Below, piece after piece: positions 1 through 64,000 of a stretch of DNA of 64,000 nt (the stretch's first letter is position 1; each line of letters begins with the position of its first letter). Location: NCBI RefSeq assembly GCF_009827635.1, contig NZ_WTYW01000001.1, forward strand, positions 576,001-640,000, given 5' to 3'. The position numbers and the translations under genes were made by a program. The stretch is from Parapontixanthobacter aurantiacus. Lineage in GTDB: Bacteria; Pseudomonadota; Alphaproteobacteria; Sphingomonadales; Sphingomonadaceae. The notes below the pieces were generated by a model. That model was not told where the DNA came from and searched no databases. It saw only the letters and a list, made by a program, of their open reading frames with translations.

Positions 1-194
1 GCGTCCTCGGCCACGAAGCGTCGGAAGACGAAAGCCCCACAGTGCTCGACACCTACGGCAATACTTCGAGTGCGGGCTCGATCATCGCGTTTCACAAGCA
101 CAATGACGACCTCGCCCCCGGTGATACCGGCCTCATCTGCAGCTTCGGCGCGGGTTACTCCGCCGGGGCCGTGTTCGTTCGCAAGGTCGGTTGA
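1..194 (+). CDS. beta-ketoacyl-ACP synthase III family protein, C-terminal end (5' part outside window)
   Basis: The window opens inside this gene; only the last 63 codons are visible (reading frame from base 3, stop TGA at 192-194). The tail has YGNTSS, carrying the conserved Asn of the Cys-His-Asn triad of KAS III (FabH-like) condensing enzymes, then the glycine-rich closing segment SFGAGYSAGAVFVRKVG of the thiolase fold. Enzymes of this family condense an acyl-CoA with malonyl-ACP to start or feed fatty-acid synthesis in the cytoplasm. The catalytic Cys and the acyl-pocket residues lie outside the window, so it cannot be decided whether this is housekeeping FabH or a FabH-like paralogue. 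It is separated by 83 bases from psd and reads the same way. Confidence 0.75.
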   Translation, partial: VLGHEASEDESPTVLDTYGNTSSAGSIIAFHKHNDDLAPGDTGLICSFGAGYSAGAVFVRKVG

Positions 195-277
195 ACTGAC
201 CGATCGGCGCATCCGAGCGGTCTTCTGGACAGGGGATTGCCTTGCCCCGATGCTGAGCACGCTCTAGATCGCTAGGG

Positions 278-1030
278 ATGGCAGGTAATCAACTCGACAA
301 TCAGGGGCGCGGAGAAGCCAGCTGGAACTGGCCCTCGATCCATCCGGAAGGGCGCAAGTTCGGACTGATCGCAGTAGCGATCGCGCTGTTTTTCCTGCTT
401 ATCCTCGATTGGGAAATCATTGGCTGGCCGCTGCTCGGCGTCGCCGCCTGGGTGTTCGCCTTCTTCCGGGATCCCGAACGCGTCGTGCCGCAGGACGATC
501 GCTACATCGTCGCACCGGCAGACGGTCTCGTGTCGCTGATCAGCAAGGTTGCGCCGCCGCCCGAAATGCAGATGGCGGACAGCGCGGGCAATCCGGGTTT
601 GCCTGGTGAGCCGGTCGTGCGCATTTCGATCTTCATGAGCGTGTTCGACGTTCACATCAATCGCGCACCGATATCGGGAACGGTCGAGCGCGTGATCTAC
701 ATGCCGGGCAAATTCGTGAACGCCGATCTCGACAAGGCGAGTGAAGAAAACGAGCGGCAGCATATCGTGATCGCCCGCGGCGACGGGTTGAAGCTGGGCT
801 TCACCCAGATCGCCGGGCTCGTCGCGCGCCGGATCGTTCCCTTCGTCAAGCCCGGCGACATGATCGCCGTCGGACAGCGTGTCGGGCTCATCCGGTTCGG
901 CAGCCGCGTGGATGTGTACCTGCCTGCCGGGACTGATCCGCGGGTCGTGCTGGGGCAGCGGACCGTCGCGGGCGAAACCGTACTGGGCGAAGTCGGACAA
1001 CAAAAACTTATCGAAGGAATTGCCTTGTGA
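278..1030 (+). CDS. psd: phosphatidylserine decarboxylase, short form
   Basis: A 250-residue phosphatidylserine decarboxylase of the short type, making phosphatidylethanolamine from phosphatidylserine at the inner membrane. A hydrophobic stretch near residues 29-62 precedes FRDPER (63-68), APADG (79-83) and VHINRAP (125-131), all conserved in the family. The autocatalytic cleavage site that generates the pyruvoyl group is visible as FGS (Gly208-Ser209), which replaces the LGST of the long E. coli form. The stop codon overlaps the start of pssA (GTGA), so the two consecutive phosphatidylethanolamine enzymes are translationally coupled, encoded in reverse pathway order. The start ATG at 278 is preceded by a purine-rich CTAGGG. 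Confidence 0.96.
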
Positions 1031-1866
1031 GGGAACCGGTCGACCCGTTCGCGGACAAGCTGCGCTCGCAGAGAATCGGCCCAAAGGCGACCGAGGACGA
1101 AATCCCGCGCGCTGGTGGCCGGAAGGGATTGTCGCTCCGCGCGGTCCTGCCCAACGCCATCACGGCGGCGGCATTGTGTTCGGGGCTTACCGGAATTCGC
1201 TTCGCCATATCGGAACAATGGAGCCTGGCGATCTTCGCAGTGATCATCGCCGGAGTTCTCGACGGAATGGATGGCCGGATCGCGCGCTTGCTTAACGCGC
1301 AGTCACGGTTCGGCGCGGAGATGGACAGTCTGGCCGATTCGCTATCCTTCGGGATGGCGCCAGCGCTGATCCTGTATCTTTGGTCGCTCGAACAATTATC
1401 GAGGTTGGGCTGGTTCGCGGCACTTGCCTTCGCGATCTGCTGCGCCCTTCGTCTGGCGCGTTTCAATGCGCAGATCGATACCGATGACCAGCCGCACAAA
1501 TCCGCTGGTTTCCTAACCGGAGTACCGGCGCCGGTTGGGGCCGGGCTCGCTTTTCTGCCGTTCTATCTCTGGATGGCAACGGGGCTCGAATGGTTCCGCA
1601 ACCCGATCCTCATGGGCGTCTGGCTGACCCTGATCGCGTTTCTGATGATTTCGAACATTGCGACGCTGAGCTGGACTTCGATTCGTCCACGGCGCTCGGT
1701 GCGGCTCGAAATGATTGCGCTGGTAGGAATCTTCTTTGCCGCCTTGCTGGCGGAACCGTGGTGGGCGCTGGTAGCGATCTGCGTGCTGTATCTGGCGCTG
1801 ATGCCTTATGGCCTGTGGAAATACGGCAGGATCAGGCGGCAGCGCGATAGCCGCGTGTCGGGCTGA
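1027..1866 (+). CDS. pssA: CDP-diacylglycerol--serine O-phosphatidyltransferase
   Basis: Transfers phosphatidyl from CDP-diacylglycerol to serine, the substrate-supplying step for Psd just upstream. The CDP-alcohol phosphatidyltransferase signature is complete: D79..D82-G83..A86-R87........G96...D100...D104, where the aspartates bind the catalytic metals. Several hydrophobic helices follow, consistent with an integral inner-membrane enzyme. At 279 residues it matches the alphaproteobacterial PssA type. Start is GTG at 1027, overlapping the psd stop by four bases (GTGA), which argues for translational coupling. The 3' end overlaps the convergent small gene at 1832-2065 by 35 bases. Confidence 0.95.
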
Positions 1867-2065
1867 CGGTACGGCGCTGGCTCGATAGCGGACGCATTAC
1901 CGGGCGAAGCGGGCGTGTGGGACGAATGCTGGCCGCTGCCGAGGCTGCCCGGCGCGCTTTGATTGCACGTATCGCCGAAACATAGCGAACGGCGCTGTCG
2001 CTGAGTGTAAGCGCGACCGCGATTGCTGCGACAAAGAACACCAGGACAGCGAGCAAACCTAACAT
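1832..2065 (-). CDS. small predicted membrane protein, function unknown
   Basis: A 77-residue product with one clear N-terminal membrane helix ([18 protein letters not shown]) followed by a strongly basic, Arg/Ala/Ser-rich tail with no recognised domain. It starts at ATG 2065 with an AAGGGGA-like ribosome-binding sequence about 8-14 bases upstream, which supports it being real. It converges on pssA and overlaps its last 35 bases. About 100 bases upstream of its start lies a GTTC-N7-GTTC motif (2167-2181) resembling the alphaproteobacterial LexA box, so SOS control is possible. Small SOS-induced membrane proteins such as SidA of Caulobacter are known, but no sequence similarity to them is claimed. 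The basic tail could simply be an antisense shadow of the pssA end. Confidence 0.5.
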
Positions 2066-2407
2066 GACGGAATCATCCCCTTACATGGTCGTCCACGCCA
2101 TGAGACGGTGTGGATAACTCTGTTGAAACATGGTGGAGGGCGCTTGCGTTCCCGCCTCAGACCTTTGTTCCCTATATGTTCCAGTCGGTCAAGTCATATT
2201 TGCGATGAACAGCGCCTTTCTAGCGATGAAAAGGTAGTGGATTTCTTTCTTGATCGCCGCTATGTCGCCCAAATCGCAGCACCCGGACGACCATTTCGGT
2301 TTCCGGCTTTTGCGAAAATCCACATGGAAGGCGCTACATACCGGTGCCGCGCGGGCGAACCCCGCAGGTTCCTGTCTTCCAGAGGCTCAACCGGAAAGGA
2401 ATTACCT
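2066..2407 (+). other. intergenic/leader region upstream of rpsB
   Basis: A 342-base stretch without a convincing gene between the leftward small membrane-protein gene and rpsB. It must hold the promoter(s) for rpsB-tsf and for the small gene. An open frame continues upstream of the rpsB ATG to 2108, but it is unlike any S2 N-terminus and is rejected as coding. The last 70 bases are GC-rich, with short complementary segments (for example GCGGGCGAACCCCGC) just before the SD. This is compatible with an autoregulatory S2 leader as known from other bacteria, but no defined structure can be proven by eye. Confidence 0.4.
2167..2181. promoter_or_regulatory. LexA-like SOS box (GTTC-N7-GTTC)
   Basis: GTTC CCTATAT GTTC is an exact match to the direct-repeat operator GTTC-N7-GTTC bound by LexA in alphaproteobacteria such as Caulobacter and Rhodobacter. 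It lies 102 bases upstream of the leftward small membrane-protein start and 227 bases upstream of rpsB. A TTGACC reading leftward at 2192-2187 would place the box in a promoter spacer, but the matching -10 is poor. An eight-base match can arise by chance, so this remains a candidate. Confidence 0.4.
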
Positions 2408-3157
2408 ATGGCGGCTTCTCCCGTCACGATGCAGCAATTGATCGAAGCCGGATCGCATTTCGGCCACCAGACCCACCGTTGGAACCCGCGTATGAAGCCG
2501 TACATCTTCGGCTCGCGCAACGGCATTCACATCATCGACCTCTCGCAGACCGTTCCGCTCATGTCGCGCGCGCTCGACTTCATCGAGCAGACCGTGCGTT
2601 CGGGCGGCAAGGTACTGCTCGTCGGCACGAAGCGTCAGGCTCAGGAGCCGATCGCGGAAGCGGCGCGTGCATCCGGACAGCATTTCGTCAATCACCGCTG
2701 GCTCGGCGGGATGCTCACGAACTGGAAGACGATCTCCCAGTCGATCAAGCGGCTGAAGTCGCTCGAGGAACAGCTCGGCGGCGAAACGTCCGGTCTGACC
2801 AAGAAGGAAGTCCTTCAGCTTACGCGTGAGCGCGACAAGCTCGAACTCTCGCTCGGCGGCATCCGCGACATGGGCGGCATTCCCGACGTGATGTTCGTGA
2901 TCGATGCGAACAAGGAAGACCTTGCCATCAAGGAAGCCAACGTCCTCGGCATTCCGGTCGTCGCTGTTCTCGACACCAATACCGACCCGACCGGCATTGC
3001 TTTTCCGATCCCCGGCAATGACGATGCAAGTCGCGCGGTACGCCTCTATTGCGACGCTGTTGCCGATGCGGCACGCGCGGGCAAGGGCGGCTCGGCCAGC
3101 GATTCAGGCGAAGACGTCGGCGCGATGGAACAGCCGCCGGAAGAAGCCGCCGCCTGA
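2408..3157 (+). CDS. rpsB: 30S ribosomal protein S2
   Basis: A 249-residue S2, a late-assembling protein of the small ribosomal subunit. The start ATG at 2408 gives the canonical beginning [20 protein letters not shown] and is preceded by [27 protein letters not shown], the VGTKRQAQ segment and [15 protein letters not shown] are hallmark S2 motifs. The C-terminus carries the Ala/Gly/Glu-rich tail common in alphaproteobacteria. It is followed after 106 bases by tsf, the standard rpsB-tsf operon. A strong hairpin in that gap could tune the S2 to EF-Ts ratio. Confidence 0.98.
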
Positions 3158-3199
3158 CCATGCAAGTGACGCGCCGATCCGGCGTGTCATTGAATCTAC

Positions 3200-3233
3200 G
3201 CACCGGATCGCCATTTCGCGGCGCATCCGGTGC
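3200..3233 (+). promoter_or_regulatory. hairpin in the rpsB-tsf intergenic region
   Basis: GCACCGGAT (3200-3208) is the perfect reverse complement of ATCCGGTGC (3225-3233), and CGCC/GGCG can extend the stem inward around a short loop. No T-tract follows, so it is more likely an RNA-processing, stabilising or partial-attenuation element than a full terminator. It lies 31 bases before the tsf start. Confidence 0.5.
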
Positions 3234-3263
3234 AACCAGCAGATACGAAGAAGGAAATGACAG

Positions 3264-4190
3264 ATGGCTGCCTATACTGCCGCTGACGTGAAGGCCCTGC
3301 GCGAGAAATCCGGCGCGGGCATGATGGACTGCAAGAAGGCTCTGGAAGAAACGAACGGCGATATCGAAGCGGCGGTCGACGCACTGCGCGCCAAGGGCCT
3401 TGCCGCCGCCCAGAAGAAATCGAGCCGTACCGCGGCCGAAGGTCTCGTCGGCGTGGCCGTCGAAGGCAATCGCGGCGTTGCCGTCGAAGTGAACAGTGAG
3501 ACGGACTTCGTCGCCAAGAACGAACAGTTCCAGGACTTCGTGCGCAAGGCGACGCAGGTCGCCGCGTCGCAGGACAGCGACGATGTCGAGGCATTGAAGT
3601 CGGCCCAGTATCCGGGTGGCGGAACGGTGTCCGACAAGCTGACCGACAATGTCGCCACCATTGGCGAAAACCAGCAGATCCGCCGCATGAAGACCGTGAG
3701 CGTCAGCCAGGGCGTCGTCGTGCCCTATGTCCACAACGCGGTTTCGGAAAATCTCGGCAAGATTGGCGTGCTCGTCGCTCTTGAGAGCGAGGCGTCCGCC
3801 GACGTTCTCGAGCCGCTCGGCAAGCAGCTGGCGATGCACATTGCCGCTGCCTTCCCGCAGGCTCTGAATGCCGAGGGTCTCGACCCCGAAGTGATCGAGC
3901 GCGAACGCGCCATCGCTCAGGAAAAGGCTGCCGAAAGCGGCAAGCCCGAAAACGTTCAGGAAAAGATGGTGGACGGCGCGATTGCGAAATTCGCCAAGGA
4001 AAACGCATTGCTCTCGCAGCTGTTCGTAATGGACAACAAGACGCCGGTTTCCGAGGTCGTGGCAAAGGCAGGCAAGGATGCCGGGCACGACATCGTGCTG
4101 AAAGACTATGTCCGCTTCCAGCTCGGCGAAGGGATCGAGAAGAAGCAGGAAGACTTCGCCGCAGAAGTCGCCGCAACCCGCGGCAGCTGA
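3264..4190 (+). CDS. tsf: translation elongation factor Ts
   Basis: EF-Ts, the GDP-exchange factor of EF-Tu. The 308-residue length is usual. The N-terminal UBA-like domain reads [19 protein letters not shown], and the core exchange motif is present as T80-D81-F82-V83-A-K-N, the residues that disrupt the Mg/GDP site of EF-Tu. The C-terminal end returns to the conserved VRFQLGEG sequence. The start ATG at 3264 is preceded by AAGGAAATGACAG. It is the second gene of the rpsB operon and is followed by a strong GC hairpin (4220-4251) that probably ends the transcript. Confidence 0.98.
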
Positions 4191-4219
4191 CGCTTCTCAG
4201 CCACAGACGACTGAATCAT

Positions 4220-4251
4220 GCGGCCATCGGAGTCATCGCTCCGGTGGCCGC
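4220..4251 (+). terminator. hairpin downstream of tsf
   Basis: GCGGCCATCGGAG (4220-4232) pairs over 13 positions with CTCCGGTGGCCGC (4239-4251), with a single G-T wobble and a six-base loop. GATTCTAT follows instead of a run of T, so it would be a weak or factor-assisted terminator for rpsB-tsf. It could equally act from the other side on the convergent gene that ends at 4322. Confidence 0.65.
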
Positions 4252-4321
4252 GATTCTATCGGTATCTGGCTAAGGCAGTTTCTGCACCGTAACGTAAGCG
4301 GCGCCCAATTTTCCACAAGGG

Positions 4322-4846
4322 TTAGTTGGCGGGTCCGTTTCCGCCGCCGGAAGGCTGGGGGAGATCCACATCGTGCCGATGATTCCAGATCTCGACAATC
4401 TTACCGTCTGCGTCAAATCGGAAAACATTAATGATGGGTACGCGCTCGACCCTTGTCATTCCCATGGCTCGGCCGTTTTCGTTCGGGGTTAGGGAAATGA
4501 ACCACCTGGTCGCGACCTTGTCACCTTCTGCAATCTGATAGTCGATTTCGCCGCTCATTTCCCCAAGACTGTGAAACAGGTCGGCAATCTCTTTTTGAGC
4601 GATCGCTTTCTCGGTGACATTCTTCCGTTCGCCAACGTCGTGTACGACATATTCCTGAGCAACATATTCGTTGAAGGTATCGGTGTTTTTCGAGAACCAA
4701 AGATTTTCGTAGAACGCCGCAGCGAGACGCTTGTTGCGCTCGGTGTGGTCATCCGCCGCGGGATTATTCAATTGCTGTCCAAGCGCGGGTGAATAAATCG
4801 GCGTTGTAAGAACTGCGAGGGCGAGCGCAGGTAGAAGTAAACGCAT
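4322..4846 (-). CDS. secreted SnoaL/NTF2-like protein
   Basis: The predicted product has a Sec signal peptide (MRLLLPALALAVLTTPIYSPALGQ) followed by an approximately 150-residue SnoaL-type domain of the NTF2-like cone fold: helices with AAFYENLWFSKNTDTFNEYVAQEYVVHD, then KVATRWFISLTPNENGRAMG and FRFDADGKIVEIWNHRHDV. The family includes polyketide cyclases and many uncharacterised small-molecule-binding proteins, so no substrate is assigned. The start was set at 4846, after a perfect GAGGAGG SD, rather than at the longer 4891 option, because this places Met directly before the signal peptide. It is transcribed away from pyrH, with a good promoter candidate at 4904-4876. Confidence 0.85.
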   Translation of the reverse strand: MRLLLPALALAVLTTPIYSPALGQQLNNPAADDHTERNKRLAAAFYENLWFSKNTDTFNEYVAQEYVVHDVGERKNVTEKAIAQKEIADLFHSLGEMSGEIDYQIAEGDKVATRWFISLTPNENGRAMGMTRVERVPIINVFRFDADGKIVEIWNHRHDVDLPQPSGGGNGPAN

Positions 4847-4875
4847 GATCAAACCTCCTCGCGACCCTTCGAGGA

Positions 4876-4904
4876 GTTTTACCGAAACCACAGTAGATGT
4901 GCAA
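4876..4904 (-). promoter_or_regulatory. sigma70-type promoter for the SnoaL-like gene
   Basis: Reading leftward, TTGCAC (4904-4899) and TAAAAC (4881-4876) are separated by exactly 17 bases, about 30 bases before the ATG at 4846. A GAGGAGG ribosome-binding site lies between the promoter and the start. Both hexamers match the consensus only partly (5/6 and 4/6). Confidence 0.5.
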
Positions 4905-5171
4905 ATTGCCTCCGGGAAACATCCGTCCTCCCATAGCGAACCGGATGAACTGTCCTACTTCAGTGCTATGGGCTAAGAGGGAGGCGCTCCTTCTCATCGT
5001 CTGCCTTGTACACAACCGTGAAAAGCCCAGCGGCATTTCTCACCCCAGTACCGTGTTCCATTTGTTCCATCGCGTTGGACTTGCGGCGACCAGCAGACAC
5101 GCACTTGGCACGTGCAGGCGGACGCTTTAAGGCCGGGCTCGTAACGCCTTCAGCAAAAGAACCTCGCCTCC
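4905..5171. other. divergent intergenic region between the SnoaL-like gene and pyrH
   Basis: There is no convincing gene here. The region must hold the pyrH promoter. It contains an inverted repeat, CCCATAGC (4930-4937) and GCTATGGG (4965-4972), with 27 bases between the arms, plus flanking CCTC/GAGG that could extend the pairing. Its role is unknown; a regulator binding site or a leader hairpin are both possible. Confidence 0.35.
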
Positions 5172-5900
5172 ATGACCCTTCTCCCGATGAAACGCATTCT
5201 CCTCAAATTGTCGGGCGAAGTGCTCATGGGCAATCAGGAATACGGCATCGATCCGGCCTATGTCGCGCGCCTTGCCGAAGAGGTGAAGGCCGCCAAGGAA
5301 ACCGGGCTGGAAATCTGTCTCGTCATTGGTGGAGGCAATATCTTTCGCGGTGTTGCGGGTGCAGCGCGCGGCCTCGACCGGACGACCGGCGATTACATGG
5401 GTATGCTCGCGACCGTGATGAACGCACTCGCCATGCAGAACGCGCTGGAGCAGGCGGGGGTTGAAACGCGCGTGCAATCGGCCATCCCGATGTCGAGCGT
5501 GTGCGAGCCCTATATCAGACGTCGTGCCGAGCGGCATCTGGCCAAGGGCAGGGTTGTGATCTTTGCCGCTGGTACGGGCAATCCATTCTTCACGACGGAC
5601 ACGGGGGCGGCACTGCGGGCGGCAGAGATGAACTGCGATGCCCTGCTTAAGGGGACGAGCGTTGATGGTGTCTATGAGCGCGACCCGAAACTGTTTCCTG
5701 AAGCGCGCCGTTTCGATACAATAACTTACGGCCAGGTCCTGTCGGACAATCTCAAGGTGATGGATGCGACGGCAGTGGCGCTGGCGCGGGAGAACGACAT
5801 TCCGATCATCGTTTTCTCGATCAGGGAAAAGGGGAATGTCGCAAGGGTTCTGGCTGGCGATGGCGTGCAGACTATCGTACAGGCCGCTGAGCAGGATTGA
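5172..5900 (+). CDS. pyrH: UMP kinase
   Basis: Bacterial UMP kinase phosphorylates UMP to UDP, feeding RNA and cell-wall precursor synthesis. It is a hexameric amino-acid-kinase-fold enzyme. Visible motifs are [14 protein letters not shown] near the N-terminus, the glycine-rich [22 protein letters not shown], and [18 protein letters not shown] with the nucleotide-binding TDTGAALR. An internal ATG at 5187 would give [11 protein letters not shown] and a 237-residue protein, close to the family norm; the longer start adds only five residues and neither has a clear SD. It heads the run pyrH-frr-uppS-cdsA-dxr-rseP-bamA, and frr follows after 12 bases. Confidence 0.97.
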
Positions 5901-5912
5901 GGAGAGGCCTTC

Positions 5913-6470
5913 ATGGCTAAATACGACAAAACAGATATCGACCGGCGCATGGACGGGGCCGTGGAAGCATTGAAGAGCGACCTGTCCGGCTTGCGAACGG
6001 GGAGGGCGAATACCAGCCTGCTCGATCCGGTTCATGTCGAGGTTTATGGCGCGATGATGCCATTGAACCAGGTCGCGACGGTCTCCGCACCCGAGCCGCG
6101 CATGCTCAGCGTGCAGGTGTGGGACAAGGCGAATGTGAACGCCGTCGAGAAAGGCATCGCGAAGGCCAATCTCGGTCTCAATCCGATGCAGGATGGCCAG
6201 ACGATCCGCTTGCCCATGCCCGACCTGACCGAGGAACGACGCAAGGATCTTGCGAAACTCGCCGGCGAGTATGGCGAAAAGGCGAAAATCGCCATTCGCA
6301 ACGTGCGACGCGATGGCATGGAAGCCTTGAAAGAGGATGAAAAGAAAAAGGAAATTTCCGAAGACGACCGCAAGCGATCCGAGGACGAGGTCCAGAAGCT
6401 GACGGACAAGCACGTCGCTGAAATCGACGACGTCGTCGCGAAGAAAGTCCAGGAAATCATGACGCAATAG
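5913..6470 (+). CDS. frr: ribosome recycling factor
   Basis: RRF, 185 residues, splits the post-termination ribosome together with EF-G. The family signature is clear: LRTGRAN near residues 29-35, then [20 protein letters not shown], and the C-terminal long helix [30 protein letters not shown] (domain I three-helix bundle with the conserved NVRRD). The start ATG at 5913 sits after GGAGAGG. It is 12 bases downstream of pyrH and 24 bases upstream of uppS, as in many bacteria. Confidence 0.98.
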
Positions 6471-6494
6471 GCGTATGATTTTTCGGTCCGCTTC

Positions 6495-7232
6495 ATGAGT
6501 TCATCGCAACATCGCGCTCGGCACGTCGCCATCATCATGGACGGCAACGGGCGCTGGGCGAAAAAGCGCCGTCTTCCGCGGGCTCTCGGCCATCAGCGCG
6601 GCGTCGAGGCGGTGCGCACGCTGGTACGCGCGGTCAAGGAGATGGGGCTGGAATGCCTGACCCTTTACGCCTTTTCGAGCGAGAACTGGAAGCGGCCGGA
6701 AGAGGAAGTGAGCGACCTCATGAACCTGATGAGGAAGTTCATAAAATCGGACTTGCCCGAGTTCGTCGCCAATGACGTTCGCCTGAAGATCATCGGCGAT
6801 TACAAGGCATTGGCTCCCGACATTGTCGAAATGCTCGAAGATGCGCTGGCGCAGACCGCCAAGGGCCGCCACACGCTGGCGGTCGCCCTCAACTACGGCG
6901 GACACCAGGAAATCTGCCGCGCGGCGAGCCTCGCCATGCGCGAAAAGGCTGGTGCTGATACGGGTGCGCACAATGGCACCAAAACGGGCCACAATGATGT
7001 CGAGATCGCCCCGGGGGATATCGAGCGCCACCTTTTCACCGCCGATCTGCCGCCGCTCGACCTGCTCATCAGGACCAGCGGCGAGGTCCGCCTGTCCAAC
7101 TTCCTGTTGTGGCAGGTCGCCTATGCCGAGATGATCTTCGTCGACACGCTGTGGCCTGATTTCACCCCCGATCACCTGAGCTCGGCGCTCGAGGAGTTCG
7201 ACCGGCGGGAGCGACGCTATGGCGGGCGCTGA
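6495..7232 (+). CDS. uppS: isoprenyl transferase (undecaprenyl diphosphate synthase)
   Basis: A cis-prenyltransferase that builds the C55 lipid carrier for peptidoglycan and other glycans. The catalytic segment [21 protein letters not shown] near the N-terminus contains the pyrophosphate-binding Asp and the Arg/His pair. [20 protein letters not shown] and [18 protein letters not shown] are the other conserved blocks. Between NYGGHQEI and the distal motif there is a slightly longer, polar stretch ([19 protein letters not shown]) than in typical homologues. That makes 245 residues, still within the family range. It overlaps cdsA by 14 bases. Confidence 0.96.
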
Positions 7233-7965
7233 GGAACCCGTCCAGCGCATGAGGAAGCGCGACCGGTTCAAGGCGGGCGCGGTGCGCTACGTCAAGCTGC
7301 CGCTCAGCCTGCGAACGTCGGACCTGCCGCGCCGGGCCGCATCCGCCGCGGTCATGCTCGCCATTACGGCGGCGGCGCTGTGGGCGGGGGGCGTGTGGTT
7401 CGACGCGTTCGTCGTCGCCATCGCGTTCGCCTGTTTCGGCGAGTTCCTCCGGCTCGTTTGGCGAGCCACGACAAAGCTGGTCAATCGCCTCGTCGCCCTC
7501 CTCGCTGGAGCGGCCTATATCGCGCTGGCCGCATCCGCCCTCATCGAACTGATCATTCCGGTCGTCATCGGCCTCGTCGCGGTCGTCATCGCCACCGATA
7601 CCGGTGCCTATTTCAGCGGCAGGACGATTGGCGGCCCGAAGATCGCCCCGAAGATCAGCCCTTCCAAGACCTGGGCGGGGTTGGGCGGCGGAGCCATCGC
7701 GGCGGGCCTCGTCGCGCTCGGCTTCTTCTATTCCAATGTCGGCTCCGACGCCTTCTCGGCGCGAGGCGTTGGCGCGTTCCTCGTCGGTGCAATTCTTGCC
7801 GTGGTCGCGCAATGCGGCGACTTCTTCGAAAGCTGGCTGAAGCGCCGGGCGAATATGAAGGACAGCTCCAACCTCATTCCGGGTCATGGCGGCATCTTCG
7901 ACCGGGTCGACGGTTTGCTGCCGGTTGCGATCGTCGGCGCCCTCCTGTGGCAGCTGCACCCGTGA
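7219..7965 (+). CDS. cdsA: phosphatidate cytidylyltransferase
   Basis: Makes CDP-diacylglycerol from phosphatidic acid and CTP, the common precursor used by PssA and PgsA elsewhere in this window. It is a polytopic inner-membrane protein with several hydrophobic helices from about residue 35 on. The CTP-transferase signature is complete: [12 protein letters not shown], then the acidic [18 protein letters not shown] and [10 protein letters not shown]. The start ATG at 7219 lies inside the end of uppS, and the stop overlaps the dxr start as TGATG, so translation of the three genes is coupled. Confidence 0.95.
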
Positions 7966-9128
7966 TGCGCTCTATCTCGATCCTCGGCGCGACCGGGTCG
8001 GTGGGAGCATCGACGCTCGATCTCATCCGCCGCGATCGCGCTGCGTGGAAGGTGGTTGCCCTGACCGCGAATTGCAGCGCCGTGGAACTTGCGGCGCTGG
8101 CCCGCGAGTTCGACGCGGAATGCGCAGTGGTCGGCGACGAGGCCTGCCTTGCCGAGTTGCGCGAAGCGCTGGCCGGAACGAAGATCGAAACCGCCGGGGG
8201 CAGGGCGGCGCTGTGCGAGGCGGCGGCAAGACCCTGCGACATCACCGTGGCTGCCATCGTCGGCTGTGCGGGGCTTGCGCCGGTCATGGCCGCGATCGAG
8301 CGCGGCGGCACACTGGCGCTGGCGAACAAGGAAGCCCTCGTTTCTGCGGGCGAGGTGATGACGGCAGCGGTCCAGCGGCACGGCGCGACCCTGCTGCCGG
8401 TCGATTCGGAACATAATGCGATCTTTCAGTGCCTGCAGGGCAATGCGGTGGAGGACGTTCGCTTCATCACCCTGACCGCCAGCGGCGGGCCGCTGCGAAC
8501 CTGGTCGAAAGACCGGCTCAACGCCGCGACGCCCGCAGAAGCCGTGGCGCATCCCAACTGGGACATGGGCGCCAAGATCAGCGTCGATTCGGCGACGATG
8601 ATGAACAAGGGTCTCGAATTCATCGAGGCGCACTACCTGTTTCCGGTAGGCCTCGACCGGTTGCGCATCCTCGTCCATCCGCAAAGCGTCATTCATTCGA
8701 TGGTCGAATATCGTGACGGCTCGACCCTCGCGCAGCTTGGCCCGCCCGACATGCGCGTTCCCATTGCTTCCTGCCTCGCCTATCCCGACCGGATGGAGAC
8801 ACCGTGCGCGCCGCTCGATCTGGCGGCCATTGGCGAACTGACCTTCGCCGCGCCGGACGAAGATCGCTTTCCCGCCACCCGGATGGCGCGCGAAGCCATC
8901 GCGGCGGGCGGCACCGCACCCGCAACGCTCAACGCAGCGAACGAGGTGGCGGTCGCCGCTTTCCTCGACGGTAAGATAGCGTTCACCAAGATTGCGGTAG
9001 TAGTGGAGGACGTTCTGGCGCAGAGCGATCTCGCGCCGCAATCGACTTCTCTCGAAGAGGTGCTGGCTGCCGATGACGCGGCCCGGACACTTGCCGAGCG
9101 GTTATTGGGAAAACACGCCTTTGCCTGA
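7965..9128 (+). CDS. dxr: 1-deoxy-D-xylulose 5-phosphate reductoisomerase
   Basis: Second enzyme of the MEP isoprenoid pathway (DXP to MEP, NADPH dependent), 387 residues. The N-terminal Rossmann motif is ILGATGSVGASTLDLIR. ALANKEALVSAGEV and VDSEHNAIFQCLQG carry the metal and substrate ligands, and SGGPLR and MNKGLEFIEAHYLF are further family blocks. The start at 7965 overlaps the cdsA stop (TGATG) and gives the normal N-terminus [11 protein letters not shown]. Its product feeds, through IPP, the UppS enzyme encoded just upstream. Confidence 0.97.
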   Translation: MRSISILGATGSVGASTLDLIRRDRAAWKVVALTANCSAVELAALAREFDAECAVVGDEACLAELREALAGTKIETAGGRAALCEAAARPCDITVAAIVGCAGLAPVMAAIERGGTLALANKEALVSAGEVMTAAVQRHGATLLPVDSEHNAIFQCLQGNAVEDVRFITLTASGGPLRTWSKDRLNAATPAEAVAHPNWDMGAKISVDSATMMNKGLEFIEAHYLFPVGLDRLRILVHPQSVIHSMVEYRDGSTLAQLGPPDMRVPIASCLAYPDRMETPCAPLDLAAIGELTFAAPDEDRFPATRMAREAIAAGGTAPATLNAANEVAVAAFLDGKIAFTKIAVVVEDVLAQSDLAPQSTSLEEVLAADDAARTLAERLLGKHAFA

Positions 9129-10281
9129 GCAGATTCCGGTCTGGATGTGGTTCCTCGGCTTTATTGCCGTGCTGGGCCCGCTCGTTACCTTGCACGAATT
9201 GGGACATTACCTCGTCGGCCGGATGTTCGGCGTCGGCGCGCAGGCGTTCTCGGTCGGTTTCGGCAAGGAGCTGGTTGGCTGGACCGACAGTCGCGGCACG
9301 CGGTGGAAGCTCTCTGCGCTGCCCTTCGGTGGCTATGTCCAGTTCAAGGGGGACATGAACCCTGCCAGCATCCCTCATTCGCCCGGAAAGGAGGACGATG
9401 CCGTCTTCGGGGTCGGTACGCAGGATGCGCTTGCTGAAGACGAGGACAGGACGGTCGCCGGCGCGGGCTTTCACAATGCCAAGCTGTGGAAGCGGGCGCT
9501 GATCGTGTTCGCCGGACCGGCGATGAACATCCTGATCGCGGTCGCCATCTTCGCGGCCTTCTTCACCTTTAGCGGCCGCCCGGTCGCCGAACCCTATGTC
9601 ACCGGCTTTTCCGAAAATTCCGTGGCGCAGGCGGCGGGGATCGAGATAGGCGACAGGATCGTCAGCGTCGATGGCGAAACGATCGAGGACTTCACCGAGA
9701 TCCGTAATGTCGTTGCCCTTTATCCCGGCAAGGCGATGGACGTCGTGGTGGAGCGCGACGGCGAGAACCTTCGCTATCCGCTCGTGACGGAAGATTACCT
9801 GTTCACCGACCGTTACGGCAACGAAGGACGGATCGGCCTGCTCGGCGTGACGGGTGACCGCGTGTCGTTCGAGCGGGTTGCCGCCCTTCCCGCGATCGGG
9901 TTGGCGGTCGATGCGAACATCGCGCTCGTCGGGAACATGGTCGAGGGTCTGCGGCAGATTTTGTTCGGCGAACGCTCCGTCCAGGAGCTTGGCGGCCCGA
10001 TCAAGATCGCGAAATATTCGGGCGAAAGACTGTCGGAAGGCTGGCTTTCCTACATCGAGTTCGCCGCGCTCATCTCGCTTAATTTGGCATTCATTAACCT
10101 CCTGCCAATTCCCGCCCTCGATGGCGGCCACCTGGCGTTTTACGCTGCCGAAGCCGTCCGGCGCAAACCCGTCGGACCACGCGGCACGGAAATCGCCTAT
10201 CGCGCCGGCATCGCATTGGTCCTCGGACTGATGGTGTTCGTGACGATCAACGACGTGATTTCGCTGCCCTTTTTCGGGTAG
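9121..10281 (+). CDS. rseP: RIP metalloprotease RseP (site-2 protease)
   Basis: An intramembrane zinc protease of family M50. The HELGH zinc motif is at residues 25-29 in the first membrane helix, and NLLPIPALDGG near the C-terminus provides the third ligand (LDG). A PDZ domain lies between (SVAQAAGIEIGDRIVSVDGE). RseP cleaves anti-sigma factors and signal-peptide remnants in the inner membrane and commonly sits before bamA, as here. The start is placed at TTG 9121, overlapping the dxr stop by eight bases, because it puts HELGH at the normal distance from the N-terminus. An upstream in-frame ATG at 9073 would add 16 residues inside dxr. SD evidence is weak for both. Confidence 0.92.
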   Translation: MPEQIPVWMWFLGFIAVLGPLVTLHELGHYLVGRMFGVGAQAFSVGFGKELVGWTDSRGTRWKLSALPFGGYVQFKGDMNPASIPHSPGKEDDAVFGVGTQDALAEDEDRTVAGAGFHNAKLWKRALIVFAGPAMNILIAVAIFAAFFTFSGRPVAEPYVTGFSENSVAQAAGIEIGDRIVSVDGETIEDFTEIRNVVALYPGKAMDVVVERDGENLRYPLVTEDYLFTDRYGNEGRIGLLGVTGDRVSFERVAALPAIGLAVDANIALVGNMVEGLRQILFGERSVQELGGPIKIAKYSGERLSEGWLSYIEFAALISLNLAFINLLPIPALDGGHLAFYAAEAVRRKPVGPRGTEIAYRAGIALVLGLMVFVTINDVISLPFFG

Positions 10282-10382
10282 CTTCAAGTCCGGCGTCGTC
10301 GGGAATGCGAGGGTAAACTGTGCAACGGGCGCAGCGCGAGGTTGATTGGCCTGCCGCATCGCCTAAAGGACGACCGCACGTC

Positions 10383-10437
10383 GCATCCCGGCAGTCGGGA
10401 TGCCGTGTGCCGGTCCGCGACGACAGGGATGTCGCGG
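10383..10437 (+). promoter_or_regulatory. two consecutive hairpins between rseP and bamA
   Basis: GCATCCCG (10383-10390) pairs perfectly with CGGGATGC (10396-10403) around a five-base loop. Then CCGCGAC (10415-10421) pairs with GTCGCGG (10431-10437) around nine bases. Neither has a T-tract. Together they fill much of the 196-base rseP-bamA gap and could mark a processing or attenuation point before bamA. Confidence 0.45.
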
Positions 10438-10477
10438 CACTGGCTGGATAACGGGCAGGACGGGAAATTCCTAACTG

Positions 10478-13165
10478 ATGAACGGACGAGTTATAGTGAA
10501 GCGCGCAACGTCGAATTCGGCGCGGCTGATCGCCGGCCTTCTGTGCGGATCGGCGCTCGCCGGTCTTCCGTCGCTCGCCTATGCGCAGGACACCGGGGCG
10601 GATGAAGCACTCGCCGTGCAAGGTACGGCGGCGACGACGCAGCAGCAGCCGGCTACCGCAGCGCAGCCCGCAACGGCGGCTCCTGTGACCAGCCAGCCGC
10701 AGGCGCAGACCGACATCATTCGCTCGATCCAGGTGGTGGGTGCGGAGCGGCTCGAGCCGCAGACGATCCTCTCCTATATCCGTCTGCGTGCGGGCGAACC
10801 CTATTCCGCGGCGGCCGCCGACCAGGCGTTGAAGGACCTCGCCGCAACGGAACTGTTCTCCGACTATTCGATCCGCAACGAGGGCGGCAACGTCATCGTC
10901 GAAGTGACCGAGAACCCGGTCATCAACCGCATCGTGCTGGAAGGCAACGAGCGATTGAAGAACGACAAGATCCTGCCGGAAATCAGGCTGGCGCCGCGAC
11001 AGATCTTCACTCGCTCCAAGGTTCGCGCCGACGTCGCGCGCATCATCGAACTCTACAAGCGGCAGGGCCGCTTTGCCGCTACCGTTGAGCCAAAGATGGT
11101 GCAGCTGTCGCAGAACCGCGTCGACATCGTGTTCGAGATCGAGGAGGGGCCCAAGTCCAAGGTCCGGCAGATCAACATCATCGGCAATGAAGAGTTCTCG
11201 GACGGCGAACTGCGCAGCGAGATGCTGACGAAACAGGCGCGGCTGACGAGCTTCTTCAGCTCGAATACGAGCTACGACCCCGACCGGATGGCCTATGACC
11301 AGCAGAATCTGCGCAGCTTCTACCTGACGCAGGGCTATGCCGATTTCCGCGTCGTTTCCGCCGTGGCCGAACTGACACCCGACCGGCGCGACTTTATCAT
11401 CACCTTCGTCGTCGAGGAGGGCGAGCGCTACAAGTTCGGCGATGTCGAGGTCGAAAGCCAGTTGCGCGATTTCGACAGCGAGGCGCTGACGCAGCGCCTT
11501 CCGATGCAGACGGGCGACTGGTACAACGCCCAGCTGATCGAGGACACGGTCGAGCAGCTGACCGAGACGGTCGGCGCTTACGGCTATGCCTTTGCCGACG
11601 TGCAGCCGCGCTTCACCCGCAATCCCGAAACGCTGACGATGGACGTGACGCTCCAGCTGCGCGAGGCGCCGCGCGTCTATGTCGAGCGGATCGACGTCAA
11701 CGGCAACACGCTGACGCAGGACAAGGTGCTGCGCCGCGAGTTCCGTATTTCGGAAGGCGATGCGTTCAATTCGCTGCAGGTCGCTCGTTCGACCGCGCGC
11801 ATCAATTCGCTGGGCTATTTCCAGGAGAACTTCGAGGTGACGCAGGTCGAGGGCAGCCAGCCCGACCGCATCATCCTCGAGGCGAACGTGCAGGAGCAGC
11901 CGACCGGCGAGTTGCAATTGTCGGCGGGCTTCAGCTCGATCGAGAACTTCATCCTGTCGGGCGCGATCCGGCAGCGCAACTTTCGCGGGCGGGGCCAGAC
12001 GATCGGCCTGTCCGTCAACTATTCGCGCATTTCGCGCTCGGCGCAGGTGAGCTTCACCGAGCCCTATTTGTTTGATCGCAACATTTCGGCGGGCGTCGAC
12101 ATCTTCCGCCGCGATTTCGACAACGACTATTTCAACACGGGCCGCGCGACGTTCGAGCAGAGCAGCACCGGTTTCTCCACCCGCGTGGGCGTGCCGCTTA
12201 CCGAATACATCTCGCTCATCGGCAGCTACACCTTCCAGATCGAAGACGTGACGATCGATCAGCGCAACTACTTCGCGGACTTCAACGAGGACGGGATCAG
12301 CACCTGCGAACCGCTCCTTGCCAGCCGGTTCCTGTGCGATGCGCTGGGCGAGCGAACGAGTTCGATTCTCGGGGCGACGCTCAACTACAACACCCTCAAT
12401 AGCAGCCTGCGCCCGACCCGCGGTCGTCGCCTGTCGATCAGCAGCGAGTTTGCAGGCCTCGGCGGTTCGGTCGACTATCTGCGCGTCCGCGGCAATGCGG
12501 CGCAGTTCTGGGACATCGGCAGCGGCTTCATCTTCTCCCTCTCGGCAGAGGGTGGCGCGATCCGCAGCCTCAATGACGATCCGGTGCGCCTGACGGACCG
12601 CTTCTTCCTCGGCGAAGGGCAGATCCGCGGCTTCGACATTCGCGGCCTCGGCCCGCGCGTCATCCGGCAGAACTACAATCCGGCGACCGACGAGTTCGAG
12701 GAACTCGACTTCACCGACAATCGCCGCCGCGGAAACGACGCGATTGGCGGAACGGCCTATTACCTTGGCCGCGCGGAACTCGAAATACCGCTCGGCAGCG
12801 GGGCGCGCGAACTCGGCCTCAGGCCGTCGGTGTTCGTCGATATCGGGTCGCTCTACAACGCGCCCGATCCGCAGCTGCTCTCAATCCTGCCCGACGCGCG
12901 CACGATCTATCGCGACAATCTTACCGGAACGCTGACCTTGTCGCCGACCGATGCGGACGGGGCCGAGAATGTGGCCACCCGCGAAATCGGACCGTTCCGG
13001 GAACTCTATTTCGGCGACACTATGAGCCCGCGCATTTCCGTGGGCGTCGGCGTCAACTGGAATTCGCCCTTCGGTCCGTTCAGGATCGATTTGGCTCATG
13101 CGCTCAAGAAAGAGCCCGGTGACGATACCAAACTCTTCTCCTTCAACGTAGGAACGCAATTCTGA
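10478..13165 (+). CDS. bamA: outer membrane protein assembly factor BamA
   Basis: The central beta-barrel insertase of the BAM complex, 895 residues. A signal peptide ends near LAYA-QD, followed by a Gln/Ala/Thr-rich linker (about residues 40-75). POTRA repeats then run from IIRSIQVVGAERLEPQTI to about residue 430, and the 16-stranded barrel follows. The barrel holds the Omp85 lid-lock motif RFFLGEGQIRGFDIRG (the VRGF/Y-type motif) and ends in phenylalanine (FNVGTQF), the beta-signal. The low-complexity linker is longer than in E. coli, as seen in other alphaproteobacteria. Its stop overlaps the ompH start (TGATGA). Confidence 0.97.
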   Translation: MNGRVIVKRATSNSARLIAGLLCGSALAGLPSLAYAQDTGADEALAVQGTAATTQQQPATAAQPATAAPVTSQPQAQTDIIRSIQVVGAERLEPQTILSYIRLRAGEPYSAAAADQALKDLAATELFSDYSIRNEGGNVIVEVTENPVINRIVLEGNERLKNDKILPEIRLAPRQIFTRSKVRADVARIIELYKRQGRFAATVEPKMVQLSQNRVDIVFEIEEGPKSKVRQINIIGNEEFSDGELRSEMLTKQARLTSFFSSNTSYDPDRMAYDQQNLRSFYLTQGYADFRVVSAVAELTPDRRDFIITFVVEEGERYKFGDVEVESQLRDFDSEALTQRLPMQTGDWYNAQLIEDTVEQLTETVGAYGYAFADVQPRFTRNPETLTMDVTLQLREAPRVYVERIDVNGNTLTQDKVLRREFRISEGDAFNSLQVARSTARINSLGYFQENFEVTQVEGSQPDRIILEANVQEQPTGELQLSAGFSSIENFILSGAIRQRNFRGRGQTIGLSVNYSRISRSAQVSFTEPYLFDRNISAGVDIFRRDFDNDYFNTGRATFEQSSTGFSTRVGVPLTEYISLIGSYTFQIEDVTIDQRNYFADFNEDGISTCEPLLASRFLCDALGERTSSILGATLNYNTLNSSLRPTRGRRLSISSEFAGLGGSVDYLRVRGNAAQFWDIGSGFIFSLSAEGGAIRSLNDDPVRLTDRFFLGEGQIRGFDIRGLGPRVIRQNYNPATDEFEELDFTDNRRRGNDAIGGTAYYLGRAELEIPLGSGARELGLRPSVFVDIGSLYNAPDPQLLSILPDARTIYRDNLTGTLTLSPTDADGAENVATREIGPFRELYFGDTMSPRISVGVGVNWNSPFGPFRIDLAHALKKEPGDDTKLFSFNVGTQF

Positions 13166-13860
13166 TGAAACTTACCAAACTGTCTTTCGCCGCCCTGTCG
13201 CTCACCGCGAGCGCAGCCGCTGTTTCGCTTGCCGCTCCTGCTGCGGCCCAGGTCAACGGCATCGCCGTCGCCAGCCCCGAAGCGGTCATCGTGCGCGCCG
13301 CCGCACGCATTGCTGCCGAGCAGCAGATCCAGACGACCTATGCGACGCAGATCCAGCAGATTCGCACGGGCCAGCAAGAACTGACGAACCTTCAGCGCAG
13401 CCTCGACACGAATAATGACGGCCAGCTGACCGACGCCGAAATTCAGGCTAACCCTAATGTCGTGCAGCAGATTCAGACGAAGGAACAGCAGATCGCCCAG
13501 ATCGCCCAGCCGATCCAGATGGCGCAGTTCTATGTCATCGAGCAACTGGTCAACGACTACCAGAATGCCCGCAACCAGGTCATTCAGCAGAAGAACATCA
13601 CGATGATCCTCGCGCCCGACGCAGTACAATATGCGCCGGAATCCGCGAACGTGACGAACGACATCACCGCCGCGCTCGATCAGCGTCTGCCCACGGTCAG
13701 CACGACGCCGCCTGCCGGCTGGCAGCCGCGTCGCGAAACGGTTCAACTGCACCAGACGGTTCAGCAGATCGTCGGTGCCGTCGCCCAGCAGCAGGCTGCG
13801 CAGGCGGCCGCGCAAGGTCAGCAGCAGCAGCCGGCTACGCCGCAGCCGCAGGGCCGCTGA
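13165..13860 (+). CDS. OmpH/Skp-family periplasmic chaperone with an EF-hand-like loop
   Basis: A Skp-type chaperone, encoded directly after bamA as usual and translationally coupled to it. It has a signal peptide (cleavage near APAAAQ), then long Gln-rich helices suited to the coiled-coil tentacles that hold unfolded outer-membrane proteins, and a Gln/Ala/Pro low-complexity tail. Unusually, residues 81-92 read DTNNDGQLTDAE, a complete 12-residue EF-hand calcium loop (D1, N3, D5, G6, L8, E12) set inside the helical region after LQRSL. E. coli Skp has no such loop. At 231 residues it is longer than Skp (about 160), partly because of this insert and the tail. Confidence 0.88.
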   Translation: MKLTKLSFAALSLTASAAAVSLAAPAAAQVNGIAVASPEAVIVRAAARIAAEQQIQTTYATQIQQIRTGQQELTNLQRSLDTNNDGQLTDAEIQANPNVVQQIQTKEQQIAQIAQPIQMAQFYVIEQLVNDYQNARNQVIQQKNITMILAPDAVQYAPESANVTNDITAALDQRLPTVSTTPPAGWQPRRETVQLHQTVQQIVGAVAQQQAAQAAAQGQQQQPATPQPQGR

Positions 13861-13899
13861 GCCGCGTAAGAGCGACAGAAATAGAGACGGGGCAGGGCC

Positions 13900-14376
13900 A
13901 TGAGTGATACGGAATCGAACGGAACGGGCGCGATGGATGTCGCGCAGGTTCTGAAGGCCCTGCCGCATCGCTATCCGATGCTGCTCGTCGACCGCGTGGC
14001 GAGCCTCGTGAAGGACGAGCGCATTCACGCGGTCAAGGCGGTCAGCTTCAACGAGGATTTCTTCCAGGGGCATTTTCCCGGGAGGCCGATCATGCCCGGC
14101 GTCCTCCAGATCGAGGCGCTGGCGCAGGCTGCAGGCGTTCTCGCGGTGGAAACGCTCGATCTCGCCGGTTCCGGCAAGCTCGTCTATTTCATGGCGATCG
14201 AGAATGCGAAGTTTCGCAGTCCGGTGGAACCCGGCTGTTTGCTCGATCTGCATGTCGAGTTCGTCCAGAAACGCGCGCGGGTATGCAAGTTCAAGGGCGT
14301 CGCCAGCGTCGAGGGCAAGACGACCTGCGATGTCGAGTTCACCGCGATGATCGCGGACGCGCCGGAGCAGGCGTAA
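13900..14376 (+). CDS. fabZ: 3-hydroxyacyl-ACP dehydratase FabZ
   Basis: A hot-dog-fold dehydratase of type II fatty-acid synthesis that removes water from 3-hydroxyacyl-ACP in the cytoplasm. The catalytic His58 is in [20 protein letters not shown] and the catalytic Glu72 follows in the same segment. [13 protein letters not shown] at residues 21-33 is the usual N-terminal block. Length is 158 residues. The start ATG at 13900 is 39 bases after ompH. FabZ closing a bamA-ompH run is a common gammaproteobacterial and alphaproteobacterial order linking outer-membrane assembly to lipid supply. Confidence 0.97.
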
Positions 14377-14502
14377 CCGACGACGCCACGGCTAAATCGC
14401 TTGCCAATCGCGCTGCCTGTCGTTAGGCGCGCGCAATCCTTTTCAGCCATCCATATTGCTGTGCCGGTCGGAACCGGCATGTCGCGCACGGAGAAGACTA
14501 TC

Positions 14503-14727
14503 ATGAAGACCGATACGCACCCCGAATATCACACGATCACGGTCAAGATGACCGACGGCACCGAGTTCCAGACCCGCTCCACCTGGGGCAGCGAAGGCGA
14601 CACGCTGGCGCTGGACATCGACCCGACAAGCCACCCGGCATGGACCGGCGGCAAGCAGCAGATCCAGGAAGGCGGCCGCGTCGCAGCCTTCAACAAGCGT
14701 TTCGGTGGACTGTCGCTCAAGAAGTAA
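14503..14727 (+). CDS. rpmE: 50S ribosomal protein L31
   Basis: A 74-residue L31 starting at ATG 14503 ([20 protein letters not shown]), with the conserved HPAWTGG and FNKRFG segments. No cysteines are present, so this is the zinc-independent form. An upstream in-frame extension to 14401 looks nothing like L31 and was left out. A short inverted repeat with a run of T (14755-14780) follows as terminator. The 126-base gap after fabZ suggests its own promoter. Confidence 0.96.
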
Positions 14728-14754
14728 GGGCGTCTTCCGGTCAACGGTAAGAGG

Positions 14755-14780
14755 GGGCGGTCCTGCGGAGCCGCCCTTTT
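14755..14780 (+). terminator. intrinsic terminator after rpmE
   Basis: GGGCGG (14755-14760) pairs with CCGCCC, with TCC/GGA extending the stem around a small loop, and the right arm runs straight into TTTT. It ends just before the stop of the convergent gene at 14786 and may serve both. Confidence 0.8.
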
Positions 14781-14785
14781 CGATT

Positions 14786-15079
14786 CTACCCGCCCCAGAG
14801 ATTGTCGAGCGGCGTCAGCATTGTCGTCTCGAGCCGTTCCGCAGGCGGCCAGGGCTCTGCGCTCTCGCTTTGATCGAAGGCTTGTCGGCGAGTCTCGCGA
14901 TCCGGCCACAGCGCGATCGCATGATAGGTGCCGTCATCGGCTACGGCCAGCAGCGAGCCCATGCCGCCCTTCGCCTTCAGCCGTTCGGTCTCGCGCAGCC
15001 AGCGGTCCCTGAACGCGGCGACGTTCTTGGGTTCGATTCGCCAACGATAGATCGCGACGAAACCAGGCGCCTCGCTCAT
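14786..15079 (-). CDS. ABM-like (antibiotic biosynthesis monooxygenase-fold) small protein
   Basis: A 97-residue protein, MSEAPGFVAIYRWRIEPKN..., with the pattern of a dimeric alpha-beta barrel of the ABM type: an opening strand FVAIYRWRI, a helix with FRDRWLRETERL, a central strand GSLLAVADDGTYHAIALWPD and a closing helix. Family members range from quinol and heme monooxygenases to proteins of unknown function, so no reaction is assigned. Its start overlaps the stop of the upstream 2-oxoglutarate oxygenase gene by four bases (ATGA), so the two are one transcription unit. Confidence 0.65.
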   Translation of the reverse strand: MSEAPGFVAIYRWRIEPKNVAAFRDRWLRETERLKAKGGMGSLLAVADDGTYHAIALWPDRETRRQAFDQSESAEPWPPAERLETTMLTPLDNLWGG

Positions 15080-15708
15080 CCCCATGGCTTTTCGCGATAC
15101 CATTTGGTGATCACGTATTTGACGCCGGCGCGCACCTTCATTCCATGATGCAAAGTGTTCGGGTTCACCCGGCCATCGGGACGCCGGTTGTTCCAGCCGA
15201 CCAGTTTGCCGGTTTCGGGCTGGATGGTTTTCTTGATCGTCTTGAAGCGGGTTGCGCCGCCCGCCTGCGGTTCGTTCAGATAGACCATGAAGGTCCAGCT
15301 GCGCTGCCCAGCCACCGAGCAATAGCGGTCCCAGTCGACGCCGTTCGGTTCGAAATAGTCGGTATGCGCCTTGAATTCCTGGCCTTGCGCATAGCGCTGT
15401 CCCTGAACGGGTTCGCCATAAGCGGGGTCGATGCCGGTCAGTTCTGCGAGCAGCGCTTCGAGTTCGACGACTGCTGGTTCGCCCGGTTGCAGGTCGCAGG
15501 TCTCGCTCGTGCGGAAATACTTGTCGCCATTGTCGTCGGCGATGGTCGAGGGGCGCCGGTCGCGGTCGATCAGTCCGATCAGCCGCTCGCAAAGTTCGGC
15601 TCCGAGGAAGTCGCGGCACTGGAACAGTTCGAGCTTGTCGCTCGGGATGCGCTGGACGCCGGGGCGGTCGAGCAGGCGGGTTGCGGATGATTCACCGGAT
15701 GCGGGCAT
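15076..15708 (-). CDS. prolyl 4-hydroxylase-type 2-oxoglutarate/Fe(II) dioxygenase
   Basis: The catalytic core matches the P4Hc family: HTDYF supplies the first His and the Asp ligand of the iron, WTFMVYLNEPQAGGATRF is the central jelly-roll segment, and HHGMKVRAGVKYVITKWY supplies the distal His and the Lys that binds 2-oxoglutarate. Length from the chosen ATG 15708 is 210 residues. Further upstream codons to 15831 are basic and unlike the family, so they were excluded. The substrate is unknown; bacterial homologues hydroxylate proteins such as EF-Tu or small molecules. It is translationally coupled to the small ABM-like gene. Confidence 0.88.
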   Translation of the reverse strand: MPASGESSATRLLDRPGVQRIPSDKLELFQCRDFLGAELCERLIGLIDRDRRPSTIADDNGDKYFRTSETCDLQPGEPAVVELEALLAELTGIDPAYGEPVQGQRYAQGQEFKAHTDYFEPNGVDWDRYCSVAGQRSWTFMVYLNEPQAGGATRFKTIKKTIQPETGKLVGWNNRRPDGRVNPNTLHHGMKVRAGVKYVITKWYREKPWG

Positions 15709-15849
15709 GATCGGGTTCGTTCCTAATCGTTGTCGCCCGCTTCGTGAAGCCGTGCGAAACATTCTTGCGCGATCCCGGCGGGAAATTGGATTTCCCCTTT
15801 TAAAAACGCATGGCTTATGCAACAGGCGCATTGTTCCCGAAAAGGCGGC

Positions 15850-15877
15850 TTGACCCGCCTGCTTCAGGGACTATCAG
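15850..15877 (+). promoter_or_regulatory. promoter for tRNA-His
   Basis: TTGACC (15850-15855) and TATCAG (15872-15877) are 16 bases apart, placing the start of transcription about 25 bases before the tRNA. There is no other gene in the gap that it could serve. Confidence 0.5.
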
Positions 15878-15910
15878 CCCCGCTTCACCCTTGTCGATAA
15901 GCGGGTTTGT

Positions 15911-15988
15911 GGCGATCGTAGCTCAGTTGGTTAGAGCGCCGGTTTGTGGTACCGGAGGTCGGGGGTTCGAGACCCCTCGATCGCCCCA
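15911..15988 (+). tRNA. tRNA-His (GTG)
   Basis: Cloverleaf read by eye: acceptor GCGATCG/CGATCGC, D-arm TAGCTCAGTTGGTTAGAGC, anticodon arm with loop TTGTGGT (anticodon GTG), T-arm with GTTCGAG, and encoded CCA. The extra G at position -1 (15911) faces discriminator C, the identity feature of tRNA-His. Confidence 0.97.
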
Positions 15989-16050
15989 TTTTCTCCCATC
16001 GGCAAATGCGAACCGGACGATCTGTCCGCCTGCCTTTGGAATTCGATGAC

Positions 16051-17121
16051 ATGAGCGCCTTCTGGACCGAACCGGATTTCGACGATCACGAGCTCGTGCA
16101 ACTGGTGCGCGACGAACAGTCCGGCCTGACCGCGCTCATCGCGCTGCATTCGACGCATTGCGGACCGGGCGCGGGTGGCACGCGCTTCTGGCATTATGCG
16201 GAGCCCAAGGCGGCCATCCGCGACGTTCTGCGCCTTTCGCGAGGCATGAGCTACAAGAACGCGATGGCGGGCCTCCCCGTTGGCGGCGGCAAGGCCGTCA
16301 TTCTCGCGGACGAGCAGCGCACCAAGACGCCCGAGATGCTTGCCGCCTTCGGCGATGCGGTCGAGGCGCTCGGCGGGCGTTACGTCACGGCGGAAGATGT
16401 CGGCATCTCGGAAAAGGACATGGTCGCCGTTGCCGAGCGGACGCAATACGTATCCGGCCTGCCGACGACCGATGACGACGAGGCCGGGGGAGATCCGGGC
16501 CCGTTCACGGCGATGGGCATCTATCACGGCATCAAGGCGGCGGTCGAACACAAGCTCGGCAAGGACAGCCTGTCGGGCGTCCACGTCGCAATCCAGGGGG
16601 TCGGCAGCGTTGGTGGGGGCGTTGCGCGCCTGCTTGCACAGGACGGCGCGAAGCTCACCCTGTCGGACATCGATCAGCGCCGGGCGCAGGATCTTGCCCA
16701 GCAGCTTGGGGCGAAAACGGTTGCGCCGGAAAGCATCATGTCGGTCTCCTGCGACGTGTTCAGCCCCAACGCACTGGGCGCGATCCTCGATGATGACGGC
16801 ATCGCACGGCTCGATTGCGCGATCGTGGCGGGCGGCGCGAACAACCAGCTTGCGCGCGAGGCGCATGGCAAGCTGCTGTCGGATCGCGACATCCTCTACG
16901 CCCCTGACTACGTCATCAATGCCGGCGGGATCATCAGCGTCACCCTCGAATATCTTTGTCGCCAGCACAGCGAGAACTGCGACATCAACGAAGTGCGCCG
17001 CCGCATCGCGCAGATTCCGGGCCGGTTGAAGGAAATCTGGCAGGAGAGCGAAGAAAGCGGCGTTCCCTCGCACGCGGTCGCGAATGCAATGGCGCAGAAG
17101 CTGATCGGTCGCGGCGCGTAA
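16051..17121 (+). CDS. Glu/Leu/Phe/Val dehydrogenase (leucine dehydrogenase type)
   Basis: A 356-residue NAD-dependent amino-acid dehydrogenase that oxidatively deaminates branched-chain amino acids (or the reverse). The glycine-rich catalytic segment SYKNAMAGLPVGGGKAVI contains the conserved active-site lysine, and a Rossmann NAD fold begins with IQGVGSVGGGVARLL. Length matches leucine/phenylalanine dehydrogenases (about 350-365) rather than glutamate dehydrogenase (about 420-450). The start ATG at 16051 was chosen because upstream codons run into tRNA-His. Exact substrate (Leu, Val or Phe) cannot be decided from sequence alone. It lies alone between the tRNA and the ccm operon. Confidence 0.88.
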   Translation: MSAFWTEPDFDDHELVQLVRDEQSGLTALIALHSTHCGPGAGGTRFWHYAEPKAAIRDVLRLSRGMSYKNAMAGLPVGGGKAVILADEQRTKTPEMLAAFGDAVEALGGRYVTAEDVGISEKDMVAVAERTQYVSGLPTTDDDEAGGDPGPFTAMGIYHGIKAAVEHKLGKDSLSGVHVAIQGVGSVGGGVARLLAQDGAKLTLSDIDQRRAQDLAQQLGAKTVAPESIMSVSCDVFSPNALGAILDDDGIARLDCAIVAGGANNQLAREAHGKLLSDRDILYAPDYVINAGGIISVTLEYLCRQHSENCDINEVRRRIAQIPGRLKEIWQESEESGVPSHAVANAMAQKLIGRGA

Positions 17122-17171
17122 AAGCTTGCCGTAAGCCGCCTTGTTCCCCATGTAGCAGGCGGACGAGAACG

Positions 17172-17894
17172 ATGCACGGTTTTGCCAATCCCCGCCGTTT
17201 TTTGAAGCTTGCCCGGTGGCTCACTCCGCTGCTTCTGGCGAGCGGCACGGTCATGGCTGCCATCGCCCTCTATGTCGGATTGACGCGCGTTCCGCCCGAT
17301 CGCCTGATGGGCGAAACGGTGCGCATCCTGTTCATTCACGTGCCGACCGCGTGGCTCGGCATGGGAGGATGGATGGCAATCGCGGGGGCGAGCCTCGCAT
17401 TCCTCGTCTGGCGTCATCCGCTGGCGGCTCTTGCCGCGCGCGCTGCGGCAGTGCCCGGTGCGGTCTTTACCGCGATCTGCCTTGCGACCGGCTCCATCTG
17501 GGGCAGGCCGACCTGGGGGACGTGGTGGGTCTGGGACGGGCGCCTGACATCAATGCTTATCCTCCTGTTCCTGTATTTCGGCTACATCGCCCTGTCGGAT
17601 GCGAGCGCGCGCGAGGGCGTCTCGCCGAAGATTCCCGCGCTGTTCGGCCTGCTCGGCGCGATCAACATTCCGATCATCAACCGCAGCGTCGTGTGGTGGA
17701 ACTCCCTGCACCAACCGCCCAGCATCACGATGGGCAACAGCGCGATCGACGCGGCCTATCTCGGCCCGCTAATGCTTTCGGTGGCGGGTTTCTCGCTGCT
17801 GTTCGCAGGTGTGGTTCTGGCCCGAATGCGCGCCCTTCTGGCGGATGCACAGGCCGAAGCGCGGTTGCGGCGCATGGCGAGCGAGGCCGCATGA
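17172..17894 (+). CDS. ccmC: heme exporter/transfer protein CcmC
   Basis: The inner-membrane component that delivers heme to CcmE in system I cytochrome c maturation. It is 240 residues with six hydrophobic helices, and carries the tryptophan-rich WWD signature in GRPTWGTWWVWDGRLTSM plus His residues flanking the motif (FIHVPTAW and LHQP). The start at ATG 17172 opens a series of overlapping genes: ccmC-ccmD-ccmE-ccmF-dsbE-ccmH-ccmI, each stop overlapping the next start. The ATP-binding ccmA and ccmB are not next to it and must lie elsewhere. Confidence 0.95.
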   Translation: MHGFANPRRFLKLARWLTPLLLASGTVMAAIALYVGLTRVPPDRLMGETVRILFIHVPTAWLGMGGWMAIAGASLAFLVWRHPLAALAARAAAVPGAVFTAICLATGSIWGRPTWGTWWVWDGRLTSMLILLFLYFGYIALSDASAREGVSPKIPALFGLLGAINIPIINRSVVWWNSLHQPPSITMGNSAIDAAYLGPLMLSVAGFSLLFAGVVLARMRALLADAQAEARLRRMASEAA

Positions 17895-18055
17895 ACCGCG
17901 AACAGATCGGCCAGTGGGATTTCGTCATAGCTGCCTATGCCCTTGGCATAGCAGTGACGCTGGCGATGATCGCGTGGTCGCTCATCGCGATGCAGCGCGC
18001 GGAAAAGCGGCGCGATGCCGTCAAGCGCAGCCTGTCCGAAGGGACGGAGCGATGA
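17891..18055 (+). CDS. ccmD: heme exporter protein CcmD
   Basis: A 54-residue single-span membrane protein in the ccmD position, overlapping ccmC (ATGA) and ccmE (ATGA). It has one N-terminal hydrophobic helix (FVIAAYALGIAVTLAMIAWSL) and a basic cytoplasmic tail (QRAEKRRDAVKRSL), the pattern of CcmD, which helps release holo-CcmE from CcmC. CcmD proteins conserve topology more than sequence; the assignment rests on topology and position. Confidence 0.85.
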   Translation: MNREQIGQWDFVIAAYALGIAVTLAMIAWSLIAMQRAEKRRDAVKRSLSEGTER

Positions 18056-18519
18056 GCCGCGTCAAACCCAAGCATCAGCGCCTCGTTCTGGGCGTGATGG
18101 CGCTTGTCGCGCTGATCTGCGCGGGGCTGCTGGCGGCTTACGCATTGCGCAACAACGCGAATTACTTCTACCTGCCCAACCAGATGGCGAGCGATCCGCC
18201 GCCCACCGACCGGGATGTCCGGCTAGGCGGAATGGTCGAGGCGGGCAGCCTGCGCACGCTCAACGACGGTGTGACCATTGCGTTTAACGTGACCGACCAG
18301 GAAAGCGGCCGCATACCGGTGCGTTTTTCGGGGATCGTTCCCGACCTCTTCGTCGAGGGTTCCGGCGTCGTTGCCGAAGGACGGCTGACGGGCGAGGGCG
18401 TGTTTCGCGCGACCAACCTGCTCGCCAAGCATGACGAGAACTACGTTCCGCGCGAGCTCGAGGAAATGAGCAAGCATCAGGCCGAGGAACTGGTCGTCGA
18501 AGCGCGCGAAGCGCAATGA
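18052..18519 (+). CDS. ccmE: heme chaperone CcmE
   Basis: A periplasmic, membrane-anchored heme chaperone of 155 residues with an N-terminal anchor helix (LVLGVMALVALICAGLLAAY) and an OB-fold domain. The heme-binding motif is intact: LLAKHDENYVP, with the covalently heme-linked His127 and Tyr131. It receives heme from CcmC/D and hands it to CcmF, which is encoded directly downstream with a four-base overlap. Confidence 0.96.
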   Translation: MSRVKPKHQRLVLGVMALVALICAGLLAAYALRNNANYFYLPNQMASDPPPTDRDVRLGGMVEAGSLRTLNDGVTIAFNVTDQESGRIPVRFSGIVPDLFVEGSGVVAEGRLTGEGVFRATNLLAKHDENYVPRELEEMSKHQAEELVVEAREAQ

Positions 18520-20483
18520 TCGCGGAACTCGGTCTCGCCGCCCTGTGGCTGGCCTTCGCCCTGTGCGTGCTGCAACTCGGAGCGGCTATTGCCGGGGGTC
18601 GCGAACAAGGCGCAGTCCTGGCGGCAATCGTGCGGCCTGCCGCGATCGTTCAGGGACTGCTGTGCGGCATCGCGTTCCTGATGCTCCTGTGGGTCTTCGC
18701 GATAACGGATCTCTCGGTCGGACTGGTCGCGGCGAATTCCCATTCGGCCAAGCCCATGATCTTCAAGCTGGCGGGCGCGTGGGGCAATCACGAAGGCTCG
18801 ATGCTGCTCTGGGTGACCGTGATGGCGCTGGCCGGTGCGCTCATCGCTGGGCTGGAGCGGCGCCTGCCCGAGAACATGATGCGGGCAACGCTGGGAGCGC
18901 AGAGTTTCGTCGCGCTCGGGTTCTATGCGTTCCTCATCTTCAGTTCCAATCCGTTCGCGAGGCTCGCGCAGCCTGCACCCGAGGGGGCCGGGCTCAATCC
19001 ATTATTGCAGGATATCGGCCTCGCCCTTCATCCCCCGGTGCTCTATTTCGGCTATGTCGGATTGTCGGTCGCTTTCAGCTTCGCAGTCGGCGCACTGCTG
19101 ACACGGCAGGTGAACCCCGACTTCGCACGGGTGACGCGGCCATGGGTGCTGGCGGCCTGGATCTGCCTGACGCTCGGCATCACGGCGGGCAGCTACTGGG
19201 CTTATTACGAGCTTGGCTGGGGCGGCTGGTGGTTCTGGGATCCGGTAGAGAACGCCTCGCTCATGCCATGGCTCGCCGCGACGGCTTTGCTTCACTCGAT
19301 CGGCGTCCTCGCGGCGCGCGACGCTCTTCGCGCATGGACCATCCTGCTCGGCGTCATCGCCTTCTCCATGTCCATGCTCGGCACCTTCCTCGTCCGGTCC
19401 GGCATTCTGACGAGCGTTCATGCCTTCGCTGTCGATCCGGAGCGGGGCGCCTTCATCCTTTTCCTGCTGGGCGTCTATATCGGCGGTGCGCTGCTGCTGT
19501 TCGGCCTACGCGCAGGCGCCGTGGCGGAGGGCGAGCGGTTCGCCGCGACGAGCAAGGAAGGCGCCCTCGTCTTCAACAACGTGATGCTGTGCGCCATCCT
19601 CGGCATCGTGCTGCTCGGTACGCTCTATCCCCTGTTGACAGAGGCGTTCGATGTCCGGGTCAGCGTGGGTCCGGACTATTTCAATCCAGTGAGCGCCATC
19701 TTCGTCGTTCCCATGCTGATCGTCATGGCGATCGGCCCGCTGCTGCGCTGGCGGCGCGACAGCCTGGAACGGATCGCCAGACCGGCGGCCCTGCTGACGG
19801 CGGTGGCGCTCGTCGTTCTCGGTTTCGTTGCGCTTCTCTTCGAAGTGTCATTCCTTGCTTTGTTGGGGCTCGCGCTTTCTGCGGCGCTGGCACTGGCGAG
19901 CTTCATGCCTCTGCGCGGTCGTCGGCTTGCGCGCGTGCCGATGTCGGTATGGGGCATGGTCGTCGCCCATTTCGGTATTGCCGTCGCATTGTTCGGCATG
20001 GCGAGCGAGAGTGCGTTCACCGTCGAGCGACTAGCTGCCGTCGAAGCGGGCGCGACAACGAGTGTGGGGCCGTGGCAAGTGCGGCTCGACAGTGTCGAGC
20101 CGGTTGCCGGACCGAACTGGACCGCTCTCGAAGCGCGTCTTTCCGCCCGGACGAGCGAGCGCGGCGCACCGACCGTCCTTACGCCGCAATCGCGCAATTT
20201 CTGGGCTCCCTCGCAAGCGACGACCGAAAGCGCACTCGCGACTCGTTGGAACGGTCAGCTCTACGCGGTGATCGGCAACCAGACCGATGACGGTCGCTGG
20301 CAGCTTCGACTGTGGTGGAAGCCTTTCGTCACCTTCATCTGGTATGGCGGCATCCTCGTGGCGCTTGGCGGTGGGCTGGCGATTGCCGGACGAGTGAGAA
20401 GCGACCTGCGCCGCCGGATCGTCGGCCGAAGAATGGCCGAACGCCGCGCGGACGAGGCGCATCTGGAGGAGGCTGCCGCATGA
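18516..20483 (+). CDS. ccmF: heme lyase subunit CcmF
   Basis: A large polytopic component of the cytochrome c heme lyase, 655 residues. Multiple membrane helices surround the WWD domain seen as WGGWWFWDPVENASLMPW, where heme from CcmE is positioned. Conserved histidines flank it (for example in NHEGSMLLW and ALHPPVLYFGYVG). A periplasmic domain lies near the C-terminus (about residues 495-600) before the last helix. It works with CcmH/I and the thioredoxin DsbE encoded next. Confidence 0.96.
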   Translation: MIAELGLAALWLAFALCVLQLGAAIAGGREQGAVLAAIVRPAAIVQGLLCGIAFLMLLWVFAITDLSVGLVAANSHSAKPMIFKLAGAWGNHEGSMLLWVTVMALAGALIAGLERRLPENMMRATLGAQSFVALGFYAFLIFSSNPFARLAQPAPEGAGLNPLLQDIGLALHPPVLYFGYVGLSVAFSFAVGALLTRQVNPDFARVTRPWVLAAWICLTLGITAGSYWAYYELGWGGWWFWDPVENASLMPWLAATALLHSIGVLAARDALRAWTILLGVIAFSMSMLGTFLVRSGILTSVHAFAVDPERGAFILFLLGVYIGGALLLFGLRAGAVAEGERFAATSKEGALVFNNVMLCAILGIVLLGTLYPLLTEAFDVRVSVGPDYFNPVSAIFVVPMLIVMAIGPLLRWRRDSLERIARPAALLTAVALVVLGFVALLFEVSFLALLGLALSAALALASFMPLRGRRLARVPMSVWGMVVAHFGIAVALFGMASESAFTVERLAAVEAGATTSVGPWQVRLDSVEPVAGPNWTALEARLSARTSERGAPTVLTPQSRNFWAPSQATTESALATRWNGQLYAVIGNQTDDGRWQLRLWWKPFVTFIWYGGILVALGGGLAIAGRVRSDLRRRIVGRRMAERRADEAHLEEAAA

Positions 20484-21007
20484 ACCGCTGGAAGCTCTTC
20501 GTCCCGCTTGCCCTGTTCGCGCTGTTCCTCGGCCTTGCCATGTATCAGTTGTCGCAGCCCAAGGATGAGCGCATCGAAAGCGCGATGATCGGCAAGCCGC
20601 TGCCACAATTCGCGCTGCCGCCAGCCGTGGCGGGCGTGGACGGCGTCTCGAGCACCGATTTTGGCGACGGCAAGCCCCGGCTGCTCAACATCTGGGCAAG
20701 CTGGTGTCTGCCCTGCATCGCCGAGGCGCCGCAGCTTGACGCGCTAGAGAATGCGGGAGCCGAAATCGTCGGGATTGCCATCCGCGACAAGCCGGAAGAC
20801 GTCGCCGCTTTCCTCGAACGGCACGGCAACCCTTATGCCCGCATAGGAAGCGACGATCTTTCCGAGGTGCAATTGTCGATCGGGTCTTCGGGCGTTCCGG
20901 AAACCTTCGTGATCGATGGCGATGGCATCATCCGCTATCAGCATATCGGCGACATTCGCGAGCGCGACGTTCCGATCCTGCTTGAACAGCTGAGGCTGGC
21001 AGAGTGA
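20480..21007 (+). CDS. dsbE: thiol:disulfide interchange protein DsbE/CcmG
   Basis: A membrane-anchored periplasmic thioredoxin that reduces apocytochrome c cysteines before heme attachment. It has 175 residues: an N-terminal anchor (LFVPLALFALFLGLAMYQL), then a thioredoxin fold with active site W-C76-L-P-C79 in LLNIWASWCLPCIAEAPQL and a cis-Pro in GSSGVPETFVID. The start at ATG 20480 overlaps the ccmF stop (ATGA), and the stop overlaps ccmH. Confidence 0.95.
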   Translation: MNRWKLFVPLALFALFLGLAMYQLSQPKDERIESAMIGKPLPQFALPPAVAGVDGVSSTDFGDGKPRLLNIWASWCLPCIAEAPQLDALENAGAEIVGIAIRDKPEDVAAFLERHGNPYARIGSDDLSEVQLSIGSSGVPETFVIDGDGIIRYQHIGDIRERDVPILLEQLRLAE

Positions 21008-21444
21008 GGTGCGCGCACCACCTCGCCGCCGCTTTGTTGCTCGCGCTAGTACCTGCGTCGATCGCTGCGCAGGACGCCATGCCGCCCGCGCCCTACGCCT
21101 ATAGGCAGCTCGACGATCCGCAGCAGGAGGCGGCGGCGCGCGAACTGATGCACGGCCTTCGCTGCCTGACCTGCCAAAGCCAGTCGATCGCCGACAGTAA
21201 CGCGCCGATGGCAGGCGACATGCGCCATCAGGTCAGGAGCCGCATCGCTGCCGGGGAAAGCCCGGAAAGCATCCGCGAATGGATGATCGAGCGCTACGGA
21301 GATTATATCAGCTACGAACCGCGCATCGCCGCTACGACCTGGCCGCTATTTGCGGTGCCCGTCGTGATCGTTTTGGCTGCGCTGTTCGTCCTGCGGCGTC
21401 GTCTCGTCCGGCGCGACCGGGCAGATAAGGCTTTTGGCGCATGA
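21004..21444 (+). CDS. ccmH: cytochrome c-type biogenesis protein CcmH
   Basis: A 146-residue CcmH/CycL protein with a signal peptide (LAAALLLALVPASIAAQ), the redox motif LRC54-L-T-C57-QSQ in its three-helix bundle, and a C-terminal membrane helix. It resolves mixed disulfides between apocytochrome c and DsbE. The start is GTG at 21004, forced by the overlap with dsbE. The following ccmI overlaps its stop by four bases. Confidence 0.94.
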   Translation: MRCAHHLAAALLLALVPASIAAQDAMPPAPYAYRQLDDPQQEAAARELMHGLRCLTCQSQSIADSNAPMAGDMRHQVRSRIAAGESPESIREWMIERYGDYISYEPRIAATTWPLFAVPVVIVLAALFVLRRRLVRRDRADKAFGA

Positions 21445-22100
21445 TCTGGCTCGTGGTCATCGCGCTGGCAGCGCTGGCCTTCGCCGCTGCGGCTTTCGTG
21501 TTCGGCCTGCCGCGTCCGGTCTGGACGATCTTCGGAGCGGTCCTGCTGTTCGGCCTGGCGGGTTACGGCGTACAGGGCAGTCCGGGGCAACCGGCTGCAC
21601 CGCGCGCGGCGATTGCGACCGAGGCGCAATCGGGCGAGACAATGGTCGCGCAGCGCCGCCAATTCTTCGACCCGAACCTGCCCCTTCCGCGCTACGTCAT
21701 TCTGGCCGACGGCTTCACCCGCGACGGCCAGTACGAGCGCGCAGCGGAGTTCCTTGCCGTGGCGCTGGAAGAAAATCCGCAAGATGCTGAAGGGTGGGTC
21801 GCGCTCGGCAACGTCCTTGTCGAGCATGCCGACGGGACGCTGACACCGGCGGCGGGCGAAGCTTACCAGCGTGCCGCCCGCTATGCCCCCGAGAACCCGG
21901 CGCCGCCCTACTTTCTCGGGCTGGCGATGCTGAGAGGCGGGCGGCTCGCCGAAGCGGACGAATTGTGGCAGCAGGCGCTCGCCATGACCGAGGAAGATGC
22001 TTCCTATCGCCCCATCCTTGCGCAGCGCAGTGCTGCATTGCGGGCGCTGTCGGAGCGTGTTTCCGCGCAAGGCGAAGCGATGCGCGCTCCGCCGCCATAG
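21441..22100 (+). CDS. ccmI: TPR-containing cytochrome c biogenesis protein (CcmI-like)
   Basis: A 219-residue protein with two N-terminal hydrophobic helices followed by tetratricopeptide-like helices (LADGFTRDGQYERAAEFLAVAL, WVALGNVLVEHADG, ALAMTEEDASYRPILAQRSAAL). This is the architecture of the apocytochrome chaperone CcmI/CycH, here a short version. Its position as last gene in the overlapping ccm operon supports the role. Sequence conservation in this family is low, so the symbol rests partly on context. Confidence 0.8.
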   Translation: MIWLVVIALAALAFAAAAFVFGLPRPVWTIFGAVLLFGLAGYGVQGSPGQPAAPRAAIATEAQSGETMVAQRRQFFDPNLPLPRYVILADGFTRDGQYERAAEFLAVALEENPQDAEGWVALGNVLVEHADGTLTPAAGEAYQRAARYAPENPAPPYFLGLAMLRGGRLAEADELWQQALAMTEEDASYRPILAQRSAALRALSERVSAQGEAMRAPPP

Positions 22101-22101
22101 C

Positions 22102-22129
22102 CGCCCCACAAGACAGCGTTTGCGGGGCG
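22102..22129 (+). terminator. possible terminator hairpin after the ccm operon
   Basis: CGCCCC (22102-22107) and GGGGCG (22124-22129) can pair around 16 bases, directly after the ccmI stop. No T-tract follows, so termination is uncertain. Confidence 0.35.
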
Positions 22130-22279
22130 ATAGCGATACTGCTAGACGCGCTCCTTCCTCGATAGCGCAGCAACAGGCGCACGGGACCAGGGGGAGGCCG
22201 GGAACGGCGCCATGCCGGAATGGACATCGCTTTCAGCTTGCGAGCAGAGGGTCGATGAGAAATTGGGTCTGCTTTATTT

Positions 22280-24241
22280 ATGAGCGAAACGTCATTGCCT
22301 CAAACCGCCGAGCCGTCCGTCGGAACGCCGGGCGAGCAAATGCAGGGGGGCCATGCGGGCCACGGCGGAACGAGCCGTGCAGGTCTTGCCATCGGCGCCA
22401 TCGGGATCGTCTTCGGCGATATCGGTACGAGTCCGCTCTACGCCTTTCGCGAGACCTTTTCGGGTGCCAACAACTTCTCGATCGCGATCGACCGGTTGCA
22501 CGTTCTGGGCGTGGTCAGCCTGATTTTCTGGTCGATGCTGATCGTCGTCGCCCTGCAATATGTCACGATCCTGATGCGGGCGGACAATAAGGGGCAGGGC
22601 GGTAGCCTCGCTCTCGTCGCGCTGCTCTCACGCAGCATCGGCAAGAGCCGTCACAGCTGGCTCGTGGTTCTGCTCGGCGTGTTCGCGACCTCGCTGTTCT
22701 ACGGCGACAGCATGATTACCCCGGCAATCTCCGTCCTGTCCGCAGTGGAAGGGTTGACGGTCGTCAACCACCGCCTCGATCCGCTGGTCATTCCGATTGC
22801 GCTCGTCCTGCTCGTGTTCCTGTTCCTCCTGCAAAGCCGAGGCACGGCCAAGGTGGGCGCATTGTTCGCGCCGGTCATGATCATTTATTTCGTAGTCATT
22901 GCAGGGCTCGGGCTTAACCAGATCGTGCAGAACCCCGACATCCTGTGGGCGCTGAACCCCTGGTACGCCATTCAGTTCTTCATCACTGACGGGGCCATCG
23001 CGTTCCTCGCGCTCGGTGCGGTCGTGCTGGCGGTGACCGGCTCGGAGGCGCTCTATTCGGACATGGGACATTTCGGACGCGGGCCGATGAGGCTGTCCTG
23101 GTTCGGCTTCGTCATGCCCTGTTTGCTGCTCAACTATTTCGGGCAGGGCGCCATGATTTCCGGCTTGCCGCCCGAACAGGCGGCCGAGGTCGTGCGCAAT
23201 CCGTTCTTCCTGCTGGCCGGTGAGGAATGGCGCCTCCCGCTCGTCATCCTGGCGACCGTCGCGACCTTCATCGCTAGTCAGGCGGTCATTTCAGGCGCGT
23301 TCTCGATTACACATCAGGCGATGCAGCTGGGCTTCATGCCGCGCCTTTCGATCCGTCACACGAGCGAAACCGAAGCAGGCCAGATCTATATTCCGGTCGT
23401 CAACTGGGCGCTGATGGTGGCGGTCATCATCCTCGTCCTGACGTTCCAGAACTCGTCCAACCTCGCGAGCGCATACGGCATTGCGGTCACCGGAGCGGTG
23501 ACGATCGACACTTTGCTGATGGGCGTCCTCTTCGTCGGTGTCTGGAAGTGGAAATGGTGGGTCGCTCTGCCGGTCGTCATCTTCTTCCTGATCGTCGATG
23601 GTGCCTATTTCGCGGCCAACCTCGTCAAGATACCGGACGGGGGGTGGTTCCCGCTCGTCGTAGGCCTCGTGGCCTTCACCCTGCTGACGACCTGGGCGCG
23701 CGGTCGAAAGCTCATGCGCGACCGGATGAGCGAGGTGTCCCTGCCGCTCGAAATCTTCGCTAAATCCGCGAAGAACAGTGCGATGCGCGTTCCGGGCACG
23801 GCGATCTTCATGGCGTCGTCCAAGGACGGCGTTCCCTCCGCGCTCCTGCACAACATCAAGCACAACAAGGTGCTGCACGAGCGGGTCGTCATCCTGACCG
23901 TCCTCATCGCAGAGGTGCCCTATGTGGACGAGGCGGAGCGGTGCGAACTGCACGACATGGGAGATGGCTTCTTCCGGGCGGTCCTGCATTACGGCTTCAT
24001 GCAGGAAACCGACGTGCCGCGCGGTCTCAAGACGATGCAGCAATGCGGCGGCGAGTTCGACATGATGCAGACGAGCTTCTTCCTGTCGAGGCAGACGCTT
24101 CTGCCGTCCGACAAGCCCGCGATGCCGATCTGGCGGGAAAAGATCTTCGCCTGGATGCTGCGTAATTCGGCGACCGCGATGGAGTTCTTCCGCCTGCCGA
24201 CAAATCGCGTGGTCGAACTCGGCAGTCAGGTGCGGATCTAG
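22280..24241 (+). CDS. kup: KUP-family potassium transporter
   Basis: A 653-residue potassium uptake protein of the Kup/HAK/KT family, probably a K+/H+ symporter in the inner membrane. It has a polar N-terminus and about 12 membrane helices, opening with the family signature [21 protein letters not shown] hydrophilic C-terminal domain of about 150 residues follows (from roughly [16 protein letters not shown]). The 179-base gap after ccmI points to an independent promoter. It converges on yciB with only four bases between stops. Confidence 0.95.
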
Positions 24242-24245
24242 CGGC

Positions 24246-24896
24246 TTACTCTCCGGTGGGCGGTTGCTTCGTTGCCGCTTCCTGCTCCTGCCCCACGTCT
24301 AGGCCATGCTTCAACAGCATGGGGATCTGGCTGAAGGTGAACAGGAAGGAGAGCGGCATGAACACCCAGAACTTTGCCCAAAGCCAGCTTTCGAAGGTCA
24401 TCTGAGCGCGCAATATCTCGTTGAGAACAGCCAAGGCGAGGAAGAACAGGCCCCAGTTGCGCGAGAGTTTCAGCCATCCCTCGTCGGAGACGCCTTCGAA
24501 CGCTGCTTCGAGGAGGATCTTGAGTAGCGCCTTGCCGCGCAGCCATCCGCCCACGAGGACCAAGCCGAACAGCAGATAAATTGCGGTCGGCTTGAACTGG
24601 ATGAAACGCTCGTCCCTCAGCCAGATGGTCAGCGCCCCGAACCCCACGATGAGGGTCGTGGACAGGATCAGCATCGGCGAAACCTTGCCGAACTTCCACT
24701 TGCTGAAAAGAAGCGCGATAACTGCGGCGACCATGAACGCTATCGTTCCGTAGATGACGGCGGCGATCTCTCCGAAGGTCGAATCTTCTGGCGGTTGATA
24801 GAACTTGTAGACGCCGAGAAAGACGAGCAGCGGCCCGTAATCGACGAGTGTGTTGAGCCAGCCGCTCTTCGCCTCGGGCTTGTCCGTCGTCATCAT
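24246..24896 (-). CDS. yciB: septation protein A/IspZ-family inner-membrane protein
   Basis: A 216-residue polytopic membrane protein of the YciB/IspZ family, with five to six hydrophobic helices and the characteristic DYGPLLVFLGVYKF N-terminal block and AAVIYGTIAFMVAA. Members influence cell-envelope synthesis and division; the molecular role is unsettled. The start MMTTDK overlaps the ftsY stop by four bases, so it is the last gene of the leftward chain dapF-mtaB-ftsY-yciB, all joined by four-base overlaps. Confidence 0.9.
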   Translation of the reverse strand: MMTTDKPEAKSGWLNTLVDYGPLLVFLGVYKFYQPPEDSTFGEIAAVIYGTIAFMVAAVIALLFSKWKFGKVSPMLILSTTLIVGFGALTIWLRDERFIQFKPTAIYLLFGLVLVGGWLRGKALLKILLEAAFEGVSDEGWLKLSRNWGLFFLALAVLNEILRAQMTFESWLWAKFWVFMPLSFLFTFSQIPMLLKHGLDVGQEQEAATKQPPTGE

Positions 24897-25816
24897 GCCA
24901 CCCCGGCAATGACGCGTGCGACGAGGTCGGGATCGAAGGGCCGCAGATCGTCCATTTTCTCGCCCACGCCGATCGCATGGATGGGCAGGCCATATTGCTC
25001 GGCCGCCGCGACGAGGACGCCGCCGCGTGCCGTGCCATCGAGCTTGGTCATGATGAGACCGGTAACTCCCGCGACCTGCTGGAACACTTCGATCTGGCTA
25101 AGGGCGTTCTGGCCGTTCGTCGCATCGAGCACGAGGACGACGTCGTGCGGCGCCTCGGGATTGAGGCGACCGAGCACGCGCCTGATCTTTTCCAGTTCGT
25201 CCATCAGCTCGCGCTTGTTCTGAAGGCGACCCGCCGTATCCACGATCAGCGCATCGGTTCCGCGATCCGTCGCGGCCTTGACGCCGTCGAATACGATGCT
25301 GGCGGGATCGCCGCCTTCGGGACCGCGCACGATCGGAACGTCGAGCCGCTCGGCCCAGGTTGCCAGCTGACCGATGGCCGCGGCGCGGAACGTATCGCCG
25401 GCGGCCAGCATGACTTCGTAATCGTCTTCCTGGAACCAGTGCGCGAGCTTCGCGATGGTCGTCGTCTTGCCCGAACCGTTGACGCCGATCACCAGGATCA
25501 CCTGTGGGCGCGGAAAAGCGACGATCTCGATGGGTTTGGCAACAGGCCGAAGGATGGCGGCAATCTCCTCCGCGACGGCTTCCTTCAGTTCCTGCGGCGT
25601 GATCTGCAAACCGAACCGTTGTTCGGCCAGGCGCCCACGAATGCGCGAGGCTGCGGCGGGGCCGAGATCGGAAACGATCAGCGCGTCCTCGACATCGTCG
25701 AGCGTCGCATCGTCGAGCCGCGCCGTGCCGACTGCGCCGGTCAGGTTAGAAGACAACCTCTCGGACGTCTTGCGAAAGCCGCCGAACAGGCGGTCGGACC
25801 AACTCGTTTCGCTCAT
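24893..25816 (-). CDS. ftsY: signal recognition particle receptor FtsY
   Basis: The SRP receptor GTPase that docks ribosome-nascent chain complexes at the membrane, 307 residues, lacking the long acidic A domain of E. coli (common in alphaproteobacteria). An N domain is followed by a G domain with GVNGSGKTTTIAKLA (P-loop), DTFRAAAIGQL, DTAGRLQNKRELMDEL (G3) and TKLDGTARGG (G4). It overlaps mtaB upstream (25813-25816) and yciB downstream by four bases each. Confidence 0.97.
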   Translation of the reverse strand: MSETSWSDRLFGGFRKTSERLSSNLTGAVGTARLDDATLDDVEDALIVSDLGPAAASRIRGRLAEQRFGLQITPQELKEAVAEEIAAILRPVAKPIEIVAFPRPQVILVIGVNGSGKTTTIAKLAHWFQEDDYEVMLAAGDTFRAAAIGQLATWAERLDVPIVRGPEGGDPASIVFDGVKAATDRGTDALIVDTAGRLQNKRELMDELEKIRRVLGRLNPEAPHDVVLVLDATNGQNALSQIEVFQQVAGVTGLIMTKLDGTARGGVLVAAAEQYGLPIHAIGVGEKMDDLRPFDPDLVARVIAGVA

Positions 25817-27012
25817 GTCAGCAACCCGTTCTCGACCGATTGGGGACGGACAGCGACGATCTCTCCGCGACTTGCGTGCGGAGGAGCAGCAACGCGGGCG
25901 TAATTTTCGGCATAGCCGGTCCCGTCGCTCTCGACGAGGATGTTGAGATCAGTTCCTTTGAGGCCGTCGAGCCAGCTGTGCCGTGCATTTGCGACACGCT
26001 CACGCAATTGCGCTGCTCGCTCCTTCACCGTCGGACGGGGCAATTGCGGCATGCGCGCGGCGGGAGTGCCTGACCGCGGCGAATAGGGAAATACGTGACC
26101 GTGAACGATGTCGAGTTCCTCGATAATGGAAAGATTGTCGGCGTGGTGCGCTTCGGTTTCGGTGGGAAACCCCGCAATGAGATCGGCACCGATTGCAATT
26201 TCGGGGCGCTTTGACTTGAGCGCGCTGACCAACCGGATCGCATCCTTTCTCAGATGGCGCCGCTTCATGCGTTTCAGGATGAGGTCGCTCCCATGCTGGA
26301 GGGAGAGGTGCAGATGAGGCATGAGGCGCTGCTCGTCAGCGAACAGATCAAGCAATAGCGGGTCGATTTCAACGCCGTCGAGCGAAGACATTCGAAGACG
26401 CCGCAATTCGGGAAAATGCGTAAGTATCGCGGCAACGAGTTCGCCGAGCGGCGGCTGCGAGGAAAGGTCATGTCCCCAGCTCGTCACATCGACGCCGGTG
26501 AGGACGATTTCAGCCGCCCCGGCGACGAGATGCCGCTCGACTTCGCGCAGGACATCCATGATCGGCAAGGAACGGCTGCGTCCGCGTCCCTGCGGGATGA
26601 TGCAGAAGGTGCAGGCGTGATCGCAACCGTTCTGGATCGCGATGAAGGCGCGGGTATGGCGCGATTTGTCGGGGGTCGCCTGCTTGCTCTCGGCGATGTT
26701 CCAGGCGCGCGCGTCCAGCTTCGCCGCATTGTCGATCAGCCCGTCGACCTCGTCCATGGCGGAAAGCTGCGCGCGTTCGGTTTCGGCGGCGCATCCGGTC
26801 ACGAGCAAACGCGCATGCGGATTGGCCCGGCGCGCCTGTCGGATCGCCTTGCGCGTCTGGCGGACCGCATCGAGCGTCACCGCGCAGCTATTGATGACCA
26901 CGATGTCGCGCTCTTCCGCGAGCATCGCGCGAATACGTTCGCTCTCGGCGATGTTGAGCCGGCAGCCCAGCGAAACGACCTTGGCCGCGCTATCTGCAAC
27001 CTCGACGCTCAT
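25813..27012 (-). CDS. mtaB: tRNA t6A37 methylthiotransferase MtaB
   Basis: A radical-SAM enzyme of the MTTase family that turns t6A37 into ms2t6A37 in tRNAs reading ANN codons. The N-terminal UPF0004 domain has the three cysteines C17, C43 and C74 for the auxiliary cluster. The radical-SAM motif C130-DHA-C134-TF-C137 is intact, and a TRAM-like C-terminus closes it. The assignment to MtaB rather than MiaB rests on overall sequence and about 400-residue length. The ATG at 27012 overlaps the dapF stop; longer upstream frame sequence is antisense to dapF and was excluded. Confidence 0.93.
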   Translation of the reverse strand: MSVEVADSAAKVVSLGCRLNIAESERIRAMLAEERDIVVINSCAVTLDAVRQTRKAIRQARRANPHARLLVTGCAAETERAQLSAMDEVDGLIDNAAKLDARAWNIAESKQATPDKSRHTRAFIAIQNGCDHACTFCIIPQGRGRSRSLPIMDVLREVERHLVAGAAEIVLTGVDVTSWGHDLSSQPPLGELVAAILTHFPELRRLRMSSLDGVEIDPLLLDLFADEQRLMPHLHLSLQHGSDLILKRMKRRHLRKDAIRLVSALKSKRPEIAIGADLIAGFPTETEAHHADNLSIIEELDIVHGHVFPYSPRSGTPAARMPQLPRPTVKERAAQLRERVANARHSWLDGLKGTDLNILVESDGTGYAENYARVAAPPHASRGEIVAVRPQSVENGLLT

Positions 27013-27818
27013 TCGAAGTCGTCCCATTCGAAGCTGCCTTCGAAACTGCGCGTCGCCGGACCGCTCATCCAGATGTGCCCATCGTCGGCCTGCTCGATTT
27101 GCAAGCTGCCGCCGGGCAACCCGACCGTTACCTTCCGGTCGACGAGACCGCGCGCAATCGCTGCTGCCGTCGTCGCACAGGCGCCCGTTCCGCAGGCTCG
27201 CGTCAGACCGGCTCCGCGTTCCCAGACCCTGAGGTCGATCGCTGTACGGCTTTTCACCGTCGCGACGTTGACGTTTATGCGCTCGGGAAAGAGGGGATCG
27301 CGTTCGATCTGCGGACCGATGCGGGCAAGATCGACGCCGTGACAATCCTCGACGAAGAAGACGATGTGAGGGTTTCCGATGCCGAGTGCGACGGGATGCT
27401 CGAGTTCGTCCCAAGCAACCGGCATGTCGAGCGTATCGAGCGGCATTTGCAGCGGTATCGCATTCCACGCGAAGTTCGGCTTGCCCATATCGACGCGTGC
27501 ACCGGCATCGTCAGGCTCGACCATGATGAGGCCCCCGCGCGTATCGACGCTGGCCTTGCTCCCATGCAACAGCGCCACGGCACGGGCGGCATTGCCACAG
27601 GATTCGACCTCTCCGCCATCGCGATTGTAGATCCGCATTGCAAAGTCGCCGGTGGTCGAGGGTTGCATCACGATCAACTGATCGCAGCCGATACCCGTAT
27701 GCCGGTCGGAAAGGGCTTTCACCGTCTCTTCGGTGAGGTCGGGCAGGGGACGGTCGCGCGCATCGAGCACGACGAAATCGTTGCCCAGCCCGTGCATTTT
27801 GGTGAAGGAGACGCGCAT
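27009..27818 (-). CDS. dapF: diaminopimelate epimerase
   Basis: Converts LL- to meso-diaminopimelate for lysine and peptidoglycan, PLP-independent. The two catalytic cysteines are visible: C74 in ESCGNAARA and C209 in RACGTGACA, each in its conserved block. The N-terminus FTKMHGLGNDFVVLD is the standard family start. Length is 269 residues. It begins the chain dapF-mtaB-ftsY-yciB, an order common in alphaproteobacteria. Confidence 0.97.
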   Translation of the reverse strand: MRVSFTKMHGLGNDFVVLDARDRPLPDLTEETVKALSDRHTGIGCDQLIVMQPSTTGDFAMRIYNRDGGEVESCGNAARAVALLHGSKASVDTRGGLIMVEPDDAGARVDMGKPNFAWNAIPLQMPLDTLDMPVAWDELEHPVALGIGNPHIVFFVEDCHGVDLARIGPQIERDPLFPERINVNVATVKSRTAIDLRVWERGAGLTRACGTGACATTAAAIARGLVDRKVTVGLPGGSLQIEQADDGHIWMSGPATRSFEGSFEWDDFE

Positions 27819-27917
27819 TGTGTCCCCGCATCTATGCGCCCGCCCGCGCTAGGTAAAGGGATGGGCGCGGCGAAACGCGGCAATTTGAAAAGGCTGACGC
27901 GATGCCTGCCGGACAAT

Positions 27918-29600
27918 TCAGGCCGAACGGCGCAGTTCGCCCTCGTCCGGTTTCGCGCCGGTATCGTCTGCGCCTTCTTCCCGTGTCACCGCCGCAGGGC
28001 CGAGTAACAGCCCCTTGGACGCCAGCATGGCTGTCACGCTGGCGGCGTCCTCGGGCTGGCCGTAGTGATAGCCTTGCCCGCTGAACTGCCCCATGTCGCG
28101 CAAGTTCTGCAAGACCTCGGCCGTCTCGATGCCTTCCGCTGTGATCGGCATCTTCAACCCGTTTCCAAGCGAGAAGATGGCATTGACGATAGTCTTGTCG
28201 GCATTTTCATCGCGCAACGAAGCGATGAAGCTGCGATCGATCTTCAACCGGTCGACAGGCAGGGTGCGCAATTGCGACAGGCTTGAATAGCCCGTTCCGA
28301 AGTCGTCGAGGCTGATGCGGATGCCCTGGTTGCGCAGGCTGGCGATGATGGAGCGCACTTGCTGGGGATCGGTCTCGAGGCAGCTTTCGGTAATTTCGAG
28401 ATCGAGCCGCGAGGCGGGGAAATTGTGCTGAACGAGCAGTTTGAGGATGCGCTGCGCAAAGAGGGGATCGCGCAACTGGACCTGCGAGATGTTCACCGAA
28501 AGGGTAAGGTGAGGCGCCCAGTCGCGCGCATCGCGAAATGCCTGCGCCATGAGGCTTTCGGACAATTCGGCGATGACGCCCATGTCCTCTGCCACCGGAA
28601 TGAAGATATCGGGTCGCACAAGACCGAGTTCCGGCGAGCGCCAGCGTGCCAGCATCTCAAAACCGATAAGGTCGCCCGAGCTGATGTCGATCTGCTGCTC
28701 GTAGAAAGGCACGAATTCGCCATTGGTAATGCCGTCCCGGATGCCGCGCTCCAGTTCGCTGCGATATTGCAGGTCGGTTTCCATCGAGGCCTCGAACCAG
28801 GCGTAGCGGTTCTTGCCCTTCTTCTTGGCGTTGTACATCGCGATATCCGCCCAGTGTAGCAGATCGTTCGCATTAGCCTTGGCCGCTGTGCGGCTTCCAG
28901 AAAGGCCGGAATAGTCGAGCCCTCCATTGCATGCGATGCCGAGCGACACGGTAATATCCATGAGGTGGTCGCAGCTCGCGAAGGGTTCGGCGAAACTACC
29001 GATCAGCTTCTGCGCCAACCGATCGACCTTCTCGGGCGCGGGGCCGGAATAGGCGATGGCGCAAGCGAATTCGTCTCCGCCCAGCCGCGCAAGAACCACG
29101 TCAGGCGGCAGGTGTGCGCGCAGGCGGGCGACCGTTTCCTGCAATACCTCGTCACCTGCTGCGTGTCCGTTGAGATCGTTGACCTGCTTGAAATTATCGA
29201 GGTCGATGACGAATACCGCCAGTTTGGCCCCGTCCATGCGGCATTTCGCCAGAAGCGCATCGAACGTCTCTATTGCGTTGCGCCGGTTGAGACAGCCGGT
29301 CAGCGGATCGATCTGCGACAATTCGCGCGCTTCGCGTTCCGCCGCCATATGCTGGGCGATCTTCGCGTTCAGCGTCCGGTTCCTGCGCCAGCCCATCGCG
29401 ATGAGAGCTATGTTGAGGAGCAGCGCATTGACGAGCGTGACGTCGGGGGGCGCTGCATTGCTGAAGGCGGCGCGATAGACCTGTGGCAGAACGGAGCTTG
29501 CCAGACCGACGAACAGGACCATCGCGGAGAGCGCGACCCCGATCGTGACGTAGTCTCTTTCGAACGGCTTTTCCTGCGCGCCCGTCTGCCAGATCTTCAT
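27918..29600 (-). CDS. membrane-anchored GGDEF/EAL protein (cyclic-di-GMP turnover)
   Basis: Two N-terminal hydrophobic helices are followed by a GGDEF domain and an EAL domain. The GGDEF active loop is intact (RLGGDEFACAIAYS), with the upstream DLDNFKQVND metal-site motif, so diguanylate cyclase activity is plausible. No RxxD inhibitory site is obvious. The EAL motif reads GFEMLARW (EML instead of EAL), but the catalytic Glu and the DDFGTGYSS loop remain, so phosphodiesterase activity is also possible. An ATG at 29600 (MKIWQTG) is used; one at 29624 adds eight residues. It stands alone, 99 bases from dapF. Confidence 0.93.
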   Translation of the reverse strand: MKIWQTGAQEKPFERDYVTIGVALSAMVLFVGLASSVLPQVYRAAFSNAAPPDVTLVNALLLNIALIAMGWRRNRTLNAKIAQHMAAEREARELSQIDPLTGCLNRRNAIETFDALLAKCRMDGAKLAVFVIDLDNFKQVNDLNGHAAGDEVLQETVARLRAHLPPDVVLARLGGDEFACAIAYSGPAPEKVDRLAQKLIGSFAEPFASCDHLMDITVSLGIACNGGLDYSGLSGSRTAAKANANDLLHWADIAMYNAKKKGKNRYAWFEASMETDLQYRSELERGIRDGITNGEFVPFYEQQIDISSGDLIGFEMLARWRSPELGLVRPDIFIPVAEDMGVIAELSESLMAQAFRDARDWAPHLTLSVNISQVQLRDPLFAQRILKLLVQHNFPASRLDLEITESCLETDPQQVRSIIASLRNQGIRISLDDFGTGYSSLSQLRTLPVDRLKIDRSFIASLRDENADKTIVNAIFSLGNGLKMPITAEGIETAEVLQNLRDMGQFSGQGYHYGQPEDAASVTAMLASKGLLLGPAAVTREEGADDTGAKPDEGELRRSA

Positions 29601-29784
29601 CGCGACGAAGCCACCTTCCCCCATTTCACTACATGGCTGCGATAGACAGTTTGCCTCAACATTCTGTTAACACTGAAAGGCGGGCGCGATTTGCGCTCAG
29701 TGATGTCGTTGCCTATCTGGCGGCGAAGACACGTCGCGCTCGACTTCCCGCCGGCAAACAAGCGAAACTGAGGAGCTTTCCACC

Positions 29785-30198
29785 ATGGCCCGATACTGGC
29801 TGCTGAAATCCGAACCCTTCAAATATAGCTGGGACGATCTCAATGCCGAGGGAGAAGGAACGTGGGACGGGGTTCGCAATCACCGCGCGAAGAACAACCT
29901 TCAGGCGATGGAAGTCGGCGATCAGGCGTTTTTCTATCACTCGCGCGAAGGGCTGGAAATCGTCGGCATCTGCGAGGTCAGCGAAGCAGGGCTTACCGAT
30001 CCGACGGACGAGACCGGGAAGTGGGCCGCAGTGAAGGTCGTCCCCAAGACTAAATTGCCCAATCCCGTGACGCTCAAGCAGATCAAGGCGGAACCGGCGC
30101 TGGAGGACTGCGAACTCGTCAGGCAATCGCGCCTTTCGGTGGCCGAGATCAAGCCAGAGGAGTGGTCGGTCATCATGTCGCTTGCCGGGGTCAACTGA
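29785..30198 (+). CDS. EVE-domain protein
   Basis: A 137-residue single EVE domain, related to PUA/YTH folds and thought to bind modified nucleic-acid bases. The family pattern is clear: MARYWLLKSEP at the start, WDGVRNHRAKNNLQAMEVGD, FFYHSREGLEIVGICEV, and WAAVKVVP. Homologues occur across bacteria and as human THYN1; the physiological role is not settled. It is a stand-alone gene with an SD-like GAGGAG before ATG 29785, converging on the ThDP enzyme gene. Confidence 0.93.
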   Translation: MARYWLLKSEPFKYSWDDLNAEGEGTWDGVRNHRAKNNLQAMEVGDQAFFYHSREGLEIVGICEVSEAGLTDPTDETGKWAAVKVVPKTKLPNPVTLKQIKAEPALEDCELVRQSRLSVAEIKPEEWSVIMSLAGVN

Positions 30199-30220
30199 TC
30201 AGCGACAAACCTGTCCGCCG

Positions 30221-31909
30221 TCAGGCTCGCAGGCCCGATACGCTCGCTCCGCTGGCGGCAAGCTGTTCGATGTCAATGAGACAATGGATCAATCTGACGC
30301 CGCTGCGACCCTTCGCAGCAATGAGAGCGTCCTTGAATTCTTCCGTCGTCCGGGCCGTGGCGCCCCACGCCCCGTAACTTTCCGCCAGTTTCGCGAAGTC
30401 CGGGTTTTTGAGGTCGGTCGCTGAGACGCGGGTCGGAAACTCGCGCTCCTGATGCATCCTGATCGTACCATAGGCTGAGTTGTCCACCACCACGACGAGA
30501 AGATCGGCATCGTGCTGCACGGCGGTCGCAAGCTCCTGCCCGTTCATGAGGAAATCCCCATCGCCCGCAACGGCGACCACCATGCGCTCCGGAAACCGGA
30601 GAGAAGCGGCGACCGCTGCCGGAACGCCGTATCCCATCGCGCCGCAGGTCGGGGCCAGTTGCGAGGGATGGCCCGCATAATGCCAGTAGCGATGCCACCA
30701 GCCGGCGTAATTGCCCGCGCCGTTGCACAGGATGGTATCGGCCGGCAGGGTATCGCGCATGAAGGTCACGCAGCGGGCCAGATCGAGTTCGTGCCCGCTT
30801 GCAACGGGCGTCGACCATTCTTCCCATTCGCGATGGGCTTCGCGGCCCGCATCGAAGTCTATGACCGCTCCCTCGTCCCACAGATCGGCGCATTCCGCGA
30901 ACTCGCCCATATCCGCACAGATAGCGAGGTCGGTTTCGTAGACGCGGTGCAACTCTTCCGGGTCGGGATGGACATGGACGAGCTTGCGCGCTCCGTCGAC
31001 CAATGCAGGCACGCTATAGCCATCGGTCGTCGCTTCGCCGAGGCGCGCTCCGACGGCGAGGATCAGATCGGCATTGCGGACGCGCTCGACCAGCTTCGGA
31101 TTAGGCCCGTAGCCGAGATTGCCGGCATAGACGGGCGAAGTGGGAGAGATGGCATCCTGACGGCGAAAGGCGGTGGCACAGGGCAGGCCGATGCGTTCTG
31201 CAAACAGCTGGAAATGTTGCCGGGCCTTCGCATGCCAACCGGCGCCGCCGATGATCGCGAGCGGACTGGCGGCGTCCTGCAACAGGGCCATCATCGCCGC
31301 CATGGCGTCGGGGCACGGCGCCTGGGCAGGCCTTGCCACGAAGGGGCGCGGCAGCGCCTCGGCATGATCGGTCAGCATGTCCTCGGGGAGGGCGAGGACA
31401 ACCGGACCGGGCCGACCCGAAATCGCCGTCGCGTAGGCGCGTGCGATGAATTCCGGAATCCGTTCGGCATGGTCGATGCGCGCGGCCCACTTGCAGATCG
31501 GTGCGAAGAATGCGGAAAAGTCGATCTCCTGAAAGCCTTCGCGCTCGCGCATTTCGCGGGCGACGTCGCCGACGAAAAGGATGAGCGGCTGCGAATCCTG
31601 ATGGGCGACATGCACCCCGATGCTGGCATTCGTCGCGCCCGGACCGCGCGTCACGAAGGCGACGCCGGGTCGCGCGGTCATGGCTCCATCGGCGCAGGCC
31701 ATGAAGGCGACGCCGCCCTCCTGCCGACAGGTGACGACATCGATCTCTGACGAATCGAGCAATGCGTCGAGCACGGGCAGAAAGCTTTCGCCGGGAACGG
31801 TAAAGATGCGCTCGCAACCCTGCACCTTGAGACATTCGACGAGAAGATCGGCACCGCGCCTGGACGAGCTGCCCGATCCGGCGGTGACTGGTGCTTGGTG
31901 ACTATTCAT
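30221..31909 (-). CDS. thiamine pyrophosphate-dependent enzyme, acetolactate-synthase-like
   Basis: A 562-residue ThDP enzyme of the acetohydroxyacid synthase/pyruvate decarboxylase group. The catalytic Glu is in FTVPGESFLPVLDAL, the N-terminal substrate-domain block VTRGPGATNASIGVHVAHQD is typical, and the ThDP motif GDGDFLMNGQELATAV...NSAYG is intact. No regulatory subunit gene is adjacent, so a biosynthetic ilvB role is unlikely; a catabolic or oxalyl-CoA-decarboxylase-like carboligase/lyase cannot be excluded. It is leftward, and its upstream 176 bases separate it from the small gene at 32086. Confidence 0.88.
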   Translation of the reverse strand: MNSHQAPVTAGSGSSSRRGADLLVECLKVQGCERIFTVPGESFLPVLDALLDSSEIDVVTCRQEGGVAFMACADGAMTARPGVAFVTRGPGATNASIGVHVAHQDSQPLILFVGDVAREMREREGFQEIDFSAFFAPICKWAARIDHAERIPEFIARAYATAISGRPGPVVLALPEDMLTDHAEALPRPFVARPAQAPCPDAMAAMMALLQDAASPLAIIGGAGWHAKARQHFQLFAERIGLPCATAFRRQDAISPTSPVYAGNLGYGPNPKLVERVRNADLILAVGARLGEATTDGYSVPALVDGARKLVHVHPDPEELHRVYETDLAICADMGEFAECADLWDEGAVIDFDAGREAHREWEEWSTPVASGHELDLARCVTFMRDTLPADTILCNGAGNYAGWWHRYWHYAGHPSQLAPTCGAMGYGVPAAVAASLRFPERMVVAVAGDGDFLMNGQELATAVQHDADLLVVVVDNSAYGTIRMHQEREFPTRVSATDLKNPDFAKLAESYGAWGATARTTEEFKDALIAAKGRSGVRLIHCLIDIEQLAASGASVSGLRA

Positions 31910-32085
31910 TTCGAGGGGCTCCCGCTGCTTCGTCCGACGCGCACTCGTCGTGACCTGACCACATTCTCGCCCGCGACGAGGTTCTGCAGGATGCGATGGT
32001 TAGCCGCCATCCTTAACGTGCCGAATTGCGACAGCGGCTCATTTGCGGGGAGCATAATGGTTACGATTTCGTTAACTCCAGCATC

Positions 32086-32292
32086 ATGAGAAGAGCACTC
32101 GTCCTTACCACTGAAAGCGCCCGCAATTCCTTTCGCGCGCGGCTTCCTCACAAATCCCTCGCAGCCGATCCGGCGATCGATGCGGACAGTATCGGCGGTC
32201 GCCCGACGCTCTGGCTCACCATGCAGGACATGCGCGGCGTCGCCAGCACCTATTTCGTCGTTTTCGCCGCGGCACTCGCCTTCTTCGCCTGA
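32086..32292 (+). CDS. small hypothetical protein with C-terminal membrane helix
   Basis: A 68-residue open frame from ATG 32086: a basic, polar N-terminal half (RRALVLTTESARNSFRARLPHKS) and a hydrophobic C-terminal end (ASTYFVVFAAALAFFA) that could be a tail anchor. No family is recognised and the SD is weak. It lies divergent to the ThDP enzyme and convergent to the MFS transporter, ten bases from its stop. The position in an otherwise empty gap and hydrophobic end make it plausible, not proven. Confidence 0.4.
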   Translation: MRRALVLTTESARNSFRARLPHKSLAADPAIDADSIGGRPTLWLTMQDMRGVASTYFVVFAAALAFFA

Positions 32293-32302
32293 AGCGGCGA
32301 AC

Positions 32303-33619
32303 CTATGCGGTGACGAGGGCATCGGCGCGCTCGATGTCGTAAAGGCGTTGCCCCAGCCATGCCGATACGAGGCACATCACCGCGCTCATCAGCAATTGCT
32401 CGGTAAGCCGCATTCCGAATACGTTGAGAGCCATCGCCGCGAGCGAACCCACGACCATTGCACCCGAATTGACGATGTTGTTCGCAGCGATCGTGCGGGC
32501 CGCCTTTTCGGGCCTGACGCGGGTTGTCAAAAAGGCATAGAGCGGCACGACGAACATTCCCCCGGCGACCGAAATGCCCAGCAGGCAAAGGAGCAGCAGG
32601 CTTGCCATCGGCCAACTCATGAACTCGGACACGTTGAGAAGCTCTGTCGGCTGGTCCGCTTCCCACAACCGGCACACGAGATAGAACGCGACGACCGACG
32701 CGCCCATTGCGATCACCGACCATGGCGAATATCGGGCGGAAACGCGCCCCTTCAATAGTGCGTTCACGGCCAGCGAACCGATGGCGATACCGATCGAGAA
32801 GATGACGAGAAACAGGCTGGCGACTTCCGGCTCGGCCATGATGACGTTCTTCGCCAGCGGAACGAACTGGATGATGAGGACCGCCCCGATCGCCCAGAAA
32901 AAGCTGATGGCGATAATCGCATAGAAGATCTGCCGGTCATGCATGGTGTCCTTCACCAGATTGACCGAGGCCCGCCACAGGTTCCAATCGAGCGTTTCGG
33001 GTTCGCCCATCGGCGGGGCGGTGGGCACCTGCCGACTGACGAGATAGCCGACCACGGCGGTCACGAGGATGGCGATTATCGCCCATTGCACCTCGATCCA
33101 TCCGGCCAAAATCGTGCCTGCGAGGATGGCGATATAGGTCCCCGCCTCGACGAGGCCCGTTCCCGCAAGCACTTCGTCCTTCTTGAGATGCTGCGGCAGA
33201 ATCGCGTATTTGATCGGGCCGAGGAAGGTCGATTGCACGCCCGTCAACAGGAGAGCGAACAGCAGGAGCGGAATGGCGACTGCGTGGGTAAAGAGCCCCT
33301 GCCATGCCAGGAACAGGCCAACGGCGCCGATGCACATCAGGCCGATCTCGCACGCCTTCACCGTCCGGATGATCGCCGCCTTGTCGCGCATGTCGGCAAG
33401 TTGCCCGGCGAGCGCGGACAGAAGGAAGAATGGCAGAATGAACAGGCCGGAGGCAAGCGCGCTGAAGCTCCCTTCGGTCTGCGGCGAATTATACACCTGA
33501 TAGACGACGAAGAGGACCATCGCGTTCTTGTACAGATTGTCGTTGAACGCATTGAACAACTGCGTGACGAACAGGGGCAGGAAGCGGCGGCGGCGCAGCA
33601 GATGCGTCGTGACGGTCAT
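32303..33619 (-). CDS. MFS transporter (LplT-like)
   Basis: A 438-residue transporter with 12 hydrophobic helices. The N-terminal FLPLFVTQLFNAFNDNLYKNAM and GVQSTFLGPIKYAILPQHL resemble the MFS domain found in LplT, the lysophospholipid flippase, and in the transporter half of fused acyltransferase (Aas) proteins. The neighbour pgsA, divergently encoded, is also a phospholipid gene, but the substrate is not proven. The ATG at 33619 (MTVTTHLLRRRRFLP) was chosen over 33664 since the extension lacks homology-like character. Confidence 0.85.
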   Translation of the reverse strand: MTVTTHLLRRRRFLPLFVTQLFNAFNDNLYKNAMVLFVVYQVYNSPQTEGSFSALASGLFILPFFLLSALAGQLADMRDKAAIIRTVKACEIGLMCIGAVGLFLAWQGLFTHAVAIPLLLFALLLTGVQSTFLGPIKYAILPQHLKKDEVLAGTGLVEAGTYIAILAGTILAGWIEVQWAIIAILVTAVVGYLVSRQVPTAPPMGEPETLDWNLWRASVNLVKDTMHDRQIFYAIIAISFFWAIGAVLIIQFVPLAKNVIMAEPEVASLFLVIFSIGIAIGSLAVNALLKGRVSARYSPWSVIAMGASVVAFYLVCRLWEADQPTELLNVSEFMSWPMASLLLLCLLGISVAGGMFVVPLYAFLTTRVRPEKAARTIAANNIVNSGAMVVGSLAAMALNVFGMRLTEQLLMSAVMCLVSAWLGQRLYDIERADALVTA

Positions 33620-33800
33620 GGAACTATCGTATTTCCTCACCGCCGGTGCGAAGCCGGCTGCCAATCCTTGTCGAACTCTTCCTCATCCGCGAGCCGGTGT
33701 AGCGCAGCGTGCCGCACGGGCAAGGAATAAAGCGGGGTTTGCGCAGCATCGAAAGACGTTTAGGGACGGGGCAGCCGTACGGGAAGGACGTTTTGCCGCG

Positions 33801-34409
33801 ATGTTGAGTTTGCCCAATATCCTCACTCTCAGCCGGATCGTGGCCATTCCGCTGCTCGCCTTCCTGCTGTGGTGGCCGCAATGGCAACTGGGTTACTGGC
33901 TCGCCTGGGCCCTGTACTGCCTGATGGGCATCACCGACTATTTCGACGGCTATCTCGCCCGGTCGAGCGGCGCCGTGTCCAAGCTCGGCATCTTCCTCGA
34001 TCCCATTGCCGACAAGATCATGGTCGCCGCCGTGATCGTCGTCCTGACGGCGCAGGGCTATCTGCGCGGTCCCTATGCGGGCGATCTTCATGTGATTGCG
34101 GGCCTCATCATCCTCATCCGCGAGATCGCCGTCTCGGGCCTGCGCGAATTTCTCGGCGGATTGCAGGTCTCGGTGCCAGTGAGCCGCCTCGCGAAGTGGA
34201 AGACGACGTTCCAGCTTCTCGCGCTGGGCGGCCTGATCCTTGGCGGCGCGGTCCACGGGCAACCGTGCCAGTCGCTCGAAGGGCAATGCGCCGCCTTTGC
34301 GGATAGCTGGATCCACGTAACGAGCCTGTTCTTCCTCTGGGGCGCGGCGATCCTGACACTGGTGACCGGCTGGGACTATTTGCGGGTCGGCCTGAAGCAC
34401 ATGGATTGA
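33801..34409 (+). CDS. pgsA: CDP-diacylglycerol--glycerol-3-phosphate 3-phosphatidyltransferase
   Basis: The committed step to phosphatidylglycerol and cardiolipin. It is 202 residues with several membrane helices. The CDP-alcohol phosphatidyltransferase signature is complete in DYFDGYLARSSGAVSKLGIF followed by LDPIADK: Asp-Gly, Ala-Arg, Gly, then two Asp. PNILTLSRIVAIPLLAFLL is the standard PgsA N-terminus, supporting ATG 33801 as start; the longer upstream frame is antisense to the MFS gene. It uses CDP-diacylglycerol made by CdsA. Confidence 0.95.
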   Translation: MLSLPNILTLSRIVAIPLLAFLLWWPQWQLGYWLAWALYCLMGITDYFDGYLARSSGAVSKLGIFLDPIADKIMVAAVIVVLTAQGYLRGPYAGDLHVIAGLIILIREIAVSGLREFLGGLQVSVPVSRLAKWKTTFQLLALGGLILGGAVHGQPCQSLEGQCAAFADSWIHVTSLFFLWGAAILTLVTGWDYLRVGLKHMD

Positions 34410-34821
34410 TCTCCGCTCGGCTGGATGGAACGCAGAACATCGCCGTAACCCCTGTGACCTTGCTGCAAAAAGCGTTGTTCGGGAGGGGCTTGCGGCCCTT
34501 CTTTCGACAAGCCGTGTGACTTTCGATCGACCCGCGCCGGGTAGATTGTCTCGCGGGCCAAAGAGGTCTTTCGAGAAATGTGGAAGGGGCGAGGGTGCGC
34601 GGCTTTGCCATCGCCAGACCTTGCCACGACGTGCTCAAGTAGGAAAGAAACAGCCAGCAGCTTGCTGATCGTTCTGACTACGCACAATAATGAGTTTTAA
34701 AAATTGACTAATCTATGATGTAAACGAGAAGCTGATCTCGCTTATAATTTTCTTCATGTTGAACTCCTCTTCATCATTGTTAGGAGAACGCAAGACAGAA
34801 ACGAAGAGATCATCTGCAATA
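34410..34821. other. AT-richer intergenic region between pgsA and the broken asparagine-synthase-like gene
   Basis: No gene is convincing here. The second half (about 34,680-34,800) is clearly richer in A and T than the surrounding backbone. It contains TTGACT (34704-34709) and TATAAT (34743-34748), but their 33-base spacing does not make a standard promoter. The compositional step supports the idea that the following pseudogene came in by horizontal transfer. Confidence 0.4.
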
Positions 34822-36005
34822 ATGACGAATTTCGATGAGCTGGATGCCATATATCCTCTGAAAACCGATGACTTGCCCCGTCAATGGGTGCTGTCACAAC
34901 AAAAAGGCGACTTGCCGGGGGAGTGGCAGAAGCGAAGTCTCGGCAGATGGCATTTGGCGTGTCATCCCGACGCACGATTGGCGCAGCTCCAGACCGACAA
35001 GGGGGCGCATGTCGGTTGGGTCATAGAGCCGATGCTGCATACCGTATCGGGCAAAGCTACTCCCTATCCCGATATAGTAAGGCTGGGTAGCGACGGTCCG
35101 GTTGACGACGCCCTTGTCGAAAATTTCCTTTATGGTCGAAATGCTAGTGGTCACTCGGATGGAACGGGGCTGGAGGGGATGTGGATCGCCATTGTTCTCG
35201 CCGCCGATTTTGAGCGTATCTATCTGGGACCGATCCATTCCGCAGTTTTCGAGCGTTCGACGAGGCGCGTCGCCACGTCCCACAACTTGCTCGCACCGTT
35301 TTCGAGGAATCTCGAACTTAGCAAGTCAGTCGATCCGCTTGCGACCCAGAATTATTACAGCTTCGGGCTCACGGCATTCGACGGGATCGAACGATTGCTG
35401 CCCAATCATTATCTCGATTTGCACTCTTTCGAACCCGTCCGGCATTGGCCGAAGTCGACGTTTCGGACGTTGGATGGTCCCACCGCTGCCGGACGAATGA
35501 TCGATCACGGTCGGCGCATTGTGAAAGACATAGCCACTGGACAGGAGATGGTCATACCGCGGAAATGCTCTTGAAACTAACAAAGACGCCGGTCTTGCCA
35601 ATCACTCTAGCAAAAGCGCAGCATTGGCTCGACGGTCTGCCAAGTTTCGTTCGGGCCAACCCCTATGACATTCTCGATCTTTCCTACCTCGAACAGCGTC
35701 TGGGTTGCTGGGAGGCGAATAGTCGATACCTGTTTCTCGGCCGGCCGAACACGCTCAATTTCATGACCAGCGGGTACTGTATCGAAGCGATGCTTAGCCT
35801 GTCGGTTTCATATCGCCGCTCCGAGAGACTGCAGGTCGACATGACCGCACATGGATGGCCGGAACTGCTTTCGGTTCCGATAAACCGTGCCGTCGGAACC
35901 TTGTGGATAGAGGGACACGGAAGGCGTTTGCTCGGACCGGCGAAGCGCCAACTGAAAGATCTTGGCAGCCGGATGATAAAGAGGTTTGGGCGCAAAAAGC
36001 CATAG
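34822..36005 (+). pseudogene. asparagine-synthase-like gene with internal deletion and frameshift
   Basis: The upstream frame (to about 35,540) encodes an N-terminal region like the amidotransferase-like half of asparagine-synthase-related proteins of polysaccharide and peptide modification loci, ending with FDGIERLLPNHYLDLHSFEP. The reading then continues in another frame (about 35,535-36,005) with LPITLAKAQHWLDGLPSFVR and SYLEQRLGCWEANSRYLFLG, resembling the distal part of the same type of protein. The central ATP-pyrophosphatase domain with its SGGxDS loop is missing. So the gene has lost its catalytic core and is out of frame. Codon usage and lower GC differ from neighbours. Start 34822 (MTNFDELD) is a guess. 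The family label rests on pattern recognition only. Confidence 0.6.
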
Positions 36006-36021
36006 GCGACTGCGCGCCTGG

Positions 36022-36918
36022 CTAGCCGGCGCGCAGTTCCTCGGCGAGCAGTTCGAAATCCGCCTCGCGCGGGGAGTTCTTGCGCCACGCCAGCACGATT
36101 TCGCGCGTCGCCTGGTCCGCTTCCAGCGGGCGCGCCTCGACGTCCGTATTGTCGAGGATGCCCGCCTCAATCGCCATTTCGGGCACGATGGTCATGCCAA
36201 GCCCGTTATCGACGAGCTGGACCAGCGTATGCAGGCTCGTGCCGATCATCGCCGCGGATTCGCGCAGTTCGGGGCGGTTGCAGGCCGCCAGCGCGTGTTC
36301 CTTAAGGCAATGGCCGTCTTCCAGCATCAAGAGGCGGCCCTCGTCGATCATCGACGGAAGCACCTTGCTCGGCAGATCGCGCGGATCGTCCTTGGGGAAG
36401 GCGGCGAAGAGGCGGTCGTCGGCAATATGCGCCTTGGCGACTTCGCCGGTTTCGTAAGGGAGAGCGAGGAGCACGCAATCCACCCGCCCGTGATGCAGGC
36501 TCTCGACCGCGTCCTTGCTGGTTTCCTCGCGCAGCTTGAGGCGCAGATCGGGCCGTTCGCGGCGCAGGCGCGGCAGGATGCGCGGCAGCAGGAAGGGCGC
36601 GATCGTCGGAATGACACTCATGCGAAGCTGTCCTGCCAGCGGCTTTCCTGCAGCCTGCACGATCTCGGACAGTTCCTCCGTCTCGCGCAGGATGCGGTGC
36701 GCCTTGGCGACGACCTGATTGCCGAGCGCCGTGAAGCGCACGACGCGGCGGCTCCGCTCGACCAGCGTGACGCCGAGCAGCGATTCCAGTTCGCGGATGC
36801 CGCTCGACAGGGTCGATTGCGACACGAAGCTGGCCTTGGCGGCACGGCCGAAATGCTTGTGCTCGTGCAGCGCAGCGAGATACTGGAGTTGCTTGATCGT
36901 GGGGAGGTAGATCGACAT
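36022..36918 (-). CDS. oxyR: LysR-type peroxide sensor OxyR
   Basis: A 298-residue LysR-family regulator. The helix-turn-helix lies at about residues 20-45 (HFGRAAKASFVSQSTLSSGIREL). The OxyR redox pair is present as C204 and C213 in LLMLEDGHCLKEHALAAC, with the same nine-residue spacing as Cys199/Cys208 of E. coli OxyR. It therefore most likely senses hydrogen peroxide through a disulfide and activates catalase or peroxiredoxin genes. It reads leftward, six bases downstream of rnd, so the two may be cotranscribed. Confidence 0.93.
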   Translation of the reverse strand: MSIYLPTIKQLQYLAALHEHKHFGRAAKASFVSQSTLSSGIRELESLLGVTLVERSRRVVRFTALGNQVVAKAHRILRETEELSEIVQAAGKPLAGQLRMSVIPTIAPFLLPRILPRLRRERPDLRLKLREETSKDAVESLHHGRVDCVLLALPYETGEVAKAHIADDRLFAAFPKDDPRDLPSKVLPSMIDEGRLLMLEDGHCLKEHALAACNRPELRESAAMIGTSLHTLVQLVDNGLGMTIVPEMAIEAGILDNTDVEARPLEADQATREIVLAWRKNSPREADFELLAEELRAG

Positions 36919-36924
36919 GGGCGG

Positions 36925-38169
36925 TCAGGCGGCGCTCTCGCTTGCGTTGTCCCTGGCGCTTTCCTTGTTCCTACGCGAACCGCCATTCATGCCGTTTTCC
37001 GGCATGTCGTCGATATGCGTCATCACGAGCTTACCGCTCTGCACGCCGAAGGCGAGCTTGCCTTCGACCACTTCGAGGGCGTCCTTGCCGAACACCTCGT
37101 AGCGCCAGCCTTTCAGCAGCGGCAGATCGCGCATTCCGGCGGCCAGTGCATCGAGGTCGTCGCTGCGCGCCAGCAGGCGGGAGGCGACGTCGATCTCGCG
37201 GCTGCGGATTTTGAGCAGCAGTTTCAGAAGGTCGGACACCAGCGCCCCCTCCTTGCCGAGCGGCGCACCGCGCCGGCCACGTTCGGGCAATTCGTCCTTG
37301 GACAGCGGCTCGGCCTCTTCGATGACCTTCATCATTCGCTTGCCGATGTCGTTGTCCTTCCACGCGCCCGAAAGACCGCGCACCTTCGTGAGGTCGGCCT
37401 GTTTCTTGGGCGGCGACATGGCGAGGCTGGCGAGCGTCTCGTCGCGCACGATCCGGCCCCGCGGAATGTTCTTGTGCCGTGCCTCGCCCTCGCGCCAGGC
37501 AGCGAGCGCCTTCAGTCGCCCGAGCATTGCGGGATTGCGTCCCTGCGCCTTGATCCGTCGCCAGGCGATGGCCGGGTCGTTCTCGTAATTGGCCGGATCG
37601 GCGAGCTTTTCCATTTCCGCATCGAGCCATACGCCGCGTCCGGTGCTGACCAGCTTCTTGAGGATGCGCGGAAAGATCTTCGCCAGATGCGTGACGTCGC
37701 CGATGGCGTATTCGATCTGGTTGTCGGTCAAGGGACGGCGGCTCCAGTCGGTGAAGCGCGCGCCCTTGTCCACGCCGAAGCCGAGCCAGCTTTCGACGAG
37801 ATTGGCATAGCCGATCTGTTCCGACTGGCTGATCGCCATCATCGCGATCTGCGTGTCGAAGATGGGATGCGGCGTCTTGCCGGTGAGATTGTGGACGATT
37901 TCCACGTCCTGCCCGCCGGCATGGAAGACCTTGAGTACGTCCTCGTTGTCGGTCAGCAGGTCGAGGAGGGGGGACAGGTCGATGCCTTTAGCCAGCGGGT
38001 CGATGGCGGCGGCCTCGTTCTCGTCCGCGATCTGGACGAGGCAGAGTTCGGGCCAGTAGGTGTTTTCCCGCATGAATTCGGTGTCGACGGTGACGAATTC
38101 GGATTTGGCAAGCCGCTCGCACAAGGCTGCGAGGGTCTTCGTATCGGTGATCAGATCGTGTATGTGCAT
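36925..38169 (-). CDS. rnd: ribonuclease D
   Basis: A 3'-5' exoribonuclease that trims tRNA and other small RNAs. The DEDD exonuclease domain opens with FVTVDTEFMRENTYWPELCL (the DxE pair), and continues with the second Asp in VFHAGGQDVEIV and the Y/D motif later. Two HRDC-like helical regions follow (ALAAWREGEARHKNIPRGRIV and the C-terminal part). The 414-residue length exceeds the E. coli enzyme by about 40 residues, mainly a polar C-terminal tail. It is divergent to aspS. Confidence 0.93.
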   Translation of the reverse strand: MHIHDLITDTKTLAALCERLAKSEFVTVDTEFMRENTYWPELCLVQIADENEAAAIDPLAKGIDLSPLLDLLTDNEDVLKVFHAGGQDVEIVHNLTGKTPHPIFDTQIAMMAISQSEQIGYANLVESWLGFGVDKGARFTDWSRRPLTDNQIEYAIGDVTHLAKIFPRILKKLVSTGRGVWLDAEMEKLADPANYENDPAIAWRRIKAQGRNPAMLGRLKALAAWREGEARHKNIPRGRIVRDETLASLAMSPPKKQADLTKVRGLSGAWKDNDIGKRMMKVIEEAEPLSKDELPERGRRGAPLGKEGALVSDLLKLLLKIRSREIDVASRLLARSDDLDALAAGMRDLPLLKGWRYEVFGKDALEVVEGKLAFGVQSGKLVMTHIDDMPENGMNGGSRRNKESARDNASESAA

Positions 38170-38261
38170 CTATTCTCTCGAATGGCGGACGGAGTGCCGT
38201 CCTCGCTGAAAGCCGCCGCCGCCCGTCTGCCCCCGCGATGCGATCGCGCGCATCCATCGGG

Positions 38262-38290
38262 TTGACAAAAAGCGGCGCTTCCCCTGTTAG
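38262..38290 (+). promoter_or_regulatory. sigma70-type promoter for aspS
   Basis: A consensus TTGACA (38262-38267), 17-base spacer and TGTTAG (38285-38290), about 75 bases before the aspS ATG. It is one of the best promoter matches in the window. Confidence 0.6.
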
Positions 38291-38364
38291 CCCGCGCAAC
38301 CTAATAGAGCGAATGCGCGAAAATGCGACCGCTCTCTTGCGACAAACGACGGAAAAAACATTCC

Positions 38365-40248
38365 ATGCATAGCTATCGTACCCATACCTGCGCCGCTTTG
38401 AGACAGGAAGACGTCGGAAAGACCGTGCGCCTGTCCGGCTGGATCCACCGGAAACGCCATCATGGCGGCGTGCTGTTCGTCGATCTGCGCGATCATTACG
38501 GCATGACGCAGATCGTGGCGGACGAGGATTCCCCGGCGCTGAAGACGCTCGAAGGCCTGCGGGTCGAAAGCGTCGTGACGATCGACGGCGAGGTGAAGGC
38601 GCGCGATGCGGCAACGGTCAATGATAACCTCCCGACCGGCGCGATCGAAGTCTTTGCGCGCGACTGCACGGTGCAGAGCCGGGCTGAGGAACTGCCGCTG
38701 ATCGTCAATTCGGCAGAGGATTATCCCGAGGAAACGCGCCTCAAATACCGCTTCGTCGATTTGCGCCGCGAGCGGGTTCATGCGAACATCATGCTCCGCA
38801 GCAAGGTCATCGCCTCGATCAGGCGGCGCATGACGGAGCAGGGCTTCAACGAGATCCAGACGCCGATCCTCGGCGCGTCCAGCCCGGAAGGGGCGCGCGA
38901 CTATCTCGTGCCGAGCCGCCTGCATCCCGGCACCTTCTACGCGCTGCCGCAAGCGCCGCAGATGTTCAAGCAGCTGCTGATGGTGGCCGGGTTCGACCGC
39001 TATTTCCAGATCGCGCCATGTTTCCGCGACGAGGATTTGCGCGCCGACCGCAGCCCGGAATTCTACCAGCTCGACCTGGAAATGAGTTTCGTCACGCAGG
39101 ACGATGTCTTCGCCGCGCTGGAACCCGTTCTCGCCGGCGTGTTCGAGGAATTCGCCGACGGCAAGAGCGTGACGCCCGCGGGTGAATTCCCGCGCATTCC
39201 CTATCGCGAGGCCATGCTGAGATACGGCAGCGACAAGCCGGACTTGCGCAACCCGCTGATCATTTCCGATGTCTCAGATATTTTCGCGGGAAGCGATGTG
39301 TCGATGTTCGATAGCATTATATCTGCGGGTGGCGTTGTTCGTGCGATTCCTGCCCCGAATACTGCTGATCAAGCGCGTAGCTTCTTCGACAAGATGAACG
39401 AGTGGGCACGACAGGAGGGATTTGCGGGGCTCGCCTATATCAGATTCGGCGAGGGTTTAGATATTGAGCGCCGACTTCGGGCTGGCGAAGTAGAGATTAC
39501 GGATATTGACGGCGCGACAATCGCTAGCGGACCGATAGCCAATCGTCTCGACGTGGAACGTCTCGTCCAGATTGCGGATCGTTGCGGCCTCGACGGGAAA
39601 GGCGGTGTTTTCCTCGCTGCTGGAAAAGAAAAGGATGCAGCCAAGCTCGCGGGACTTGCCCGGACCCGTGCGGCTGAACAACTCGACCTGATCGAGCAAG
39701 GCTGCTTCAAGTTCTGCTGGATCGTCGACTTCCCGATGTACGAATATGACGAGGAAAAGAAGACAATCGACTTCAGCCACAACCCCTTCTCGATGCCGCA
39801 GGGCGAGATGGAGGCGTTGGAGCACCAGGATCCGCTCGACATCCTCGCTTGGCAATACGACATCGTGTGCAACGGCTACGAATTGTCGAGCGGCGCGATC
39901 CGTAACCACCGGCCCGACATCATGTACAAGGCGTTCGAGATCGCCGGCTACGGCAAGGAAGCGGTGGAAAAGAACTTCGGCGGAATGCTGGAAGCGTTCA
40001 AGCTGGGCGCGCCGCCGCATGGCGGTTCCGCGCCGGGCATCGACCGGATCGTGATGCTGCTTGCCGACGAGCCGAACATTCGCGAGGTCATCGCCTTCCC
40101 GATGAACCAGCGCGCGCAGGACCTGATGATGGGCGCGCCCAACGCCGCCGACACGAATCAACTCCGCGAGCTTCATATCCGCACGGTCGAGCCGACCCGC
40201 GCGAACCAGGCGATCCCGGAAGGTGCGACGAAGACGCCGGGCGATTGA
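38365..40248 (+). CDS. aspS: aspartyl-tRNA synthetase
   Basis: A class II synthetase charging tRNA-Asp (and probably tRNA-Asn in organisms relying on transamidation). It has the N-terminal OB fold ([27 protein letters not shown]), the class II motif 2 region [19 protein letters not shown], a GAD insertion domain, and the C-terminal motif 3 [16 protein letters not shown] 38365 (MHSYRTHTC) is preferred over the longer frame from 38323. Between about 39,260 and 39,690, covering the GAD domain, base composition and codons (TTA, ATA, CGA, GTA) differ from the rest of the gene. The polypeptide stays in frame, suggesting a recombined segment. Confidence 0.96.
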
Positions 40249-40302
40249 GAAACCGCAAGGCCGGTCCGGGCGAAGGAGAGGCGGTGCAGCGGTTCATGCC
40301 TC

Positions 40303-40331
40303 TTGCACTGCGGCGAAGCGTTCTCTAGGGC
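40303..40331 (+). promoter_or_regulatory. possible acpP promoter
   Basis: TTGCAC (40303-40308) and TAGGGC (40326-40331) are 17 bases apart, about 40 bases before the acpP start. The -10 match is weak. Confidence 0.3.
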
Positions 40332-40371
40332 AAAGAGCTATATCTAACCCCCCAATCCGAGAGGGAAATTC

Positions 40372-40608
40372 ATGAGCGATACTGCTGACCGCGTGCAGAA
40401 AATTGTTGTCGAACATCTTGGCGTCGAAAGCGACAAGGTCACTCAGGATGCGAGCTTCATTGACGATCTCGGGGCGGACAGTCTCGACATCGTGGAACTG
40501 GTCATGGCGTTCGAGGAAGAGTTCGGCGTCGAGATTCCCGACGATGCGGCCGAGAAGATCAGCACGGTCGGCGACGCGACGCGCTATATCGAAGAGCACA
40601 AGGGCTGA
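40372..40608 (+). CDS. acpP: acyl carrier protein
   Basis: ACP of type II fatty-acid synthesis, 78 residues, strongly acidic. The phosphopantetheine attachment serine is S37 in the canonical [20 protein letters not shown]. It starts at ATG 40372 after GAGAGGGAAATTC. It carries the growing acyl chains for FabZ, FabF and the KAS III in this window. fabF follows after 130 bases containing a strong hairpin. Confidence 0.98.
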
Positions 40609-40668
40609 AGCCTGACGTTGCCGTAACTCGCCCGCAGCGCGCTTCGAACGCGCGTGAGGCGGTTATCC

Positions 40669-40706
40669 GACAGGTCCAGCCCGATTATTTCGGGTTCGGG
40701 CCTGTC
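40669..40706 (+). terminator. long hairpin between acpP and fabF
   Basis: GACAGGTCC (40669-40677) pairs with GGGCCTGTC (40698-40706), and an inner stem GCCCGA (40679-40684)/TCGGGT (40690-40695) closes a five-base loop. GTCGTTTA follows. It could terminate part of the acpP message, letting ACP be made in excess over FabF, which starts only 33 bases downstream. Confidence 0.6.
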
Positions 40707-40738
40707 GTCGTTTAGCCTACCTGTTTTTGGAGATTTGA

Positions 40739-41998
40739 ATGCGCCGTGTCGTGGTAACTGGCCTGGGTCTTGTCACGCCCCTCGGAGCCGATGTCGAAAC
40801 CGCCTGGTCCAACCTGCTCGCCGGCAAGAGCGGGGCGGGGCAGATCACGCGCTTCGATACGGAAGGGCAGAAGTGCAAGATCGCCTGTGAGGTGAAGCCC
40901 AAGGATCACGAATACGGCTTCGATCCCGACAAGCGCGTCGATCACAAGGTGCAAAGACAGGTCGATCCCTTCATCGTCTATGGCATCGATGCGGCGGGAC
41001 AGGCGCTCGAAGACGCGGGCCTCGATGACATGCCCGAGGAGATGCGGATGCGCACCGGCGCCTCGATTGGCTCGGGCATCGGCGGACTGCCCGGCATCGA
41101 GAGCGAGAGCATCGTCCTTAAGGAACGCGGCGCGAGCCGTGTGAGCCCGCATTTCGTGCATGGGCGCCTCATCAATCTCATCTCCGGACAGGTCTCGATC
41201 AAATATGGCCTGATGGGGCCCAACCATGCGGTCGTGACTGCCTGCTCCACCGGTGCGCATTCGATCGGCGATGCGGCGCGCATGATCCGCGACGACGATG
41301 CCGACATTATGCTGGCGGGCGGCGCGGAAAGCACCGTCAACCCGCTGGGCGTCGCCGGCTTCGCGCAGGCTCGCGCGCTGAATACGAGCTACAACGACCG
41401 GCCGGAACAGGCGAGCCGCCCCTATGACAAGGACCGCGAAGGCTTCGTCATGGGCGAGGGCGCGGGCGTCGTCGTGCTCGAAGAATACGAGCATGCCAAG
41501 GCGCGCGGCGCGAAGATTTATGCAGAGGTCGTGGGTTACGGCCTGTCGGGCGATGCCTATCACGTCACCGCGCCGCACCCCGAGGGCAAGGGCGCGGAAC
41601 TCGCCATGCGCATGGCGTTGAAGAAGGCGGGCATGGAACCCGGCGACATCGACTACATCAACGCGCACGGGACGAGCACGATGGCCGACACGATCGAATT
41701 GGCTGCGGCAAAGCGCGTCTTCGGCGATGATCTCGGCGGGGCATCCATGTCGAGCACGAAATCCGCCATCGGGCATTTGCTCGGCGGAGCAGGGGCCGTC
41801 GAAAGCATCTTCTGCATCCTGGCGCTGCGCGACCAGATCGTTCCGCCCACGCTCAATCTCGACAATCCGGACGAAGGGACGGAAGGCGTCGATCTCGTCC
41901 CGCACGAGGCGAAGAAACGGCAGGTCGATGCCGTGCTTAACAACAGCTTCGGGTTCGGCGGCACGAACGCCTCGCTCATCATGAAGCGGGCCGAGTGA
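40739..41998 (+). CDS. fabF: beta-ketoacyl-ACP synthase II
   Basis: KAS II, 419 residues, elongating acyl-ACP in fatty-acid synthesis. The catalytic triad is Cys-His-His: C169 in VVTACSTGAHSIGDAARM, one His in INAHGTSTMADTIEL and the other in KSAIGHLLGGAGAVES. The end NNSFGFGGTNASLI is the family C-terminus. ATG 40739 directly follows the acpP-fabF hairpin. acpP-fabF-mltG is the standard bacterial order. Confidence 0.98.
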   Translation: MRRVVVTGLGLVTPLGADVETAWSNLLAGKSGAGQITRFDTEGQKCKIACEVKPKDHEYGFDPDKRVDHKVQRQVDPFIVYGIDAAGQALEDAGLDDMPEEMRMRTGASIGSGIGGLPGIESESIVLKERGASRVSPHFVHGRLINLISGQVSIKYGLMGPNHAVVTACSTGAHSIGDAARMIRDDDADIMLAGGAESTVNPLGVAGFAQARALNTSYNDRPEQASRPYDKDREGFVMGEGAGVVVLEEYEHAKARGAKIYAEVVGYGLSGDAYHVTAPHPEGKGAELAMRMALKKAGMEPGDIDYINAHGTSTMADTIELAAAKRVFGDDLGGASMSSTKSAIGHLLGGAGAVESIFCILALRDQIVPPTLNLDNPDEGTEGVDLVPHEAKKRQVDAVLNNSFGFGGTNASLIMKRAE

Positions 41999-42038
41999 CT
42001 AGGATAAGCAGGGACAGGCAAGGGCCGGACGCACGCAG

Positions 42039-43007
42039 ATGAAGAAGTTCGGTTGCCTCCTCCTCGCCATCGTCGGCCTCGCTGCGGCCATCGGAGCGGG
42101 CGCGCTCATTTTCCCGTGGTATGGCGGCGGGACCGTGGTCGAGGATCGCACGTTCCTTGTCCCGTCCGGATCGAGCCTGACTTCGGTTGCCGGCAAGCTG
42201 GAAGAGGAAGGGATAGTCTCCTCCGCCGACGGATTCCTGTTCAGGGCCAAGATCCTCGGGGGAAGCGAACCGATCAAGGCGGGCGAATTTCTCCTGCCCG
42301 CCGGCGCCAGTCCCGCGCAGATTCTGGAGACCTTCCAGAACGGCGACGTCATTCGCCGGGCAGTCACGATCCCCGAGGGTACGCCCTCGATCCTCGTCTA
42401 CGAAAAGCTGATGGCCGAGCCCCTGCTGACAGGCGAAATCGAAGTGCCCGAGGAAGGCTCGGTCCTGCCCGAGACATACGACTACGAACGGGGCGAGAGC
42501 AGGGCAGCCGTCCTCGCCCGGATGCAGGCCGCAATGGACGAGACGCTGGCCGAACTATGGGCCAATCGAAGCGAGGACATTGCGGTCGACACGCCGCGCG
42601 AGGCACTGATCCTCGCCAGCATCGTCGAGAAGGAGACCGGCCTTCCCGAAGAACGGCGCATGGTGGCGGGCGTCATGTCGAACCGCGTCGAAACGAACAT
42701 GATGCTGGGCGCCGATGCGACCACTATCTACCCCATCACCAAGGGCAAGCCGCTAGGGCGGCGGATCCGCGTAAGCGAGTTGCGCGATCCCAACCCCTAC
42801 AACACGCGCGCGATCGCCGGTCTGCCGATCGGACCGATCACCAATCCGGGGCGCGAGGCCATTGCCGCCGTGCTCGACCCGGCGGATACCGACGCGCTCT
42901 ATTACGTCGCAGACGGTAGCGGCGGCCACGTTTTTGCAAGAACGCTGGCCGAGCATAACGAGAATGTGCGCAAATGGCGCGAATTTCGTCGCCGCGAAGG
43001 CATCTGA
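42039..43007 (+). CDS. mltG: endolytic murein transglycosylase MltG
   Basis: An inner-membrane endolytic transglycosylase that releases nascent glycan strands and so sets their length. It is 322 residues with an N-terminal anchor (CLLLAIVGLAAAIGAGALIF). It contains a LysM-like/YceG domain, the catalytic Glu in LILASIVEKETGLPEERRMV, and the conserved YNTRAIAGLPIGPITNPG and LYYVADGSGGH blocks. It follows fabF after 40 bases. The stop overlaps the next start (TGATG), coupling it to the serine hydrolase gene. Confidence 0.95.
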   Translation: MKKFGCLLLAIVGLAAAIGAGALIFPWYGGGTVVEDRTFLVPSGSSLTSVAGKLEEEGIVSSADGFLFRAKILGGSEPIKAGEFLLPAGASPAQILETFQNGDVIRRAVTIPEGTPSILVYEKLMAEPLLTGEIEVPEEGSVLPETYDYERGESRAAVLARMQAAMDETLAELWANRSEDIAVDTPREALILASIVEKETGLPEERRMVAGVMSNRVETNMMLGADATTIYPITKGKPLGRRIRVSELRDPNPYNTRAIAGLPIGPITNPGREAIAAVLDPADTDALYYVADGSGGHVFARTLAEHNENVRKWREFRRREGI

Positions 43008-44074
43008 TGGCGGTAGAGACGCCGTCCTGCTCCCGTCGCGCGATCCTTTCCGGCGCGCTTGGCTCGACCGCCTTGTTGTTTGCGCAATCGCTTTCGGCGA
43101 AGGAACAAGCGTTCCTCGTCGGCACGTTCGGCATCGCCGTCAATGCGGACGGCGTCACCCGGCTCGAGTTGCTGGAAGAGAATGGCCTCGACCTGTCGCC
43201 CGAACTGCGCTGGCATCTGGGCTCGAACACCAAGGCGATGACGGCATTGCTCTATGCGGTTTGCGTCGAACGGGGCGAGGCGGACTGGGGGGCAACGCTG
43301 GCCGAGCTGTTCCCCGACATCGCGCTTCACGCCGACCTGCGCGATGCGAGCGTCGAGCAACTCATGGCGCATGTCGCCGGACTGTCCGATCGCGGCATCG
43401 ACGCTACTTGGCTGAACACGCGGCGGGCTGACGATGCCCCGCTGCCCGACCAACGCCGGACTTTTACCGAAGAATGGTTGAAGCGCGCGCCGAGCCACGA
43501 GCGCGGAACCTTCGCTTACGCCAACGCCAATTTCATCGTGCTCGGGGCGGCGATCGAACGCCTGCTCGGCATGTCGTGGGAAGAAGCGATGACCAACATG
43601 GTGTTCAAGCCGCTGGGCCTCAGCAGCGCCGGTTTCGGTGCACCCCTTCAGGAGGGGCTGTGGGGCAGACAGGCCTATTTCGGAACGAGCCTGCCGCTCG
43701 ATCCTACCGGGATCGCGGACAATCCCGCCGCCTTCGGTCCGGCCGGGACGGTGCATATGTCGCCGCTTGACTATGGCCGTTTCCTTTCGCTGTTCCTGCG
43801 GGAAGGCGCGCCCCTCGTTCAGCCGGAAACCCTGCGCCATCTGCTGACTCCGCCATCGCCGGACCTCACCTATGCTGGCGGCTGGGCTCTTGCATCCTTC
43901 GGGCAAGACCGGTTGCCGGTGCTCCTCCACGACGGCTCGAACACCTTCTGGTATGCGCGCGCGATCGTCGACCGGAATAGCGGCTTGGCTTTTGCTGCGG
44001 GGGCCAATGACGGCGGAGATCAAGGACGCGAGCGGGTCGATCAGGCGATAAAATCTTTGAGCAGCGCAGCGTGA
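43007..44074 (+). CDS. secreted serine hydrolase, beta-lactamase/class C type
   Basis: A 355-residue penicillin-binding/class C beta-lactamase-fold protein. The nucleophile motif is S73-N-T-K76 and the second motif YAN appears in FAYANANFIVLG. An N-terminal signal (SRRAILSGALGSTALLFAQS) has a twin Arg that may direct it to the Tat route. The fold covers peptidases, esterases and D-aminoacylases, so substrate is open; its coupling to mltG hints at cell-wall peptide or lipid hydrolysis. Its stop overlaps the downstream GTG. Confidence 0.82.
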   Translation: MAVETPSCSRRAILSGALGSTALLFAQSLSAKEQAFLVGTFGIAVNADGVTRLELLEENGLDLSPELRWHLGSNTKAMTALLYAVCVERGEADWGATLAELFPDIALHADLRDASVEQLMAHVAGLSDRGIDATWLNTRRADDAPLPDQRRTFTEEWLKRAPSHERGTFAYANANFIVLGAAIERLLGMSWEEAMTNMVFKPLGLSSAGFGAPLQEGLWGRQAYFGTSLPLDPTGIADNPAAFGPAGTVHMSPLDYGRFLSLFLREGAPLVQPETLRHLLTPPSPDLTYAGGWALASFGQDRLPVLLHDGSNTFWYARAIVDRNSGLAFAAGANDGGDQGRERVDQAIKSLSSAA

Positions 44075-44583
44075 ACGCCCCGGCGCCGCTCATCCTGACG
44101 GCACGGCTGCCCGAGGACATGCACGCATGGACCACGCGGCTGAGGGACGAGCACTTTCCGCCGGAACGCAATCACTTGGAAGCGCATGTGACGCTCTTTC
44201 ACGCCTTGCCGCCTTCCTGCGAGGCGGAACTGTCCGACTTCATCGCCAAACTGGTGCGCGACAACGCGCCTGCTCCTGCGCGATTAGAGGGCGTGATGAG
44301 CCTTGGCGGCGGAACCGCGCTCAGGCTGTCGAGCCCGGCCATGCTCACCTTGCGCGATGCGATTGCGGACCATTTCCATGGCAGTCTGACCCCGCAGGAC
44401 GAGCATCGCCCGCGGCTCCACGTAACGGTCCAGAACAAGGTCAGCGCGAAAGAAGCGAAGGCGCTTCAGGCGCTGCTGGCGCCGCAGATCGAGGCGCGCG
44501 ACTTCGCGTTCAAGGGGTTCGCACTGCACCGCTATCGCGGCGGTCCGTGGGAGTTCGCAAAGGACTGGTCGTTCCGCGGCTGA
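44071..44583 (+). CDS. 2'-5' RNA ligase/cyclic phosphodiesterase-like protein
   Basis: A 170-residue 2H-phosphoesterase with both HxT motifs: H39-V-T41 in LEAHVTLFHALP and H117-V-T119 in RPRLHVTVQNK, spaced as in the ThpR/LigT group. These enzymes open 2',3'-cyclic phosphates or join 2'-5' RNA ends; the natural substrate here is not known. The start is GTG at 44071, overlapping the serine hydrolase gene by four bases. It is the last backbone gene before the tRNA-Met attachment site. Confidence 0.87.
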   Translation: MNAPAPLILTARLPEDMHAWTTRLRDEHFPPERNHLEAHVTLFHALPPSCEAELSDFIAKLVRDNAPAPARLEGVMSLGGGTALRLSSPAMLTLRDAIADHFHGSLTPQDEHRPRLHVTVQNKVSAKEAKALQALLAPQIEARDFAFKGFALHRYRGGPWEFAKDWSFRG

Positions 44584-44613
44584 TGACTCGCGCCGCGAGA
44601 GTGAAATGCGAGG

Positions 44614-44642
44614 TTGACCGGATGGCGAGCCGGCCCTAAACG
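44614..44642 (+). promoter_or_regulatory. promoter for tRNA-Met
   Basis: TTGACC (44614-44619) and TAAACG (44637-44642), 17 bases apart, about 50 bases before the tRNA. The -10 is a moderate match. Confidence 0.45.
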
Positions 44643-44694
44643 CGCCGCCTGTCGCGAGCGTTTCGACGCCCTTTATCGCGTCATCCCTTCTCGG

Positions 44695-44771
44695 GGCGGA
44701 GTAGCTCAGGTGGTTAGAGCAGCGGAATCATAATCCGCGTGTCGGGGGTTCGAGTCCCTCCTCCGCTACCA
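44695..44771 (+). tRNA. tRNA-Met (CAT), elongator
   Basis: Cloverleaf: acceptor GGCGGAG/CTCCGCT (with a terminal G-T wobble), D-arm, anticodon stem GCGGA/TCCGC with loop ATCATAA (anticodon CAT), T-arm GGGGG-TTCGAGT-CCCTC, encoded CCA. It lacks the initiator's three G-C pairs in the anticodon stem. A lysidine-type tRNA-Ile cannot be excluded by anticodon alone. A P4-type integrase lies 178 bases downstream, so its 3' end is the likely attachment site. Confidence 0.95.
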
Positions 44772-44850
44772 TTCTCGAATCCGCATGGGTTCGCTTGGGG
44801 CCGCATGCATCCGCAAAATTCAATTAAAACAGAATGATGTGAGCGATTCG

Positions 44851-44880
44851 CGTCCGCTTGCGTGCGCTTGCATTCGCTTG
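44851..44880. repeat. three 10-bp repeats next to the integrase (possible arm sites)
   Basis: CGTCCGCTTG, CGTGCGCTTG and CATTCGCTTG follow each other without gap, sharing CGCTTG at exact 10-bp spacing (one helical turn). Another CGCTTG lies at 44792-44797. Repeats close to int at a tRNA end often are integrase arm-binding or excisionase sites. Confidence 0.5.
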
Positions 44881-44896
44881 AAGCCGGATTTGGTGT

Positions 44897-44950
44897 GGGG
44901 GTATTTTGGGGGTATTTTCCGGGGGTAGCGAAAAGGAGCGATACCCCCAA
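44897..44950. repeat. tandem 11-bp repeat and inverted repeat over the integrase start
   Basis: GGGGGTATTTT occurs twice in tandem (44897-44907, 44908-44918), followed by a third partial GGGGGTA (44921-44927). TTGGGGGTAT (44906-44915) is the exact reverse complement of ATACCCCCAA (44941-44950), whose last A begins the integrase ATG. The hairpin would enclose the AAAGGAG SD in its loop and block the start codon, suggesting repressor binding or RNA-level control of integrase. Confidence 0.6.
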
Positions 44951-46203
44951 TGGCCTTGAGTGAGATTCAGATCAAAAAAGCGAAGGCGGCAGAGCGCCCA
45001 TACAAGCTTGCGGATGGGGAGGGTCTATTCCTCCTTGTTCAAAAGAACGGCTCGAAGCTCTGGCGGCTGAAATACCGTTACCACGGTAAGGAGAAGCTGC
45101 TTTCTTTCGGCGCCTATCCCGAAGTAGGAATAGCGGCAGCAAGAGAACTCAAGAAAGTTGCCAAAGGTGTGCTGGCTGAGGGCAGGGACCCGATGGTCCA
45201 CAAACCGGGTCGGGACTTCGAAGAGGCCAAGACCTTCAGGGCGATCGCCACCATGTGGCATCAGAACAGAGCAAGTAGTCTCGATCCCGCGCATGCGAAG
45301 CGTGTCTGGTCACGCATGGACCAGGATGTGTTTCCTGACTTGGGCGAGCTCATGATGCATGAGATCACTCCACCAGAAGTGCTAAAGGTCATTCGGAAAA
45401 TCGAAGAGCGCGGCGCGCTCGACATCAGTCGGCGGGCAAAGCAATGTATTGGACAGGTGTTCCAGTTCGCTATTGCCAGCGGCCTTTGTGATTCCGACCC
45501 TACTGCGCATCTTCGCGGGGCACTGAAGCCACGGCCTCGGGTCAAGCATATGGCGAAGCTACCTCTCGCGCAGCTACCCGAGCTGATGATTAAGATCGGG
45601 CAATATCAAGAAGAGGGTGAGAGACGCTCCGAGATTACCCGGGCAGCATTGAATTTCGCTCTTCTTACATGGGTGCGGACGAAGGAGCTTCGATTCGCCA
45701 AGAAGCACGAGTTCGAAGATATGGGTGGACCTTCACCAGTATGGCGCATTGGCGCTGACCGGATGAAAATGGGCCGCGAGCATATCGTGCCACTGTCGCG
45801 ACAAGCCGCTTCTCTTGCTCAGGATTTGATCAGCAAGTCCGAAGGTAAATACGTCTTTCCAGGCCAGAAGCCCAAGATGCCGCTCTCAGAGAATACGATG
45901 ATCTATGGCCTCTATCGGCTCGGTTACCACGGGCGGCAAACTGTTCACGGCTTCAGGGGTCTGGCGAGCACCTGGGCGAATGAGCAGCTTGTCGAGGTCG
46001 GCGATCCCCCGATGTGGATCCGTCGATATCATGAAGACTGGGTCGAACTGCAATTGGCACACAGCGAAGAAAACGAAGTTCGCGGAGCATACAATGCTGC
46101 CGAATATCTCGCTCCTCGGCGTGCAATGTTGCAGGATTGGGCAGACTTCCTCGACTCCATCGGCGGCAAGCCGCAAAACATTGCGGTCTTGAGGGCCGCT
46201 TGA
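44950..46203 (+). CDS. P4-family tyrosine site-specific integrase
   Basis: A 417-residue integrase with the N-terminal DUF4102 arm-binding domain (KLADGEGLFLLVQKNGSKLW), core-binding domain, and C-terminal catalytic domain. The catalytic residues are visible: Arg in LLTWVRTKELRFA, H-x-x-R in VHGFRGLAST, a later His in LAHSEENEVRGAY, and the nucleophile Tyr within RGAYNAAEYL. It reads away from tRNA-Met, as usual for P4-type islands. AAAGGAG precedes its ATG. It should integrate and excise the island at the tRNA 3' end. It appears intact. Confidence 0.95.
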   Translation: MALSEIQIKKAKAAERPYKLADGEGLFLLVQKNGSKLWRLKYRYHGKEKLLSFGAYPEVGIAAARELKKVAKGVLAEGRDPMVHKPGRDFEEAKTFRAIATMWHQNRASSLDPAHAKRVWSRMDQDVFPDLGELMMHEITPPEVLKVIRKIEERGALDISRRAKQCIGQVFQFAIASGLCDSDPTAHLRGALKPRPRVKHMAKLPLAQLPELMIKIGQYQEEGERRSEITRAALNFALLTWVRTKELRFAKKHEFEDMGGPSPVWRIGADRMKMGREHIVPLSRQAASLAQDLISKSEGKYVFPGQKPKMPLSENTMIYGLYRLGYHGRQTVHGFRGLASTWANEQLVEVGDPPMWIRRYHEDWVELQLAHSEENEVRGAYNAAEYLAPRRAMLQDWADFLDSIGGKPQNIAVLRAA

Positions 46204-46210
46204 CCTGCTC

Positions 46211-46435
46211 CTAAGCGGACACCTGACCAAGCCATTCGACGCGAAGCCGGTCGAACCCGACGACAATACCCTCTGCGGTAACTTCAAATCCGAAGTCATC
46301 GTTTGAGGGTTCATAGTCTTCAAGAACCCAGTGATCACCGGCATCGGTTACAATTGCAGCTCCCCGAGGAAGATGCTCGAGCCGTCCGCTGATCCTTTTC
46401 CGATTCGTAGTCATATCGAGCTGTATGCCATCCAT
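46211..46435 (-). CDS. small DUF5818-like protein
   Basis: A 74-residue acidic protein, MDGIQLDMTTNRKRISGRLE then PRGAAIVTDAGDHWVLEDYE and a C-terminal VVGFDRLRVEWLGQ. The pattern of short beta strands with a DGxxWxLE-like block resembles the small DUF5818-type proteins of sphingomonads; this is recognition by pattern and may be wrong. It overlaps the end of the transglycosylase gene by 25 bases, so the two are probably one leftward unit. The longer frame to 46720 is a shadow of that gene and was excluded. Confidence 0.6.
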   Translation of the reverse strand: MDGIQLDMTTNRKRISGRLEHLPRGAAIVTDAGDHWVLEDYEPSNDDFGFEVTAEGIVVGFDRLRVEWLGQVSA

Positions 46436-47001
46436 CGGTCGATAACGCTCTTCACATATCCAGGCGTTTCCCGATTTTTCGGTATCCCGCCGGCTCGCGA
46501 CACGGCGCCGGGTCCAGCGTTGTAGGCGGCCAGCGCGAGATGGATCGCACCAAAGCGCTCTAGCATCTGCTTCAGATACCGCGCGCCACCGTCGATGTTC
46601 TGAGCCGGATCGTGGCGATTGCTGACACCGAGTTCTCTTGCCGTTCCCGGCATCAGTTGAGCGAGACCAGCGGCGCCAGCCGGACTGATCGCCATCGGGT
46701 TGAACCGCGATTCCTGCCAAATCAGGGCCTGAAGCAGTCGAGGCGGTAATTGGTATCGCGCTTCAGCTTGCCGGATGAGTGGCTCGTACAAAGCTTCCTT
46801 GAAGCTTCTATCGATATAAGCCTTGCCGCCTTCTGGTTTGGCCAAGTCGATTGCAGTCGGGTTAAAGCCAAGACCTTTGTCGGTTGTAACCTCAACTTTG
46901 CTGAGGTCATGGTCGAAGACTTGAAACTCCCGCGCCCGCGCAGACCCCGAAATCGCTATCGCTAGCGCACCGCAACCGCAGGCCACCAGATACATTCGCA
47001 T
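46411..47001 (-). CDS. lytic transglycosylase (SLT domain), secreted
   Basis: A 196-residue soluble-lytic-transglycosylase-type enzyme with signal peptide (AIAISGSARA). The catalytic Glu is E97 in ALIWQESRFNPMA, followed by GAAGLAQLMPGT and the AALAAYNAGPGAVSRAGG block. Such short SLT proteins are typical of conjugation systems (VirB1-like) that open the wall for the pilus, matching the transfer-gene remnants at 51.9-52.3 kb. Residues 30-70 form a polar spacer. Met at 47001 is chosen ahead of the signal peptide. Confidence 0.9.
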   Translation of the reverse strand: MRMYLVACGCGALAIAISGSARAREFQVFDHDLSKVEVTTDKGLGFNPTAIDLAKPEGGKAYIDRSFKEALYEPLIRQAEARYQLPPRLLQALIWQESRFNPMAISPAGAAGLAQLMPGTARELGVSNRHDPAQNIDGGARYLKQMLERFGAIHLALAAYNAGPGAVSRAGGIPKNRETPGYVKSVIDRWMAYSSI

Positions 47002-47139
47002 CGCATAACCTTTCACCTTGCCTCGATCTGCAAGAGAACATAAATAGAACAAATAGGTGTAGGAAAACGCTTTTTTGCGTGCTTATCCGAGAGGAGAGAG
47101 GGTCGGTTGGAGGGGCAATTGTGAGGCGATGGAGCCGGT

Positions 47140-48888
47140 ATGCCCGTTTCGAATTCAACCCTGTCACGTACCTCGCTTGAGGACACCGCCCGCAAGATCT
47201 GCGAAAGCCGGGGCGGCAAGTGGTCCGGCACCAAGGGCATGGCCTGCTGCCCTGCGCATGATGATCGCACGCCGTCACTCGGTGTGTCGCTCGGCCGACA
47301 GGCCATCCTCTTCCATTGCTTTGCGGGATGCGATCAGCAGAGCGTGTTGTCTGCATTGGCGCGTGAAGGATTCGAGGCACCGGCGCTTTTTTCAGCTTCT
47401 GCGACGACCAACGGCCCCGAACCGACCAGCACCCGCAAACCCTCGGCGGCAGCGCTGAGGATCTGGCGCGATGCACAGCCACTGCGTGCCAGTCCGGCAA
47501 AGGAATATCTTGAGAGCCGCGGCATCCTCGCCGCATCTCCAGCGCTCCGCTTCCATCCACGAACGCCGCTTGGTCCAAAAGGACGGACCCGCTTTTTGCC
47601 CGCCCTGATCGCGGCAGTCAGCCTCGACGAGGGGCCGGTCGCCGTCCATCGCACGTTCCTTTCGGGCAATACCAAGGCCGCTTTCGACAAGCCGAAACGC
47701 GCGCTTGGCGCGCTCGGTGAATCTGCTGTCCGCCTCTTCGCTCCGGCCTCTGGCAAGCTCGGCCTTGCTGAAGGCATTGAAAGCGCAATGTCGGCTTATG
47801 CTCTCACCGGTGTCCCCGTCTGGGCGACCCTCGGGAATGAGCGCTTCGGCCTCGTCAGTGTGCCCGAGAGCGTGACCGAGCTTCATCTCTTCGTCGATCA
47901 CGACGCTGGCGGCGAGCTGGCTGCGTCGCGTGGCCTGTCCGCCTATGCTTGCGATGGACGCACGGTACATGTCCGCAAGGCAACGAAACGCGTGGTCGAT
48001 TACGTCGGCAAAGAGGTTGGAATGCCTGCCAGCGTGACCGCTCTGGAAGATGCTGTTGACGAGCTCGCCGGCACAGATCGATGGGTTCGTGGGAACGCTC
48101 AAACCGTTGCTCTGCTCAAGGCACAAGGGTTCGATTTCCAATCACGAGATGCTGCCGAACTGGTTCAGTCCGCGATTCAACTAAACTGGTGGCCACCGGA
48201 GCAGGCTGGCGCCAATGAACTGATCCAAGCAGTCATTGCCGAAGGGTTGAACTTGTCGACGACTGTCGATGTCGGGGTTCGTGGACGGTCATCCGAGACC
48301 GCGACCATCGGTTCGGTGATTGCTCAATATGCGGCAGAAACGGGAAACATAGCCCTTTTCGAAAAGATGAAGAGCGCGGGGCAAGTGGCACGGATGAGCA
48401 AGAAGAGTTTGGACTCGACCTTCCTAAGCGACATGGGTTGCAGCGCTCAAATTGCGAAGGCCCTGATCGAAGCAGGTGCAAATCCGAAAGCGATTGGTGA
48501 AGGCGGAAATGCGCTGCACCAACTGCGAAGCGGCTATGGGCGTTGCGCGGATGCAGGGAGTGCCAAGCGTGTCGAAATGGCTGCTGCATTGGTCGCGCTT
48601 GGCGTTCCGTTGGAAGCGCGCGATAGCATCGGTTGGACGCCTTTAATGGGTTCCAATGACCCGGCCGTTGCGAAAACCCTGCTGAATGCGGGAGCCAATC
48701 CCAACGCGAAAGACGATGATGGGACTACCGCCGTGCTGTCTCTGGACGATGACCGTGCCGTGCTTACATTGCTTAGTGCAGGCGCTGATCCCGAAGCGAA
48801 GGATGGAGATGGTACGCTGCGTCAGCAGGCCCGTAAACGCCATTGGCCAGGTACACTGGCATGGTTGGATCAAAAAGGAATCCGATGA
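47140..48888 (+). CDS. primase-type zinc finger/Toprim protein fused to ankyrin-like repeats
   Basis: A 582-residue open frame in two unlike parts. Residues about 33-66 hold a primase-like zinc ribbon (C37-PAH40...FHC60-FAGC64), then a DUF7146-like linker. A Toprim domain follows with E211 in GLAEGIESAMSAY and the acidic pair D253-H-D255 in LHLFVDHDAGGE, as in plasmid/phage P4-type primases. Such proteins normally end soon after Toprim with a DWND-type tail. Here from about residue 281 the sequence changes to an ankyrin-like region with repeats such as IAKALIEAGANPKAI, VAKTLLNAGANPNAKDDDG and VLTLLSAGADPEAKDGDG. The junction is near base 47,980. This looks like a chimera made by deletion or recombination, unless it is a conserved fusion. 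Confidence 0.75.
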   Translation: MPVSNSTLSRTSLEDTARKICESRGGKWSGTKGMACCPAHDDRTPSLGVSLGRQAILFHCFAGCDQQSVLSALAREGFEAPALFSASATTNGPEPTSTRKPSAAALRIWRDAQPLRASPAKEYLESRGILAASPALRFHPRTPLGPKGRTRFLPALIAAVSLDEGPVAVHRTFLSGNTKAAFDKPKRALGALGESAVRLFAPASGKLGLAEGIESAMSAYALTGVPVWATLGNERFGLVSVPESVTELHLFVDHDAGGELAASRGLSAYACDGRTVHVRKATKRVVDYVGKEVGMPASVTALEDAVDELAGTDRWVRGNAQTVALLKAQGFDFQSRDAAELVQSAIQLNWWPPEQAGANELIQAVIAEGLNLSTTVDVGVRGRSSETATIGSVIAQYAAETGNIALFEKMKSAGQVARMSKKSLDSTFLSDMGCSAQIAKALIEAGANPKAIGEGGNALHQLRSGYGRCADAGSAKRVEMAAALVALGVPLEARDSIGWTPLMGSNDPAVAKTLLNAGANPNAKDDDGTTAVLSLDDDRAVLTLLSAGADPEAKDGDGTLRQQARKRHWPGTLAWLDQKGIR

Positions 48889-49124
48889 GCGCACGACTTC
48901 GGCACTCGATATCGTTAGATCTGTCGCAGCAGGTAGGCGCTTCGAAGAGGCAACTTGACCGTATCGAAGAATTGTTGAACTAGAAGCACATGTTCATAGC
49001 GAAACTGCCTGCACTGAATCATCGCGCCTATGGCGACGAGCGGTTTTGCGCGCGCAATTTTCGCGCCCTGCTGCCCAATCCAAACGCTGCGCCCTAGTTC
49101 GGACTTCACCCAAACAATGGACGC
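48889..49124. other. intergenic region after the Toprim-ankyrin gene
   Basis: No convincing gene. A 32-codon frame (48885-48983, starting MSARLRHSISLDLSQQ) overlaps the Toprim-ankyrin stop as TGATG but has no recognised family. A leftward frame across 48,915-49,253 shows no protein-like pattern. The stretch ends in the terminator at 49125-49154. Confidence 0.35.
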
Positions 49125-49154
49125 AGCCCCGCCGAGAAATCGACGGGGCTTTTT
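49125..49154 (+). terminator. intrinsic terminator upstream of hen1
   Basis: GCCCCG (49125-49130) pairs with CGGGGC (49143-49148); inside, CGA/TCG closes a GAAA tetraloop, and TTTTTT follows at 49149-49154. A textbook rho-independent terminator, isolating hen1 from the gene to its left. Confidence 0.85.
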
Positions 49155-49172
49155 TGTACCCGGATCGAGAAA

Positions 49173-50579
49173 ATGCTTCTGACAATTTCTATCACTCATA
49201 GGCCTGCTACCGACCTCGGCTTCCTCCTGATGAAGCATCCGGAGAACGTCCATTCGGTCGAGCTGCCGTTTGGATCAGCAACTCTGTTCTACCCCGAGGC
49301 TGGGGAGGATCGATGCACCGCTGCGATTACTCTGGAGGTCGATCCGGTCGCGCTGGTTAGGGGCAAGGCGAGCATTGAGGATCAGTATGTCAATGACCGG
49401 CCATATGCCGCGTCATCGCTGCTGTCGGTCGCACTTGGCCGTCTTCTCAATACCGCAATGGGTGGCCGATCGAAGCTGCGTCAGGAGCTTGCTGATACCG
49501 CGATCCCGCTTGAATGTTCTCTTACGCCGCTCCCGGCCAGGGGGTCGGCTGACCTTCTGGCGCGCATGTTCGAACCGTTGGGATACTCAGTCGAGGCAGA
49601 AGCAATTCCGCTCGATCCGGCGCATCCAGAGTGGGGGGCTAGCCCATACGTGTCGCTGAACATCAAAGGCACGGTAAGGGTTCAGGACCTGCTTACGCAC
49701 CTCTTTGTGCTCATTCCGGTGCTGGACAATTCCAAGCACTATTACGTGGGCGAGGATGAGGTCAAAAAACTGCTCCAAAAGGGTGGCGAATGGCTTGAGG
49801 CGCATCCTGAGAAGGAGCTCATCGTTCGTCGGTACCTGCTTGGGTTCCGGTCGCTCATGCGGTCAGCAACTGAGCAACTAGAGGAGCGGGTTGAGGCGGA
49901 AGAACCGGAGGAACACGCGTCGCGCGATGCAGAGGAAGAAAAGATCGAAAAGCCGATCCGGCTCAACACGCAGCGCATGGATTATCTGGCGGATTTGGTC
50001 CGCAATCTCGGAGCGTCGAGCGTACTCGATCTTGGTTGCGGAGAAGGTCGGTTGTTGCGCCAGCTTCTCACGATCAAGGGTCTCGACCGCATTGTTGGTG
50101 TCGAGGTCGCGCCGCGCGTTCTGGCAAAGGCAGGTGACCGGCTGAAGCTGGATCGCATGCCCGACATCAAGCGCAAGCGGATTGAGCTGATGCAAGGTTC
50201 GCTCGTGTACCGCGACGATCGACTCAAGGGTTTCGACGCGGCCGCCCTTGTGGAGGTTATCGAGCACATCGATGCAGAGAGGTTGCCAGCACTGGAAGCG
50301 GCCTTGTTCGGTCACGCGCGACCGGCAAACGTGATCGTGACCACTCCCAATAGCGAATACAACGTCCTTTTCGAAGGGATGGAGCCAGGCACCATGCGGC
50401 ATTCGGACCATCGGTTCGAGTGGACGCGTTCCGAATTCCACCACTGGGCGGAATCAGTTGCGAAGGCGTACGGCTACGAGGTCCGATACGAAGGCATTGG
50501 GAGCGAAGATCCAACTTATGGTCACCCGACACAGGTCGCCATCTTTTCACGCGTCGATGCGGTGAAGGAGGCGGCATGA
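49173..50579 (+). CDS. hen1: 3'-terminal RNA ribose 2'-O-methyltransferase Hen1
   Basis: A 468-residue bacterial Hen1. The N-terminal half (about residues 1-230) is the Hen1-specific domain (ITHRPATDLGFLLMKHPENV at its start). The C-terminal half is a Rossmann methyltransferase with SVLDLGCGEGRLLRQL (SAM site) and LVEVIEHIDAERLPALEAAL, which supplies the metal-binding Glu/His ligands, plus HRFEWTRSEFHHWA. Hen1 methylates the 2'-OH at a ribotoxin-cut RNA 3' end before Pnkp repairs and seals it, protecting against re-cleavage. It overlaps the following pnkp fragment by four bases, as in intact pnkp-hen1 cassettes. Confidence 0.94.
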   Translation: MLLTISITHRPATDLGFLLMKHPENVHSVELPFGSATLFYPEAGEDRCTAAITLEVDPVALVRGKASIEDQYVNDRPYAASSLLSVALGRLLNTAMGGRSKLRQELADTAIPLECSLTPLPARGSADLLARMFEPLGYSVEAEAIPLDPAHPEWGASPYVSLNIKGTVRVQDLLTHLFVLIPVLDNSKHYYVGEDEVKKLLQKGGEWLEAHPEKELIVRRYLLGFRSLMRSATEQLEERVEAEEPEEHASRDAEEEKIEKPIRLNTQRMDYLADLVRNLGASSVLDLGCGEGRLLRQLLTIKGLDRIVGVEVAPRVLAKAGDRLKLDRMPDIKRKRIELMQGSLVYRDDRLKGFDAAALVEVIEHIDAERLPALEAALFGHARPANVIVTTPNSEYNVLFEGMEPGTMRHSDHRFEWTRSEFHHWAESVAKAYGYEVRYEGIGSEDPTYGHPTQVAIFSRVDAVKEAA

Positions 50580-51058
50580 AGATCGAGATTCCAGAATTCG
50601 CGCTTGTCCTTCTGGTTGGCGCGTCAGGTATGGGCAAGTCGACCTTTGCGTCGAAGCACTTCCTGCCGACTGAGGTCGTATCCTCGGATCGTATGCGTGG
50701 TTGGATTGCCGATGACGAGACTGACCAGTCCGCCACCGGCGACGCCTTCGACGTGCTGCATTTCATTGTCGAGAAGCGGCTCAAGAACCGGCGGTTCACG
50801 GTCGTTGATGCCACCAGTGTACAACCGGAATCCCGCAAGAGCCTGGTCGCGCTTGCCCGCAAATGGCACGCCCTGGTCGTCGCCATTACCTTCGAACTGC
50901 CTGAAGAGGTCGCACTTGCTCGCAACGCCGAGCGTCCCGACCGCCAGTTTGGTGCAGGACCGGTCCGTCGACAGATGCTCAATCTGAAACGCTCCATCAA
51001 AAGCATGGGGCGCGAAGGCAAGCGACCGAGACCTTCAACAAGGTCGTGGCTGACGTAG
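50576..51058 (+). pseudogene. pnkp: truncated polynucleotide kinase-phosphatase (kinase domain only)
   Basis: Begins normally as bacterial Pnkp with the P-loop kinase domain: GASGMGKST at residues 15-23, SSDRMRGWIADD, TVVDATSVQPESRK and a lid with FGAGPVRRQML. Family members continue for about 850 residues with a metallophosphatase and an RNA ligase domain. Here the match stops near base 51,010 (after SIKSMGREGKR), and a short unrelated tail ends at 51058, 160 residues in total. At the breakpoint the opposite strand begins to match a ParB protein, so the gene was cut by recombination. The kinase alone may still fold, but the seal and phosphatase steps are lost. Confidence 0.85.
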
Positions 51059-51666
51059 TTGCCAAGCGTCGGCCGGACCCAGGCAAGGCCAAATTCGAGC
51101 GCGGTCTTTTCTGCGGCTTCGTCCATGGCCTTGTGCGCGAGGTCTTCGAGCAGCGCGACATCGATCCAGCTCTCGCTGGCGTCATCGTCGAACAGTTCGC
51201 GCTCAATCCGGCCGCCTGCGGCGAGATAGGCATCGCGTCCGACAAGCACGGCCCGCGGATCGGAACCACGCACCGTGGCATCAAGCACCATGCGGCGGAT
51301 CGTGTCAGGCGTGATCTGGTACCAGGCATCCTGCAGCTCGGCATAGACATGCGCCTGGCGCTCGACGTCGGAGATCGCGCCGTAGGCCTTGGCCATGTCG
51401 AGCGTGATCGTGCCTTCGGCGAGCGCTTCGAAGACGCAGGGTGCCAGACTTGCCAAACGCAGGCGCCCTTCGACGAACCGGACGGTGAGGCCGAAGCGTC
51501 GCGCTACGTCTTCCGTCGTAGCTCCTGCTTCGATGATGGAGGCGAAGGCCTGCGCCTCGTCGGCCGGGTTCATCGCGAGTCGCTGGAAGTTCTCGGCGAG
51601 GCTGGCTTCGCGCACTTCGCTTTCCTCGCCTTGAAACATGGCAATTCGTCCTCCTGATGAAGGCAT
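51013..51666 (-). pseudogene. ParB-like partition protein, central fragment
   Basis: Leftward sequence REASLAENFQRLAMNPADEA and the following helix-turn-helix (TTEDVARRFGLTVRFVEGRL) match the middle of plasmid-type ParB/RepB nuclease-like proteins. The N-terminal ParB domain start is missing upstream of about 51,660. The C-terminal end stops near GLGRLPSRP at 51,013, where the frame runs into antisense of pnkp. A fair SD (AGGAGG at 51655-51650) ten bases before ATG 51639 could still drive translation of a chimeric product reaching 50257. Confidence 0.7.
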
Positions 51667-51714
51667 CGGGACACGCCCTCTGCCGGATCAGGAATTCGAG
51701 AAGCCCTCTCTCCT

Positions 51715-51871
51715 CTACGGCGCCGCCTTGCGGCGCAGCCATGCCGTGAGTTCGTCGTTCCAATCGGTGTCGCGTGATGACGGTTTCCTTGGAGGTGAGA
51801 AGGTAGATGCGGTCCTGCAGCTCGTCGGCCGAGAGCACGCCGTAGCCGATCGGAATCGGGCGTTTGGTCAC
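51715..51871 (-). pseudogene. small frameshifted open frame, unknown
   Basis: From GTG 51871 the frame reads TKRPIPIGYGVLSADELQDR and on to KETVIT. A one-base shift near 51,780 then gives DTDWNDELTAWLRRKAAP and a stop at 51717-51715. Both halves look protein-like, so a frameshifted small plasmid gene is plausible. It overlaps the TraF-like remnant stop by four bases. No family is recognised and the frameshift is inferred from sequence character only. Confidence 0.35.
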
Positions 51872-52335
51872 GCTATCGCGCGCGCTTTGAGTTCGCGCAG
51901 CTCGGAGGTGATCGCGTCGAGTTCTTGGCTGGCCGCGACCGGCTCGGCTTCAGGCTGTTGTGGCTCTTCAATGGGAGCGGGCTTCACGCAGTAGAACCAG
52001 TAGGTCCCGACATAGGCGCACAGCCCCTGCGCATCGCGTTCGTGGAGCAGCACTTCCTCGCGGTTGCAGCCGAGCGCGACCAGCAGGCTAATACCTGGAA
52101 TGAGCGGGAAGCCCTTGCCCTTGCAACAATTGAGGACGCCGAAGACCTTGGACGAGCATGTGTTGCGCGTGCCGCGAAACAGCGTCAGCGTGTTCGGATC
52201 GAACTGGCCGCGCGCCTCGTCCATGGCGTGCAATGCGACCGCCGCATCTTTGAACTCGTCATTGGCGGTGCGCTCGATCGTCTCGCAGCTACCGTCAATG
52301 CAATAGACATCGCCGTCGCAGACATATTGCGTGGC
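51868..52335 (-). pseudogene. remnants of conjugation genes traN and traF, joined in frame
   Basis: The leftward frame from about 52,335 reads ATQYVCDGDVYCIDGSCE, then FGVLNCCKGKGFPLIPGISL and QGLCAYVG, the Cys-rich pattern of the outer-membrane mating-pair protein TraN of F-type systems. Right after QGLCAYVGTY the sequence becomes WFYCVKPAPIEEPQQPE and ELDAITSELRELKARAI, resembling the mature N-terminus of TraF (GWHWYCDP-like, followed by a coiled helix). So two fragments of a transfer region are fused by an internal deletion and both are incomplete. The traF part is less certain. Confidence 0.6.
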
Positions 52336-52399
52336 GCTACCCGGACGACCTCGCGGAGGTTTTCACCATCTCTTCGGACGAGGTTCGCTAGCACGCGCC

Positions 52400-53044
52400 A
52401 TGGCAATTCTATCCAACGAACAGGTTGAACGTCTCTACGACAAGAACGCGGGAATCTATGACCGATTGGTGTCGGGGTTTCGGTGGGCCGGTCTTGGTCG
52501 CTGGCGACGCGATCTGGTTAACCGGCTTGAACTCAAGGCCGGTGACCATGTGATCGATCTATGTGCTGTCACCGGCGCAAACCTCGCGTTTCTGCTTGAG
52601 AGAGTAGGACCAAGCGGCAAGGTGACGCTGGTCGACCTTTCGCAAGGCATGCTCGACCAAGCCCGTCGACGAGCGAAGCGCCTGCGAGCTAGCAATGTCG
52701 AATTTGTGCAGTCAGACGTAGCCGCCTTCCGCTTTCCGAGCGAGACCAGCGCAGTCATCAGCACCTTTCGACTGGAAATGCCACCTGACTACGCCGCGAT
52801 CATCGAGCGCGCCTCAGCTGCTCTCCCGACGGGTGGCCGGATGGCCCTGCTTGGCCTGAAGCACCCCGAGCGCTGGCCGCGATGGCTGATTGAAATCGGA
52901 ATATTCGCTACGAAACCGTTCGGCGTCTCGCGCGAATACGAAGAATTCCGCCCGTGGCTACCAGCCCGCCGAGAGCTGAACGAACTCCATTTCCGCGAGT
53001 TTCTGGCAGGATGCGCTTACGAATTCGTCGGTGCCAAATCGTAA
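52400..53044 (+). CDS. class I SAM-dependent methyltransferase
   Basis: A 214-residue methyltransferase with UbiE-like layout. The SAM-binding motif I reads HVIDLCAVTGANLAFLLERV, where the usual Gly-Cys-Gly is replaced by Cys-Ala-Val, followed by VTLVDLSQGMLDQARRRA (motif with the ribose-binding Asp) and VEFVQSDVAAFRF. The altered glycine motif may weaken activity. The start ATG at 52400 (MAILSNEQVERLYDKNAGIY) was selected as it begins the typical helix; the SD is poor. It lies just after the traN remnant. Substrate is unknown. Confidence 0.75.
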   Translation: MAILSNEQVERLYDKNAGIYDRLVSGFRWAGLGRWRRDLVNRLELKAGDHVIDLCAVTGANLAFLLERVGPSGKVTLVDLSQGMLDQARRRAKRLRASNVEFVQSDVAAFRFPSETSAVISTFRLEMPPDYAAIIERASAALPTGGRMALLGLKHPERWPRWLIEIGIFATKPFGVSREYEEFRPWLPARRELNELHFREFLAGCAYEFVGAKS

Positions 53045-53142
53045 TGCGGCAGAAGCCGCAGTTGCGTGACTGCTTTTGTCTAGCTTCATGCGGGTTCCCC
53101 TGTTGAGTTCGAGCCCAAATACACCACATCCGCTTGCGCTGG

Positions 53143-53799
53143 TCAGTCGATTTTAACCGTGCGCAGATAGGGGCGCAGCGTTGTGAAACCTTGCGGGAAG
53201 CGCGCTTTCGCTTCTTTATCGGAAACAGACGGTGGAATGATGACGTCATCCCCACTCTGCCAATTGACCGGGGTTGCCACGCCTTTACTTTCGGTGAGCT
53301 GGACTGAATCGAGCAATCGGAGCACTTCTTCGAAATTGCGTCCGCTGCTCATCGGATAGAGTAGCATCGCACGGATTTTTTTGTCCGGGCCAACGATATA
53401 GACGGCGCGAACGGTAGCATTGTCGGCTGCGGTTCTTTGCTCCGCACTGCCAGTCTCCTCGGCGGGCAACATATTGTAGAGTTTGGCCACCTTCAGGTCG
53501 CTGTCGCCGACCACCGGGTAATCGACTTTATTGCCGCTGACCGCCTCGATATCGGGTAGCCAGTCGCGATTGTCTTGGCTGCTGTCGACCGACAGGCCGA
53601 GAATCTTGGTGTCGCGTTTGGCAAATTCCTCGCCGAGACCGGCCATGTAACCCAGCTCGGTCGTACAAACCGGGGTAAATGCCTTTGGATGAGAAAACAG
53701 GATAGCCCAATTGTCGCCCATCCAATCATGGAAGGTGATGGTGCCTTGGGTCGTTTCCGCTGTGAAATCGGGAGCTGTCGAGCCAATGGAGAGGGTCAT
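53143..53799 (-). CDS. 1-Cys peroxiredoxin (Prx6 type)
   Basis: A 218-residue peroxiredoxin; the peroxidatic Cys45 is in HPKAFTPVCTTELGYMAGL. The long C-terminal region with NMLPAEETGSAEQRTAADNATVRAVYIVGPDKKIRAMLLYP is typical of the Prx6 group, and no resolving Cys is obvious. It reduces hydrogen peroxide and organic peroxides. AGGAGTTTTGAC precedes ATG 53799; the longer frame to 53889 is not family-like. It is the most downstream gene of the leftward series in the island, 194 bases after the TonB receptor. Confidence 0.92.
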   Translation of the reverse strand: MTLSIGSTAPDFTAETTQGTITFHDWMGDNWAILFSHPKAFTPVCTTELGYMAGLGEEFAKRDTKILGLSVDSSQDNRDWLPDIEAVSGNKVDYPVVGDSDLKVAKLYNMLPAEETGSAEQRTAADNATVRAVYIVGPDKKIRAMLLYPMSSGRNFEEVLRLLDSVQLTESKGVATPVNWQSGDDVIIPPSVSDKEAKARFPQGFTTLRPYLRTVKID

Positions 53800-53993
53800 G
53801 TCAAAACTCCTATTTATTCTGGGGGAGGTGTCCGCCGTCCTCATATTTTGGCGGGTGTGTGGCCTGCGGCACGTCGAATGTCGGCGCAATCGATTGCGTG
53901 AGTCTCGACCTCACCTGCATTTAGTGAGGCGGAAATGCTCACTGGCGCTCCCGCCTCCTACAAGATTGCGCGATCATCGGCCGGCGTAGATAC

Positions 53994-56228
53994 TCAGAAG
54001 CGCACGCTAGCGCCTGCTACGAAGCGCCGGGGAGCCCCCGGTCTCAAACCCGAAGGCCGACGCGCTACAGCATAAGCATTGTCGAACAGATTATCCACTC
54101 TGGCAAACAAAGAGAGACCTTCCGTCAGCGCAAACCGGCCGGCGAGATCAAAGACAATCCTTTCGTCAATACGCTCATCGGGCGAAATATCCCCGCTACC
54201 TGCTTCGGTGCGTACTTGCGATGTGTAATTGGCGCTCACGAGCAAGGATGCCGGTCCAAATGCGAGCCCCGTTTCGGCATAGAATTGGTGGCGAGCGATG
54301 TAGGGGAGTGCGTCGCCCTGGGACACGGAACCGAAGAACGCACTCTCGAAACTGCTTTCGAATTGCGCGTCGGTGAGCGTGTAAACCACCGAGAAGGGAA
54401 TAGAAATTTCCCTACCCACTTGATGCTCCGTCGAAGCTGCCAGCTCCAACCCCTTCACGGAGACGGCCCCAGCATTGAACTGGTCGCCAATATCCCCGAC
54501 GCTACACCCCACGGATTGTGTGCAGTTTCCGAGCAGATTGGAATAGTCGGAATAAAACGCAATCGCGGAAGCTTGAATGGCGCCATTCCGAAAACGCCCA
54601 CCAAATTCATAGTTCCAGCTTTTCTCGGCTCGTGCCTCCGGATTTCCGGGCCCGGGGGGAGAAAAACCGCGCGAAGCGCCTGCAATCAACAGCACGTCTC
54701 CCAGTGCATAGGTTGCACCGAGTGCGGGAAGCCATTCGTCAACGTTGGTCTTGCGTATGCGCGCAGGTCCATCGAGACGAGCGGGGTCGGCTCGATCATA
54801 GTCCAGTCGAGTAAGGTCGATGCCTTCGTACCGAATGCCGGGTGTCAGAGTAAGCCCGCCGATCTCGATCCGGTTCTCCAGATAGAAAGCGATCGCCTTC
54901 GCCTTCGCCTCGCGATTGGCTTGAGCGCCCGGAGCCGTCTGCCGGACGAAAACGAGATCTCCATCCGTTTGCGTATAGAATTCCTCATTCTGCAACCGGT
55001 CTTCTTCATCCTCGTGATACCGGAGCGACGCAGCCAGGTTGTGCCTGACCTCGCCGGTCTCGAAAGGTCTTTCGAACGAAAGCTGGACGCCTTCGCTCCG
55101 ATAGACGCGGTTGTTGTTGCGAATGCGAAGGGCACCTTCAGCGCTGTCTGCGCCTCGCAGGATTGCGAGGCCTCTCTCGTTTGAGGAGGGAGCATCGAAA
55201 ACGGGTTGGATGGCATCAAAGCTGCCATCACCATCGAAATCGATGTCCTGTAGCTTCGACCAACTTCGTGTGAAATCGTTGCGATATAGGGTAACCGCGA
55301 ACTGCGTGTCGTCGGGCAACCGGAGGGTGCCGGTGAGCCGATATTGATCGTGCTCGCCCGTGAAAACGTCGCGTTGGCTGGCCGAATAGCGCCGGTACGG
55401 ATCGCTCGCGAAATCCGCGTCGGCGAGGCCCAAATAGGTTTCGTTCGCCTCAAGTTCGGATCGACCATAGGCGAACTCGAGGCGAGCATCGACCGGCGAA
55501 TCTGGGTTGGTGTGGACGGCGAAGCGGGCGCGATAGTCCTGACGTTGAAAACCGGTCTCGGCGCCGGGAAGCCCATCTATCGTCTTGAACCCGTCACTGC
55601 CTTGCTGATAGCTTTCTACCATCGCCCCGAAATTGTCGGCACTAGCGCCAATCCAGCCATGACCCTGATAATAGCCGCGAGAACCAAGCTGGCCGGAAGC
55701 TTCGCCAGCCAGGCTCTCGGTCGGTATCGGAGTCGATCGGAAATTGATGGCCCCGCCGATCGTGCGAGGACCATAGCGTACCGAGCCCGCGCCCTTGATC
55801 ACTTCGACTGCGTCCATTCGACCGATCGCGGGAAAGTAATACGCGGCCGGAGCGGCGTAGGGGGCAGGGGCAATGAGAACGCCATCTTCCATCAAGGTGA
55901 TGTTGCTCGACCGTTCGACCGGCGCGCCGCGCAAGCCAATATTCGGGAATAGCCCGAAACCGTCCTCTTCCTGAATGTTGACCCCCGGCACCTGGCGCAG
56001 GACACGGTTGACGTCACCATGCTCGAATTCGCTCAGTTCCTCGCCATCGATTAGGTCCGCCGCACCGGCCACTTCATACGCATCGATGCGACCGCCAATC
56101 ACGATAATCGATTCGCTTGGGTTTGCTATCCCGTCCTGCGATTGCCGCTCATCGGTCGGGTCTTTTTCATTGGCGTAAGCAGGGGCGGCCAGTGCAATTG
56201 CTATGAGCGAGGCGGTAGCGCGATACAT
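53994..56228 (-). CDS. TonB-dependent outer membrane receptor (FecA-like)
   Basis: A 744-residue receptor with signal peptide (ATASLIAIALAAPAYA), plug domain (VLRQVPGVNIQEEDGFGLF, FPNIGLRG and EVIKGAGSVRYGPRTIGGAI) and a 22-strand barrel ending in phenylalanine (FVAGASVRF). Overall pattern resembles the FecA/ferric dicitrate branch, but the extra N-terminal signalling domain is absent. The likely role is import of a metal chelate or other ligand. It follows the divalent-metal efflux genes, which is unusual for an importer; metal-linked regulation is possible. The leader contains a perfect 18-bp inverted repeat. Confidence 0.9.
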   Translation of the reverse strand: MYRATASLIAIALAAPAYANEKDPTDERQSQDGIANPSESIIVIGGRIDAYEVAGAADLIDGEELSEFEHGDVNRVLRQVPGVNIQEEDGFGLFPNIGLRGAPVERSSNITLMEDGVLIAPAPYAAPAAYYFPAIGRMDAVEVIKGAGSVRYGPRTIGGAINFRSTPIPTESLAGEASGQLGSRGYYQGHGWIGASADNFGAMVESYQQGSDGFKTIDGLPGAETGFQRQDYRARFAVHTNPDSPVDARLEFAYGRSELEANETYLGLADADFASDPYRRYSASQRDVFTGEHDQYRLTGTLRLPDDTQFAVTLYRNDFTRSWSKLQDIDFDGDGSFDAIQPVFDAPSSNERGLAILRGADSAEGALRIRNNNRVYRSEGVQLSFERPFETGEVRHNLAASLRYHEDEEDRLQNEEFYTQTDGDLVFVRQTAPGAQANREAKAKAIAFYLENRIEIGGLTLTPGIRYEGIDLTRLDYDRADPARLDGPARIRKTNVDEWLPALGATYALGDVLLIAGASRGFSPPGPGNPEARAEKSWNYEFGGRFRNGAIQASAIAFYSDYSNLLGNCTQSVGCSVGDIGDQFNAGAVSVKGLELAASTEHQVGREISIPFSVVYTLTDAQFESSFESAFFGSVSQGDALPYIARHQFYAETGLAFGPASLLVSANYTSQVRTEAGSGDISPDERIDERIVFDLAGRFALTEGLSLFARVDNLFDNAYAVARRPSGLRPGAPRRFVAGASVRF

Positions 56229-56255
56229 GTGAAGAATCCTTTCGAGACATTTACC

Positions 56256-56302
56256 AGCCTACTACTGCTATTGAGACGTATTCGCAATAGCAGTAGTAGG
56301 CT
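56256..56302. repeat. perfect 18-bp inverted repeat in the TonB receptor leader
   Basis: AGCCTACTACTGCTATTG (56256-56273) is the exact reverse complement of CAATAGCAGTAGTAGGCT (56285-56302), with an 11-base loop. It lies 27 bases before the receptor ATG (56228). On the + strand it is followed by TTTTAT and resembles a terminator, though no rightward gene precedes it. Read leftward it is a strong hairpin in the 5' leader of the receptor message, or a dimeric regulator operator. Confidence 0.75.
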
Positions 56303-56429
56303 TTTATGCCCATATTGGGTGAGGGCGGCTCGCGGTGCATCGGTTCTGGACTGCAATACCGTCCGCGACCGGCGCGCGATGAGGGCTCAGGGTCTGCGAA
56401 CGGCCGGGCAGGAACAGGCCAGCGAAAGC

Positions 56430-57386
56430 TTAATCACCGACCGTGTTTTTCCCGTTGTTGGGTGCCGGGTGGGCAGGGATCAGCGCATCATCGCAGTCCG
56501 TAGCGAGGCAGGGCTCGAAAGTGACATGTGCGATGCCGAAATCCTTTTCCAGCATCGCCCGCGCGCGTCGCTTGACTCCCTCGAATGCTGTTTGGGAGTA
56601 ATCAACAAGAGTGAGATGGGCTTCGAGCGCCCGGTGATGTTCTCCCAGATTCCAGACATGGACGTGGTGAATATCCTGCACGCCGCCAAGCGCGCGCAGG
56701 TTTTCAACCATCTGATCAAATTCCACCTCGTCCGGCACTGCTCCCATCAGCAGACGAACGGTTCGCGGTAGGAGCGTCGCGCCCTGCCAGATGACATAGG
56801 CCGCGATGATGAGAGTGATGATGAGATCGGCGACGACGAGATCGTATAGAATAATTAGCACTCCGGCGACGATCACACCGATCGAGGCCAGCGCGTCCGA
56901 AACGTTATGAAGGAAGGCAGCCTTCATGTTAATGCTGTCATGCGCGCCGCGATAGACAATGAATGCGGTGACGAGATCGATGACAAGTGCGATCCCGGCA
57001 ACCCAGATCACGGTCCAGCCTTCGACCGGCTGCGGCGCGGCGAAACGGTTGATCGCCTCAACGATCAGATAGAATCCGATGATCAGCAAGGTCGTCAGAT
57101 TGATGAGTGCGGCGACCACTTCTCCCTGGGCGTAGCCGAAGGTCATCAGCTTGTCCGCCGGACGCCGGCCTATGCGTCGCGCAAACCACGCAAGACCAAG
57201 AGAGGCCGCATCGCTGAAGTTGTGCAATGCATCCGCGATAAGCGCCAGTGACCCTGAAAGGATGCCGCCGACAATCTGGGCAAGGGTCAGGAGGACATTG
57301 ATCGCGACCGCGAGGATCAGCTGACGATCGCTAAGGTTTTCCTCGCCGTGACTGTGGCCAGCTTGATCGTGCGAGTGCGCCATCAC
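56430..57386 (-). CDS. cation diffusion facilitator (CzcD/ZitB-like)
   Basis: A 318-residue CDF divalent-metal/proton antiporter. It has six membrane helices, with the metal-binding pairs ALHNFSDAA in helix 2 and FLHNVSDAL in helix 5 (HxxxD type), and a C-terminal cytoplasmic domain with HHVHVWNLGEHHRAL and HVTFEPC. The His-rich start MMAHSHDQAGHSHGEEN can bind metal. It exports Zn, Co or Cd; which cannot be told. It overlaps the preceding gene by four bases and is the last member of a coupled four-gene unit. Confidence 0.93.
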   Translation of the reverse strand: MMAHSHDQAGHSHGEENLSDRQLILAVAINVLLTLAQIVGGILSGSLALIADALHNFSDAASLGLAWFARRIGRRPADKLMTFGYAQGEVVAALINLTTLLIIGFYLIVEAINRFAAPQPVEGWTVIWVAGIALVIDLVTAFIVYRGAHDSINMKAAFLHNVSDALASIGVIVAGVLIILYDLVVADLIITLIIAAYVIWQGATLLPRTVRLLMGAVPDEVEFDQMVENLRALGGVQDIHHVHVWNLGEHHRALEAHLTLVDYSQTAFEGVKRRARAMLEKDFGIAHVTFEPCLATDCDDALIPAHPAPNNGKNTVGD

Positions 57387-58249
57387 TTTTCTCCGCTATT
57401 TGCGATTTTGTTGCCGGCGGTATCCGGATGCTGAAGGATCGCATCGGAATTATCGATTGCTCCGATCGCGGCGTTAAATCCGACTGCAATCATTCCGAAC
57501 ATCGCAAGCCCGGAGATGAAGGCCGCGAGTGCTGCCAAATTCAAACCTCCCAGTCTGCCCGGGATTTGCAGCAAAAAATGAACCGACCAGACAAGAAAGT
57601 ATCCTGCGAGTAGAATTGCCAACCGCGCGTCCGCTGTTTCGCTCATGCCGTGGAGAAGCCAAAACCCGGCTACCGCTGCGGCAACAAAGGCGAGTGACAG
57701 AAAAACATGGATCGCTAGACGATCCATGCGTTTCATCGCGCTGTCGCGAAATCCGGCTGTTGTCTTTCGCCCCACCAGGAAAAAGGTGATTCCAACCCCT
57801 AGTGTTGCTGCGAAACCGGCGAAGACAGACACGGCTGCTGCTGCACCCAGAGCGATGCCACCAAACCCCAGCGCAATACCGCCTTGAAGCGCAATGGTCA
57901 TCTTCGGCCCGCGTCTTCCCACGGCGTCGGACAGGGTTCCAACTGAGTCGCGATGCGAAGCCCAGCCTCCGATCAGCACCGCCAGAAGATAGAGAGTCCC
58001 GCCAGCGGGGAGCAGGGCTGCGTCTATGAAGTCACCCCTTGCTTGTCCAACTGCAGGACCGGTCAAAACAAGCGCAAGTGCGGCAAGGGCGCCAGAGTGG
58101 ACGGCCGCCGCGAACCCATTTTCGTTCGGGGTAGGCCCGTGCTTTTCTTCCCAGACAACGCCAGCACCCAGGCCGAGGCTTGCCAGCATCGCCAAGGTCA
58201 GGATCGCCGACAAATCCTCAGTTACAAATATCTCGTGGACGAGGCTCAT
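57383..58249 (-). CDS. polytopic membrane protein of unknown function in metal-efflux operon
   Basis: A 288-residue integral membrane protein with eight or so hydrophobic segments (such as ILTLAMLASLGLGAGVVW, TLYLLAVLIGGWA, MTIALQGGIALGFGGIALG, VFAGFAATLGVGITFFLVG). No family is recognised. Loops hold a few charged residues (RKTTAGFRDSAMKRMDRL, EEKHGPTPNENGF). It overlaps the short CDF-like gene upstream and the CDF downstream by four bases each, so it is expressed with them. A role as metal permease, accessory subunit or sensor is inferred from position only. Confidence 0.8.
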   Translation of the reverse strand: MSLVHEIFVTEDLSAILTLAMLASLGLGAGVVWEEKHGPTPNENGFAAAVHSGALAALALVLTGPAVGQARGDFIDAALLPAGGTLYLLAVLIGGWASHRDSVGTLSDAVGRRGPKMTIALQGGIALGFGGIALGAAAAVSVFAGFAATLGVGITFFLVGRKTTAGFRDSAMKRMDRLAIHVFLSLAFVAAAVAGFWLLHGMSETADARLAILLAGYFLVWSVHFLLQIPGRLGGLNLAALAAFISGLAMFGMIAVGFNAAIGAIDNSDAILQHPDTAGNKIANSGEK

Positions 58250-58875
58250 TCCCGTGTTTCGCCATGAACCGTTCCCGCCTCGTCGTGCTTGTCACTGTGC
58301 GCGTCGCGCAGGATATCGATCCCGCCGTAAAGAGCTATGCCAGCCACAGCGATGCCGACCACAAGGTCCGGCCAGTTCGCGCCTGTGATCATAACGATGA
58401 CGCCAGCGATGATAATCCCGCCGTTCGAAATGAAGTCATTGAAGCTGAATGTGGTGGCGGCCCGCATGTTGACGTCCTTGTTCTGCATCTTTTGCAACAG
58501 GCGAAGGCAATAGAGGTTCACTATGCCCGCGACGGCAGCCATCGCGATCATCAGGATGCCACCCGGCTCAGAACCTTCAACAAACCGCCTGACGGCATCA
58601 GCAATCACTCCGCCGGCAAAGATCAAAAGCATGACGCCAGAAAAGCGCGCTGCGCCTCGCTTCCAGGAGCGCGGTCGACTCAGCGCAAGGAGACTGAGAG
58701 CGTAGACAAGCGCGTCCGACGAATTGTCGAGCCCGTTGGCCAAGAGCGCGTTCGAGTCCGCAAAATAGGCAACGACAAAGAAACCAACCGCGATTGCGAC
58801 GTTGAGCCACAATACGATCCACAATGTGCGTCGCTTGTCCGCCGAATCCAGATCGAAGTCATCGTTGCAGCTCAT
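58246..58875 (-). CDS. short CDF-like cation transporter
   Basis: A 209-residue protein with six hydrophobic helices and the CDF pattern ALLANGLDNSSDALVYALSL (helix 2) and FSFNDFISNGGIIIAGV (helix 5). In both, the His of the usual HxxxD site is replaced by Asp or Asn, and there is no long C-terminal cytoplasmic domain. It resembles the small cation transporter subgroup often next to czc genes. The acidic N-terminus CNDDFDLDSADK may bind metal. It overlaps the P-type ATPase stop by four bases. Confidence 0.82.
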   Translation of the reverse strand: MSCNDDFDLDSADKRRTLWIVLWLNVAIAVGFFVVAYFADSNALLANGLDNSSDALVYALSLLALSRPRSWKRGAARFSGVMLLIFAGGVIADAVRRFVEGSEPGGILMIAMAAVAGIVNLYCLRLLQKMQNKDVNMRAATTFSFNDFISNGGIIIAGVIVMITGANWPDLVVGIAVAGIALYGGIDILRDAHSDKHDEAGTVHGETRE

Positions 58876-61367
58876 ACTGGCTTCTCTGCTATGTCTTTTG
58901 TGCTGCCCTTCTCTTTATACGCCAGAAGGCGAAGCGCATTGGCGACCACGATTAGCGTTGATCCCTCGTGAACCGCGACAGCGGGGCCTATCCCGAGACC
59001 GAAAATGGTTGCCGGGATGAGCACGACAACAATTCCGAGACTGACGATCATGTTCTGCCGGATGATTGACCGGGTTTGTCGGCTCAGATCGACGGCGAAA
59101 GGCAGTCGGGCGAGATCATCGGCCATCAGCGCGACATCGGCTGTCTCCAATGCAACGTCCGAGCCGGCAGCCCCCATTGCTATTCCGACCGTTGCGTTCG
59201 CCATGGCCGGAGCGTCATTAACCCCGTCTCCGACCATCGCAACCTTGTCCTGGCCGGCAAGCTTGCGGATGGCCTTGACCTTGTCGTCGGGCATGAGATT
59301 GCCCCAGGCCTCGTCGAGGCCGACTTCCTTTCCAACCGCATCGGCCACTCTTTGGTCGTCGCCCGAGATCATGATCATTCGGGTGATCCCGAGGCCGCGC
59401 AACGCTTCGAGCGTCGCCTTTGCTGCCGCCCGCGGCGTGTCGAGCAAACCGATCGCTCCAAGATCGCGCGTTTCCGAGCGAACGCCCATCGTCGTCCGCC
59501 CGCGCTCGCGCATGGACTCGATAGCATCCGACAGTTCGGCACCGAGCTGAGGGACCCCGTCTTGCCCGAACATTTCGAGCTTTCCGATCCACACCCGCTC
59601 ACCGCCGACAAGCGCGGTGATCCCCTTGCCTGTGAAGCTTTCAAGACTTGTAGCTTCGGGCAGTGCCTCATCGCCAAGCCGCTGCTTGCCGTCCCTAACA
59701 ATCGCCTGTGCTAGGGGATGATCGCTCAGATTTTCAGCCGCCGAGGCAATCGCAAGCAGTTCGTTTTCAGATACACCCTGCGCGGGTTGGACATCGGTCA
59801 TGCGGGGCTCGCCTTCGGTAAGAGTACCGGTCTTGTCGAACGCGATGGCCTTGAGCGCGCCGAGATCCTCGAGCGGCGCGCCGCCCTTTACCAGAATGCC
59901 GCTGCGTGCTGCTCTGGCTACTCCGGACAAGACCGCGCTCGGGGTCGCGATCGCCAAAGCGCAGGGGCTGGCAGCCACAAGCACCGCCATCGCCCGGTAA
60001 AAACTGTCGCGGAACGGCTCGTCGATGACAACCCAGGCGAAAAGGAGCAGGCCGGCCAAAGCGAGCACGGCAGGCACAAAAATTCGCTCAAAGCGCTGCG
60101 TGAAGCGCTGGGTAGGAGATTGCTGAGCCTCGGCTTCGCTCACCATTTGGACGACCTTGGCGAGGGTCGTGTCACTCGATCGCCGGGTCACTTCCACTTC
60201 GAGCGCGCCCGATCCGTTGATCGTCCCTGCGAAGACGCGATTGTCATCCGCAAGATTGTCAGGATTTGCGCGCGCAGAAGCGATATTCGAAACCGCGCTC
60301 TTGTCGACCGGCACGCTTTCCCCGGTCACCGGAGCCTGATTGATGGCACTGACGCCGTCCAAGATGAAGCCGTCAGCCGGAAGGCGTTCGTTCGGACGCA
60401 CGATTACGACGTCGCCTAGCGCAAGCTCCTCGACCGGAACCTCAACGACGTCATCTCCACGTTTTACTCGTGCCGTTTCCGGCGCGAGCTCGGCGAGCGC
60501 CTCGATCGCCCTCTTGGCGCGGCCCATCGCGTAGTGTTCGAGCGCGTGGCCGAAACTGAACAGGAACAGCAATAGCGCGCCTTCGGCCCATTCCCCGAGA
60601 AAGGCGGCGCCCGCAGCGGCGACAAGCATGAGGCTGTCGATTTCAAACCGGCGCAGGCGCAAATTGTCCCACGCCTCTCGGACGGTAAAGAATCCGCCAA
60701 AGAAATACGCCGCGAGATAGCATGCGAATGGCAGCCATCCTGGATGCCCAGACCATAGCTTCTCAATCCCGAACCCGGTCGCGAGAAATACGCCCGAGGC
60801 GAGCGAGAAATAGAGTTCGGTGTTCGCGCCGAAAATGCCACCATGACTGTGCCCGGCACGATCTTCATCATCGTGATCATGGTCTTTGGAAGAGTGCTCG
60901 GCGTTCCTGGCGACATCGCCCGCCAGAACCGACACGCCGAGGTTCTTGAGCTCGCCAGCAATCCTAGGCTCATCGGTTAGCTGACGGTCGTACTCGGCGA
61001 TGAACCTCCCGCTCGCATCAGCATTTGCTTCGAGGATACCGGGTTTGCTGGCCAGCAGGTCCGCGACCGTTTGGGCACGGCGGGTGGAATTGATGCCATC
61101 GGCTTGCCAGACAACGTGTCCGTAGCGTTCGGAGATTTCCGCTCCGGCCACATGGGCCAACTCCTTGATGCGGGCGACAGTCAGGCGATCGGCATCGTAT
61201 GATATCGCTAGTCGGGCGGATGCATCTTTCTCGCCGGGCAATATCGTGACCTCGTGCACGCCGATCCGCGAGCTGAGCAAAGACTGCAAGCGCGCGATGC
61301 AATGATCGGTTTCGCTCGGGATGTCGGGAAGGAGCGGTGAGACTTCGAGTTCGATGGTTCGCGTCAT
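58872..61367 (-). CDS. P1B-4-type heavy-metal translocating ATPase
   Basis: An 831-residue metal-exporting P-type ATPase. Motifs: TGES in the actuator domain, phosphorylation DKTGTLTEGEP, GDGVNDAPAMANA, membrane site SPC in VAASPCALAIATPSA, and HEGST in the distal helix, a combination marking the P1B-4 group (Co/Ni/Fe/Zn, as CoaT or CzcP). The long N-terminus holds two HMA-like degenerate regions without CxxC and a His/Asp-rich stretch, DHDHDDEDRAGHSHGG, likely a metal-sensing loop. The start at ATG 61367 has no nearby competitor. It opens the four-gene coupled unit. Confidence 0.95.
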   Translation of the reverse strand: MTRTIELEVSPLLPDIPSETDHCIARLQSLLSSRIGVHEVTILPGEKDASARLAISYDADRLTVARIKELAHVAGAEISERYGHVVWQADGINSTRRAQTVADLLASKPGILEANADASGRFIAEYDRQLTDEPRIAGELKNLGVSVLAGDVARNAEHSSKDHDHDDEDRAGHSHGGIFGANTELYFSLASGVFLATGFGIEKLWSGHPGWLPFACYLAAYFFGGFFTVREAWDNLRLRRFEIDSLMLVAAAGAAFLGEWAEGALLLFLFSFGHALEHYAMGRAKRAIEALAELAPETARVKRGDDVVEVPVEELALGDVVIVRPNERLPADGFILDGVSAINQAPVTGESVPVDKSAVSNIASARANPDNLADDNRVFAGTINGSGALEVEVTRRSSDTTLAKVVQMVSEAEAQQSPTQRFTQRFERIFVPAVLALAGLLLFAWVVIDEPFRDSFYRAMAVLVAASPCALAIATPSAVLSGVARAARSGILVKGGAPLEDLGALKAIAFDKTGTLTEGEPRMTDVQPAQGVSENELLAIASAAENLSDHPLAQAIVRDGKQRLGDEALPEATSLESFTGKGITALVGGERVWIGKLEMFGQDGVPQLGAELSDAIESMRERGRTTMGVRSETRDLGAIGLLDTPRAAAKATLEALRGLGITRMIMISGDDQRVADAVGKEVGLDEAWGNLMPDDKVKAIRKLAGQDKVAMVGDGVNDAPAMANATVGIAMGAAGSDVALETADVALMADDLARLPFAVDLSRQTRSIIRQNMIVSLGIVVVLIPATIFGLGIGPAVAVHEGSTLIVVANALRLLAYKEKGSTKDIAEKPV

Positions 61368-61412
61368 TGCCTATTGCTTCCCATTGGAAATTGACCGCTC
61401 CCGGTGCCGCAG

Positions 61413-61430
61413 ACCCGTAAGCTTGCAGGT
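61413..61430. promoter_or_regulatory. imperfect palindrome upstream of the P-type ATPase (possible MerR-type operator)
   Basis: ACCCGTAAGCTTGCAGGT is an imperfect palindrome: 14 of 18 positions match its own reverse complement, centred on AAGCTT. The ACC...GGT ends recall operators of MerR-family metal regulators. No clear -35/-10 frames it and no regulator gene is adjacent. It lies 46 bases upstream of the ATPase start. Confidence 0.3.
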
Positions 61431-61483
61431 TCGCGAAACCCGAATAGGGACTAGCGAAGCCCGCATATTGCGTAACGAAAGCG

Positions 61484-61909
61484 TCAATGTGCGTCCTGAC
61501 CTGCCGGCACTTTCAGCGAATTCGCTGGACAGCGGTGAAACGTGCGCGTGACACCGCGATAATTGCGGGTTGTCAGTTTTTCGGCGGTGCGCTCTTCGAT
61601 GGTAAGATGACGAACCCGCATCGGCCGTTCATGACCTTCAAATGGCATGTGCGCGTGGGTGTAAGCGATGGCATCGCCCTCGTCTCGCCAAATTCCGACG
61701 GCGGCGGGGCCACCGTCCGGAAGCTGCACTTCGGCATAATAGCCATCTGCGAAAAACACCCAGGCCGGTCCGCTATCACAAGACCGCGTTTCACCAAGGC
61801 TCCAGACACCGGCGATCGGAACAAGCGTGCTCTGATCCTGCGCCGATGCTGGAACACTTGAAAGTATCAGGGCGCCGGCAAGAGTCACACTGAGCTGGCT
61901 ACTAATCAT
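61484..61909 (-). CDS. secreted protein of unknown function
   Basis: A 141-residue product with a signal peptide (SVTLAGALILSSVPASAQ) and a beta-rich remainder: VPIAGVWSLGETRSCDSGPA, WVFFADGYYAEVQLPDGGPA, IAYTHAHMPFEGHERPMRVR and FHRCPANS. Two cysteines could form a disulfide. It looks like small periplasmic lipocalin-like proteins but no family is claimed. Several His residues in THAHMPFEGHE could bind metal. It lies between the RND pump and the ATPase on the same strand. ATG 61909 is used because it begins the signal peptide. Confidence 0.7.
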   Translation of the reverse strand: MISSQLSVTLAGALILSSVPASAQDQSTLVPIAGVWSLGETRSCDSGPAWVFFADGYYAEVQLPDGGPAAVGIWRDEGDAIAYTHAHMPFEGHERPMRVRHLTIEERTAEKLTTRNYRGVTRTFHRCPANSLKVPAGQDAH

Positions 61910-61922
61910 TGATGCTCTCCAT

Positions 61923-64000
61923 TCACGTAACCTCTTGCAGCTCTTGCCGTTCCTCGGGAGTGACGTTGCGGCGCAGGCGGTCCCACCAGCGTTGACGCCA
62001 CGTCCGGTCATCCTTTCTGGTGGCGAAGACGAGCTTCAGGATCGCGGGAAGGACGAACAAGGTGAGCGCAGTGGCGGTGATCAGACCGCCAATGACCACC
62101 GTTGCCAGAGGCCGTTGAACCTCCGCTCCAGTGCCGGTCGCGATCGCCATGGGGACAAACCCGAGCGACGCGACCAGAGCCGTCATCAATACTGGACGCA
62201 AGCGCGCCAGTCCGCCTTCCACGATGGCCTCATCGAGCGCCATCCCCTTGTCCAGACGCTGGCGTATTGCAGTCACCATCACGAGACCGTTGAGGGTCGC
62301 CACGCCCGAGAGGGCGATGAACCCGACTGCCGCCGAAACCGAAAACGGCATTCCGCGCAGAGCCAGCGAGAAGATGCCGCCAGCGAGGGCGAGCGGGATC
62401 GCGCTGAAAACAGCCAGAGCGGGAACCCAGCCTCCGACTGCCATATAGAGCAACAGGAGAATAACCGCGAAAGCGATCGGGATAACGATCTGCAACCGTT
62501 CCTGCGCAGCCTGAAGGTTCTGGTACTGGCCGCCCCACTCGATGAAGGCTGCAGCGGGCAATTCGACCTGCGCCTCGACATTCGCCCTCGCTTCCTCAAC
62601 GAAGGAGCCAAGATCGCGCTCGCGCACGTTGGAGGAAACGATCACCAGCCTGCGTCCCTGTTCACGGCGGACTTCGGCAAGGCCATCCACAACCCGGAAT
62701 TCGGCGACCGAGCGCAGCGGTATGGTCGCTCCGTTCGGAAGCAGCACCGGCAATGCACCAAGCTGATCGAAATCATCGCGTGTCGCATCCGAAAGCCGAA
62801 CGACGACCTCGAACCTTCGATCGCCTTCAAAGACCAGCCCGGCAGGCCGCCCGCCCAAAGCAATTGCGACGGATTGAGCGACGTCTTCGACCTTCAGCCC
62901 ATATCGAGCGATCGTTGGACGATCGAAGGCAATATCAAGCGTTGGGAAACCGGTGACCTGCTGGACTTTAACATCCGCAGCTCCCTCGACCTCGCGCAAA
63001 ATCCCGGCGACCTCGTTCGCTGCCGAGGTCATGGCGGTCAGGTCGTCGCCGTAGATCTTGACCGCGACATCGCCGCGCACGCCAGCGATCAGTTCGTTGA
63101 AGCGAAGTTCGATTGGTTGGCTGAACTCATAGAGATTGCCAACCAGGCCTCCCAGAGCACTCTCCATTTCTGCCACCAGATCATCTTTCGAAAGATCCGG
63201 GTCAGGCCATTCATCGCGCGGCTTCAGGATCACATACGCATCGGAGGCGTTGGGCGGCATCGGGTCGCTGGCCACTTCCGCAGTACCGGTACGTGAGAAT
63301 ACCAGCTGCACTTGCGGAAATTCCTCCAATCGATCTTCTACTCGCCGCTGCATCGCCAGAGACCGCTCGAGAGATGTGGAAGGGATTCGCAATGATTGCA
63401 CCGCGATATCGCGCTCGTCGAGCTGCGGTGTAAACTCGCTGCCAAGGAAACTGAACACCAGAGCAGCAACGGCAAAAATGCCGGCACCGGCCCCGATCAC
63501 CGGCCAAGGGCGGGCGATGGCTTTGCGGACAAGAGGCCCATAGCGTTCCTTGGCGATCCGGATCGGTTTGACTTCCTTCTCCGTCAGTTTTTTGTTCAGC
63601 AGGATCGCGATCATCGCCGGGACGAAAGTCAGCGAGAGTACGAATGCCGACGCGAGCGCCAGCATGACCGTGATGGCCATCGGCGAGAACGTCTTGCCCT
63701 CGACTCCGGTGAAGGTCAGCAACGGTGCGAACACCAGAAGGATAATCGCCTGACCATAGACAGTCGGCTTGATCATCTCCTGCGCGGCAAGCCGCGTTTC
63801 CGTCAGCCGTTCGCCAAGTGTCAGGAGCCGGCCCTCATGCTCCTGTCTGGCCGCAAGACGTGCCACACTATTCTCGACGATAATCACGGCCCCATCGACG
63901 ATCAGACCGAAGTCAAGCGCGCCCAGACTCATCAGATTGCCTGACACTCCGAGCCGGTTCATGCCGATCGATGCCATCAGCATCGAAAAAGGGATAACCA
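61923..64000 (-). CDS. czcA: CzcA-type heavy-metal RND efflux pump, C-terminal two-thirds (5' end outside window)
   Basis: The right edge cuts this gene; about 690 C-terminal codons are seen. VIPFSMLMASIGMNRLGVSG and LGALDFGLIVDGAVIIVENSV are the family's transmembrane helix 4 region, with the proton-relay Asp pair of CzcA/CusA (HME-RND). Two more groups of helices and the periplasmic porter part follow, ending with a basic cytoplasmic tail (KDDRTWRQRWWDRLRRN). Pump substrate (Co-Zn-Cd or Cu-Ag) is not distinguished in the visible part; the P1B-4 ATPase and CDF neighbours favour Co/Zn/Cd. The partners czcB and czcC are not in the window. Confidence 0.94.
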   Translation of the reverse strand, partial: VIPFSMLMASIGMNRLGVSGNLMSLGALDFGLIVDGAVIIVENSVARLAARQEHEGRLLTLGERLTETRLAAQEMIKPTVYGQAIILLVFAPLLTFTGVEGKTFSPMAITVMLALASAFVLSLTFVPAMIAILLNKKLTEKEVKPIRIAKERYGPLVRKAIARPWPVIGAGAGIFAVAALVFSFLGSEFTPQLDERDIAVQSLRIPSTSLERSLAMQRRVEDRLEEFPQVQLVFSRTGTAEVASDPMPPNASDAYVILKPRDEWPDPDLSKDDLVAEMESALGGLVGNLYEFSQPIELRFNELIAGVRGDVAVKIYGDDLTAMTSAANEVAGILREVEGAADVKVQQVTGFPTLDIAFDRPTIARYGLKVEDVAQSVAIALGGRPAGLVFEGDRRFEVVVRLSDATRDDFDQLGALPVLLPNGATIPLRSVAEFRVVDGLAEVRREQGRRLVIVSSNVRERDLGSFVEEARANVEAQVELPAAAFIEWGGQYQNLQAAQERLQIVIPIAFAVILLLLYMAVGGWVPALAVFSAIPLALAGGIFSLALRGMPFSVSAAVGFIALSGVATLNGLVMVTAIRQRLDKGMALDEAIVEGGLARLRPVLMTALVASLGFVPMAIATGTGAEVQRPLATVVIGGLITATALTLFVLPAILKLVFATRKDDRTWRQRWWDRLRRNVTPEERQELQEVT

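Follow-up and report, generated by a model that had tools for sequence, protein, structure and literature searches.

The closest described counterparts of the site examined here are Fur boxes. In Sphingobium SYK-6, Fur1 bound the tonB2, fiuA and feoA-type promoters in EMSA (PMC7376174) and, by the description given there, these boxes are inverted-repeat operators that precede TonB-receptor and other iron genes, as does the present site. Unlike the alphaproteobacterial or Sphingomonadaceae Fur box, it has 18 perfect bp per side and reaches 11 bp past the ordinary core. Fur-type half-sites that continue in register past the minimal box are also a feature of the Fur hexamer arrays (GATAAT repeats) as presented in PMC7536154, but here the outer arms mirror each other and resemble the hexamer only weakly. 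TonB receptors and metal efflux genes occur together in Caulobacter too, where, as summarised in PMC4176598, one Fur-family regulator, Zur, controls zinc receptors and an efflux operon, and an imperfect 11-4-11 inverted repeat lies beside a Zur site; the leader studied here, in contrast, has no Zur motif. Template switching, as outlined in PMC8794818, creates perfect stems, extends them and gives multibase compensatory changes. The palindrome resembles such template-switch (quasipalindrome) hairpins in its one-step perfect stem, its extension and its multi-base paired changes, but those hairpins are in RNA genes whereas the seed here is apparently a repressor operator in bacterial DNA. No prior description of Fur-box palindromes of this kind was found in the literature searched. 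The comparisons below indicate that the locus is probably a Fur-type iron operator that overlies a FecA-like receptor's promoter and that inverted template switching has lengthened and maintained as a perfect repeat.

The window analysed is a 64,000 nt stretch of the Parapontixanthobacter aurantiacus genome. It includes a gene for a FecA-like TonB-dependent receptor of 744 aa (53994–56228, minus strand) with Pfam Plug and beta-barrel domains. The nearest solved structure was FecA (1pnz, E 2e-29, with the best stretch over the plug region), and the receptor scored far below the cut-off of the NCBIfam FecA model. Directly upstream on the same strand is a cation diffusion facilitator (CDF) exporter (56430–57386), followed further upstream by a protein with no Pfam match, a second CDF-type protein, a P-type metal ATPase and a CzcA-type pump. 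The leader therefore belongs to a TonB receptor beside metal exporters, as a sequence-only reading of this DNA had recognised. The palindrome (56256–56302, minus strand) occupies 47 bp, with perfect 18-bp arms and an 11-nt loop. On the forward strand the arm AGCCTACTACTGCTATTG is at 56256–56273 and its exact reverse complement at 56285–56302. Read on the gene strand, the arm upstream, away from the receptor, is AGCCTACTACTGCTATTG (56285–56302) and the receptor-side arm is CAATAGCAGTAGTAGGCT (56256–56273). Reading the arms inward gives 21-nt arms with one mismatch. The upstream arm diverges from the sequence at the same place in relatives, and the TA.TAGG part of the receptor-side arm weakly resembles it. 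The ATG of the receptor starts at 56228 on the minus strand, 27 bases from the arm (56229–56255), in agreement with the spacing and coordinates first reported, and a likely ribosome-binding site, AAAGGA, is present at 56237–56242.

Sequences within three mismatches of the arm were found at only two places in the 64-kb window, both of them the arms themselves, and 100 shuffles gave none. There was no second inverted repeat in the window comparable to the 18-bp palindrome. When 40 stretches of 20 kb from this genome (800 kb out of 2.9 Mb) were searched for perfect inverted repeats with arms of at least 11 bp and loops of 3–15, seven turned up, the largest having 12-bp arms. Simulating 400 kb with a third-order Markov model gave four, again with a longest arm of 12. 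The earlier statement that such a repeat is not expected by chance was borne out by the shuffles and by the 12-bp limit reached elsewhere in the 800 kb.

The central 25 bp of the palindrome (GCTATTGCGAATACGTCTCAATAGC, 56267–56291, minus strand) correspond to a family-wide Fur-type motif, and the 17 bp at its centre (TTGCGAATACGTCTCAA, 56271–56287, minus strand) resemble a Fur box, with three mismatches to TTGCGAATnATTCGCAA. A 25-bp pattern, GCTATTGCGAATNNGTCNCAATAGC, drawn from this locus and from L095, L148 and L149, was found with up to three mismatches in 156 of 397 family genomes, and the reversed-pattern control gave none in the 397 rows listed. The site in the window has no mismatch to this pattern, which was drawn partly from this very site. 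Among the matches listed, 110 sites were examined, one of them a copy of this locus and 109 others; G202, G242, G354, G393, G308, G152, G374 (repeats of one sequence), G197 and G304 were left out of the set, as were further copies of this locus, and L095 was scored apart. At 59 of the 109 other sites among the matches listed a receptor-plug homologue points away from the site, and at none does one point toward it; the plug match began within 250 nt in 57 of these 59 and farther away in two. At the remaining 50 sites among these matches a receptor was not seen in the adjacent stretch examined. Flanking open reading frames of at least 120 aa that start within 250 nt numbered 133 among the matches listed, 23 of the 109 sites contributing none. 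Pfam assigned 56 of them to Plug, four to PepSY_TM, three to PepSY_TM_like_2 (these assignments may overlap), two to Ferritin and one each to ExbB and TonB_C. An ArsC-family frame was seen in 13 of the same 133 (at L223 and others). ArsC is apparently a recurrent neighbour of siderophore-type receptors, and an ArsC-like frame was also noticed by eye in the P. aurantiacus genome near C1:124000.

The shorter pattern TTGCGAATnATTCGCAA was searched for, with up to four mismatches, before receptor homologues, in a region that began 300 nt upstream and ran 30 nt into the match. It was found at all six homologues with 66–75% identity, at nine of 11 with 44–55% identity and at 11 of another 13 named loci; the reversed control was found at none of the 30 over all three groups. 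This short pattern is unspecific in the P. aurantiacus genome, where it occurs at 21 places with up to three mismatches against one for the control, and 13 of those 21 places fall inside an open reading frame of at least 100 aa. BLAST searches with the leader also matched the core before unrelated receptors of other genomes, and the commonest letters in the 53 receptor-oriented sites among the matches listed are TTGCAATTGCGAATNATTCGCAATAGCA. The genome encodes Fur (PF01475, 131.7 bits; solved Fur 4raz, E 5.7e-53) as well as a second Fur-family protein that is weakly Zur-like (4mtd, E 4e-8). Identification of the palindrome centre as a Fur-type iron operator is thus well supported by comparison, and we infer that Fur binds the core. 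One observation that counts against an iron operator is that the 17-bp centre TTGCGAATACGTCTCAA also precedes an alginate-lyase gene in L150. The suggestion of a metal-responsive operator is therefore supported for iron and a Fur-type regulator, as the core marks iron-uptake genes family-wide, and not for zinc or cobalt, as the leader has no Zur-type site.

Two candidate promoters on the minus strand overlap the palindrome. In the first (A, 56259–56287), TTGCGA (56287–56282) is separated by 17 nt from TAGTAG (56264–56259), a register that is kept in relatives. In the second (B, 56265–56293), CTGCTA (56293–56288) is separated by 17 nt from TAGCAG (56270–56265), the same register as TTGCAA/TAGCAG in the 53 receptor-oriented sites among the matches listed. 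The two registers compete, and neither is a consensus match; a sigma-70 scan of 56150–56500 returned no promoter. With either register, transcription would begin where the gene-side arm ends or slightly beyond it, and the mRNA of the receptor itself would lack the hairpin. A riboregulatory hairpin in that mRNA, one of the initial suggestions, is accordingly not supported, given a putative promoter inside the palindrome and the lack of an Rfam match or a terminator-like site there.

Symmetry far past the regulator's site recurs at iron boxes in this one bacterial family. Across the 110 sites among the matches listed, the 12 flanking pairs past the core gave a mean of 3.51 matches, against 3.25 (sd 0.15) for re-paired flanks. 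The longest perfect run past the core was 0–3 in the other 109 sites among the matches listed and 11 at this locus. A second long run, of 10, was found in G157/L095 before another receptor and with different arms. Runs of 4–9 were absent from the sites scored among the matches listed, for which the chance expectation of runs of at least four is 0.43; that for runs of at least 10 over 111 sites is 1e-4. When a covariance model (R1) built from three long palindromes, and thus favouring such forms, was used to search the 397 genomes, 37 matched at E 0.01, many of them with short forms. Arm lengths were measured at 19 loci, a subset of the covariance matches. Perfect arms with differing outer sequence were found in L095 (20 bp), L284 (18 bp), L283 and L289 (17 bp each), L302 (15 bp) and L293 (13 bp), and shorter perfect arms of 10–11 bp in L303, L304 and L286. 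The arms of L282, which is before a receptor, are long but imperfect, and in L283 and L302 the half-sites are kept and the usual centre is lost. Plug or PepSY_TM genes adjoin five of the six long palindromes by Pfam, with Plug on both sides of L284, Plug at L283, PepSY_TM and Plug at L302, and PepSY_TM at L293. The 17-bp perfect palindrome of L289, which also has a Fur-like core, is at the start of a gene of fatty-acid-oxidation type (3HCDH_N, ECH_1), which is not an iron gene. An ATTAA(T/C) block before the core is common to L095, L282 and L284, which speaks for sequence-specific selection over random copying. Comparison of the neighbourhoods of L095, L284 and L282 within their genera (5, 41 and 5 genomes, including the genome in which each was called) gave no second perfect long palindrome, so a covariation series could not be built from them; two genomes of the L284 genus (G328 and G625) have a similar site that is imperfect.

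The locus itself is shared more widely. Nine loci titled Citromicrobium, Erythrobacter, Aurantiacibacter, Parerythrobacter, Pseudopontixanthobacter or Croceicoccus have 9.9 kb in common at 96–100% DNA identity, extending on one side as far as the fetched flanks reach, and two more genomes (G129 and G207) contain the leader at 100%. Together with the window these make up the 12 copies compared, which are close relatives; named and G-numbered entries overlap, some being the same assembly. The shared block ends at window position 52338. Beyond this point the five of the nine loci that are readable across the junction (L003, L004, L005, L006 and L020) all carry the same sequence, which is absent from the window; the junction is thus peculiar to this genome. 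In four of the 12 copies (L006, L007, L008 and L010) the receptor start ATG (56226–56228) is AGG; in these copies the receptor is perhaps silent or translated from a different start. A near DNA search of plasmids found no copies. A protein search returned five plasmid records for the receptor, four at 72–73% identity, and the leaders of two of these five records (H1 and H3) have a Fur-like site and lack the long arms. Viral contigs contained no receptor relative and no exact match to the middle 21 bases of the core.

The 18-bp arms are identical in 11 of the 12 copies. In the remaining one, L009, two C-G pairs have become T-A on both arms (56296/56262 and 56293/56265), and the gene-side flank is one base longer, with TT where the others have G; the TT pairs with the unchanged AA opposite, so that the arms are perfect over 20 bp. 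The probability that four random arm positions fall into two restoring pairs is about 3e-4, and the paired changes may represent one event. L009 looks like the product of a later template switch in which the gene-side arm and flank were replaced by sequence matching the other arm. Paired changes together with extension of the stem are the expected trace of a template switch, though selection for symmetry is possible. The L009 changes thus point the same way as the long perfect arms, which have no intermediates among the listed sites (0–3 against 10–11 pairs). The 71–75% relatives lack the arms, and the candidate source flank is weakly alignable. The receptor side, with its TA.TAGG, is closer to these relatives than is the other side, which weakly points to the far arm as the one first produced by copying; the L009 event would then run opposite to the direction of the first copying.

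Other explanations for the long arms were weighed against the same data. The strongest is that the outer arms are extra Fur hexamer half-sites in a 6-bp register, at which further dimers bind cooperatively and tighten repression of a receptor placed beside metal exporters. The shared ATTAA(T/C), which directly precedes GCTA(T/A)TG in L095, L282 and L284, is in keeping with this, as are the variant sequence of L009, TATTATTGCTATTGCGAAT, and arrays of the hexamer NAT(A/T)AT on which Fur is reported in PMC7536154. We nevertheless regard selection for an extended operator as possible rather than likely: the other 109 scored sites among the matches listed, receptor-linked ones included, extend by no more than three pairs with no intermediate lengths, and the outer hexamer of the window, ACTACT, is by eye a poor match. 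Control by a different metal regulator, either Zur or a sensor of Zn, Co or Cd belonging to the exporter cluster, would fit the nearby CDF, P-type ATPase and CzcA-type genes and the weakly Zur-like protein. This appears quite improbable given that, throughout the family, the core is a mark of genes for receptors, PepSY proteins and ferritin-like proteins. GTTA-N5-TAAC, with one mismatch allowed, matched twice in the window and on neither occasion in the leader, and a Zur site was rejected there.

A role in RNA was considered in a further form, namely that the hairpin forms in transcripts that run on from the exporter gene upstream and blocks or processes them, insulating the receptor from metal-induced efflux transcription. 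The end of the same-strand CDF gene, at 56430, is 127 nt upstream of the palindrome, the 47-mer folds very stably as RNA (−31.6 kcal/mol, z −9) and the paired changes of L009 preserve the stem. A search of 56150–56500 for intrinsic terminators (a G+C-rich stem with a loop of 3–8 followed by a T run) found none, which also speaks for this reading; an intrinsic terminator was rejected. Against the insulating role, the core is a DNA motif that is also found at receptor genes with no long stems, and two of the other long palindromes (L284 and L302) sit between divergent genes. An Rfam covariance search of the window detected only two tRNAs at gathering scores and nothing at the palindrome, and a riboswitch or other known RNA family was rejected. 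On balance an insulating RNA element seems unlikely, if somewhat less so than a different metal regulator. The least credible explanation is that a small mobile repeat left the palindrome as a scar or a copy of itself, as had also been proposed initially. The perfect arms and the occurrence of the whole block at 96–100% identity in loci of several genera might recall mobility, but all 12 copies stand at the same place within the larger shared block. When copies of the arm were counted across the 2.9-Mb genome with up to three mismatches, a single locus was found, and a MITE- or REP-like repeat was rejected in this genome.

We therefore return to a Fur-type iron operator extended by inverted template switching. 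When iron is plentiful, Fe-Fur would bind the 17–25-bp core and block RNA polymerase; under iron shortage the receptor would be made. The outer 11 bp on each side would be outside the ordinary site. They probably originated in a single inverted template switch for which the operator, itself a palindrome already, served as the seed, and in which one flank was overwritten by a reverse-complement copy of the other. Identity of the arms would have been kept by later template switches or by selection. More generally, and as a tentative proposal that we hold with less confidence than our reading of this locus, palindromic operators may seed template switching that yields long perfect palindromes in a single step, which are kept perfect and perhaps co-opted as multi-dimer Fur operators or as a cruciform or hairpin.

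For the locus, three loose guesses have given way to one testable reading, that of an iron operator over the receptor promoter. If template switching is the true origin, apparent compensatory changes in stems of this type need not mean RNA function, and genome-wide searches for regulatory RNA hairpins would need to treat them with caution. If operators do seed such growth, the Sphingomonadaceae Fur boxes would offer a natural series for following how an operator grows.
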